Positions 1 through 40,384 of a stretch of DNA of 40,384 nt are shown piece by piece. Position numbers and translations under genes: made by a program. Numbering within the stretch: position 1 is the first letter of the stretch; each line of letters begins with the position of its first letter. The notes under the pieces were generated by a model. That model was given only the letters and a program-made list of their open reading frames with translations. It did no database searches and was not told the DNA's origin. The stretch spans positions 1 to 40,384 of the forward strand of contig JAFTIE010000206.1 of NCBI GenBank assembly GCA_017457065.1, given 5' to 3'. This stretch comes from Lentisphaeria bacterium. Lineage in GTDB: Bacteria; Verrucomicrobiota; Lentisphaeria; Victivallales; Victivallaceae.

Positions 1-117
1 CAATTTCAAAACTCCTCAAAATTGTCAAAGCGCCCTCGCTTCGATCTGATAAAGGGAGCGTTTTCGGCTGTTACCTTACAGGTAGCACCCTCAAACTACC
101 CTTTACAGCTCTTTGCG

Positions 118-140
118 AATGGCATCTTTGCCATTTTTTG
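118..140 (+). terminator. Candidate intrinsic terminator, rightward
   Basis: AATGGC (118-123) pairs with GCCATT (130-135) around a six-base loop, and is followed by more T residues. It would serve a rightward gene lying left of the window; for the leftward iclR gene the T-run is on the wrong side. The stem is short, so this is tentative. Confidence 0.4.
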
Positions 141-193
141 AATGACTTTTGAAATTACCTCATGGTGTCTTTGCCATTTTTTGAATGGCTTTC
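125..193. repeat. Short direct repeat at the iclR stop codon
   Basis: A 20-base sequence at 125-144 recurs exactly at 168-187, and similarity continues a few bases further with one change. The second copy encodes the last residues of the IclR protein and the first lies just past its stop codon, so the gene end appears to have been partly duplicated in tandem with a 43-base period. Confidence 0.7.
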
Positions 194-904
194 CAACTTA
201 CCTCTTATTTCTTCAACGGCAGCCTGAAGCAGCCGCATCGCCTGTTTCCAATCGCCCCGGACACATCTGATATTCAGGACGTAATTTTCCGTCAGCGGCA
301 CAGCAATGCCCACGTCGGAGGTGCCGCAAAGTTCCATGGAGACATACCCCTGTTTGCGGGAAGTCTGAAGAAAAGAGTCCAGATTTTCCCTGTTCCGCCA
401 GAAGTTGCTGCCATACTCCTCAAAGGGCCAGCAGCCGAAAAGTCCGGGAGCGTAGACGCTCTGCATAAGAAAAGCAAGCCCGGTGCAGGAGGAATACACA
501 GGAAGGGTCATACTCATAGGATACTGCAGCACATTGCGTCTTTCGGGGGAAACGCGCAGAACGGTGCGCAAATGGTTGTCGCAAAGCTGTGTAACACTTG
601 CCACGCACTCCGGCAAAGCACTGCTCATTTTGAGCAGCTGAACTCCGGCGCTCTGCATAAGCAGATGTGAGCGCTCCTGAAGGACAAGATCGGTCACAGC
701 GCTCCCCAGACGGTAGCGGCTGAGGGAATCCTTCTGCAGATAACCTCTTTCGGCAAGGGTCCGCATCAGATTGTAGGCGGTGGTGGTGTTGAGTCCCAGT
801 TCCTCCCCCACATCCGAAAGCCGGAGACCGTTGGAAGAGCGTGAAACGCACTCCAATATATCCAGCGCCCTGACCAGGGATTGTACCAATTCATTTCCCG
901 GCAT
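155..904 (-). CDS. IclR-family transcriptional regulator
   Basis: This 249-residue protein has the IclR layout: an N-terminal winged helix-turn-helix at about residues 6-65, with the recognition region around LGLNTTTAYNLMRTL at 36-50, and then an effector-binding domain at about 75-240. Length matches the family norm of about 250. IclR proteins usually control a nearby catabolic or transport operon and bind a small metabolite; the ligand cannot be told from sequence. It diverges from the U32-like/NAT gene pair, sharing a 180-base intergenic region with promoters for both sides, so that pair is its most likely target, although autoregulation alone is possible. The ATG at 904 has only a weak A/G-rich leader but no better in-frame start lies nearby. 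Confidence 0.9.
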   Translation of the reverse strand: MPGNELVQSLVRALDILECVSRSSNGLRLSDVGEELGLNTTTAYNLMRTLAERGYLQKDSLSRYRLGSAVTDLVLQERSHLLMQSAGVQLLKMSSALPECVASVTQLCDNHLRTVLRVSPERRNVLQYPMSMTLPVYSSCTGLAFLMQSVYAPGLFGCWPFEEYGSNFWRNRENLDSFLQTSRKQGYVSMELCGTSDVGIAVPLTENYVLNIRCVRGDWKQAMRLLQAAVEEIRGKLESHSKNGKDTMR

Positions 905-952
905 GCTTCTTTATCTTTCATCATTGATGAATTATTTTTTACAATACACCTT

Positions 953-981
953 AATATAGTCTGTTTCAGAAGATTTTACAA
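953..981 (-). promoter_or_regulatory. Sigma70-type promoter of the iclR gene
   Basis: Reading leftward, TTGTAA (976-981), 17 bases, then TATATT (953-958). Expected transcription start is near 946, giving a leader of about 40 bases before the ATG at 904. Confidence 0.65.
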
Positions 982-1023
982 GGCAAAACATTGAAAAAAA
1001 TGAAAGTTTTTCTTACTCTGCCA

Positions 1024-1051
1024 TTGCAATATCTTTCAGCTGTGATATATT
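1024..1051 (+). promoter_or_regulatory. Sigma70-type promoter of the U32-like/NAT pair
   Basis: TTGCAA (1024-1029), 16 bases, then TATATT (1046-1051). It lies about 30 bases upstream of the gene start, which leaves a very short leader and supports the start at 1085. Confidence 0.65.
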
Positions 1052-1084
1052 GAAGCGTTCACAACAGACTTGGAAGGGCAGAGG

Positions 1085-2110
1085 ATGAAAACTTTACTGG
1101 CAGCAGGTTATCAGTTCCCGGAAAGCGGGGAGCTCTTTTCAGAGATCGTTTCCGATTACAAAGAGAGTGTGGGAGAGATCTATTTTTCCTGGGGCATGAC
1201 CCCTTCGGGGCGTCCGGGGATCCCTCTCACCGACTGGGAGCATCAGGAGCGTCTGGAATACGAATTGGGCGTACTGCGTTCACAGGGTTTCAAGCTGGAT
1301 CTTCTTTTCAACGCCAACTGTTACGGAGCCGATGCCATTTCTGAACATCTGGCTGGTGAGTACTGCGGCATCCTCGCTTATCTGGAGTCCCGGGATCTGC
1401 TGCCCGAAACCGTTACCACAGCCTCCATATTTCTGGCAGAGGTGCTGAAAAAGGAGTTCCCCCAAATCGAAAGACGCGCCTCGGTGAATATGAGACTTGA
1501 CAGTACCCTTGCTCTGGAGTTTCTGGGGGATCTTTTCGACAGTTTCTACATCAGAAGGGATCTGCAGCGCAACCTTGAAACAGTAAAAATGTTCCGCAAA
1601 TGGTGTGATGAACACGGCAAAAAAATGGGTATCCTCGCCAACAGCGGCTGTCTGCGGAACTGTCCGGCGCAGACATTCCACGATAATCTGGTCGCCCATC
1701 AGAAGGAGCTTTACAAGCTCAGGAACCTGCCCGATGCCATGACAACTTTCTGTATGAAACACTACCGGAACAAAGAGAACATTTCAAACTTTCTCAAAAG
1801 CAGCTGGATCAGACCTGAAGATCTCCACTACTACGATGATCTGGTGGATTTTGTCAAGATCGCCACCCGGCAGCACGACCATCCCCGGCGTGTCATCGCC
1901 GCCTACGCCAACCGGAGTTACGAAGGGGATCTGGCAGCGCTGATGGAGCCCAATTTTTCTTCTCTCTTTGCCGCAGAGGGATACATCGAAAACGCCCTTT
2001 TCACCAGCTTTGAAGAGCTCCCCGCCGACTGCGCCGTCAACTGTACCAACTGCGGCAAATGCAAAGCACTGCTGCGAAAGGTCTTTGTGCCCCATTCTAC
2101 AAAAGGATGA
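1085..2110 (+). CDS. Peptidase U32-like Fe-S protein
   Basis: A 341-residue protein resembling the U32 family (UbiU/UbiV/RlhA/TrhP relatives), many of which are Fe-S proteins acting in RNA or quinone hydroxylation rather than proteases. Visible markers are GCLRNCP (C189, C193), C223 in a TFCMKHY segment, and a C-terminal NCTNCGKC cluster (C320, C323, C326). The N-terminal half looks like a TIM barrel. The ATG at 1085 has GGAAGG seven bases upstream; a TTG at 1070 in the same frame lies on that Shine-Dalgarno and is less likely. The stop is only four bases before the NAT gene, so the two are co-transcribed. The substrate is unknown, and the family call rests on cysteine pattern and general resemblance. 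Confidence 0.65.
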   Translation: MKTLLAAGYQFPESGELFSEIVSDYKESVGEIYFSWGMTPSGRPGIPLTDWEHQERLEYELGVLRSQGFKLDLLFNANCYGADAISEHLAGEYCGILAYLESRDLLPETVTTASIFLAEVLKKEFPQIERRASVNMRLDSTLALEFLGDLFDSFYIRRDLQRNLETVKMFRKWCDEHGKKMGILANSGCLRNCPAQTFHDNLVAHQKELYKLRNLPDAMTTFCMKHYRNKENISNFLKSSWIRPEDLHYYDDLVDFVKIATRQHDHPRRVIAAYANRSYEGDLAALMEPNFSSLFAAEGYIENALFTSFEELPADCAVNCTNCGKCKALLRKVFVPHSTKG

Positions 2111-2114
2111 TATT

Positions 2115-2933
2115 ATGCTGACCGATTCCATGGCAAAACTTTACCTCGAAGTTCTGGGATGTACCGATGCCCGGGCTGTCTGTAAAGAAAATCTCTTCCG
2201 TCTCCAGGAAGCTCATTTGGAAAAGATCCCCTACACCAATCTTTCCTTTTTCCGCAACGGCGTTGTGACCTCTCTTGAAACAGCGGCTCTTTTTGAGCGG
2301 CTCATCATTCAGAAAAAAGGGGGCTACTGCTTTGAACTCAACGGACTTTTCAGCAAACTGCTCCGTTATCTGGGATACGATGTGACCGACTTTTTCGGCC
2401 GCTGGCACTTTGGTTCAGCTGAAGCCGTTCCCATGCGGCGGCACCGTATTTTGAAGGTGGTTCTGGGGGATGAAACATTCCTCGCCGATGCGGGTATCGG
2501 GAGTCTCTGCCCTGTAACACCTCTTGTTTTCAAGCACGACATTATCCAGCAGAAAAATTTCCGTTCCTACCGTATTGTGAAAGATCCTCAGCTGGGGAAT
2601 GTGGTCCAGGCGGAAACGCCTGAAGGATTTCTCCCCTACTTTTCTTTCACAGAAGATCCCCATTTCCCTCAGGACTTTGTCTATGTCCACGCCTACTGCA
2701 TACAGCAGCCGGACTCCATATTCCGGAACAGGCTCTTTCTCCACAAGATCACAGCCAAACAGCAGCAGATGATCGTTTCCCCCACTCCGGACTCCCCTGT
2801 CTGGGGACTGCTGACCCGGGAGTGCCAAAAAGAAGAGCTCCACACTCTTCACACCAAAGAAGAGATGTTAAAGCTCATCACAGAGGTTTTCGGTCTCAAC
2901 TACACCGCCGCCGACCTCTCCGAAATCAGCTGA
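2115..2933 (+). CDS. Arylamine N-acetyltransferase
   Basis: A 272-residue acetyl-CoA-dependent N-acetyltransferase of the NAT family, which moves acetyl groups onto arylamines, hydrazines or related acceptors. The catalytic triad is clear: Cys72 in GGYCFELN, His110 in RRHRILKV and Asp125 in LADAGIG, almost the same positions as in characterised bacterial NATs. The open frame extends upstream into the previous gene, but ATG 2115 is preceded by AAAAGGA at proper distance, so it is taken as the start. Being the second gene of a unit with the U32-like protein suggests a detoxification or modification role, but no link between the two activities is known to me. The 3' end overlaps the convergent neighbour by eight bases. 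Confidence 0.9.
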   Translation: MLTDSMAKLYLEVLGCTDARAVCKENLFRLQEAHLEKIPYTNLSFFRNGVVTSLETAALFERLIIQKKGGYCFELNGLFSKLLRYLGYDVTDFFGRWHFGSAEAVPMRRHRILKVVLGDETFLADAGIGSLCPVTPLVFKHDIIQQKNFRSYRIVKDPQLGNVVQAETPEGFLPYFSFTEDPHFPQDFVYVHAYCIQQPDSIFRNRLFLHKITAKQQQMIVSPTPDSPVWGLLTRECQKEELHTLHTKEEMLKLITEVFGLNYTAADLSEIS

Positions 2934-4389
2934 CATTCCTGAAACGCAGCACGAAAGAGCTTCTTCCCGGAGCTGTTACAGATATGATCCCGTCATCTCC
3001 GCAACTCAGGGAGATCCCTCCTTTGGACTCCACCACCTCAAATGTTTTACCCGCAAGCGCCTGAGGAAGTCGGAGCTTTTCTGATACGGCTTCGTGGTAT
3101 TGAGCGTAGAGAAAATAGCCGTCTGATTCCATACGTCCGTAACAGGCGGTCGCCTGACTGCAGGAAGGGGAAAAATATTGACGGCAAGCGTGAAGAACAA
3201 AGTTCTCCCCCTTGCACATTCCCTGTGGGAACTCTGCGGCATAGGGGTAGATCTTGGTGGTAAAGGGCAGAGTGCAGTTGTGATCCCCCCGCTCTCCTGA
3301 ACCTTTCCGGGTGATGCCGCAGGTCAGGGAGTAATCAAGCACCACAGCCAGTTCTCTTTTTTCCCTGCTGCCGAAAAAGTCGATGTAACTGTTTGGGGGA
3401 TCATTGGGCTCAAGGCAATCCTCCCCCGTACAGCGGTGGCGGAGCGTGGTGGGGTAAGTGACCTCATAAGGGGAGTCAAGATCCGCCCTTTCGCCGTTTT
3501 CCAGAAGGATGGGCTTCAATTTCGGGATCATTTTTTCATGTTTCTCAAAACCGACAGTCCCGTAATGCTGCAGCAATCCCCAATGCCAGTGACCGGGAAG
3601 ATCTCTTTTGATCGTCACATCAGCTTTGTAATGCCAGGCGCAATCAGGCAGAAAGGTCACTTCAACTTTGTGATTGATCGAAGGATCAAGCCGCCGGTCG
3701 ACTGGAGTTACCTCTTCTCCGGGGTGATCGAGCATGTACGCCACTTGAGTATCCGTAAGGATCAGATCGTAATCCCAGAGGAGTTTTGCACTGCTGCAAA
3801 GAGTGACTTTTCCCTCTTCCAGTTCGGTGCCGTCTGCGAAAAGCGCCAGAGAGTTGTAACGGTTCTGGGGTGAAAGCTGAGAAAAGGGAGTCTTACACAT
3901 CTGGATCTTTTTGATGGTGTCGGCTTCGATTTTTTTATCGCCGTCATAAAGAGCTCCTGCGATCTCCTGAGGGAAAAGAGGCTCAGCGCCGGGAACGGGT
4001 CTGCCGTGAACGAGAAAGGAAGAAGCATCTTCCAGAGCGACGATAACAAAGGCGTTCCCTTTTTCATCAAAAAGCACCTTCCCCAGATCTTCTGCAGTAT
4101 ACCAGTGGCGCAGCATGGTAATGCGGAAAGTATAAGGTGAACCGTGATTGGCGCCCACAGTACCGTAAGCACCACTCATCCAGGGGGCGTAATCATCCCA
4201 TCCCTGATGGAAAACTTTTCCCTTTTCCCCCATTTCAAAGGGCTGGTCAGCAGGAAGGAACCACGAACAGTTGTTGCCTTCCATCATGATATTGAAGACA
4301 TTCACTCCCGGTGCAAAGGGCATCAGTGTTGAAATTTTCATTCCCTGCCGGCAAATCAATAATTTCCGGTCCGATGTGAGATAGTGCAT
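2926..4389 (-). CDS. Conserved-looking protein of unknown family
   Basis: I do not recognise this 487-residue protein. It has no signal peptide or membrane segment, is rich in Trp, Tyr, His, Pro and Gly, and reads like a soluble beta-rich enzyme or carbohydrate-active protein. Notable pieces are WDDYAPWMSGAYG near residue 65, a His-rich stretch CAWHYKADVTIKRDLPGHWHW in the middle and several cysteines in the C-terminal third, possibly metal-binding. The frame is open to 4431, but ATG 4389 has AAGGAG at ideal distance, and the promoter at 4437-4465 would start transcription at about 4430, on top of the upstream ATG. It stands alone, divergent from serA and convergent with the NAT gene, so the neighbours give no clear clue to its job. 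Confidence 0.8.
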   Translation of the reverse strand: MHYLTSDRKLLICRQGMKISTLMPFAPGVNVFNIMMEGNNCSWFLPADQPFEMGEKGKVFHQGWDDYAPWMSGAYGTVGANHGSPYTFRITMLRHWYTAEDLGKVLFDEKGNAFVIVALEDASSFLVHGRPVPGAEPLFPQEIAGALYDGDKKIEADTIKKIQMCKTPFSQLSPQNRYNSLALFADGTELEEGKVTLCSSAKLLWDYDLILTDTQVAYMLDHPGEEVTPVDRRLDPSINHKVEVTFLPDCAWHYKADVTIKRDLPGHWHWGLLQHYGTVGFEKHEKMIPKLKPILLENGERADLDSPYEVTYPTTLRHRCTGEDCLEPNDPPNSYIDFFGSREKRELAVVLDYSLTCGITRKGSGERGDHNCTLPFTTKIYPYAAEFPQGMCKGENFVLHACRQYFSPSCSQATACYGRMESDGYFLYAQYHEAVSEKLRLPQALAGKTFEVVESKGGISLSCGDDGIISVTAPGRSSFVLRFRNVS

Positions 4390-4436
4390 TGGCAGCTCCT
4401 TTATTCTGTCATGTAAAGATACATCACTCATGGTTT

Positions 4437-4465
4437 AATATAGTCCGGCAAAGCCGTTTTTGCAA
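4437..4465 (-). promoter_or_regulatory. Sigma70-type promoter of the unknown gene
   Basis: Leftward TTGCAA (4460-4465), 17 bases, TATATT (4437-4442). The predicted transcription start near 4430 rules against translation from the ATG at 4431 and supports ATG 4389. Confidence 0.7.
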
Positions 4466-4530
4466 CCGCCCTCTCCTTTGAAGTCCCTCCTTCAGCTTAC
4501 GGAAGACCTTGAGAAAATTGGCAAAGTGAT

Positions 4531-4559
4531 TTGCAAAAAAAGGGATTTGGCTGTATATT
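4531..4559 (+). promoter_or_regulatory. Sigma70-type promoter of serA
   Basis: TTGCAA (4531-4536), 17 bases, TATATT (4554-4559). The leader is about 28 bases and carries GGAGG at 4580-4584, nine bases before the serA ATG. Confidence 0.75.
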
Positions 4560-4593
4560 ATGTGAAAGCGTTTTTAAATGGAGGTAATTTACC

Positions 4594-6168
4594 ATGCGCA
4601 AGGTTTTGATCCCGACTAAACTTGACAAGTTCGCCGCCGACTGGCTGATCGAACGGAACTACAACGTTGTCCTTGATGCGGCTACTCCCATTGCCGACCT
4701 TTTCAAGGCTAATCCCGATGCCGAAGTGGTCATCGTCCGCAGTGAAAAAATCACTCCCGAACTGATCGACCTGCTTCCTGAACTGAAACTCATCGTCCGT
4801 GCCGGAGCCGGTTTCAACACCATCGACATCAAGTATGCCCGCAAAAAGAACATCGACGTGATGAACACCCCCGGAGCCAACTCCAACGCTGTTGCTGAAG
4901 AAGTGATCGCTCTCATGCTGGCTTCTGCCCGTCACGTTGTCGCCGCTGACAAGTCCACCCGTGCCGGACTTTGGGAAAAGAGCAAACTCATGGGTCACGA
5001 GCTTACCGGCAAAACCGTGGGTATCCTCGGACTGGGACACATCGGTCAGCTGCTGGTGAAACGTCTTTCCGGATTTGAAGTCAAAGTTCTGGGTTTCGAT
5101 CCCATGATCTCCCCTGCCCTCGCTGAAAAGCTGGGCGTGGAGCTCTGCTCCGTTGAGCGCATTTTTGCTGAATCCGACTTCGTCTCTCTGCACATTCCCG
5201 AAAACGATGAGACCCGTGGCATGATCAACCGCCGTCTCTTTGAATCCATGAAGCCCGGTGCCACTCTGGTCAACTGCGCCCGTGCCGGTGTCATCAACGA
5301 AGGGGACCTCCGTGCAGTCAAAGCTACTCAGAAGATCAGCTACCTCAACGACGTCTATCCCAAAGATGAAGCCGGTGAGAAAAGCATTGCCGACGTGGCT
5401 GACCTCATGATGCCCCACCTGGGCGCCAACACCTTTGAAGCCAACTTCAACGCTGCCCGCAAATCTGCCGAGCAGATCGTTGACTACTTTGAAAAGGGTG
5501 TCACCACCGCCGTGGTCAACAAATCTCTCCCCGACGGGCTGGATGCCAAATATCAGCACCTCGCTTACGTTCTTGCCTCTCTGACCCGTGCCTATCTCGG
5601 CACCGACAAGAACCCCAGCCGTGTCGAAACCAGTTTCTACGGCACTCTGGGCCAGTTCGCCAACTGGATGACTCCCCCCATTGCCGCCGCCATCAGCGGC
5701 AGTTCCGCCATTGACCGTTCCCCCCGCGATGCCGAACAGTATCTTGCTGAGGCAGGAGTCGAACTGGTCAACCGCGATGTGGACAACAAAAAGAATTACG
5801 GTGCTTCCATGAGCATTGATATCTTCGCCGGTGACTCCCCCATCTACAAGGGCGGATGCCGCGGCACCATCATTGAGAACAAGCTCATGATCTCCCGTCT
5901 CAACGACTTCGACGGTCTCTATCTGGATCCCGTCGGTCACCACCTTTTCGTTGAGTACACCGACGAACCCGGCGTCATCGGCGCCATCGCAGGGATCCTC
6001 GGCGAAAAGAACATCAACATCATGGATATCCGTGCTCCTCAGGACACCCGTTCCGGCAAGTCTCTGAGCGTCATCACCACCAATGTTGAAGTACCCGACA
6101 TGCTGGTCGAAAAGATTCGCGAAACGGTCAACGCTTCCAAGGCGTTCCGCTTCTCCTATCTTGCGTGA
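4594..6168 (+). CDS. serA: D-3-phosphoglycerate dehydrogenase
   Basis: This is the long form of SerA (524 residues), which oxidises 3-phosphoglycerate to 3-phosphohydroxypyruvate with NAD, the first step of serine synthesis. Order of domains: substrate/NAD region at about 1-310 with GLGHIG (146-151) and Asp169 for NAD binding; the intervening regulatory domain at about 315-445; an ACT domain at about 450-524, usually the serine sensor. Catalytic Arg230 (NCARAG) and His275 (PHLGA) are present. The usual DVFxxEP loop with the catalytic Glu is changed to DVYPKDEAGEK, so the Glu may be E259 or E262. A strong promoter and GGAGG site precede it; purL follows 34 bases after the stop. SerA supplies serine and hence glycine and one-carbon units for purines, so the pairing makes sense. 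Confidence 0.93.
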   Translation: MRKVLIPTKLDKFAADWLIERNYNVVLDAATPIADLFKANPDAEVVIVRSEKITPELIDLLPELKLIVRAGAGFNTIDIKYARKKNIDVMNTPGANSNAVAEEVIALMLASARHVVAADKSTRAGLWEKSKLMGHELTGKTVGILGLGHIGQLLVKRLSGFEVKVLGFDPMISPALAEKLGVELCSVERIFAESDFVSLHIPENDETRGMINRRLFESMKPGATLVNCARAGVINEGDLRAVKATQKISYLNDVYPKDEAGEKSIADVADLMMPHLGANTFEANFNAARKSAEQIVDYFEKGVTTAVVNKSLPDGLDAKYQHLAYVLASLTRAYLGTDKNPSRVETSFYGTLGQFANWMTPPIAAAISGSSAIDRSPRDAEQYLAEAGVELVNRDVDNKKNYGASMSIDIFAGDSPIYKGGCRGTIIENKLMISRLNDFDGLYLDPVGHHLFVEYTDEPGVIGAIAGILGEKNINIMDIRAPQDTRSGKSLSVITTNVEVPDMLVEKIRETVNASKAFRFSYLA

Positions 6169-6202
6169 TCACCTTTCACAGATCAACTGAAGAAGGTTCT
6201 TT

Positions 6203-6766
6203 TTGAGTCAGACGTCAACATCACCCAACCGCACCGGGATCCGCCGTGGTTCCGGTGCGTTGCTCAGGCTGAATCTCGCTCCCCTCATGGGGAGACGGGA
6301 TGCAGCCTATGATGCTGTGACTCAAATCGCCGCAGGTCCCTGTGTATTTTCACAGGTCACAGAACTGCTCAAGCTCCTCTGGAGTGCTGAAAGAGACTCT
6401 GTTGACCTTCTTTCTCTTCTGAGCAGTCCCGACACCATCGACCGGGAACGGAATATGCTTGAGCATATCCGGAAACTGATCCGTCTGCTTCAGGTCCTTG
6501 AAGCCTGGAAAGGCAGCCGCAGCCGGAAAGACTCTAAAGAGTCCATGGAAGATGACACCGCCGATGATCCGGTGCTTCCTACCGTCGTCGGCAGATTCTC
6601 TTCTCTTCTCAGCCACGCTGCCCCCCATCTGGTGCGCTACCGCTCTTACGCCGAAAAAAGCGCCAGTACCTCACACGCTGAACGTTACAAAAAATCTTAT
6701 TCTTTTTATCTTGGGATCTACCAGAGCCGCAGTACGGCACTGCCCCAAAACAGTGGAAATCAAAAT
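6203..6766 (+). other. Hairpin-dense, in-frame region ahead of PurL
   Basis: These 188 codons use codons like the neighbouring genes and encode helical, Leu-rich sequence around residues 35-100 followed by a charged linker, which argues for real protein. Yet the DNA holds many short hairpins: stems 6230-6237/6252-6259 (8 bp), 6279-6284/6289-6294, 6339-6344/6351-6356, 6449-6458/6463-6471 (9 bp, one bulge), 6487-6492/6499-6504, 6530-6534/6539-6543 and 6547-6560/6570-6579 (10 bp, four-base bulge). It could be an N-terminal domain, a structured leader RNA with a chance open frame, or both. No family is recognised. Confidence 0.5.
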
Positions 6767-9721
6767 ATGAACTATCGGATCGAAATCACCACGTTGCCGA
6801 CCATGCGGGACTCCCGCGCCGCCGGCGTCCGCAGTGCCATCGCCGAACAATTCGGCGTCAAGCTGGAAAATCTGCTTACCCGGGATGTCTACACCATTTC
6901 CTCCCCCGTCATAAGCTGCGATGAAGCATTTGCCATTGCCGGAAGGATCAGTAATCCCGTGCTGCATTGTTTCCGGGTCAATGACCGCAAATCTGACAAC
7001 TTTGCCGCACTGCCCCAATGCAGTGCTCTCATTGCCGTTGGATTCCGTCCCGGCGTCACCGATAACGTGGGACGCACTCTGGCGGCGGCATCTTCCGACG
7101 TTCTCGGACGCAAAGTCAACGCTGATGAATATTTCTTCAGCTCCACGGAGTATCTGCTTTACGGCGATATCGACAGGGAAAAAGCTGAACTCATCGGCAA
7201 AAAGCTCCTTGCCAACGAACTGATCCAGACTGTGGTCGTCCTGACCGGGAAAGATACTGAAAATGTGCCTTTGAACCTGCCTCTGGTCAACGGCGGCTCC
7301 GAAATCAAAGTCAACGAGTATGATCTGGAAGTCAGCGATGCCGAACTGGAAGAGATCAGCCGCAAAGGAACTTTGGCTCTCTCTCTGGATGAAATGAAAT
7401 CCATCCAGAACTACTTCCGCTCCGAAAACCGCCGTCCCACCGACGTGGAACTGGAGGTCATCGCCCAGACCTGGAGCGAACACTGCAAACACAAGATCTT
7501 CAGCGCTGACATCGACTACACTGAAAAAGTCCCCGGTCAGCCTGAAAAGCGGGAAACCATCAACTCCTGCTACAAGAGCTGCATTCAGAAATCCACCACA
7601 GAGATCGCCGAAAAGGTCGATTTTCTGGTTTCCGTTTTCAAAGACAACGCAGGTGTTATCGACTTTGACGAAAAGTGCGACGTCGCCTACAAGGTGGAAA
7701 CCCACAACAGTCCTTCCGCTCTCGACCCCTACGGCGGCGCCATGACCGGTATCGTCGGTGTCAACCGTGACCCCATGGGTACCGGACAGGGGGCAGAACT
7801 GCTGCTCAACGTCTGGGGTTACTGTCTGGGCTCCCCCTTCAGCGCAGACGAACTGATCCCGGAAGGACTGCTCCATCCCCGCCGTCTCCGTGACGGTGTC
7901 CACAAGGGCGTCATCGACGGCGGCAATCAGAGTGGTATCCCCTACGCCAACGGCTGGGAGTTCTTCGACGACCGCTATATCGGCAAACCTCTGGTCTTCT
8001 GCGGTACTGCGGGCAAGATCCCCAAGATGATCAACGGCATTCCCGGCGCTTCAAAACGTATTGAACCCGGCGACCTGATCGTTATGGGCGGCGGACGCAT
8101 CGGCAAAGACGGTATCCACGGTGCCACCTTCTCAAGTGAAGAGCTCCACAAGGACAGTCCCGTTCAGGCGGTGCAGATCGGCGACCCCATCACCCAGAAA
8201 AAGCTTTCCGACTTCATCCTTGAAGCCCGTGACAAAGGTCTTTACCGTTTCATCACCGATAATGGTGCCGGCGGTCTTTCCTCCAGTGTGGGTGAAATGG
8301 CAGAAGAGTGCGGCGGCTGCCGTCTTGACCTTGCCAAGGCTCCTTTGAAATATTCAGGTCTCCAGCCCTGGGAGATCCTGGTTTCCGAGGCTCAGGAGCG
8401 CATGAGCTTCGCCGTGCCCCCGGAAAAATTGGAAGAGTTCAAACGCCTTGCCGCTGAACGTGATGTTGAAGTCACTGTTCTTGGTGAATTTACCGATGAC
8501 GGATTCTTCCACATCCTTTACAACGACAAAACTGTTGCCCGTCTTTCCATCGAATTCATGCACAAGGGTCTGCCCAAACTCAAGCTCAAAGCAGTCTGGG
8601 AGCCCCCGGTGCATAAAGATCCGGAACTCTCCACCAGAGATGCCGCCAAAGATCTTACCGCTCTGATCGGTTCTCTGAATATCTGCTCCGATGAATACAA
8701 GGCCCGTCAGTACGACCACGAAGTGAAGGGATTGAGCGTTCTGAAACCCTTTGTGGGCAAAGAACGTGACGTCCAGTCTGATGCCACTGTTTCCATGATC
8801 GAGCCCTTGAGCAAGGCGGGTATCGTTCTTTCTTCCGGTATCCTGCCCCGGTACAGCGATGTGGACACCTACCACATGGCTGCCAGCTGTATCGATCTGG
8901 CGATCCGCCGTATCATCGCTGTGGGCGGACATCCCGGCAAGATCGCTGTTCTTGACAACTTCTGCTGGCCCGACCCGGTCCAGAGTGCCAAGACCCCCGA
9001 CGGAGAATACAAACTTGCCCAGCTGGTCCGTGCCAACAAGGCAATTTATGACTACACCAAATCCTTCCTGACCCCCTGTATCTCAGGTAAGGACTCCATG
9101 AAAAACGACAGTACCCGCGGCGGGCGCAAGATCTCCATTCCGCCCACGCTGCTCATCAGCGCCATCGCCAAGATCGACGATGTGAGCCGTGCAGTCTCCC
9201 TTGATGCCAAATGCCCTGGAGATCTGGTCTATGTCATCGGTGATACCGCCAACGAACTGGGCGGCAGCGAATACTTCGCCATGCTGGGCGCCATCGGCAG
9301 CAACTGCCCCAAAGTGGATGCCGAAAAAGCCAAGTCCATCTACGCCAAAGTTGCCGAAACTACCGGAGCAAAGATCGTCAACTCTCTGACAACGCCTGCT
9401 CTGGGCGGTCTGGGTATCGCCTTTGCCAAAACTGCCATGGCAGGACGTCTCGGACTCAAGGTCGCCCTTGACAAGGTGCCGGTTGCCGGAAAATGCTCCG
9501 AACTTGAGGTGCTCTTCTCTGAATCCAACAGCCGCTTTGTGGCAACGGTTGCTCCTGAGAAGAAAGCTGAGTTCGAGAAACTTCTTTCCGGTATCACCTT
9601 TGCCTGTGTGGGTGAAGTCACCGACTCCGGCAAATTGGAATTCAGCGGCAGAGAACTCAACTTTGCAGTGGATACTGCCGAATTGCTCAAGAGCTACAAA
9701 GCAACTCTTGACCACATCTGA
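6203..9721 (+). CDS. purL: Phosphoribosylformylglycinamidine synthase, long form with N-terminal extension
   Basis: PurL makes FGAM from FGAR, ATP and glutamine-derived ammonia in purine synthesis. PurL similarity begins at residue 189 (ATG 6767) and covers about 984 residues, the size of the PurS-like/PurL fused form; a duplicated PurS-like fold at about 189-365 precedes the signature WSEHCKHK at 424-431. The ATP-binding segment ETHNSPSALDPYGGAMTG and a Gly-rich GKDGIHGATFSSEE motif follow. There is no C-terminal glutaminase domain, so a separate PurQ must deliver ammonia. The frame stays open upstream to a TTG at 6203 with AAGAAGG six bases before it, adding 188 residues I cannot assign. 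ATG 6767 has only a weak GTGGAA site, so either start is possible. Confidence 0.92.
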   Translation: MSQTSTSPNRTGIRRGSGALLRLNLAPLMGRRDAAYDAVTQIAAGPCVFSQVTELLKLLWSAERDSVDLLSLLSSPDTIDRERNMLEHIRKLIRLLQVLEAWKGSRSRKDSKESMEDDTADDPVLPTVVGRFSSLLSHAAPHLVRYRSYAEKSASTSHAERYKKSYSFYLGIYQSRSTALPQNSGNQNMNYRIEITTLPTMRDSRAAGVRSAIAEQFGVKLENLLTRDVYTISSPVISCDEAFAIAGRISNPVLHCFRVNDRKSDNFAALPQCSALIAVGFRPGVTDNVGRTLAAASSDVLGRKVNADEYFFSSTEYLLYGDIDREKAELIGKKLLANELIQTVVVLTGKDTENVPLNLPLVNGGSEIKVNEYDLEVSDAELEEISRKGTLALSLDEMKSIQNYFRSENRRPTDVELEVIAQTWSEHCKHKIFSADIDYTEKVPGQPEKRETINSCYKSCIQKSTTEIAEKVDFLVSVFKDNAGVIDFDEKCDVAYKVETHNSPSALDPYGGAMTGIVGVNRDPMGTGQGAELLLNVWGYCLGSPFSADELIPEGLLHPRRLRDGVHKGVIDGGNQSGIPYANGWEFFDDRYIGKPLVFCGTAGKIPKMINGIPGASKRIEPGDLIVMGGGRIGKDGIHGATFSSEELHKDSPVQAVQIGDPITQKKLSDFILEARDKGLYRFITDNGAGGLSSSVGEMAEECGGCRLDLAKAPLKYSGLQPWEILVSEAQERMSFAVPPEKLEEFKRLAAERDVEVTVLGEFTDDGFFHILYNDKTVARLSIEFMHKGLPKLKLKAVWEPPVHKDPELSTRDAAKDLTALIGSLNICSDEYKARQYDHEVKGLSVLKPFVGKERDVQSDATVSMIEPLSKAGIVLSSGILPRYSDVDTYHMAASCIDLAIRRIIAVGGHPGKIAVLDNFCWPDPVQSAKTPDGEYKLAQLVRANKAIYDYTKSFLTPCISGKDSMKNDSTRGGRKISIPPTLLISAIAKIDDVSRAVSLDAKCPGDLVYVIGDTANELGGSEYFAMLGAIGSNCPKVDAEKAKSIYAKVAETTGAKIVNSLTTPALGGLGIAFAKTAMAGRLGLKVALDKVPVAGKCSELEVLFSESNSRFVATVAPEKKAEFEKLLSGITFACVGEVTDSGKLEFSGRELNFAVDTAELLKSYKATLDHI

Positions 9722-9734
9722 TTGTTCCGTTCCG

Positions 9735-9750
9735 GGGCTTTCAAAAGCCC
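9735..9750 (+). promoter_or_regulatory. Small hairpin after purL
   Basis: GGGCTT (9735-9740) pairs with AAGCCC (9745-9750) around TCAA. No T-run follows, so it is not a normal intrinsic terminator; it may stabilise the purL mRNA end or mark a weak pause. Confidence 0.4.
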
Positions 9751-9764
9751 TGCCAACATCAATA

Positions 9765-9798
9765 TGCAGCGCTGTTTTTGAGGAGAAACGGCGCTGCA
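9765..9798 (+). promoter_or_regulatory. 15-bp leader hairpin upstream of the sigma-factor gene
   Basis: Bases 9765-9779 pair with 9784-9798 around a GAGG loop. Thirteen pairs are Watson-Crick and two are G-U pairs that work only in rightward RNA. The Shine-Dalgarno AAAGGA (9808-9813) begins ten bases after the stem. There is no following T-run, so a leader structure controlling expression or an mRNA processing site fits better than a terminator. Confidence 0.65.
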
Positions 9799-9820
9799 GC
9801 AACAAAAAAAGGAAAAGACT

Positions 9821-10555
9821 ATGGGAAGCGAAGAGGAGCGCAATCCTGAAGTCGAGGCCCTGATCGAGAGCAATATGCGGCTGGTCTTGAAGATCGCCAA
9901 TGAGTTTCTCGGTCGCGGCCTGTCGTGGGACGATCTCGTCTCAGAAGGAAATATGGGACTGGTGATTGCTGCCCGGCGGTTTGATCCCAGCCGTGGAGCA
10001 AAGTTCAGTACTTACAGTGCCTGCTGGATCAAACAGGCGATCCGTCTTGCCATTGCAGAGCAGGGGCAAACGGTTCGTGTGCCCATGGGAACCCAGATCA
10101 ATTCCAGAAAGATCCGGAAAGCACTGAATGTTCTCACCAAAGAGCTGGGGAGAGCTCCGACCAATGAGGAGCTGGCAGAGTATACAGAACTGCCTCTGGT
10201 GACCATTGAGAGGCTCAGAGACTCCAAACCTCTGAACATTACATCACTGAATACGCCCGTGGATGAAGAAACTCCGGAAGGTATGGAGTTTCAGGAATTT
10301 CTCTCTGATGAGACATTCCCATCCCCCGCCGATGAAATGGTCAGAGTCGAGGATATCGAACAGCTGTTGAGACTGATCAACACCCTTTCAGAAAGAGAAC
10401 GCAAGGTCATCTGTCTGCGTTTCGGTATCGGCGGACAGCCGGTCAGGACCCTTGACCAGGTGGGCAAGATCCTTGATTGTACCAACGAAAGAGTGCGCCA
10501 GATCCAGAACCTTGCTCTGAAAAAGTTGCATAACCGCATGGTGAAGCTGAAATGA
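9821..10555 (+). CDS. Short primary-type sigma-70 factor
   Basis: A 244-residue sigma factor of the RpoD/RpoS type. Region 2 spans about residues 12-85, including NMRLVLKIANEF, the DLVSEGNMGL core-binding segment and the promoter-melting/-10 reading helix FSTYSACWIKQAIRLAIAEQG; region 3 about 90-165 begins with the VRVPMGTQI segment; region 4 about 178-240 ends with a helix-turn-helix LDQVGKILDCTNERVRQIQ. It lacks regions 1.1 and 1.2, so it is probably an alternative (group 2 or 3) factor rather than the housekeeping one. AAAGGA lies seven bases before the ATG, behind the long hairpin at 9765-9798. Its end overlaps the next gene by four bases (ATGA), implying translational coupling. Its regulon cannot be told from the sequence. 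Confidence 0.9.
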   Translation: MGSEEERNPEVEALIESNMRLVLKIANEFLGRGLSWDDLVSEGNMGLVIAARRFDPSRGAKFSTYSACWIKQAIRLAIAEQGQTVRVPMGTQINSRKIRKALNVLTKELGRAPTNEELAEYTELPLVTIERLRDSKPLNITSLNTPVDEETPEGMEFQEFLSDETFPSPADEMVRVEDIEQLLRLINTLSERERKVICLRFGIGGQPVRTLDQVGKILDCTNERVRQIQNLALKKLHNRMVKLK

Positions 10556-11514
10556 TCTATGATAGCTCCGCACTGATAATGGCCCCCCTGTCGGGATTTA
10601 CGGACGCTCCCTACCGCCGGAGCGCCCGGAGATGCGGCTGTCGCTACGCCTTTACTGAAATGGTGGATGCGGCAAGTCTCACCTTTGCCTTTGAGCGCTC
10701 CAAAGATCTGCTGCTGCGTTACGGGGATGAAGAATTTCTCGGCGTTCAGCTGCTGGGGGGCAATGCCGATCACATCAGAGAAGCTGTTGAAAAAATCAAC
10801 CGTTTTCACTTTGATGTCCTCGACTTCAATCTGGGCTGTCCCGTTCCCAAGGTGGCAAAAAAATGTGCCGGAGCTGAACTGGGACTCCATTACGAAGAGG
10901 CGATCCGCTGTTTTGATACAGTGGCAAAGCACAGCAGGATCCCGGTGACCGCAAAACTGCGGATACTGGATATGGATGATCCCGAACCCACGTTAAAACT
11001 CTGCCGGGGATTGATCAACTGCGGTGCCCAGGCACTCACGATCCACGGCAGAGTCAAAAAGGCTTTCTACTCGGGGACTGTTCATCATCATATCATCAAA
11101 GCCGTTCACGATGCCTTTCCTGATGTGGAAATCATCGCCAACGGCGGTGTCAACTCTGTTGAGTCATACAAAAAGATGAAAGAAGCCACTTCATGTTCCC
11201 GGGTCATGCTGGCAACAGGTGCCATGGGGAATCCTTGGCTTTTCCGTCAGCTGAGTGATCCGGAAAACTTTTCGCCCCCCTCCTTTGAGGAGTGGCGCAG
11301 TATCATTGAAGAACAGACCCGGGGCATGGTGGAACTTTACGGTCCCGAATGTGCCTATCGTCACGCCAGAAAAATTTATCACGACTACCTGAAAGGCAGA
11401 GGATTCAACGGTTCACTGCGGGCACTTGCGTCAGCGACTGCTTCTGAGAGCGATCTCAAAGCATGGCTGGATATTGCAGAACAAAGCGGAGTCATGTCAC
11501 ATGTGCATCACTGA
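10552..11514 (+). CDS. tRNA-dihydrouridine synthase (Dus family)
   Basis: A 320-residue FMN-dependent enzyme reducing uridine to dihydrouridine in the tRNA D-loop. Motifs in order: MAPLSGFTDAPYRR near the N-terminus (FMN site), catalytic Cys96 in NLGCPVPKV, TAKLR at about 133-137, IHGR and IIANGGV in the barrel, then ATGAMGNPW for FMN phosphate. After the barrel comes the short helical tRNA-binding domain. Length is typical. Its start overlaps the sigma gene stop by four bases. Which D-loop position it modifies is not decidable, so no DusA/B/C letter is given. Confidence 0.92.
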   Translation: MIYDSSALIMAPLSGFTDAPYRRSARRCGCRYAFTEMVDAASLTFAFERSKDLLLRYGDEEFLGVQLLGGNADHIREAVEKINRFHFDVLDFNLGCPVPKVAKKCAGAELGLHYEEAIRCFDTVAKHSRIPVTAKLRILDMDDPEPTLKLCRGLINCGAQALTIHGRVKKAFYSGTVHHHIIKAVHDAFPDVEIIANGGVNSVESYKKMKEATSCSRVMLATGAMGNPWLFRQLSDPENFSPPSFEEWRSIIEEQTRGMVELYGPECAYRHARKIYHDYLKGRGFNGSLRALASATASESDLKAWLDIAEQSGVMSHVHH

Positions 11515-13246
11515 AAAAACACGCCGCTGTATATGGGCGATTTTGTTGTTGACACTGCCTCTTTTTTCCTATCCTCTGGCATGGGCTCTGCCCTGGAACA
11601 AACATCTCTTCTTCTGGGATATGGTCCAAGGGTGTACTCCGGCTGTTATCGCCATCGCGGCCCTCGGGGCGGCAGTTGCAGAACCCCGCCGGATCATGAA
11701 GGCGTGGCAGAGTTCAAAGGTCCTGCGTTTTTTTCTGATCACATCTCTTTTGTGCAGTGCTGCTGCGGGAGTTCAGCAAATTCTTTACGGCGGTCTCTGG
11801 GAAAATTTCTTCCATGCGTTGTTCTTTATCTCTCTGCCCTGGGCAGGCATTGCCCTTGCCCCGGAACTCAAACGTCTGCTTCCCTGGTGGTGCAGCGGAT
11901 TATTTTTATTTTTGCTGTGGATGACCGTCCAAACCCCAATGTGCACAGGATTTGCAGGCAACTGGAACTGGAATTTTTCACTTCTTGCAGTGACTCTTGT
12001 TTCCATCGTGGTATTGACTTTCCGCTCCCGCTGGCGTTTGATCGCAGCAGGAGTTGCAGTCAGTGCCGGTGTCATTTCGGTATTCTTTTTCTTCCCTGAA
12101 CTGGCTCCCCGCGGCACGCTTGCGGGGATCATCGGCGCCGCTGTCGCCTTGGGGATCGTCATGCTTTTCAAACGTCAGGAGCGTTGGCGCTATGCCACTC
12201 TCGGCGCCCTTGCAGCGGGAGTCCTTTTCATCTCTGCTGTCAACAGTCAGGAAAGTGCCTCTCTTGCCAATGCCCGGGTGCAGCTCTGGCGCGGTTCTTT
12301 GCAATTTGCCCTTGCTCACACTGTCACCGGCGTGGGACCTGCACGTTTTGAAAGCCGTATCCCCCCCTTCATGCCCCCTGAATATTTTCTCTCAGATTTT
12401 CCCGCTGTCCGCCACCCTCACCCCCACAATGAAATATTGAACATGTGGGCGGGATTCGGTATCGCAGGACTTCTCTATATCCTTATGTGGACAGTTGCAA
12501 CGGCACGGCAGATCCGCCGCAATGATCCGGTGGGACTGTGGATCTCATGGGCATTCCTGCTGCTTTTCATACACGGTCTTTTTGATGTGCTGCTTTCAAC
12601 GCCCCTGGCGGGAACACTCTTTTTCCTGATGATGGGAACGATCTGCGGCAATGGTCTTTCAGGAGGGAAGGTGTGCACACCCCCTCTGCGCACACGGTAC
12701 ATCGCTGCCGGAGCATTGCTTTTGCTGGCGGGTATTTTTCTCTGTCAGAATCTGCGCTCCGGCACAGCTCTGCGCCAGGGCAGAGTGCTTTTGAATGAAA
12801 ACCGCAAAAAAGAAGCATACGGGCAATTTATCAAGTCGCTCAGGATCTACCCCAATGCTCCTGCGTGTTACTTTGCCGGTCAGACCGCTTTCTTTGATTT
12901 CAAACGTCCTGTTGAAGCTCTCTTCTGGTGGAAAAAGATCAACAGCGATTTGCGATATCCCTCTTTCCTTCACTTGAACCGCCTTCTGGGGCACGCTTAT
13001 GATCTGAGCGGTCAGAGTGCGTTGGCACTCCACCACTTTGAAAAAGAGGCGGGAGATTTCCCCTTCAGTGCCCTTAATGCAGGACTCCGTTTGGGATGTC
13101 TGCAAAAAAACAAAGGGAGTGCAGAGCAGATCTCCGGTGCGGCAGCTGTCTTCAAAAGGCTTATGGAAATGCGTAAACTAAAGATGGAAGAGTTCCCGAA
13201 ACTTCTCCGGGAGCCTGCACTTGACGATGCCCCTCTGGTAAAATGA
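11501..13246 (+). CDS. O-antigen ligase/polymerase-like membrane protein with TPR-like tail
   Basis: A 581-residue polytopic membrane protein with about ten to twelve hydrophobic segments up to residue 415 and a soluble helical C-terminus resembling TPR repeats (about 430-560). The large extracytoplasmic loop after residue 265 contains GVGPARFES and HPHNEILNMWAGFGIAG near 303-320, matching the Wzy_C/O-antigen ligase family, which joins or polymerises lipid-linked glycans at the periplasmic face. ATG 11501 lies inside the end of the dus gene (14-base overlap) with GCGGAG eight bases upstream. The next gene, a GT-C glycosyltransferase, overlaps by four bases, so both probably work on the same surface glycan or glycoprotein. 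The substrate is unknown. Confidence 0.8.
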   Translation: MCITEKTRRCIWAILLLTLPLFSYPLAWALPWNKHLFFWDMVQGCTPAVIAIAALGAAVAEPRRIMKAWQSSKVLRFFLITSLLCSAAAGVQQILYGGLWENFFHALFFISLPWAGIALAPELKRLLPWWCSGLFLFLLWMTVQTPMCTGFAGNWNWNFSLLAVTLVSIVVLTFRSRWRLIAAGVAVSAGVISVFFFFPELAPRGTLAGIIGAAVALGIVMLFKRQERWRYATLGALAAGVLFISAVNSQESASLANARVQLWRGSLQFALAHTVTGVGPARFESRIPPFMPPEYFLSDFPAVRHPHPHNEILNMWAGFGIAGLLYILMWTVATARQIRRNDPVGLWISWAFLLLFIHGLFDVLLSTPLAGTLFFLMMGTICGNGLSGGKVCTPPLRTRYIAAGALLLLAGIFLCQNLRSGTALRQGRVLLNENRKKEAYGQFIKSLRIYPNAPACYFAGQTAFFDFKRPVEALFWWKKINSDLRYPSFLHLNRLLGHAYDLSGQSALALHHFEKEAGDFPFSALNAGLRLGCLQKNKGSAEQISGAAAVFKRLMEMRKLKMEEFPKLLREPALDDAPLVK

Positions 13247-15036
13247 TAACAAACTCAAACACCATCGCAACACTCCTGAGTGTCCCTGTGTGGCAGAGTC
13301 TGGGAACAGCATTTCTGCTCCTTTCCGCCTTCTTCGGGATGGGGAAACTGCTGCTGCGTTCTTTCCCCCGGGAGCACACCATTGCTTTCGCTCTCGGAAC
13401 GGCGTGTTTTATGACACTCTATTCCCTGCTGCCTCCCTCTCCCTGGATCCTTTTCAGTGCCGCTTTGCCCTTTTCTCTGTGGGGCATCCGGAATCTTTTT
13501 CCCGCAATAAACAGTTCTCCCGGAAAAGCCGTGCTCATGGCATTGCTTTTTCTGGCATTTCTGGGGTCAGCTCTGCTCCCCCCTTATGCCTGGGATGAAC
13601 AGACCTATCAGCTGGCACTGCCTGTTCGCTGTCTTCAAACAGCTTCCTTTGTTCCCTGTCCCGACAATCCCTACTCCTTCTACCCGGCTTTGACAGGATG
13701 GTTCTTTGCCAACACCATCAAGACCGGAGGGCTGGTACTGCCCCGGATCATTGTAGGGGCGGTAACGCCTGTGCTCCTTGCCGCCCTCTGGCGCATAACA
13801 TCGAAATGGGGCAAACTCCCCGGTATTTTTGCTGTTGCTGCCCTTCTTCTTTCGCCCCTGTTCCTCAACATGAACCGGGCGGTCTATGTGGAAAACTTCA
13901 TTGCGCTCTTCACCATCGGTGGAGTTTTCGCCGCATGGAAACTGCGTAAAAAAGCGTACTGGGCTCCGGCTGTCTGCGGAATACTTGCAGGCGCCGCCAT
14001 TGCCGTCAAGCCCACCGGCGCAGTCGGTGCGCTGCTTTTGTTCCTTCTTTTTATCTTCAAACCCGGAAAGTGGAAAAAGTGGCTTCTTTTCTGCGGAACA
14101 GCTTTCGCATTCTCTTTTTTCTGGTACCTGCGGACCTTCCTTTACACTGGAAATTTTTTCTACCCCTACTCCTTTTTCCCGGTTTCGGAGAGCGTGGAGC
14201 ATTTCCACAAGCTCATGGGGAGCGCCCGTTACGGGCTGGAAGGTATCACCGGAGTCGCTTTGAACTGGCTCTTCGCCGGATTTGACAAAAAACTTTTTGA
14301 CGGTATCGTCACAGGATTTCAACTTCCTTTTCTGGGAGCTGCCGCTGCTGCCGGAGCGTTCTTTCTGCGCAAAAAACATCCCGGCTATGCCAGATGGCTG
14401 TATTGTGCAGGAATTGCCTTTCTGGCTCCTCTCATTCTCTGGTCGGCATTTTTCCCTCAGAGCCGTTTCCTTTTACCTCTGCTCATTCCGGCAATCGGAA
14501 CTGGAGTATGTGCCATTGCTCTTTCACCTTACAAAAAGGCGGGATTTTTCACTCTGGGCATTTTTTTGTTCTGTACTCTTGTTTTTCAATCATATCAGCC
14601 ATTGTACCACTACTTTGTCAGCTGGAAGATCCTGAAAGCGGTCAGAAGCGCTCCCATGCGTTCTCTCGGGATCCTCGCCAAAGATCCGGGACTTTACGCC
14701 GCCTTTGACTTTCTGGAAAAATCCACTCCGCAAAAGAGCCGCTGTCTGCTTCTCATGGAACGGCGGGGGCTTTACTGCCCCCGTCCTTACCGGATCGCCT
14801 GCCCCGGATTTGAACCATCTTTGACACCTGTTCCGGAAACTTCTGAAAAGTTGTTTGAAAAATTGCGTTCTTTTGATTATATTATAGTCGGAAACACCAC
14901 GCAGGACGTTGATTTGCAAAGTGCCAACGCCGAAGCGTGCAAAAAGGTCTTTGAACACCTGAAAACACTCATTGAACAGGGAAAGCTCAAAGTCATGCCT
15001 TGCGCCGGTTATCCTGTTTTACAGGTCATCAAATAA
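13243..15036 (+). CDS. GT-C fold membrane glycosyltransferase (PMT/ArnT-like)
   Basis: A 597-residue integral membrane protein with about eleven to thirteen hydrophobic segments to residue 455, then a soluble domain of about 140 residues. The first large outer loop carries WDEQTYQ at 117-123; the acidic pair there is the usual catalytic site of GT-C enzymes, which use polyprenyl-phosphate sugars at the periplasmic side. The overall plan fits family 39/83-like transferases, but acceptor and donor are unknown. The ATG overlaps the previous stop codon (ATGA). Together with the ligase-like neighbour it suggests a small envelope-glycosylation pair. Confidence 0.78.
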   Translation: MITNSNTIATLLSVPVWQSLGTAFLLLSAFFGMGKLLLRSFPREHTIAFALGTACFMTLYSLLPPSPWILFSAALPFSLWGIRNLFPAINSSPGKAVLMALLFLAFLGSALLPPYAWDEQTYQLALPVRCLQTASFVPCPDNPYSFYPALTGWFFANTIKTGGLVLPRIIVGAVTPVLLAALWRITSKWGKLPGIFAVAALLLSPLFLNMNRAVYVENFIALFTIGGVFAAWKLRKKAYWAPAVCGILAGAAIAVKPTGAVGALLLFLLFIFKPGKWKKWLLFCGTAFAFSFFWYLRTFLYTGNFFYPYSFFPVSESVEHFHKLMGSARYGLEGITGVALNWLFAGFDKKLFDGIVTGFQLPFLGAAAAAGAFFLRKKHPGYARWLYCAGIAFLAPLILWSAFFPQSRFLLPLLIPAIGTGVCAIALSPYKKAGFFTLGIFLFCTLVFQSYQPLYHYFVSWKILKAVRSAPMRSLGILAKDPGLYAAFDFLEKSTPQKSRCLLLMERRGLYCPRPYRIACPGFEPSLTPVPETSEKLFEKLRSFDYIIVGNTTQDVDLQSANAEACKKVFEHLKTLIEQGKLKVMPCAGYPVLQVIK

Positions 15037-15052
15037 ACATGAAGAGGGAAAA

Positions 15053-16672
15053 ATGAAATTCAGCAGATGGTTTTATTCAGCGGCGCTGCTGCCGCTGACT
15101 GTAAGCGGCGCAGAACTGCCCGCTCCGGCAACGGAAGTGCAGATCTTCCGGAACAACAGTGCCATGATCCGCCATGAGGTCACCCCCAAAGGCGTCTCCT
15201 CTTTCACCGTCTCGGGCAACTTTTCTCCTTTGGAGGGAACTTTGTGGAGCTCCCCAAATGTCAAGCAGATCCGCAAAACCATCAGCGAAACGGTAAAAAA
15301 AGAGCAGGTCCCTTTCAACCGGATCACCGCCACATACAAAAACCAGCGTGTGACACTTTATCTCAGGGGTGAAAACGGCAAGATCGAAAAAATCAGCGGA
15401 GTCGTTCTGGATCTTTTGAAAAAAGAGCAGTCCCAATGGCAGGAGACGGTCACGCTTAAATGTGCAGGCGGCAGTATCCTGACACTTCAGCGCAGTCAGA
15501 TCATCGGTGTTGAGAGCCCTGCTTTCAAGGCGGCTGAACGCACTGTCAAAGAAGAGAAACACGCCTGGGAATTCACCTTGTTCCCCCAAGCAACAGGCAA
15601 AGTCACCTTTGATTACATTGCAAAGACCCTCAACTGGACTCCTGCTTTCAAGATGACTCTGCTCCCTGAAAAGAAGTTTCTCCTTTCCGGAGCCGCCACC
15701 GTAGTCAATACAGGCGATGATCTGAAAAATGTCAAGTGCATCCTCTTGGCAGGCTCCCCCAATATTGAAAATCTGAATCGATTCAGCCCTATGGCTATCG
15801 TTAAGAATGCCATTCCCTCCCCCCAGGTCCGTCCCGGGGCAGTACATTACGCTTCCAAAGCCCGTGCTTTCAGGATGAATGACACAGCTGCTGCTGCCGG
15901 TGAATATGTGCCTTCAGCCCCCGGGATCTCGGGCAATATGGCTCCCTTTGAGATCGGTTCTCTGAGTTTGAAAAAAGGTGAATCACTGGTCCGTACTCTG
16001 GGAAAAGCCGCAGGTCACTATGAAAACCTTGTTCGCTGGCAGATCCCTGCCCGTCAGGCAGACGACGGCAGAAGAGTCTGGAAAAGCCACGGCAATCCCA
16101 TTTCCAACATCTGGGAGTGTCTGCGTTTTGCCAATCCTTTCAAACATCCCATCCCCGATGCAGCCGTAGAGATCGCCGACGGCAGCCGTGTCCTTGCCCA
16201 GATCAAAGGCTCCTGGGTCAACACAGGGGAAAATGCCACCTGGGAAATCACCCGCTGTCACGATGTCAAAGCCGCATTTGCCGAACAGGAAGCCCCCAGC
16301 TCCATCAAAAACCGGGGTGTGGGAGTGTTCCAGCGCCTTGAAAAAGTTCCCGTCAAGAAAACGCCCCGTACCACCAACGCCAAAGAAAGCTCTATTGCCG
16401 TCAAAGGGGGATACCTCAACGGTATCTGGTACCGGGTCACGGATATCAAAGGGCGCATCCAGCTGAAGAATTTCAGGGCAACGCCTGTCAAACTGGTCAT
16501 TGAAATGGACTATTTCGGGGAATTCGTTTCCGCTTCCGGAAAGCCTGAAAAGAAAGCTCTCAACCATGTCGGTTCTCTCAATCCCAAAAACCAGCTGCTC
16601 TGGAACATTACCTTGAAGCCGGGAGAAAGCCGGAAAGTGGATTTCCGTTACAATATCATTATAAACCGCTGA
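15053..16672 (+). CDS. Secreted DUF4139-like protein
   Basis: A 539-residue protein with a likely signal peptide (about residues 1-19, ending TVSGA) and a beta-rich body. The middle part resembles DUF4139 (mucoidy-inhibitor MuiA-like proteins): a VTFDYIAKTLNWTPAFKMTL segment followed by AATVVNTGDDLKNVKCIL. The C-terminal end has LKPGESRKVDFRYNI, also typical. The function of the family is unknown. ATG 15053 follows GAAGAGGGAAAA and sits 16 bases after the GT-C gene; the frame is open further upstream within that gene but without a signal sequence at its start, so the internal start is preferred. It appears to be the last gene of the block because a new promoter follows at 16681. Confidence 0.72.
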   Translation: MKFSRWFYSAALLPLTVSGAELPAPATEVQIFRNNSAMIRHEVTPKGVSSFTVSGNFSPLEGTLWSSPNVKQIRKTISETVKKEQVPFNRITATYKNQRVTLYLRGENGKIEKISGVVLDLLKKEQSQWQETVTLKCAGGSILTLQRSQIIGVESPAFKAAERTVKEEKHAWEFTLFPQATGKVTFDYIAKTLNWTPAFKMTLLPEKKFLLSGAATVVNTGDDLKNVKCILLAGSPNIENLNRFSPMAIVKNAIPSPQVRPGAVHYASKARAFRMNDTAAAAGEYVPSAPGISGNMAPFEIGSLSLKKGESLVRTLGKAAGHYENLVRWQIPARQADDGRRVWKSHGNPISNIWECLRFANPFKHPIPDAAVEIADGSRVLAQIKGSWVNTGENATWEITRCHDVKAAFAEQEAPSSIKNRGVGVFQRLEKVPVKKTPRTTNAKESSIAVKGGYLNGIWYRVTDIKGRIQLKNFRATPVKLVIEMDYFGEFVSASGKPEKKALNHVGSLNPKNQLLWNITLKPGESRKVDFRYNIIINR

Positions 16673-16680
16673 GTATTTCC

Positions 16681-16709
16681 TTGAAAAATCCTCAAAGCAA
16701 TGGTATATT
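16681..16709 (+). promoter_or_regulatory. Sigma70-type promoter of the oxidoreductase operon
   Basis: TTGAAA (16681-16686), 17 bases, TATATT (16704-16709). Expected start near 16716 gives a 75-base leader containing the hairpin at 16737-16767. Confidence 0.75.
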
Positions 16710-16736
16710 TTGCAAATGGTGTAATCTTTTAACAGA

Positions 16737-16767
16737 AGAGATCATTTCACATTTTGAAATCATCTCT
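16737..16767 (+). promoter_or_regulatory. Imperfect leader hairpin or operator
   Basis: AGAGAT (16737-16742) and ATTTC (16744-16748) pair with GAAAT (16756-16760) and ATCTCT (16762-16767), with one C-C mismatch and a seven-base loop. It lies downstream of the promoter and seven bases before the ribosome site AGGAG, so it could act in RNA or as an operator for a dimeric regulator. Confidence 0.5.
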
Positions 16768-16790
16768 CACAACAGGAGTATATAAAGATC

Positions 16791-17852
16791 ATGGCAGAAA
16801 AAATCAAAGTCGGTATTCTGGGTCTCGGACGCGCCGGAAAAGGTATGCACATGTATGAAATGGAAAAATACCCCGACCTTTTCGAAGTTGTCGCTGGGTG
16901 TGACCAGGATCCGGATCAGATCAGCAGCGCAAAAGAAAAGTGCCCCAATGCCCGCTACTACACAGATATGAACGAGCTCTTTGCCGATCCTGAAGTTGAG
17001 CTGGTCACTATCGCCACCCGTTCACTGGATCATGTCGATCATGCTCTTGCCGCCTTCAACGCCGGTAAAAAAGTTCTCTGTGAAAAGCCTGTTGCCGCCT
17101 CAGTTGCAGAATTTGACCGTCTCTGGACAGCAGAAAAGAGCCGTCCCGGCTCCATCTTCATCCGCCACAACCGCCGATTTGAATCTGCCTTCACCCAGAT
17201 CCGTGACATCATTGCCTCCGGGAAACTGGGCTGGGTCTATGAGGTCAAACTTGCCCGCAACAGCTTCCAGTGGCGCAATGACTGGCAGACCTTCAAGGAA
17301 TACGGCGGCGGTCAGCTGCTGAACTGGGGTCCCCACATCATCGACCACTCTCTGAGATTCCTTGAATCCCCTGTCAAATCCGTCTGGAGCAATTTGAAAC
17401 TGGTCGCCGCCAAAGCCGATGCTGAGGACCACATCAAAATCGTTTTTGAAGGCGAAAACGGCCGTATCGTTGACATGGAGATCTCCGGCGGCACCGCCTA
17501 CAAAGATCCCGTCTACGTCATCCACGGTACCCGCGGCTCCATCGTCAGCGCAGACGAAAGCCGTCTGAAAGTCAAATACATGAATCCCGCCATCCCCCTG
17601 CCCCAGTTTGAAGCCCAGCGCGGCAATCCCAAAAGTTACGGCTCCGGCTTCGCTCCCGTCTGGGTCGAAGACGATCTTCAGGTGGCTCCTGCCAACGGCA
17701 ACGACACCTATGTGATCTGGCGCCATCTTTATGAGGCGATCCGTGACGGCAAAGAGTTCCCCATCAAGTTTGAAGAAGCCCGTGAAGTGGTCCGTGTCAC
17801 TGAGCTGGTCCGTCAGGGGGCTATTGACAACGTCCGTGACCATGAATTCTGA
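16791..17852 (+). CDS. Gfo/Idh/MocA-family oxidoreductase
   Basis: A 353-residue NAD(P)-dependent sugar or inositol dehydrogenase-type protein. The Rossmann motif GLGRAG is at 11-16; the conserved EKP (98-100, in CEKPVA) and a NWGPHIIDHSL segment near 177-187 mark the catalytic region; the C-terminal half is the alpha/beta dimer and substrate domain. There is no signal peptide, so it acts in the cytoplasm. It is followed after 31 bases by a TIM-barrel isomerase, a classic pairing for inositol or keto-sugar catabolism. The exact substrate cannot be assigned. AGGAG lies 12 bases before the ATG, longer than ideal, with no better start in reach. Confidence 0.9.
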   Translation: MAEKIKVGILGLGRAGKGMHMYEMEKYPDLFEVVAGCDQDPDQISSAKEKCPNARYYTDMNELFADPEVELVTIATRSLDHVDHALAAFNAGKKVLCEKPVAASVAEFDRLWTAEKSRPGSIFIRHNRRFESAFTQIRDIIASGKLGWVYEVKLARNSFQWRNDWQTFKEYGGGQLLNWGPHIIDHSLRFLESPVKSVWSNLKLVAAKADAEDHIKIVFEGENGRIVDMEISGGTAYKDPVYVIHGTRGSIVSADESRLKVKYMNPAIPLPQFEAQRGNPKSYGSGFAPVWVEDDLQVAPANGNDTYVIWRHLYEAIRDGKEFPIKFEEAREVVRVTELVRQGAIDNVRDHEF

Positions 17853-17883
17853 AAATAACTTTTCATTTTAAGGATAGTAAAAA

Positions 17884-18678
17884 ATGCAAGCTCCTGATTC
17901 ACAAATCGCCGTGACCCTGTACAATCTGCGGGAATTCTGCAAAACCGAAAGCGACCTTGACCGTACTCTTGACAAAGTGTGCGACATCGGTTATCAGGCT
18001 GTGCAGGTTTCCGGCGTGCAGCTGGACCCCAAAATCGTCAAAAAACAGCTGGATAAACACAATCTTTTCTGCTGTGCCACCCACGAAGGTCAGGCGGCTC
18101 TGACGGCAGATGATCTTTCCCCCGTCATTGACAAGCTGCAGACTCTTGAGTGCGATTTCACCGCTCTAGGCTGCCCTCAGGCGCCCTATCTCAACAGCTA
18201 CACCATGGCTTGCGAATTGGCTGACAAGATGATGATTGCCGGAGAAAAGCTGCTGGAACACGGTATCCGTCTCGGTTACCACAACCATGCCGGTGAATTC
18301 AAGAAATTCCGTGAAAACAACAAGACCATGCTTGAGACCTTCTATCTGCGCACTGCAAAATCCGGACGTCAGTCCGTTTACGCCGAAATCGACGTTCACT
18401 GGGTCACCCGGGGCGGCGGCAGCCCTGTCCGCTGGATCTGGAACGTCAATGGCCGTATGCCCGTTGTCCACTTCAAGGATCTGGTCATCTGGGAAGGCGA
18501 ACCCCGCATCTGCGAAGTGGGCGAAGGCAATCTTGACTGGCCCGCCATCATCAAGGCATGTCAGGAAACCAATGTCCGCTGGTACAGCATCGAGCAGGAC
18601 ATCGAATGGCCCGGCAGAGATATCTTTGAGTCCATTCGTATCTCCTACAACAACCTCCGCGCTCTGGGTGTGCGCTGA
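17884..18678 (+). CDS. Sugar phosphate isomerase/epimerase (xylose isomerase-like TIM barrel)
   Basis: A 264-residue AP-endonuclease-2/xylose-isomerase-like barrel of the IolE/IolI/YcjR type. Likely metal ligands include the His in GYHNHAGEF (about 131-139), the Glu and His in YAEIDVHW (about 165-172), the His in VVHFKD (about 197) and a late Glu in YSIEQD. It probably isomerises, epimerises or dehydrates the keto-sugar made by the oxidoreductase encoded just upstream; that link is inferred from context. AAGGAT lies nine bases before the ATG. Confidence 0.88.
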   Translation: MQAPDSQIAVTLYNLREFCKTESDLDRTLDKVCDIGYQAVQVSGVQLDPKIVKKQLDKHNLFCCATHEGQAALTADDLSPVIDKLQTLECDFTALGCPQAPYLNSYTMACELADKMMIAGEKLLEHGIRLGYHNHAGEFKKFRENNKTMLETFYLRTAKSGRQSVYAEIDVHWVTRGGGSPVRWIWNVNGRMPVVHFKDLVIWEGEPRICEVGEGNLDWPAIIKACQETNVRWYSIEQDIEWPGRDIFESIRISYNNLRALGVR

Positions 18679-18702
18679 GCGCTGTAAATAAAAGCTGGAT
18701 CA

Positions 18703-18748
18703 CACTCCTTTGAGCCGTTTCTGCTCCATGAAACGGCACAAAGGAGTG
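18703..18748 (+). promoter_or_regulatory. 18-bp hairpin burying a Shine-Dalgarno sequence
   Basis: CACTCCTTTG (18703-18712) pairs with CAAAGGAGTG (18739-18748), and GCCGTTTC (18714-18721) with GAAACGGC (18730-18737), with one A-A mismatch and an eight-base loop. The AAGGAG (18741-18746) that serves the TTG at 18753 lies inside the 3' arm. No T-run follows. In RNA this would block ribosome access unless the stem is opened, as in RNA thermometers or leader-controlled genes. Confidence 0.7.
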
Positions 18749-18752
18749 AAGT

Positions 18753-19463
18753 TTGCCCCCCCCCAAAAAAGAGAAAGAAGAAATTTCAATTATGATCGAC
18801 TACGGTGAAGACAAACAGACCTATGGTGTTCCCAAAATCACAGTAGGTCCTGTAAGCCAGACTCTCACGGCACTTTATATCGGAGTGTTCCTTCTTTCCT
18901 TCTTTATGCCCAACTTTGCGGCAAATCATCTTGCCCCGATCAATGCCGATCTGCCTCTGCGCTTCTGGACTCTTCTCACCGGCGTCTTCGTTTTTCCGGA
19001 CTCCGCCGGGGTCTACACTCAGGTCCCAGCCGGATTCTGGGTCATCATCACCTTCTTTCATATCTTCCTTGTACTGCGCCCTCTGGAAGAGAAAACCTCT
19101 CTTGCACAACTGATACCATTTTTGCTCATTTTCATGCTTTGTCCTGCTCTGGCAGTCTGGGGCATTTCCCCGAAATCTCCTGATCCCGGTGCCACCTGGG
19201 GATACTGGTTTGCGGCGACTGCATCCTGGGCGTTCTGGAAATTCCGTACTCTCAATCTGAAATTCGGGGAAAAAAGATTCCCCTGCAAATGGTTTTACCT
19301 TATATTAACGCTGATCCCTGTGATCTTTTCTGCGATCAAGCAGAACTGGACCGGAGCCGCAATCTACCTTGCATCTGCTCTGCTGGCTCTTCTCTGGGGA
19401 GTCATGGACGAACATAAAAACGGCAAAACGCTTTCTGCTGCCAATGCAGAGAACATCAAATAA
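18753..19463 (+). CDS. Multi-pass membrane protein, unknown function
   Basis: A 236-residue protein with about six hydrophobic segments. The layout (a helix ending at about residue 55, LRFWTLLTGVFVF, then FFHIFLVLRPLEE) faintly recalls rhomboid or derlin-like proteins, but no Ser/His catalytic pair is visible, so I do not name it. The TTG at 18753 has AAGGAG at a six-base gap, all of it within the hairpin at 18703-18748. The next codons are a run of nine C and six A bases coding PPPKK. A second possible start is ATG 18792 (MIDYGEDK), with only a weak site. cysS follows 17 bases later, so the two may be co-transcribed. Confidence 0.7.
   Translation: MPPPKKEKEEISIMIDYGEDKQTYGVPKITVGPVSQTLTALYIGVFLLSFFMPNFAANHLAPINADLPLRFWTLLTGVFVFPDSAGVYTQVPAGFWVIITFFHIFLVLRPLEEKTSLAQLIPFLLIFMLCPALAVWGISPKSPDPGATWGYWFAATASWAFWKFRTLNLKFGEKRFPCKWFYLILTLIPVIFSAIKQNWTGAAIYLASALLALLWGVMDEHKNGKTLSAANAENIK
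18758..18772 (+). repeat. C9A6 homopolymer tract at the gene start
   Basis: Nine C followed by six A come directly after the TTG codon at 18753, inside the reading frame. Loss or gain of one base would break translation from TTG while leaving the ATG at 18792 usable. Such tracts are prone to slippage, and also to sequencing error. Confidence 0.75.
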
Positions 19464-19480
19464 AAGAGGAACCTGGTTTT

Positions 19481-20893
19481 ATGGAACTCAAATTTTACAA
19501 TACTCTGACCCGCTCTCTTGAAACATTCAAGAGCGTCGAAGAAGGCAAGGCAGGTCTTTACACCTGCGGTCCCACAGTTTACAACTTCGCCCACATCGGA
19601 AATTTCCGTGCCTACATCTTTGAAGATCTGCTGCACCGCACGCTGGAGTACGCCGGCTACAAAGTCAAACAGGTGATGAACCTGACTGACGTGGATGACA
19701 AAACGATCCGCAACTCCCGGGCGGCAGGGGTCCCCCTGCGGGATTTCACAGCCACATACAAAAAAGCATTCTTTGAAGATATCAAGACTTTGAACATCAC
19801 TCCCGCCGCCATTTATCCTGCGGCGACAGACCATATCGCTGAAATGATCGCCATGATCCAGGTGCTGATGGATAAGGGGATCGCTTATCAGTCAGAAGAC
19901 AAGAGCATCTACTTTTCCATCGAAAAGTTCCCCGAATACGGCAAACTTGCCCATATCGACCGTGACAATCAGCGTGCCGGGGTCCGCATAGATGCCGACG
20001 AATATGCCAAAGACTCCGTGGCGGACTTTGCTCTGTGGAAGGCACGGGACGAAGCCGACGGCGATGTATGGTGGCCCAGTCCCTGGGGCGAAGGACGTCC
20101 GGGGTGGCACATTGAGTGCAGTGCCATGTCTATGAAATATTTGGGAGAATCCTTTGATCTTCACACTGGCGGTGTGGACAATATGTTCCCCCACCACGAG
20201 GATGAGATCGCCCAGAGCGAAAGTGTCACCGGCAAAAAGTGGGTCAACTACTGGCTCCATTGCGAACATTTGATGGTGGATAACACCAAAATGTCCAAAT
20301 CTCTCGGCAACTTCTACACACTGCGTGACCTTCTGGAAAAAGGCTACACCGGGCGCGAAGTCCGCTGGGTGCTCATCGGGACCCACTACCGTAAAAAACT
20401 CAATTTCTCCCTTGCAGCGTTGGATCAGGCACGGGAAACCCTGGGCAAATTTTCCACTCTCTTTGCCCGCATGAAAGAGATCACCGCAGCAGGTGACGGC
20501 AGTGAAGTTGCAACAGCAGTGGAACAAGCTCAGAACCAGTTCCGCACAGCCATTGCGGATGACTTGAACTCTGCCGGAGCAACAGCTGCTCTCTTCGCAT
20601 TGGTCCGTGAAGGAAACCGTCTGGCAGACAGCGGCACCTTGAGCGCTGCGGGAGCGGCGAAGATCCTTGACTGCTGCCGTGACTTTGACCGCATTTTCGG
20701 ATGTCTGGATGTGGATGCTGTTCCCGTTGCGGAAGAGTTCCCCGCCGAAGTTGTCGCCATGGCAGAAGAGCGCGCCGCCGCCCGCAAGAACAAAGATTGG
20801 GCTGAAAGCGACCGTCTGCGCGATGCTATCAAAGCCGCCGGCTTCCTTGTGGAGGATGCCCCCGGCGGTGTCTGGAAACTGAAAAAGCTCTGA
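19481..20893 (+). CDS. cysS: Cysteinyl-tRNA synthetase
   Basis: A 470-residue class I aminoacyl-tRNA synthetase charging tRNA-Cys. Cys29 in YTCGPTVY starts the zinc site, completed by the Cys in WHIECSAMS (about 209) and by HHED downstream; the HIGH motif appears as HIGN at 38-41 and KMSKS is exact at 270-274. The DALR-type anticodon-stem domain and the short C-terminal region are present, so length and content are normal. AGAGGA lies about eleven bases upstream of the ATG. A strong terminator follows 14 bases after the stop codon. Confidence 0.97.
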   Translation: MELKFYNTLTRSLETFKSVEEGKAGLYTCGPTVYNFAHIGNFRAYIFEDLLHRTLEYAGYKVKQVMNLTDVDDKTIRNSRAAGVPLRDFTATYKKAFFEDIKTLNITPAAIYPAATDHIAEMIAMIQVLMDKGIAYQSEDKSIYFSIEKFPEYGKLAHIDRDNQRAGVRIDADEYAKDSVADFALWKARDEADGDVWWPSPWGEGRPGWHIECSAMSMKYLGESFDLHTGGVDNMFPHHEDEIAQSESVTGKKWVNYWLHCEHLMVDNTKMSKSLGNFYTLRDLLEKGYTGREVRWVLIGTHYRKKLNFSLAALDQARETLGKFSTLFARMKEITAAGDGSEVATAVEQAQNQFRTAIADDLNSAGATAALFALVREGNRLADSGTLSAAGAAKILDCCRDFDRIFGCLDVDAVPVAEEFPAEVVAMAEERAAARKNKDWAESDRLRDAIKAAGFLVEDAPGGVWKLKKL

Positions 20894-20906
20894 TCTGTTC
20901 CGGCGT

Positions 20907-20947
20907 AAAAAGGGCGTTCATCACACCAACGATGAACGCCCTTTTTT
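20907..20947. terminator. Bidirectional intrinsic terminator between cysS and the VWA operon
   Basis: GGGCGTTCATC (20912-20922) pairs exactly with its complement at 20931-20941 around an eight-base loop. A run of A (20907-20911) precedes and six T (20942-20947) follow, so it works for both convergent transcripts. Confidence 0.93.
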
Positions 20948-20985
20948 ACTCAAATGAATTTCCTGAGTCATCCGTTTCTGAAGGT

Positions 20986-23694
20986 TCATCTTTTCTTGGC
21001 ACGCTTCAGAGCCGCAGAGATACCGTCAGGTTCCGGCACACTCTCTTTTCTTTCAGGAGCTGCTTTTTTTGCTGTTTCAGCAGACCTTGCCGGACGTTTT
21101 TCAATTTTCCTGCTTTTCTGAGAGAAACGGGGAAGCCGCAGTGAAGGAAGAACCATTTCCCTGCCGCTGCGGCGCAGCCACACCTGGAGCAGCAGTAAAA
21201 GAATGGCAAGAGCAAGCAGCAGCGGTCCGCAGCTGTATGAACTTTTCTGCTGTTCCATCTCTTTTCCTATGTTGTCAAAGCTGCTTTTGACACTTCCCCC
21301 TGTGTGGCGCACCAGAGATGCTATATCGCGCAGAGATCCTCTTGAAAACTCCGCAGAAATACTTTGGACCGCAGGGGCAAGCGCCAGTATCTCACCGCCG
21401 CCGAAATCTACAGCGGCGTTGACTGTTCCACCGGGAGGAATAAGGCTTTCCGCCAGCAAACAGTCGGGTCCTTTCCAGCGGAACATCACACTCCGGGTCA
21501 CAAGTTTTCCATGATCTGAAGTAATGAGCAATGAGAGATGGGGCGTTCCTGCAAAAGGCATTTTGCGCCGTTCCGGATCAAGAAGGATCTCACATTTGAA
21601 GACACCTGAATCCATGCTCTGAGTGACGAAACAGCCATTAAATGTACTCTTGCGGGGCATGACAACGTACCGGGTCAAAGCGGCAATGATCTTACCGGCA
21701 TGGGGATGAGAAGCAAATTTCCCTGAATATTCGCCATCGACCTCAATACCCAGAAGTGCCGTTTTGCCTAATCCTGCGTAGCCCGTCAGGGCGATGGGGG
21801 ACTTTTCTTCATCCATCGCCTCAAGAAGCACACGACTTTTTTCTTTGGCAAAACAGAGATTGTATCCGTCGGCTTCAAAGGGCGCATTGACCTCTTCCGC
21901 TCCGGGGAAAGCCGTCAGTTCAGCCGTCGTCCGGAACCGGATCTTTTCACGGTTGAATGAAGCACGCACCATAACAAAGGTATCTTCCGCAAAGATCCGG
22001 GGCAGCTCTGAAGCATTGTCTGAGAAATAACATTTCCCCTTCCCCAAGTGGGCGATCTCACGGAGCAGATCTGCATCAGAAGCGTCTTTTTTCCCTAATC
22101 CGACAACACTTACGGTGATCCCGGCTTTTACGGCACGTCTGAGCAATTCTTTATAATCCCCCGGCTGCTCTGCATCGTCGGCATCGGCAAAAAGAAGAAC
22201 GTGGCGCACAGGAGCTTTGGAGCGCAAAAGCTGTTCCACACATTCATGGAGTGCCTTATCCACAAAGATGCCGCCCCCCATGGATTCGATGGACATGATA
22301 TCCTGTGAACAGTCGGTACTCTTTCCCTTTTTCCCCAGAGGGACCACCCGGTGAACCGAACTGTCAACGGCAATAAGTCCGAATTCATCCTCAGGGGAAA
22401 GGAGCCTGTAACTTTCCACCGCCGCCAGATTTGCCATTGCCATTTTGGTCACACCGTCCACGGTGACACTCATGCTCCCTGAGCGGTCAAGTGCCATCAT
22501 CACAGCTGAGCGGCGCCGTCTGATATCGTGTTGTTTTTCCAATGCGCCGGGAAGTATTTCGCCTACGGGTGTTTTATACCATCCTCCCACAGCCATACTG
22601 GATGCGCCCCCTGTCATAAGCAATCCCATGCGTCCCTGTCTGACCAGCTCTGCCATGAGAGCATTGATTTCGGGAGGGATCGCTGAGGCGGGAACATTTT
22701 CCAATATGACCGCCCGGCAGCTGCTCAGCATTTCCGGGGAAAGTTTCTGCGAAGGCAGTTGAAGCGTTTCCACCTCAAAGCGTGCCCGTGTAAGGAGTTT
22801 GCTCAAATTTCCGGAAGGAGAAGATGTCAAAATCAGGATCTTGCCTCTGCCTCTGATCTCAAGCAGATGCCGGGCTGAATTGTTTTCGATCACCTGATCC
22901 CCCGGAGGCGGTACAAGGAAAAATTCATAGCTGCTGACACCTTCACGGTCATTGCGGTCCCGCCAGAAAAGACGGTTTTCCCCCGCCCTGAGCCGGAGTG
23001 AGCGGGTGCTCCACTGACCGCCATTTTTCCTGAAACGCAGTTTGACCGCAGCCGCTTTTGGAGCATAGACACAACAGACAAGGGAACAATACTCCCCGGG
23101 CGCAACGGAAAGAGGACCGGAAATTCCGGAAATGGCAAAATCATCAAAACTGCTCCGGCTCAAAGGCAGATGATCCACCTTGATGCGGCGCATGAGAGCT
23201 GTTGAAAAAGAACTTTCCGGAGAGCGCCCGTTCCAGTTCCCGTCTGAGATCAGCAGGATCCTTCCGGGGGTATCCCGGGGGATCATCTTGAGCGTGAAAT
23301 CAAGAGCTCCGGCAAGATCGGAAGTGTGTCCGGTACTCAATACGCCCTTGAATCCGCTGAATCCGCCCCTGCCGGGAGCGCTTTCCAACTGGGAGCTTCC
23401 GGCAAAAGAAATGACTCCGGGAGGATTTTTCATCTGCCGGGAAATGATACCGATCTGTTTTTCCATCACCTTTTCGCTCCCCGGCGGCATGGAATGGCTG
23501 CGGTCGCAGAGAATATAAAGAACGCCCTCTTTATCGGGCAGGCACAGACTCATGCCGCTCAAGGCACAGACCAGCAGCAGATCGGTGAGCAACTGCAGTA
23601 CATTGGCAAAACGCCCCCGCCAGGGACGTATTGCCAGATAGAGTACCAGCGGGATCAGCAACAGCAAAAAGAAGGTTTTTTCAAAAAAGATCAT
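20986..23694 (-). CDS. Membrane protein with two VWA domains and a GATase-like segment
   Basis: About 902 residues. N-terminal hydrophobic segments (about 1-60) are followed by a VWA-like domain with CDRSHSM (a DxSxS metal site) near residue 70. Then come a beta-rich region, a glutamine-amidotransferase-like segment (KILILTSSPSGN to LLMTGGASS), and a second VWA domain with LDRSGSM. Near the C-terminus one membrane helix precedes a basic tail. This matches the large VWA proteins encoded beside DUF58 and BatA-type genes in PVC and related bacteria, thought to act at the membrane with a MoxR chaperone. Start 23694 overlaps the upstream stop (ATGA) with AAGGAG nine bases before; the frame is open further upstream but only within the neighbouring gene. 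Confidence 0.85.
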   Translation of the reverse strand: MIFFEKTFFLLLLIPLVLYLAIRPWRGRFANVLQLLTDLLLVCALSGMSLCLPDKEGVLYILCDRSHSMPPGSEKVMEKQIGIISRQMKNPPGVISFAGSSQLESAPGRGGFSGFKGVLSTGHTSDLAGALDFTLKMIPRDTPGRILLISDGNWNGRSPESSFSTALMRRIKVDHLPLSRSSFDDFAISGISGPLSVAPGEYCSLVCCVYAPKAAAVKLRFRKNGGQWSTRSLRLRAGENRLFWRDRNDREGVSSYEFFLVPPPGDQVIENNSARHLLEIRGRGKILILTSSPSGNLSKLLTRARFEVETLQLPSQKLSPEMLSSCRAVILENVPASAIPPEINALMAELVRQGRMGLLMTGGASSMAVGGWYKTPVGEILPGALEKQHDIRRRRSAVMMALDRSGSMSVTVDGVTKMAMANLAAVESYRLLSPEDEFGLIAVDSSVHRVVPLGKKGKSTDCSQDIMSIESMGGGIFVDKALHECVEQLLRSKAPVRHVLLFADADDAEQPGDYKELLRRAVKAGITVSVVGLGKKDASDADLLREIAHLGKGKCYFSDNASELPRIFAEDTFVMVRASFNREKIRFRTTAELTAFPGAEEVNAPFEADGYNLCFAKEKSRVLLEAMDEEKSPIALTGYAGLGKTALLGIEVDGEYSGKFASHPHAGKIIAALTRYVVMPRKSTFNGCFVTQSMDSGVFKCEILLDPERRKMPFAGTPHLSLLITSDHGKLVTRSVMFRWKGPDCLLAESLIPPGGTVNAAVDFGGGEILALAPAVQSISAEFSRGSLRDIASLVRHTGGSVKSSFDNIGKEMEQQKSSYSCGPLLLALAILLLLLQVWLRRSGREMVLPSLRLPRFSQKSRKIEKRPARSAETAKKAAPERKESVPEPDGISAALKRAKKR

Positions 23695-25391
23695 GACCTT
23701 CTGCTCCTTCTGCAAAGCAAAGTACGGTTCACCGTCAGGATCAGCAAAGCGGCGGCTGTGAAGATCCAACTCAAATAACGGCGGTATTCCCCTCCCGCAG
23801 CCATTTTCCTGCTGAATGCAGTAAAAGTTTTATTCTGACGCAGATCTGAAACAGGAGTTACATGGGGATTGACTGCGATATTGTATTTCAGTTTTCCGTC
23901 ATCCAGAGTGTAAAGCCCCTTTTGGCTCAACCGAAAAAGCGCCCTGCCCCTGACCGAAGGGATTTCCCCTGAACTTCCGGCATGGCGGTAATGAACTTTC
24001 GCTGCACCATCTGAAAGGTTGCAAAGGATCATTTCATTTGATTTCACATTGTGATCCACAACTCCCGGAGTGCTGCGGCGGCAAAGTTCGGCAAGGTTGC
24101 TGAACAGTCCCGGCCAGAAGGGGAGTGATGCCGGATTGGAGTATTCAGGATGCAGATTCAAGTGGATGTCATACCGGTTGCGGCTTATTTCTTCCACACT
24201 CATCAAGGCTCCGGAAGAAGAACAGATGATCCCTCTCCCCGGCAATTTGATCCCCGGAGTAAATGCCCACACAAGACCGCTGTTCTCCAATCCTTTCAAC
24301 AACTCTTCACGGGGAGAGAAAAAGGGGGGGCTCTTTTCAAGAAAACTTTGTTTGCCGCGGTGAAAGAACACCCTGTTCCCGGAAGAGGGGAGCTTCTTAT
24401 CAGGGGGATAACTTGAGAAGAAAAGCGCCCCCCCTTTTGTGACCTGTCTGAAATCAGGATTGTGTTCCAGAACCTGAGACAATACCTTTTTTTCGGCAGG
24501 CAGCAACTTTCCATAAGTGTATGTTACAGCCTTTTTCGGCGTGTTCACCAGTATCACCTCATCATCATATTCCAGAGCATCCCCCGGTGATTCGACCCGG
24601 AACTTCAGAAGCGCAGCAGGAGATTCCAGAGCAAAGTTGAAAAGTTTGCTGCCGTTGCTGCCGATGGTAAAGGTTTCAAGGAACTGAGAGTTGACTTTCA
24701 GAACCACATTTCTCTTCTGACTTGAAAAACTGCGGATCTCCAGAAGGACTCTCCCCTCAGAGACAGCAGCGTTGGCAATGGCGACATTTTCCCCGGGAGT
24801 ACCGCAGCAGAAAAGAGAAATTTCTCCCGGAACGTAATTCTCCGGGACCCGGTCTGTCACAAGGCAGATCTCTGCATCCTTAAAATTTTCTTTTGCCCAT
24901 GCAACAGCCTGTTCTCCATTGAATTCAGATGCCGTTCCATTCCAATATTTGTCAAGGTCGATCTTTTTCTCTCCCCGGCTCAGGAGTTCAGTTTCAGTAC
25001 CGCAAATGCCCCAAATCACCCGGCGTCCGGGAAAACGGTCAAGATAGGTCCGCAGAACTTTTTCCCCCTGCCGACGTACCTGAGGAGTCATGGAATAGGA
25101 GTTGTTGAGCAGTATCACCGCCGGAGGAAGGTTTTCTTTGCTGACAACAAACAGCGAAGCGCCGCCGCAGACCATAAGCATGAGAGCGGCAGCTTCAAGA
25201 AAAAAACTCAGAGGCAGACGGCGGAAGGTCAGTTGTGCAGAGTTTTTTTCCTGAGCGCCGTATTCTTCCCACAGGAAAAGAGCTTGAGTAAAAAAAAGTT
25301 CCCCTTTGTATTTGAAAAGATAGAGGAGCAGTAAAAGGACTCCGCTCAGAGCAAAGGCGAAAAACCATACATTTTCCCATCCCCCGATCAT
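23691..25391 (-). CDS. BatA-like membrane protein
   Basis: A 566-residue protein beginning with a hydrophobic helix and the LFKYKGELFFTQALFLWEE segment typical of the BatA/aerotolerance N-terminal domain, then a second helix near residue 60. A VWA-like region follows (AVILLNNSYSM), in which the first Asp of the DxSxS site is replaced by Asn, so metal binding may be lost. The C-terminus ends in a membrane helix plus a basic tail. ATG 25391 overlaps the DUF58 stop by four bases with AAGGGA seven bases upstream. It is the middle gene of the DUF58-BatA-VWA unit, and the three probably form one membrane complex. Confidence 0.82.
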   Translation of the reverse strand: MIGGWENVWFFAFALSGVLLLLLYLFKYKGELFFTQALFLWEEYGAQEKNSAQLTFRRLPLSFFLEAAALMLMVCGGASLFVVSKENLPPAVILLNNSYSMTPQVRRQGEKVLRTYLDRFPGRRVIWGICGTETELLSRGEKKIDLDKYWNGTASEFNGEQAVAWAKENFKDAEICLVTDRVPENYVPGEISLFCCGTPGENVAIANAAVSEGRVLLEIRSFSSQKRNVVLKVNSQFLETFTIGSNGSKLFNFALESPAALLKFRVESPGDALEYDDEVILVNTPKKAVTYTYGKLLPAEKKVLSQVLEHNPDFRQVTKGGALFFSSYPPDKKLPSSGNRVFFHRGKQSFLEKSPPFFSPREELLKGLENSGLVWAFTPGIKLPGRGIICSSSGALMSVEEISRNRYDIHLNLHPEYSNPASLPFWPGLFSNLAELCRRSTPGVVDHNVKSNEMILCNLSDGAAKVHYRHAGSSGEIPSVRGRALFRLSQKGLYTLDDGKLKYNIAVNPHVTPVSDLRQNKTFTAFSRKMAAGGEYRRYLSWIFTAAALLILTVNRTLLCRRSRRS

Positions 25392-26227
25392 TGCAGTATC
25401 CCTTCCCGGCAAAAGGGCTCCGGATCTTTCAAACAGTCGGAGGCGTTGAAAAAGAATATGCAAGAGTTGTGCGCCCTGACGGTTTCTGCGTATTCAGACC
25501 GGAACCGGTTCAACCGTTCCCGGTAACGCTCAAGGGCACTCCCGTCAACGTGGAGAACTTTGCTCATGCCGGACTCAGGATCTGTCACAGTTACACTGCC
25601 GGAAAGGTGAGGAGTCTGTTCTTCCTCACCGATGATTTGGATGATGACCGCATTGCTTCCGCCCAAAAATTTCATCAATCCGCCGGGAGTAAGATCAAAA
25701 AAAAGGTCACTGATAAAAATTCTGACACCATTGCGGAAAAGTTCCGGACACAGCTCACAAAAGAGTCCCATGTTTTCTCCGCCGCCCTTTTCCGGCAGTT
25801 CCCAGAGTTCAGGTGTTTCGGGCGTTGTCATTTTCAGAAGTGTATCGTGGATCCCCCACACCTGCAGGGAAAATCCGGCATTGACGGCGCTTTGGGCAAA
25901 AAGTGCAGCCATTCCTGCTGCGGCGGCTTTTTTACCGTAATGATCCATAGAACGCGAACAATCGATGATGATGTCACACCTGGGATCGCTTTCCTGAGCA
26001 AAGCGGCGCACCATCAGCTGTTCACTTCTGGCATAGAGCCGCCAATCCACCCGCCTGAGTTCGTCCCCTTCCCGGTATGAACGGTAATCGGCAAACTCCA
26101 TGGAGCCTCCTGTTTTGGAACCGGTTCGGCTTCCTTCAAAGCTTCCTGTACACACAGGGGGGACCAGTTTCAAATTGGCGGCGGCTCTTAAAGCGGTATT
26201 TATTGCACGAAAAGAATCCTGATCCAT
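25388..26227 (-). CDS. DUF58 domain protein
   Basis: A 279-residue soluble protein with the DUF58 signature: a GSRTGSKTGGSMEFADYR segment at about 30-48, then YREGDELRRVDWRLYAR and the VWA-like IIDCSRSMD near 88-96. DUF58 proteins are encoded with MoxR AAA+ ATPases and VWA proteins and are thought to act as partners or clients in membrane-protein maturation or stress response. Here it is the first gene of its operon. The promoter at 26250-26278 overlaps the end of the GT2 gene, and no moxR lies beside it. AGGAG sits 12 bases before the ATG, farther than usual. Confidence 0.9.
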   Translation of the reverse strand: MDQDSFRAINTALRAAANLKLVPPVCTGSFEGSRTGSKTGGSMEFADYRSYREGDELRRVDWRLYARSEQLMVRRFAQESDPRCDIIIDCSRSMDHYGKKAAAAGMAALFAQSAVNAGFSLQVWGIHDTLLKMTTPETPELWELPEKGGGENMGLFCELCPELFRNGVRIFISDLFFDLTPGGLMKFLGGSNAVIIQIIGEEEQTPHLSGSVTVTDPESGMSKVLHVDGSALERYRERLNRFRSEYAETVRAHNSCIFFFNASDCLKDPEPFCREGILQ

Positions 26228-26249
26228 CTGACACTTGCACTCCTGCTAT

Positions 26250-26278
26250 AAGATATCACAGCATGAGCACTTTGTCAA
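26250..26278 (-). promoter_or_regulatory. Sigma70-type promoter of the DUF58/BatA/VWA operon
   Basis: Leftward TTGACA (26273-26278), 17 bases, TATCTT (26250-26255). The -35 box overlaps the last codons of the upstream GT2 gene, so this operon has its own start even though it may also receive read-through from the rnf side. Confidence 0.7.
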
Positions 26279-27336
26279 GCGTCGCACCAGTGCAGAAAGC
26301 GCAAAGTTTTAAGTCCGTCAAACCAGATATGGAAGGCAGCACATAATTTAGGTTCCGGCGTATTGCGCCTGATCCCCTGCCAGACCCGGTAAAAATGCTC
26401 TTTTTCAAAAAAATCCCGGTCCGGAAGTTCCGGGGCATCGGTATTGAGGTTTTCAAAGACAGCCGCATTCAGCACCTTTTCCAAGCGGTCAAAGGCGGCA
26501 TCGGAAACTTCTGAAGGCTCTTTCCCATCTATGATCTCTCTTACCGCCTGCCCGGTGCCGAAAGGAGTCCGGGCAGAGATACGGGGAGAAGGAAAGACCA
26601 GTATCCGGTCTATGACCTCAACACCTGAAGTTTTGGCAAGTTCCTGAAGAAAGTAAAAATCCTCCCCCGCCTTCCGGACCTTCATACCGCCGCATTTCAT
26701 ATAAGCTTCTCCCCTGACAGCAAACGCAGAGCCCACTGTATGGAAAGCATAGGGAGAACCGCACCGCTTGAGCTCCCGGACATAACGGTCAAGATAGGCT
26801 TCGTACCGCCGGATCGCCTTCTCATTTTCCGGCGTCTCTCCGGGAAGATGCCGCAGTTTTGGGGCTGCGCCGCCGGCTTTGCTCCGGCTGAAAAAAGAGC
26901 TTATCTCCTTGAAATAATCAGAGTCCACCAGGGTATCACCATCCATGGAACAGATGATAGTCTGAGAAGCTTCTTCAATATCCCTGCTCTGCAAAAAAGA
27001 GTCCATGCCGATCTTTCTTGCCTCTCCGACGCCACCTTTGAGTCCGGGGGCGTAAACAGCAAAAAGATCCCTGTGCTCAAACTCTTTTCTCTGTATGCGC
27101 TTGAAAAGCTCCAGTGACTCCCTGTCATCGGCGCCTTCAGGGTAGTTGATGACCGCCAGCACTGCAACAGGTTCCTCTATCTGTGCAGCGGCAGTTTTGA
27201 GTGACTCCAAAGTCTCACCGAAAGAACCATTTTCATTGTAACAGGGGATCACCGTACAAATACGGTAATGCCCCAGTCCCTCAATGGTCTGCGCCGGGTT
27301 GCGGCGGCGGTATTTTTCTATGTCACGGACGATCAA
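26275..27336 (-). CDS. Family 2 glycosyltransferase
   Basis: A roughly 353-residue cytoplasmic GT-A glycosyltransferase. TVIPCYNENGS is the nucleotide-sugar start motif, and SMDGDTLVDSDYF holds the metal-binding DxD. A GEDFYFLQEL segment later gives the typical catalytic acidic motif. No membrane helices follow. The start is uncertain: the frame is open to 27390 inside gpsA, but a TTG at 27336 has GGGAG ten bases upstream and overlaps gpsA by only 14 bases, so it is preferred. It ends the long rnf transcription unit. Its acceptor is unknown; coupling with a glycerol-3-phosphate dehydrogenase hints at a glycolipid or phospholipid-linked glycan. Confidence 0.8.
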   Translation of the reverse strand: MIVRDIEKYRRRNPAQTIEGLGHYRICTVIPCYNENGSFGETLESLKTAAAQIEEPVAVLAVINYPEGADDRESLELFKRIQRKEFEHRDLFAVYAPGLKGGVGEARKIGMDSFLQSRDIEEASQTIICSMDGDTLVDSDYFKEISSFFSRSKAGGAAPKLRHLPGETPENEKAIRRYEAYLDRYVRELKRCGSPYAFHTVGSAFAVRGEAYMKCGGMKVRKAGEDFYFLQELAKTSGVEVIDRILVFPSPRISARTPFGTGQAVREIIDGKEPSEVSDAAFDRLEKVLNAAVFENLNTDAPELPDRDFFEKEHFYRVWQGIRRNTPEPKLCAAFHIWFDGLKTLRFLHWCDA

Positions 27337-28363
27337 GGATGAATTTCTCCCAGGGAATATCAAGTTTTGCACCATGATGGATCGTGGCATCCAAAGCCAG
27401 CAGCAAAGGAAAATCCTTCAGATCCGCCCTGCCCGCAGCTGCCAGTTTCCGCAGACTGTTGGACATCGCCTGAGCGATAGCAACAGATTCAAGTGTCACA
27501 CCTGCAAGAAGCTCTCTGGCTTTTGCGTAAGAAAGACCTCTTCCCAGCAGCACCCCCAGCTTACGGGTGCGTCCGCCGAAAACGGTCACATAAAGATCTC
27601 CTGCCGCCAGCATGATGGCATCGGGATCTCCCCCCATGATCTTGAGGAGTTTACCGATCTCACGGACACTTTCCCCGAAAAGTCCCGCCTGAGGATTGTA
27701 TTTTTCCTGACCTCCCATGCCCACGATGAGTTCATTGGCGCCGATGGCAGTGGAAACGGCGGCGGCGTAAACATTTTTCATCGCCACAGCAGTTTCAACG
27801 CCCCGGATATCGGTGGAGCAGCTGATATGATAGTATTCAACAGCCAGACATTTCCGCAGAGCGCAGAGGGTGTCGTAATCTTTACCGCAGAAGGTGACAC
27901 AGGTGTGACGGCGGTCGGCAAGTTCATAGCTGGTGCAGGGACCGCCCACAGCGTTGAAAGAGATGGTTCCTTTCACATCTTTCCGCATCAGGTACTCAGG
28001 AAAGGTTTCAGGGATGCCCTCTTCCGTTTCCCGCAGACCTTTGGTGATGGAAAGGACCACCGCCTTTTCAGGCAGTCTGGGGATGACGAAATCCGCAAAC
28101 CACTCCACCCCGAAACTGCTGACGCCCCCGATAAAAAAGTCGGTTCCGGCAATAGCTTTCTCAAGCTCTCCGATCTGGTAATAGGAGATACCTTCCGGGA
28201 GAGTCCGTTTCATATTTTTGTGGAAGTTATCCACCTTGAGCTGTTCAATGATCTCAACGTCAAGGGGCGTTCCAACGATCCGCACTTCATGTCCGTTGTC
28301 TCTGAGGGGGAAACTCATTGCCGAGCCCATCATACCGGCACCGATAATAGTAAAAATGCTCAT
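27323..28363 (-). CDS. gpsA: NAD(P)-dependent glycerol-3-phosphate dehydrogenase
   Basis: A 346-residue GpsA-type enzyme that reduces dihydroxyacetone phosphate to sn-glycerol 3-phosphate for phospholipids. GAGMMGSA (8-15) binds the dinucleotide; SITKGL and the AMKNVYAAA segment carry the conserved lysines; GPCTSYELA takes the place of the usual GPSFA motif, and NPQAGLFGESVREIGKL matches the C-terminal domain. AGGTGA precedes the ATG, and the gene begins four bases after the AMMECR1 gene. The altered GP motif leaves room for a related substrate. Confidence 0.83.
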   Translation of the reverse strand: MSIFTIIGAGMMGSAMSFPLRDNGHEVRIVGTPLDVEIIEQLKVDNFHKNMKRTLPEGISYYQIGELEKAIAGTDFFIGGVSSFGVEWFADFVIPRLPEKAVVLSITKGLRETEEGIPETFPEYLMRKDVKGTISFNAVGGPCTSYELADRRHTCVTFCGKDYDTLCALRKCLAVEYYHISCSTDIRGVETAVAMKNVYAAAVSTAIGANELIVGMGGQEKYNPQAGLFGESVREIGKLLKIMGGDPDAIMLAAGDLYVTVFGGRTRKLGVLLGRGLSYAKARELLAGVTLESVAIAQAMSNSLRKLAAAGRADLKDFPLLLALDATIHHGAKLDIPWEKFILDRP

Positions 28364-28367
28364 TTAT

Positions 28368-28913
28368 TCACCTGTAAATTTCAGTTTTGAAAACAGAAAA
28401 GCGGGCATCGCGGCTTTTCCAGGCATTCCCGGCAAAGCCTGCTTTACGTGAAAGAAAATCCAAAGTAGTCTCTTTGTCCCATCCCTGTTCCGTGGGGACC
28501 TGAGGCAGAAAGACGGAACGGCGTCCAAAAAGAGAGAATATGATCCCGTGTTCACCGATCACAAACTCATCAAGAGAAGAGATGGGTTCTGCCGGAGTCA
28601 GGAGCGAGATTTCTATTTCCACTTTGTTGAATTCCTCCTGTGTCAGAGCCGGGAATCTGGGATCGTTGCAAGCGGCGTTCAAAGCATTGCGCCGCAAATT
28701 TTCCCCCAGAGTCTCAAAGGCTTCGATATTGCCGATACACCCTCTCAGCGCCCCATTGAGCTGCAAGGTCACAAAGCAACTGCCGATGGAGCTCAATCCG
28801 GGGAGCTCCGGCATCGCCGGAGCTGTTGTGCGTGCAAGTTCCGCCCCGATGACGGCTCTTGCAAAGATCACGATCTGCTGTTGTTCACTTTCAGAAAAAA
28901 GTTTACCGCTCAT
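28368..28913 (-). CDS. AMMECR1-domain protein (AmmeMemoRadiSam system protein A-like)
   Basis: About 181 residues making up a single AMMECR1 domain: LRGCIGNIE, then NDPRFPALT, EISLLTPAE, and FLPQVPTEQGWD, all hallmark segments. In many anaerobes this domain belongs to the AmmeMemoRadiSam set with a Memo-like protein and a radical SAM enzyme; neither partner is in this window. Its biochemical role is not established. Two ATGs lie six bases apart; the AAGGAG upstream is three bases from the first and nine from the second, so the second (28913) is chosen. It follows rnfE closely and is in the same transcript. Confidence 0.9.
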   Translation of the reverse strand: MSGKLFSESEQQQIVIFARAVIGAELARTTAPAMPELPGLSSIGSCFVTLQLNGALRGCIGNIEAFETLGENLRRNALNAACNDPRFPALTQEEFNKVEIEISLLTPAEPISSLDEFVIGEHGIIFSLFGRRSVFLPQVPTEQGWDKETTLDFLSRKAGFAGNAWKSRDARFSVFKTEIYR

Positions 28914-28919
28914 CGTCAT

Positions 28920-29600
28920 TTACTCCTTCTCATTGAGTTTGCAGATCTGGCAGCTGTGGCAATCCAATCCGGCAGGAGGAACATAGAGTTTGCCCGCCTT
29001 GATCGCTGCTCTGCGGGCAAAGTGATTTTTGGCGGCAAGGATCACGCCCAATATGACAAAGGCTCCGGGCGCCGCTGAAGCCAGCAGAAAATCAGTTGTC
29101 CAGCAGGTGATGATCTTGACTTCAAAAACCGACCCGGTACTGATGAATTCACGCAAAGCCCCCAGCATGGTCAGAGCCAGGGAAAACCCGAGTCCCATGC
29201 CGATACCATCAAAAACAGAACGCACAGGGTTGTTCTTTGAAGCAAAGGCTTCTGCTCTGCCCAGCACGATGCAGTTTACCACGATCAAAGGAATGAAGAT
29301 CCCCAATGCCGAATAAATGGCAGGAGGGGAGTATGCTTTCATCAGCATATCCACTGCGCTGACAAAGGTGGCAATGACCACGATATAGACCGGGATACGG
29401 ATCTTTTTTGGCACGATACCGGCAATACAGGATATGACCAGATTGCTGCCCGCCAGCACACAGGTGGTGGCAAGTCCCATGGCAAGACCGTTGGCGGCAG
29501 AGCTGGTGGTGGCGAGGGTGGGACATGTTCCCAAGAGCAGCACCAGCACCGGATTCTCTTTCCAGATGCCTTTAAGCATATCTTTGAAAGCTTTTTTCAC
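28920..29600 (-). CDS. rnfE: Rnf complex subunit E
   Basis: A 226-residue integral membrane subunit of the Rnf ferredoxin:NAD oxidoreductase, related to RnfA. Early ENPVLVLLLGTCPTLATT, the GIFIPLIVVNCIVLGRAEAFA segment and about six helices are typical. The tail is unusual: after the last helix it ends with CHSCQICKLNEKE, a CxxCxxC motif that could bind metal. The start is a GTG overlapping the rnfG stop by four bases, with GGGAG well placed. Confidence 0.93.
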   Translation of the reverse strand: MKKAFKDMLKGIWKENPVLVLLLGTCPTLATTSSAANGLAMGLATTCVLAGSNLVISCIAGIVPKKIRIPVYIVVIATFVSAVDMLMKAYSPPAIYSALGIFIPLIVVNCIVLGRAEAFASKNNPVRSVFDGIGMGLGFSLALTMLGALREFISTGSVFEVKIITCWTTDFLLASAAPGAFVILGVILAAKNHFARRAAIKAGKLYVPPAGLDCHSCQICKLNEKE

Positions 29601-30265
29601 TTTTTCTCTCCCTTCATAAAATCCTCCATGTGCAAACGGAGCGTTTTTCCAGCCTGTTCCACAGCGGCGGTCACTGCTCTTGATGTGATGGTGGCGCCGG
29701 TGACAAAGTCGAAACTGCCGCCGTCCCGTTTGACCTTCCAGCTTTCCTTTTCAGGAACCGTTTTTCCGTGGAACTGATCCAGAATGTGATTTGGAGGCAA
29801 TCCCACCGGACGGGGTTGAAAAAGATTGAATATGGTCTTGCGGAACTTGCGTTCACAGACATTGCTGCCCAATCCCGGAGTCTCCTGCTGGCGGGTAACA
29901 AGAACGGCAAGGATCTTGCCTGCGAGGTCAAATCCGGCAGTGATCTCAACGTCACCGGCATAACCGTCAGGGGAAACGCTCCTGACGGCAAAGGCTTTGA
30001 GGGCTCCTGCTTTGCGGACGGGCATGATGACCACTTTGAAGTTGCCCGGGGAAATGTACTCTTTTGCCTCACGGTCAGGGGCATTGTCAAAGAGTGGCAA
30101 GTTGAGCATTTTCAAAGATTTCTGCATGGTTTCACGCTGCATTTTTTCAATAGGGGCACGGGTCAGCATAAAGACCGGTGAAAGCACCAGTGCAGAGACC
30201 AGTGCCGTGATCCCCAGAAAAGCCCCCAGAACGGGCACACTTTCGTTTTCACGGAGTTTTGTCAT
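29597..30265 (-). CDS. rnfG: Rnf complex subunit G (covalent flavoprotein)
   Basis: A 222-residue subunit with one N-terminal membrane anchor (about 12-34) and an extracytoplasmic FMN-binding domain. TGATITS at 189-195 is the flavin attachment motif, with Thr192 the residue expected to carry FMN by phosphoester bond after ApbE action. GLGSNV near 131-136 is also conserved. It overlaps rnfD by four bases (ATGA). Length and motifs indicate a working protein. Confidence 0.94.
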   Translation of the reverse strand: MTKLRENESVPVLGAFLGITALVSALVLSPVFMLTRAPIEKMQRETMQKSLKMLNLPLFDNAPDREAKEYISPGNFKVVIMPVRKAGALKAFAVRSVSPDGYAGDVEITAGFDLAGKILAVLVTRQQETPGLGSNVCERKFRKTIFNLFQPRPVGLPPNHILDQFHGKTVPEKESWKVKRDGGSFDFVTGATITSRAVTAAVEQAGKTLRLHMEDFMKGEKK

Positions 30266-31407
30266 GATATCTGCTCCTTTTTGCGTTCTTTTTCACCGAA
30301 GGGGGCACGGGTGCAAAGCCGGTCGATAAGGGGAACAAGGGCGTTCATCAGCAATATGGCGAAACTGACTCCCTCAGGATAATTCCCCCAGATGCGGATC
30401 ACCACAGTAATGAGACCGCAACCCATGCCGAAAATCACACAGCCCCAGTTGGTCACAGGTGAAGTCACCATATCCTTCGCCATAAAAATAGCGCCAATCA
30501 GCAAGCCGCCCGTCAGCAAGTGAAAGAGCGCAGGGGGTGTCACTCCGGGAAAAAACCAGTGGATCACTCCCGCAAACAATGCGGCACTCCCGATAAAACA
30601 CAAGGGCACACGCCAGTTGATCAGTTTGAAACAGAGCAGTATGACAAGCCCCAGCAGCAGTGCCGGAGTGCAGGTTTCCCCGATACATCCGCTCCGGACA
30701 CCCCAGAAATATTTTTTCAACAGCTCAGGAGAGCTCACCTTATCAAAGTTATGACGCGCCGCAGCAATAAGATGACGGTCGTTTGGGGTATGAACGATCT
30801 TGCGGGTATCGGTCATAAGTCCCAGAGGGGTGGCACAAGTGATACCGTCCAGCTCACCGGCAGCGACTTTTTTCATCATTGCCGAACCGAAAAAGTACTC
30901 TGCCTGAGGATAATTTTTATCCATGCCTCTGGGAGGACTCCAAAGAGTCATGGCGGCGGGCAGAGCGATCAGGAGCCCCACACGGGCGACAACTGCCGGG
31001 TTGAAGGGATTGTGCCCCAAGCCTCCGAAGACCTGTTTTCCCAGCCAGATGGCAAGGAAAGCACCGATGACGGGCACATAAAAGGGAACCGCCGCCGGAA
31101 GATTCAAGGCGAGGATCATACCGGTAACCACGGCACTGAGATCTCCCAGCGCACTGCCGATCCTTTTCCCCGCCAGTCTGCACCACAGAGTTTCTGCCGC
31201 AACACAGGAAACGACGGTCACAAGGATCACCGCCAATGCCCGCAGACCGAAAAGCCATATCCCTGCGGCAGCTGCGGGAAGAAGAGCTGCGATGACCTTG
31301 AGCATGATCTTGCGGACGCTTTCTGAAGCGCTCACATGGGGGGAACTGCTCAGAACCAGTTTTTCCCCGGTGGGCAACTTGATATTTTCTGAAATGTTGT
31401 CACTCAT
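30262..31407 (-). CDS. rnfD: Rnf complex subunit D (membrane flavoprotein)
   Basis: A 381-residue membrane subunit with about eight to ten helices. Characteristic parts are SSSPHVSASESVRKIM at the start, KQVFGGLGHNPFNPAVVAR, and the DMVTSPVTNWG segment near residue 315, where a Thr in other RnfD/NqrB proteins carries FMN covalently. RnfD is thought to form much of the ion-conducting path with A and E. GGAG lies ten bases before the ATG, and the gene starts 14 bases after rnfC. Confidence 0.94.
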   Translation of the reverse strand: MSDNISENIKLPTGEKLVLSSSPHVSASESVRKIMLKVIAALLPAAAAGIWLFGLRALAVILVTVVSCVAAETLWCRLAGKRIGSALGDLSAVVTGMILALNLPAAVPFYVPVIGAFLAIWLGKQVFGGLGHNPFNPAVVARVGLLIALPAAMTLWSPPRGMDKNYPQAEYFFGSAMMKKVAAGELDGITCATPLGLMTDTRKIVHTPNDRHLIAAARHNFDKVSSPELLKKYFWGVRSGCIGETCTPALLLGLVILLCFKLINWRVPLCFIGSAALFAGVIHWFFPGVTPPALFHLLTGGLLIGAIFMAKDMVTSPVTNWGCVIFGMGCGLITVVIRIWGNYPEGVSFAILLMNALVPLIDRLCTRAPFGEKERKKEQIS

Positions 31408-31421
31408 GATCTGAAAGCTCC

Positions 31422-32738
31422 TTATTTCTTCTTGCGCAGTTCATTTTTAGCACGGCGGAACTGCTGGACCAGAGGACGCCGTGAAGGACACACATAAGCA
31501 CAGGCTCCGCACTCAAGGCAATCCATGACGTGTCCTTTTTGCGCCAGATCCAATCTGTTCCCCTCGATGGCTGCACAGAGCAGACAGGGAGTAAGTTTCA
31601 TGGGACAGACCTCTACACATCTGGCGCACCTGATACAGGGGGAAGAGGAAAAGTTCAAGGCGGTACGCCCGGGAAGCAGAAGTATGCCTGAGGTATTTTT
31701 GGCAACAGGCACATCAAAGGATCTCTGGGCAAAGCCCATCATGGGACCGCCGAGGATCAGTTTGCCGGGTTCTTCGGTGACACCTCCGGCAAGCTTGACA
31801 GCTTCAATAACGGGGGTTCCGATCCGGAGTTTGAAGTTGCCGGGATTTTTCACAGCTTCACCGCTGACGGTGACGACACGTTCAACAAGGGGGATCCCCA
31901 GAAGAACGCCGTCAGAGACAGCGGCGGCGGAACCGGCATTCTGGACCACACACCCGGCATCAAAGGGCAATCCCCCCGTGGGGACCCGTCTGCCGGTCAC
32001 GGCATAAATCAGCTGTTTTTCCGCTCCTTGCGGGTAGCGGACTTTCAAAACCTGTATCTGCACAGCAGTTCCAGCTGCGGCATTTCCCAAAGCGGCGATG
32101 GCATCGGGTTTATTTTCCTCAATACCGATGAAGATCCGGGAAACGTTAAGTATCTGCCCCATGATCAAAGCCCCGGTAACGACCTTTTGGGGGTATTCCG
32201 CCATAAGGCGGTGGTCTGCGGTCAGATAAGGTTCACATTCGGCGCCGTTGACGATCAAGGTATCGACCTTTTTATCAGGAGGAACTGAGAGCTTCACATG
32301 AGAAGGGAATGCCGCACCGCCCATACCGACGATGCCTGTATCTCTGATCCTGCCCAAAAGTTCCTGAGGCGTCTTGGAGTGCCACTCTTCCCAGGGGGCA
32401 AAGGGGGCTTCGCCGTGGTCGTACCCGTCGGCTTCGATCTCCACTGCCGTAACGGGAGTCCCCATGGGACCCGGCACTTCACGGATCTGCACCACAACAC
32501 CGCTGGTGGGGGCGTGAAGATGCGCAGAAACAAAACCGTCAGCTTCGGCAATAAGCTGATACTTTTTGATTTTATCCCCCTTGGCGACACAAAGGCGGGG
32601 CGGTTTCCCGGCATTTTCCATCAGGGGGACAAGGTATTTCTCAAGGAGCGGCGCTTCAATGATCCCGCAGGAATTTGTCAGGCTCTTGCCGTCATATTCG
32701 GGGTGCATCCCCCCGGAAAAACTTTTGACTTTGCTCAT
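31422..32738 (-). CDS. rnfC: Rnf complex subunit C (NADH-binding, 2x[4Fe-4S])
   Basis: A 438-residue peripheral subunit on the cytoplasmic side that exchanges electrons with NAD and binds FMN. GIVGMGGAAFPSHVKL and VNGAECEPYLTADHRL are the flavin/NADH region; two ferredoxin-type clusters follow near the end, CIRCARCVEVCP and CLECGACAYVCP. The N-terminal region includes the biotinyl-lipoyl-like barrel. ATG 32738 with AGAGGA upstream is preferred over the TTG at 32756. It overlaps the rnfB stop by four bases, so correct rnfC translation may depend on ribosomes completing rnfB. Confidence 0.95.
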   Translation of the reverse strand: MSKVKSFSGGMHPEYDGKSLTNSCGIIEAPLLEKYLVPLMENAGKPPRLCVAKGDKIKKYQLIAEADGFVSAHLHAPTSGVVVQIREVPGPMGTPVTAVEIEADGYDHGEAPFAPWEEWHSKTPQELLGRIRDTGIVGMGGAAFPSHVKLSVPPDKKVDTLIVNGAECEPYLTADHRLMAEYPQKVVTGALIMGQILNVSRIFIGIEENKPDAIAALGNAAAGTAVQIQVLKVRYPQGAEKQLIYAVTGRRVPTGGLPFDAGCVVQNAGSAAAVSDGVLLGIPLVERVVTVSGEAVKNPGNFKLRIGTPVIEAVKLAGGVTEEPGKLILGGPMMGFAQRSFDVPVAKNTSGILLLPGRTALNFSSSPCIRCARCVEVCPMKLTPCLLCAAIEGNRLDLAQKGHVMDCLECGACAYVCPSRRPLVQQFRRAKNELRKKK

Positions 32739-33166
32739 TTTTCCTCTTTCTTCCAATCGGGATCATTTTTTTCGATATAGTGGTGTTCCCGGGCAGACAG
32801 CAAAGCGCCTGTGGGACACTGGATCTTCTCAACACACTCCTCTCCGGGCAGAACTTCCGCCTCATAATTGACAGATGCCAAAGCGCCTGTAACGGTGAAC
32901 TGCTCACTTGAAAATTTGGCACATTTACGGCAGCCGATACATCCGACCTTGCACTGCTTGCGCTTTTCAGCGCCCATTTCAGGGGAATTGCAGTAAACAT
33001 GTACATCTGCTTCGGCAGGAACAAGGGCAATGATATGGCGGGGACAGACCGACACACACTTGCCGCAGCCCACGCAAAGCTCCCGGTGGACCAGTGCCAG
33101 ATTGTTGACGATCTCAATGGCTCCGAAGGGACAGACATTTGCACAGCTCCCCAGACCGAGGCAGCC
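32735..33166 (-). pseudogene. rnfB: rnfB 3' part, downstream of an in-frame stop
   Basis: This stretch continues RnfB in the same frame right after the TAA at 33167-33169: GCLGLGSCANVCP and LCVGCGKCVSVCP form the two ferredoxin-type clusters, then a Cys-rich KVGCIGCRKCAK segment and a tail ending at rnfC. All cluster cysteines are kept and the frame is clean, so decay is recent or the stop is bypassed. A GTG at 33073 has GGGAG six bases upstream and could restart translation, but would omit the first cluster. Confidence 0.85.
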
Positions 33167-33583
33167 TTAGCGGCACCCCTTGGGACCGCCCGCCACCATT
33201 GAAGCTGCGGCGCAATCGCTGACGCCGTTGTAGTTGAAACGGCTCACCGTCTGAAACATATCACCGCCGCAGCGGACAACAGCTCTCTTGCGGACTCCTC
33301 CATCAGGTGAGATCCCCAGAGCAAGAGCAATGGCGTTGATCTGCTCCTGACTTGAAACGGGGCAGCGGCAGGGGGGATTTTCGCCGGCGACCACAGATTT
33401 GGCAAAGTCGGCACAACCCGCCTTGCCGCATCCGCCGCAGTTGGCGCCGGGAAGAAGTTCCTGAACCAATTCCACCCGGGAGTCGGTATCGACCTTGAAA
33501 AAGCGGGCAAAAACACCAATGATCACACCGAGCAGGACTCCTGTGATCCCCATAAGCAAAAGTGCACCTGTGAGCATATCCAT
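33167..33583 (-). CDS. rnfB: rnfB 5' part, ending at an in-frame TAA
   Basis: RnfB is the ferredoxin-facing Fe-S subunit of Rnf. This part holds the N-terminal membrane anchor (about residues 3-23) and the Fe-S domain CGGCGKAGCADFAK with its later Cys, then stops with TAA just after GGPKGCR. In RnfB proteins this segment normally runs on as RYGC into the two ferredoxin clusters, and exactly that continuation follows the stop. As read it gives 138 residues, about half the normal length. The start may be ATG 33583, ATG 33577, or TTG 33589, which is best spaced from AAGGGG. Confidence 0.85.
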   Translation of the reverse strand: MDMLTGALLLMGITGVLLGVIIGVFARFFKVDTDSRVELVQELLPGANCGGCGKAGCADFAKSVVAGENPPCRCPVSSQEQINAIALALGISPDGGVRKRAVVRCGGDMFQTVSRFNYNGVSDCAAASMVAGGPKGCR

Positions 33584-33608
33584 TTGCAAGAATTTCCCCT
33601 TAGTTCCG

Positions 33609-34199
33609 TCAGCAGAGACCGGCAAAGCCGACAAACGCCATAGCGAGGATCCCGGCGGTCACAAGTCCGATGGGGATCCCTTCAAATGCCTTGGGGGGCG
33701 AAGCCAGTTCAAGCCGTTCCCTGAGGCTGGCAAAAAGCAGCAGGGCAATGGCAAAACCCACGCCTGAAAAGCAGCCGAATATGGTGGCGTCAAGAACGGA
33801 ACGCTGTGCATTGAAATTCAGTGCCGCAGACCCCAGCACAGCGCAGTTGGTGGTGATGAGAGGCAGATAGATCCCCAATGCCTGATAGAGGCCGGGAGCA
33901 AGTTTCTGCATAACGATCTCTATGACCTGAACCAGAGCGGCGATAACGAGGATGAAAATAAGCACCTGAAGAAAGCTCAGATCCACCACCTTCTCCCCCC
34001 AGGTGAATTTCAGGAGATGGTTGTAAATAAGCGCCGTGCAGAAAGAGGCCGCCGTCATGACAAATATGACAGCCCCCGACATCCCCATTGCCGTACTGAT
34101 CCTTTTGGAAACCCCCAGAAAGGGGCAGATGCCGAGAAAGCGGGTCAACACAAAGTTGTAGACCAGCGCCGCCCCCACAGTCAGTTCCAGATATTTCAT
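33609..34199 (-). CDS. rnfA: Rnf complex subunit A
   Basis: A 196-residue integral membrane protein with six predicted helices. VLTRFLGICPFLGVSKR near the N-terminus and YLPLITTNCAVLGSA carry the conserved half-membrane cysteines that, with those of RnfE, hold an Fe-S cluster inside the membrane. This is the first gene of the operon, in the order A-B-C-D-G-E. ATG 34199 has GGGAG eight bases upstream; an extension to 34223 would start inside the leader. Confidence 0.95.
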   Translation of the reverse strand: MKYLELTVGAALVYNFVLTRFLGICPFLGVSKRISTAMGMSGAVIFVMTAASFCTALIYNHLLKFTWGEKVVDLSFLQVLIFILVIAALVQVIEIVMQKLAPGLYQALGIYLPLITTNCAVLGSAALNFNAQRSVLDATIFGCFSGVGFAIALLLFASLRERLELASPPKAFEGIPIGLVTAGILAMAFVGFAGLC

Positions 34200-34228
34200 T
34201 GTTCTTTCTCCCGTTATGCACACTGTGT

Positions 34229-34257
34229 AATATAGCAGAAAACCGCTCTTTTGTCAA
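34229..34257 (-). promoter_or_regulatory. Near-consensus promoter of the rnf operon
   Basis: Leftward TTGACA (34252-34257), 17 bases, TATATT (34229-34234). This is the closest match to consensus in the window, fitting strong expression of an energy-conserving complex. The leader is about 23 bases. Confidence 0.85.
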
Positions 34258-34310
34258 ACATTTTCCCGTTTCAGCGCCCAAAAAAAAGTCCCCTGACGCT
34301 ATTGTTTACC

Positions 34311-34339
34311 AGTTTGTTTACTTAATATAAACTCAAACT
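34311..34339. promoter_or_regulatory. AT-rich inverted repeat, possible operator
   Basis: AGTTTGTTTA (34311-34320) mirrors TAAAC plus AAACT (34328-34332, 34335-34339) with two extra bases and a seven-base centre. It lies upstream of the DUF4838 promoter and could bind a sugar-responsive regulator. Confidence 0.35.
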
Positions 34340-34472
34340 ATATACATTTCAAGTTCTCTTGCGGGAAAAGAAAAAATTTTTTCGCCTGACAGAGTGTCAT
34401 TTCTGCGGCAGGAGCACCGGGAATGTTCCTTGCATCCCTGAAAAAATCGATTTCAAAATTATTGTGTTACAC

Positions 34473-34501
34473 TTGACAAGTCAAAATGAGTGATGTAATT
34501 T
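34473..34501 (+). promoter_or_regulatory. Sigma70-type promoter of the DUF4838 gene
   Basis: TTGACA (34473-34478), 17 bases, TAATTT (34496-34501). The -10 is weaker than others here, as expected for a regulated gene. Confidence 0.55.
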
Positions 34502-34552
34502 ATTTAAAGTCGGAGTGTTTTCAGAAGTCCCTGTTTATATGAGGAATAAAAT

Positions 34553-37072
34553 ATGTTGAATTTTTCAAAACTTCTTCTTATTTGTACTGCGATCGGTGCC
34601 GCAGGAGTTCTCCCGGCTCTGGAACTCAATAAAAATATGACGATGCCCATTGTCTATTTTGACAAAGACTCCAATCCGGGGACAGGAGCTTTTCTGAAAC
34701 TGACAGCTGAAAAACTTCAGAAGGCTTTTCAGGAAACTCTGGGGGCAAAAGTGGCGGTCATCCCTGCCTCAAAAGCACCTGCGGGTCTCAAAAGGGCTGT
34801 TTTTCTGGGAGACAATCCCCTGCTGCGGCAGCTGGGGAAGAAGCCTTCTTCCTTCAAAAACTTCGACTGCCTCATCGCTGAAGAAAAGGGTTCCATCCTT
34901 CTTGCCGGATTTGACGGACACCGCATCGGAAGCCCCAAAACAAGTAAAAGCCACAACGAATACATCCTCGGCTCCACCCGGGCGGCGGTGATTTTCATGG
35001 AAAAATTTCTGGGGACCCGTTTCCTCGCTCCCGGAGAAACCGGAACCGACTACATGCGCAAACGCAAAGTGGTGATCCCCGACAAATTCCGCATGGAGCA
35101 CAGCCACAATCTCAACTATGCTCTGGGGAGAGCGCCTGACTTCTTTTACGACTACTCCAGTTCTCTTTTCGGACAGGGCAGATACCACACCCACGGCGGA
35201 CACTCCTATTATCAGGCTGTGCCCAAAGCTGTTTACGGCAAATCCCATCCCCAATATTTCGCCCAGACCGGCAGTGATCCCAATGTCCGTGACAGCAGCA
35301 ACAACCACCTCTGCCTCGGCAACAAAGAAGTCGAGGAGCTGATCTTCAAGCAGATGCTCAAAGATCTGGATGCAGGCAACGAAATCACTCAGTTGGCTCA
35401 GACCGATGCCATGGTCCAATGCCTCTGCAAGCTCTGCCGTGCCATGCCCTACTGGAGCGATCCCGGGGAATGGATCTGGAACTTCCACAAAAAGCTTGCC
35501 GAAAGAGTTCTTAAAGAGCGTCCCGGGAAAAAAGTACTCATCATCTGCTACGCCCCCAACTGGGATCCCCCGAAAACCTTCAAAAAATTCCCTGCCAACA
35601 CAGCTGTTGAACTGTGTAAATACGACAGTAAAGTCCTGGAAAAGTGGAAAAATTACACTGTCCCCCAGGGATTTCAGGTCTATCTTTACAACTGGGGGAG
35701 CTACGTCCGCAGTGGTCTCACCCCCAAAAGGACGCCTCAATTCTGCGCCGATCAGGCACGGGAGTTCATTAAATTCGGCGTCAAAGGTCTTTACCGCTGC
35801 GGCTTCGGAGAAGGCTTCGGACTTGAGGGACCTTCGTACTACGTTTACGGCAAGATACTTGAAGATCCCTCGCGCAACGAAAAGAAGCTGACGGAAGAGT
35901 TTATTGAACGCGCCTACCACGAAAGCGCCGCTCCCATGAAGCGCTTTTTTGAAACATTGTACAGCAAACTGCAAATATTCTCTGTGGTGGAGCGCTCCGT
36001 TGATGCAAGGGAGATCCTCAACATGATCTACCCCCCGGAAACCCTTGCTCTGCTGGAACGGCATTTGAAGCGTGCCGAAAGCACTGCCACACGGGGCAAA
36101 GTCAAACGCCGTCTGGCATTGGTCCGGACCGAATTTGACTACCTGAAAAAGACAGTCCGTGCCCTGACACTTTTTGTTGCCTACCGGACCGCTCCAACCA
36201 AACACTCTCTTGAAGAGCTGCTTAAAGCCATTGATGAAAGAAATGCTTATATCCGCTCTGTCGCACCAAAGGGGACCGTTAAAAAAATCCCCGGCTGGCG
36301 TGAGGTGCGCGTATTTGGCAACAGGGGGAAACAGCTTCTGAACAACGGACGTCTTTCAGCCTATATCGGAGCTCCCTTTGAATGGGACACCGCCCATATC
36401 CGCAAACTGGGCGTTCTTCCCGGCACCCGGACCAAAAAACTTGAGATCCTTCCGGCAAATGGCAAGGTGACTTTTGACGACTTTGAAAAGGGAGTCTGGA
36501 AAAAGGCTCAGTGGCACAAACTGGGAGGGATCCAGCTTGAGCCCCTCAGCGAGCAGACCTGGTTCAAGATGCTCTACGACAAAGAAAACCTTTACGTTGC
36601 CGTCAAAGCCGAACTCAAAGGCAACCGCAAAACAACTGCCGTCGGCAGGGACGGTGTTTTCTGGCGCCAGAACGCCATTGAACTTTTCCTCGACCCCAAG
36701 GGCGAAAGGGAGATCTGCTATCATCTGGCATGGAACCCTGTAGCTGACTCTTACTGGGATGCGGCAAAGGGGCTCATTACCGACCCGCTCCACCCTGATT
36801 ACGGTAAAAACCTCAAATCCTGGAACGGCGATTGGCGTTACATGAACCGGCATGAAAAAGATATGTGGTACTCTATGGCGGTGATCCCCTTCAAGAACTT
36901 CGGCGTGAAGGTCGTTCCCGGTGTTGTCTGGACCTTGAATGTAGGCAGAGAGATCCGTTATCCCGCCGAGCACACAGCCACCGACATGGACCAGCTGGGT
37001 TTGTGGGCGCCCAATCTTTCCTCCAGAATTTTTGCGGACATCAACGCCTTTGGAGAAGCTGTATTCAAATAA
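34553..37072 (+). CDS. Secreted DUF4838 glycan-active protein with C-terminal CBM9-like domain
   Basis: An 839-residue exported protein: signal peptide at about 1-22 (LLLICTAIGAAGVLPALE), an alpha-glucuronidase-like N-terminal domain at about 30-160 (including GSTRAAVIFMEKFLGTRFLAPGE), then the DUF4838 region at about 180-480 with WIWNFHKKLAERVL and VYLYNWGSYVRSG. A helical segment follows, and a CBM9/DOMON-like beta domain fills about 640-835 (LYVAVKAEL, AIELFLDP, WTLNVGREIR). Such proteins are common in Lentisphaerae and Bacteroidetes glycan degraders; the substrate is unknown. GAGGAA lies seven bases before the ATG. The gene stands alone under its own promoter. Confidence 0.87.
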   Translation: MLNFSKLLLICTAIGAAGVLPALELNKNMTMPIVYFDKDSNPGTGAFLKLTAEKLQKAFQETLGAKVAVIPASKAPAGLKRAVFLGDNPLLRQLGKKPSSFKNFDCLIAEEKGSILLAGFDGHRIGSPKTSKSHNEYILGSTRAAVIFMEKFLGTRFLAPGETGTDYMRKRKVVIPDKFRMEHSHNLNYALGRAPDFFYDYSSSLFGQGRYHTHGGHSYYQAVPKAVYGKSHPQYFAQTGSDPNVRDSSNNHLCLGNKEVEELIFKQMLKDLDAGNEITQLAQTDAMVQCLCKLCRAMPYWSDPGEWIWNFHKKLAERVLKERPGKKVLIICYAPNWDPPKTFKKFPANTAVELCKYDSKVLEKWKNYTVPQGFQVYLYNWGSYVRSGLTPKRTPQFCADQAREFIKFGVKGLYRCGFGEGFGLEGPSYYVYGKILEDPSRNEKKLTEEFIERAYHESAAPMKRFFETLYSKLQIFSVVERSVDAREILNMIYPPETLALLERHLKRAESTATRGKVKRRLALVRTEFDYLKKTVRALTLFVAYRTAPTKHSLEELLKAIDERNAYIRSVAPKGTVKKIPGWREVRVFGNRGKQLLNNGRLSAYIGAPFEWDTAHIRKLGVLPGTRTKKLEILPANGKVTFDDFEKGVWKKAQWHKLGGIQLEPLSEQTWFKMLYDKENLYVAVKAELKGNRKTTAVGRDGVFWRQNAIELFLDPKGEREICYHLAWNPVADSYWDAAKGLITDPLHPDYGKNLKSWNGDWRYMNRHEKDMWYSMAVIPFKNFGVKVVPGVVWTLNVGREIRYPAEHTATDMDQLGLWAPNLSSRIFADINAFGEAVFK

Positions 37073-37089
37073 AAAGCGGCAGTGATTTT

Positions 37090-37114
37090 CCCCGGCAACT
37101 GTATGCTGCCGGGG
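37090..37114 (+). terminator. GC-rich hairpin after the DUF4838 gene
   Basis: CCCCGGCA (37090-37097) pairs with TGCCGGGG (37107-37114) around a nine-base loop, 18 bases after the stop codon. Only scattered T residues follow, so it is a weak terminator or an mRNA-end stabiliser. Confidence 0.55.
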
Positions 37115-37120
37115 TGTTGT

Positions 37121-37354
37121 TCAATGCTGAAGCTTCTGGAGTACAGATAAGCCCTTTACTGTCAGAAGATACTTCTGCCGTGGATGCCGTGGGCTGTCAG
37201 GGTACAGCAAACGCACAAATCCATCTTTGATTGCCGGATCGAGGCAGTTGTTGAGGAAATTTTCTCTGTCTGCCAAAAAGAGTAACTGCATCATCTCCTC
37301 GAAGCCAAGGTCCGGCAAGCCCTCTCCGCCGAATCTGCAAAAGAATAACCCCAA
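37121..37354 (-). pseudogene. Remnant of a Fic/AlbA-type protein: C-terminal winged helix
   Basis: A 77-codon frame reading leftward. Its last 50 residues, with DRENFLNNCLDPAIKDGFV followed by PDSPRHPRQKYLLTVKG, look like the winged-helix tail of Fic-family or AlbA/ATP-binding regulator proteins, where the motif is a DNA-binding end of a 350-500 residue protein. The first 20 residues look unrelated, the only start is a TTG with a TGA directly in front, and no N-terminal part lies upstream. It is best read as a decayed gene end left after deletion. The family match is from memory of the motif. Confidence 0.55.
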
Positions 37355-37363
37355 TCAAAACCA

Positions 37364-37399
37364 ATCCCCCGACAGCTCACGCCGCCGGGGGATTTTTTT
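37364..37399 (+). terminator. Intrinsic terminator, rightward
   Basis: ATCCCCCG (37364-37371) pairs with CGGGGGAT (37386-37393), followed by T residues to 37399. It would stop rightward transcripts from the DUF4838 gene about 300 bases after its stop codon. Confidence 0.75.
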
Positions 37400-37405
37400 A
37401 ACCTA

Positions 37406-37428
37406 TTTGCACAAAAAAATTGTGCAAA
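37406..37428. repeat. Perfect 9-bp inverted repeat
   Basis: TTTGCACAA (37406-37414) and TTGTGCAAA (37420-37428) flank AAAAA. It may be an operator for a LacI-like or similar dimeric regulator, or a leftward hairpin behind the GH20 gene. A leftward TATAAT lies just to its right at 37433-37438. Confidence 0.6.
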
Positions 37429-37516
37429 CAAAATTATACAAGCCGCCTAAACCGGCTCTTACAATATAGCAATACATCAGATCTTGCCGCAGTTCCTTAT
37501 CTGAAAAAGAGTAGGT

Positions 37517-38920
37517 TTATTTGCGCATGTTTTCCTTCCACTTGGCGGCGGCATTGGTCAGCACATGGCGCCAGTATTCATTTTGCTCCAGCTTCGCAGT
37601 AAAACGCTGATCCACGAACTCATCCCACATCTTTTCCGGGAAGTATTTGAGCATCATGGGTTTGATTCTCTCAAGGCCTGCCAGGGTGTCTTCGTAACAG
37701 CGCCGGACACCATCCAGCCAGTTGGAGGTCATTTCATTGGGGGCCATACCTGCCCGCCAGGTGGTCAGCATGGCCTCGTTGTTGGCAAAACAGGTATAGA
37801 TGTACTCCAGCATCTTGTCGATCTCATTGAAGCCGTACCAGATCTCTGCCAGATCCCGGTGCCGTGAAGCATTGTCCTTGAGTTCTGTCACAAATTTTCC
37901 GGCACAAGCTGGTTCATAGCAGAAATAACTGAACATGGCATCGTAGTCCAGTTCCATGCCGAAGAACTTTTTCCCGAACTCATTGGCAAACTTTTTCCTG
38001 TCGGTGATGACCCCCTTTGTCAGAGTTTCCGACAGATAAGCGCTCATGAACATTGACTGGGGCAGGGTGACGTCGATGGGGCTCTGGCATTGGATCCGTC
38101 CCCATGCTGTTCCCACGTGACCGGAAATACGGGGGTACTTTGCGTGTACTGCGCCCCAGGCATCCACGTTCCGCATCTTAGGCTCCTGAGGTGCCATGGC
38201 AGAATAGAAGCGATGGGCTTGAATACAGGAGGCACTCCAGAACTCAAGGCCGCTTGCCGCCATGCGTTCGAGGTAATCATAATCAAGTTCCCGGTACATC
38301 CAGACGCAGGGAATGACACCTTTGGGCAGTTCGGCGAACTTCTCAGCGCCGTGGTTGCGGAACACATCATCCCACAGTACCACCTTCAAATTTTTCTTCT
38401 GGATATACTCTGCACAGCGGCGCACCCGCTTGATATAAAGATCAAGTTTGCCGGAGCCGCAGCGTTCACAGGGGATGCGCATATTGCACTCGTCGGCGCC
38501 GATATGGAATATCTTTGTTCCGGGAAAAACTTCAAGGAGTTCATCAGCCATGGCGCACCAGAGTTCATAGGTTTCCTCAAGGGCAAGGCACCATTGATAA
38601 CTCGTTCCCCCGGGACCTCCGTCCCGCAGATCACGGAACTTGGGGTATTTGAGGATATAATCCAGATGTCCGATGCTCTGAAGCAGGGGGATCAGTTCCA
38701 CATTTTTTTCTTTGCAGTGCGCTCCGAAACGCCGGAACTCCTCTTTTGTCCAGGCGCAGGGGTGATGGAGTCCTGCTGTTGCCTCAAAGGGAAATTTATC
38801 TTCAAACTCTACAAGGATCGCATTGAAGCCCTGTTCGGCGAGTTCATCGACTAAAGTCAGGGCATAATCCGCAGTCGGGATCATAGACTTCATATCGAAA
38901 TGAACAGCTTTGATTTCCAT
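37517..38920 (-). CDS. Family 20 glycoside hydrolase (beta-N-acetylhexosaminidase-like)
   Basis: A 467-residue enzyme with the GH20 active-site motif HIGADECN, placing the substrate-polarising Asp at 143 and the acid Glu at 144. GH20 enzymes remove terminal GlcNAc or GalNAc (or lacto-N-biose) by substrate-assisted catalysis. The barrel runs from about residue 1 to 330, followed by a helical C-terminus; the usual N-terminal GH20b domain and a signal peptide are absent, so it probably acts in the cytoplasm on imported oligosaccharides. AAAGGAAA lies just upstream of the ATG. It faces the DUF4838 gene convergently. I see no clear promoter in the 261 bases to its right. Confidence 0.88.
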   Translation of the reverse strand: MEIKAVHFDMKSMIPTADYALTLVDELAEQGFNAILVEFEDKFPFEATAGLHHPCAWTKEEFRRFGAHCKEKNVELIPLLQSIGHLDYILKYPKFRDLRDGGPGGTSYQWCLALEETYELWCAMADELLEVFPGTKIFHIGADECNMRIPCERCGSGKLDLYIKRVRRCAEYIQKKNLKVVLWDDVFRNHGAEKFAELPKGVIPCVWMYRELDYDYLERMAASGLEFWSASCIQAHRFYSAMAPQEPKMRNVDAWGAVHAKYPRISGHVGTAWGRIQCQSPIDVTLPQSMFMSAYLSETLTKGVITDRKKFANEFGKKFFGMELDYDAMFSYFCYEPACAGKFVTELKDNASRHRDLAEIWYGFNEIDKMLEYIYTCFANNEAMLTTWRAGMAPNEMTSNWLDGVRRCYEDTLAGLERIKPMMLKYFPEKMWDEFVDQRFTAKLEQNEYWRHVLTNAAAKWKENMRK

Positions 38921-39092
38921 TTTTCTTTCCTTTTTTTTGGGGGCTCTGTTTCCTTCACGGGCGGGTAAAACAACTTGCTCCGGAAAGTTTTTACAGACCG
39001 CTTTTTATTTTTTTAACTCAAAACACTGAAAAAGATTTTCCGGCTTCGTTGAACTGCGCCGTGACAAGAGGAAAAGTAGGGGCGGGGCGGAG

Positions 39093-39119
39093 AAAAAAAG
39101 AGCTTTTCTCAAAAGGGCT
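39093..39119 (-). terminator. Intrinsic terminator of the DUF4091-like gene
   Basis: Reading leftward, AGC and TTTT pair with AAAA and GCT around GAG with two unpaired C, followed by C and seven T. It lies about 65 bases past the stop codon at 39182. The stem is short but position and T-run are right. Confidence 0.55.
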
Positions 39120-39181
39120 TTTCCACTGCCCCAACTCCCCCGACCTTTTTTACCGACCTCTGTCGGGAACAGCGCTTTTTT

Positions 39182-40384
39182 TTATTTTTTCTGCAGCTTC
39201 AGAATCAGAGCCGCAGCTTCTTCTCTGACTTTATCGGGCATGAGAGGATCGTGGGCAAAGTCTACAACCACCCGCTTGGAAGCGTTTTTGAGAAACGCTT
39301 GAGCCGCCGGGGAGTTTTTCCCCACTTCACGGAGTTTTTGCAGATACTTCACATCGGTCATACCCTGCCGCACCGCCATGTAGCGCAGCGAAGGCTGAGC
39401 AACGTCGTTGTCCCCTGCAAAGTAGAGGAGTGCTTCGCCGCCGTTCCCCTTCCAGGTGCAGTTGACAAGGCCGCTGATGGCCTGGTACATATTGTTGAAG
39501 TGGAGTTTGTGATACTCACCGAACCAGGCGTTTCTGCGGAAATTGCGGGCAAGAGAGGAGCGGATGCTGGTGGCACAGGTATAATGCCCGAAGGTCACGC
39601 CCCGTTTTTTTTCTTTGGCGATAAAGGCAAGATGGCCTGCCTGGCTGAAGTAGCCGTGTGTCCACAATATCCAGTGATCCACCATGGGAGCCATTTTTGC
39701 AAGATCAGCAGGACTCATGATATGGGCGCCCAGAGTCATGGTGATCTTGAGCCCCAGATTGGCCTTGCGGGCAATCTTGAGAGTTTCAAGGATCTCAGGC
39801 ATGATCTTGGGGTTGGGTTCGTCGTAGATTTCCATAAAGGATTTTTCCAGAGGAATATTATGTTTTTTGAGCATGAGTCCGACACACTTGACCCATTGGG
39901 GCCAGAGGTGAAGATTCTTTTTGCCGTACTGCTGGAGAAACACATGCTTGCAGCTGTACCCCACAAAAAAACGGTTGCAGCCCCTGCTTTTGACAAATTC
40001 GATAAGTTTTTCCGCTTTGGGAGCTTCGGGGATCATCTTACCGTTGCGGACAGGAAACTTCAAAGACCAGGGATTGATGGCGAAAATGCGCTGTCCTGAT
40101 TCCATTTGGAGTTTTATGACACTGTCGTTGCCGGGAGGTGAAAAGAAGTCTGCCGGAATAGCAGGTTCTTTTGAAAGTTCAATGGGAAGCACCGTAAAGT
40201 TCAGCGGGATATCTTTCATATCCCCCTGAAAGTTCAAATTGCCGTAACCGTAGCCTGCCTTCACAAATTTCCCTGTGCCGTTGGTGGCGATGATCCGAAC
40301 TCTGGCATTGTAGACGCCGGGTTTAAGACCGGTCGTATCAAAGTCGAAACAGAGATGCACCGCTTCTATGGGTCCCACTGTCAC
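39182..40384 (-). CDS. DUF4091-like glycoside hydrolase, 5' end outside the window
   Basis: The last 400 residues of a larger protein; the frame runs off the right edge, so the true start is not seen. The first 70 residues form a beta-sandwich (FDTTGLKPGVYNARVRI). A TIM-barrel-like part follows, with SFMEIYDEPNPKIMPEIL, in which a Glu/Asp pair may be catalytic, and WILWTHGYF. A C-terminal stretch from YRYMAVRQG-like sequence (LRYMAVRQGMTDVKYLQKL) matches the ending of DUF4091 glycoside hydrolase-like proteins. It is probably secreted, but the signal peptide region is missing. The gene lies 261 bases from GH20, behind a terminator, so the two are separate units. The substrate is unknown. Confidence 0.75.
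   Translation of the reverse strand: MTVGPIEAVHLCFDFDTTGLKPGVYNARVRIIATNGTGKFVKAGYGYGNLNFQGDMKDIPLNFTVLPIELSKEPAIPADFFSPPGNDSVIKLQMESGQRIFAINPWSLKFPVRNGKMIPEAPKAEKLIEFVKSRGCNRFFVGYSCKHVFLQQYGKKNLHLWPQWVKCVGLMLKKHNIPLEKSFMEIYDEPNPKIMPEILETLKIARKANLGLKITMTLGAHIMSPADLAKMAPMVDHWILWTHGYFSQAGHLAFIAKEKKRGVTFGHYTCATSIRSSLARNFRRNAWFGEYHKLHFNNMYQAISGLVNCTWKGNGGEALLYFAGDNDVAQPSLRYMAVRQGMTDVKYLQKLREVGKNSPAAQAFLKNASKRVVVDFAHDPLMPDKVREEAAALILKLQKK

What the first reader, a model, noticed from the sequence alone, without database searches (positions are those of the whole stretch)
32735..33583. rnfB interrupted by one in-frame TAA between its Fe-S domains
The frame runs GGPKGCR, TAA, GCLGLGSC without any shift. 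RnfB proteins usually have Tyr at this point (CRYGC), and TAA is one base from either Tyr codon. All cluster cysteines downstream are intact, and rnfA, C, D, G and E look functional behind a near-consensus promoter. So it is either a very recent nonsense mutation, stop-codon read-through, or restart at GTG 33073 (GGGAG six bases upstream), which would split RnfB into two polypeptides and drop one ferredoxin cluster. TAA ends other genes here, so the code is standard.
Basis: partly seen in the sequence, partly recalled or inferred. Interest (0 to 1): 0.72.

Follow-up and report, generated by a model that had tools for sequence, protein, structure and literature searches.

The report
Nonsense codon in one rnfB copy
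One metagenome-assembled gut bacterium carries a single stop codon in the middle of an otherwise normal energy-metabolism gene (rnfB), which is best read as a very recent mutation or an assembly error and not as a new way of making the protein.

Summary
An in-frame TAA lies at 33169-33167 (minus strand), codon 139 of rnfB, in a complete rnfABCDGE operon of a Lentisphaeria (Victivallaceae-type) metagenome-assembled genome (MAG). No relative shares it: all 29 aligned relatives have a sense codon there (27 Tyr, 1 Phe, 1 His).

dN/dS is equally low on both sides of the stop, so it is very young or not real. Nothing supports decoding of TAA: no suppressor tRNA was recognised, release factor RF1 is present, TAA ends 105 of 271 long ORFs, and 31 ABC domains hold no internal stop. 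The proposed GTG restart would remove all of ferredoxin motif I and the first Cys of motif II, and its start codon and Shine-Dalgarno-like bases are ordinary coding sequence.

Similar lesions occur at a low background rate: a TGA in another gene of this genome, a TAG in rnfA of G027, and frameshifts in rnfB of G022 and probably rnfC of G030. Each is private to one MAG.

Best explanation: an isolated, very recent nonsense mutation, or a consensus error. Either would give a 138-residue product without the FdII/FdIII ferredoxin domains. Mutation and error cannot be separated without reads. Ordinary; low interest.

The parts
32735..33583 (-). rnfB, 282 codons plus terminal TAA, interrupted once in frame; single copy in this genome
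   Evidence: 85-86% identical, uninterrupted orthologues in G027 and G013
33167..33169 (-). in-frame TAA at codon 139; sense codon (Tyr/Phe/His) in all 29 relatives aligned
33170..33583 (-). N-terminal 138 residues: membrane anchor, FdI (PF04060 Fe-S domain) and the linker that meets RnfC; the predicted product if translation stops
   Evidence: domain limits by alignment to C. tetanomorphum and A. woodii RnfB (PMC9588780)
32738..33166 (-). C-terminal 143 codons downstream of the stop: 2[4Fe-4S] ferredoxin domain (FdII) and further cysteines, all intact; dN/dS as low as upstream
33071..33073 (-). GTG proposed as restart: codon 171, the Val of CVGC; a start here excludes Cys141, 147, 151 and 170
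33609..34223 (-). rnfA, intact (start probably at 34199)
31422..32756 (-). rnfC, intact
30262..31407 (-). rnfD, intact
29597..30265 (-). rnfG, intact
28920..29600 (-). rnfE, intact

Best explanation
An isolated nonsense codon in one assembled copy of an ordinary rnfB. It is either a very recent loss-of-function mutation in the sampled strain (about 50%) or a single-base consensus error or minor-strain base in the metagenome assembly (about 43%). If real, translation ends after residue 138. That leaves the membrane anchor and FdI, removes the FdII/FdIII ferredoxin domains that take electrons from ferredoxin, and should inactivate the Rnf pump. Shown: the stop, its absence in relatives, unrelaxed selection downstream, standard termination. 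Inferred: which of the two origins applies, and the loss of function.
For: Single in-frame TAA with an otherwise intact frame. 29 of 29 aligned relatives have a sense codon there: 27 Tyr, 1 Phe, 1 His. dN/dS is about 0.1 on both sides against G027 and G013; a rough calculation rejects neutral drift downstream for more than about 10-30% of this lineage's branch. rnfB has no substitution at columns invariant in the other genomes. The other rnf genes are intact. TAA is a working stop (105 of 271 long ORFs), RF1 is present, and no suppressor anticodon occurs among the 40 tRNA hits read. Comparable private lesions exist in this MAG and its kin: a TGA in a DUF4838-type gene, a TAG in G027 rnfA, a frameshift in G022 rnfB and an apparent one in G030 rnfC.
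Against: rnfB is single copy here, and every same-genus genome searched has an rnfB match, so a fixed real nonsense mutation would be costly; that favours the error or minor-variant half. Interruptions of this type are rare in the genome (2 in 420 kb), so the site is not trivially explained by a very error-rich assembly.
Confidence: 0.93

Rival explanations
1. The TAA is read through (suppression or recoding), giving full-length RnfB.
For: The downstream frame is intact and under purifying selection. One of the two class-I release factors was not found in the 90%-complete assembly.
Against: No relative has a stop here. No tRNA with an anticodon for TAA among 40 hits. TAA ends 39% of long ORFs. 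The release factor found is RF1 (PxT motif), which recognises UAA (specificity from general knowledge); RF2 is present in G013 and G027, and the other four relatives checked also have two full-length class-I factors. No internal stops in 31 ABC domains. The intact downstream frame is equally expected of a young lesion.
Confidence: 0.03
2. Two-polypeptide RnfB: translation restarts at GTG 33073 and the halves assemble.
For: GGGAG lies six bases before an in-frame GTG.
Against: The GTG is the Val codon of the CVGC motif and GGGAG is Arg-Glu coding; several uninterrupted relatives have the same or similar bases (L003, L005, L006, L021), so they are not restart adaptations. A product starting there lacks motif I (C141, C147, C151) and C170 of motif II, so neither cluster of that ferredoxin fold has its full ligand set. 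No relative has rnfB split at this place.
Confidence: 0.02
3. The 138-residue N-terminal product (anchor plus FdI) works as a shortened RnfB, as in T. maritima, whose RnfB is reported to consist only of the FdI domain (PMC9588780).
For: The stop lies at the FdI/FdII boundary by alignment with C. tetanomorphum RnfB (FdII 141-189). The PF04060 domain is complete.
Against: The downstream half is under the same constraint as the upstream half, so full-length RnfB was used until very recently. No congener is shortened at this point. The boundary position has a simple explanation: the Tyr codon there is one base from a stop.
Confidence: 0.02

Closest known systems
RnfB of the Na+/H+-translocating ferredoxin:NAD+ oxidoreductase (Rnf), e.g. 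C. tetanomorphum 7zc6_B and A. woodii 9eri_B
   Same: Same domain order and cysteine motifs, same CRYGCLG segment in the relatives; rnfABCDGE subunits all adjacent
   Different: This copy has TAA instead of the Tyr codon of CRYGC; shorter C-terminus than the 333-aa chain 9eri_B
Recent nonsense pseudogenes, and single-base consensus errors in MAGs
   Same: Private to one genome, one base from a sense codon, no decay or relaxed selection downstream, other such lesions at low frequency in the same and related MAGs
   Different: No difference found
Shortened RnfB (T. maritima, FdI domain only, per PMC9588780)
   Same: The truncated product would have an anchor and FdI only
   Different: Here the FdII/FdIII coding sequence is still present and constrained

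Membership tests
RnfB | N-terminal PF04060 Fe-S domain (FdI) | tested here: met
   PF04060 40.9 bits over the 23-bit cut-off
RnfB | 2[4Fe-4S] ferredoxin domain in the same open frame | tested here: not met
   Cysteines encoded but separated from the N-terminus by TAA; intact in G027, G013 and others
RnfB | Encoded in an rnfABCDGE operon | tested here: met
Recent nonsense lesion or assembly error | Stop absent from all relatives | tested here: met
   29 relatives; full-length same-genus matches without internal stops
Recent nonsense lesion or assembly error | No relaxation of selection downstream | tested here: met
Assembly error specifically | Raw reads show a sense codon at 33167-33169 | not testable with these tools
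Stop-codon recoding or read-through | Suppressor tRNA, missing UAA-reading release factor, or stop conserved in relatives | tested here: not met
   about 10% of the genome is unassembled
Split (two-polypeptide) RnfB | Second polypeptide carries complete cluster ligands and an adapted start site | tested here: not met
   Start at codon 171 omits C141, C147, C151 and C170; start-region bases shared with uninterrupted relatives

The most novel reading that the evidence does not exclude
The 138-residue anchor-plus-FdI product still serves Rnf as a T. maritima-like short RnfB, i.e. a lineage caught just after RnfB shortening at a domain boundary.
Probability: 0.02. Interest if true: 0.5.

Novelty: already known. 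Interest (0 to 1): 0.1.

Why it matters
It matters mainly as a caution: single-base stops in otherwise healthy genes of metagenome-assembled genomes occur at a low background rate and should not be read as recoding or split proteins without reads or conservation. If the mutation is real in the population, it would be a naturally occurring Rnf-negative strain of an uncultured gut Lentisphaeria.

Tried and rejected
Suppressor tRNA search: none among 40 hits. Check for a second rnfB: none. Alternative code: RF1 present, TAA common as terminator. Recurrent loss of Rnf in the genus was considered because G027 rnfA, G022 rnfB and G030 rnfC also look interrupted. Rejected as a special pattern: about 4 lesions in 37 operons, two of them frameshifts, each private, and a DUF4838-type gene of G000 has the same kind of stop. 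A frameshift detector missed its own two positive controls, so its output is not used. An independent assembly of the same species was sought in genome contigs; only other species were returned (the tool may leave out the window's own genome). G053's listed TAA lies at the gene's end and is normal. Two four-term paper searches found nothing.

Full report
What is there. The window is a whole contig (C175, 40384 bp) of a 3.52-Mb, 272-contig MAG that is 90% complete. Its closest named relatives are Lentisphaeria / Victivallaceae MAGs from ruminant and horse gut. On the minus strand lies rnfA-B-C-D-G-E, followed by an AMMECR1-domain gene. rnfB (33583-32735) reads as one frame of 282 codons with a single TAA at codon 139, window 33169-33167.

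Relatives. 60 related genomes were searched. The two nearest orthologues, 86% (G027) and 85% (G013) identical, are uninterrupted. Of 29 relatives aligned, 27 have Tyr, one Phe and one His at this codon; none has a stop. The same segment CRYGCLG occurs in chain 9eri_B, the RnfB of a solved Rnf complex.

Age of the stop. Pairwise dN/dS (Nei-Gojobori) against G027 and G013 is 0.11-0.12 upstream and 0.07-0.09 downstream. A rough Poisson bound from branch arithmetic rejects neutral evolution of the downstream half for more than about 10-30% of this lineage's branch, depending on assumptions. rnfB of this genome has no substitution at any column otherwise invariant in the set. So the stop is very young or is not in the organism.

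Decoding. Forty tRNA hits were read with ARAGORN: ordinary anticodons, Tyr GTA, no suppressor. TAA ends 105 of 271 long ORFs in 420 kb (TGA 163, TAG 3). The class-I release factor found has the PxT motif of RF1, which terminates at UAA and UAG (general knowledge). RF2 was not found here but is present in G013 and G027, and the other four relatives checked also have two full-length class-I factors, so RF2 is probably in the unassembled tenth. Thirty-one ABC domains in this genome contain no internal stop.

Restart. GTG 33073 is codon 171, the Val of the CVGC motif. A product starting there lacks Cys141, 147 and 151 (motif I) and Cys170 (first Cys of motif II). The bases before it are CGGGA(A/G), coding for Arg-Glu, shared with uninterrupted relatives such as L003, L005 and L021; L006 has CAGGAG.

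Background. In 420 kb of this genome, a scan for stops flanked by same-frame coding sequence without a nearby start gave two credible cases: this rnfB and a TGA in a DUF4838-type gene (G000:C133, L172:12629), whose 70%-identical G013 homologue has a Gly codon there. In about 37 rnf operons inspected there were a TAG in rnfA of G027 (L142:13801), a frameshift in rnfB of G022 and an apparent frameshift in rnfC of G030, each private. Lesions of this sort are therefore uncommon but ordinary in these MAGs. One search tried to count frameshifts but missed its controls and is not used.

Consequence if real. By alignment to C. tetanomorphum RnfB (PMC9588780: anchor 1-29, FdI 40-90, FdII 141-189, FdIII 215-268), the product would keep the anchor and FdI and lose FdII and FdIII, the entry point for electrons from ferredoxin. 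In Bacteroides, substitutions of the cluster-binding cysteines of RnfB abolish Rnf function, and Rnf is dispensable in vitro but needed in the gut (PMC12718326). rnfB is single copy here and the genome encodes one [FeFe]-hydrogenase catalytic domain, so a true mutant would probably have a redox-balancing defect (inference).

Verdict. It is a private, very young nonsense codon or a consensus error, with no evidence for read-through or a split protein. Without reads the two ordinary origins cannot be separated: about 50% real recent mutation, about 43% assembly error or minor strain base, the rest spread over the rivals.

Noticed in passing
L142:13801 (G027:C83): rnfA of the nearest relative G027 is interrupted by an in-frame TAG where the window's own rnfA has Gln; a private lesion in a different subunit of the same operon.
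   Followed up: partly
G022:C125 about 9620 (L204) and G030:C41 (L205): rnfB of G022 is split by a frameshift within the FdI-coding part; rnfC of G030 appears frameshifted on a 3.6-kb contig.
   Followed up: partly
L172:12629 (G000:C133): In-frame TGA near the C-terminus of a roughly 1000-residue DUF4838-type, CBM-like protein; a second nonsense lesion in the same MAG, with a Gly codon in the G013 homologue.
   Followed up: yes
G000 (32 matches), G013 (37), G022 (18); window ORF 34553-37072 also has a DUF4838 domain: A strongly expanded family of roughly 1000-residue proteins sharing this C-terminal domain in G000, G013 and G022, but sparse or absent in most other genus members searched.
   Followed up: no
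G000 genome: TAG is very rare as a terminator (3 of 271 long ORFs) although RF1 is present; RF2 was not found in this 90%-complete assembly.
   Followed up: partly
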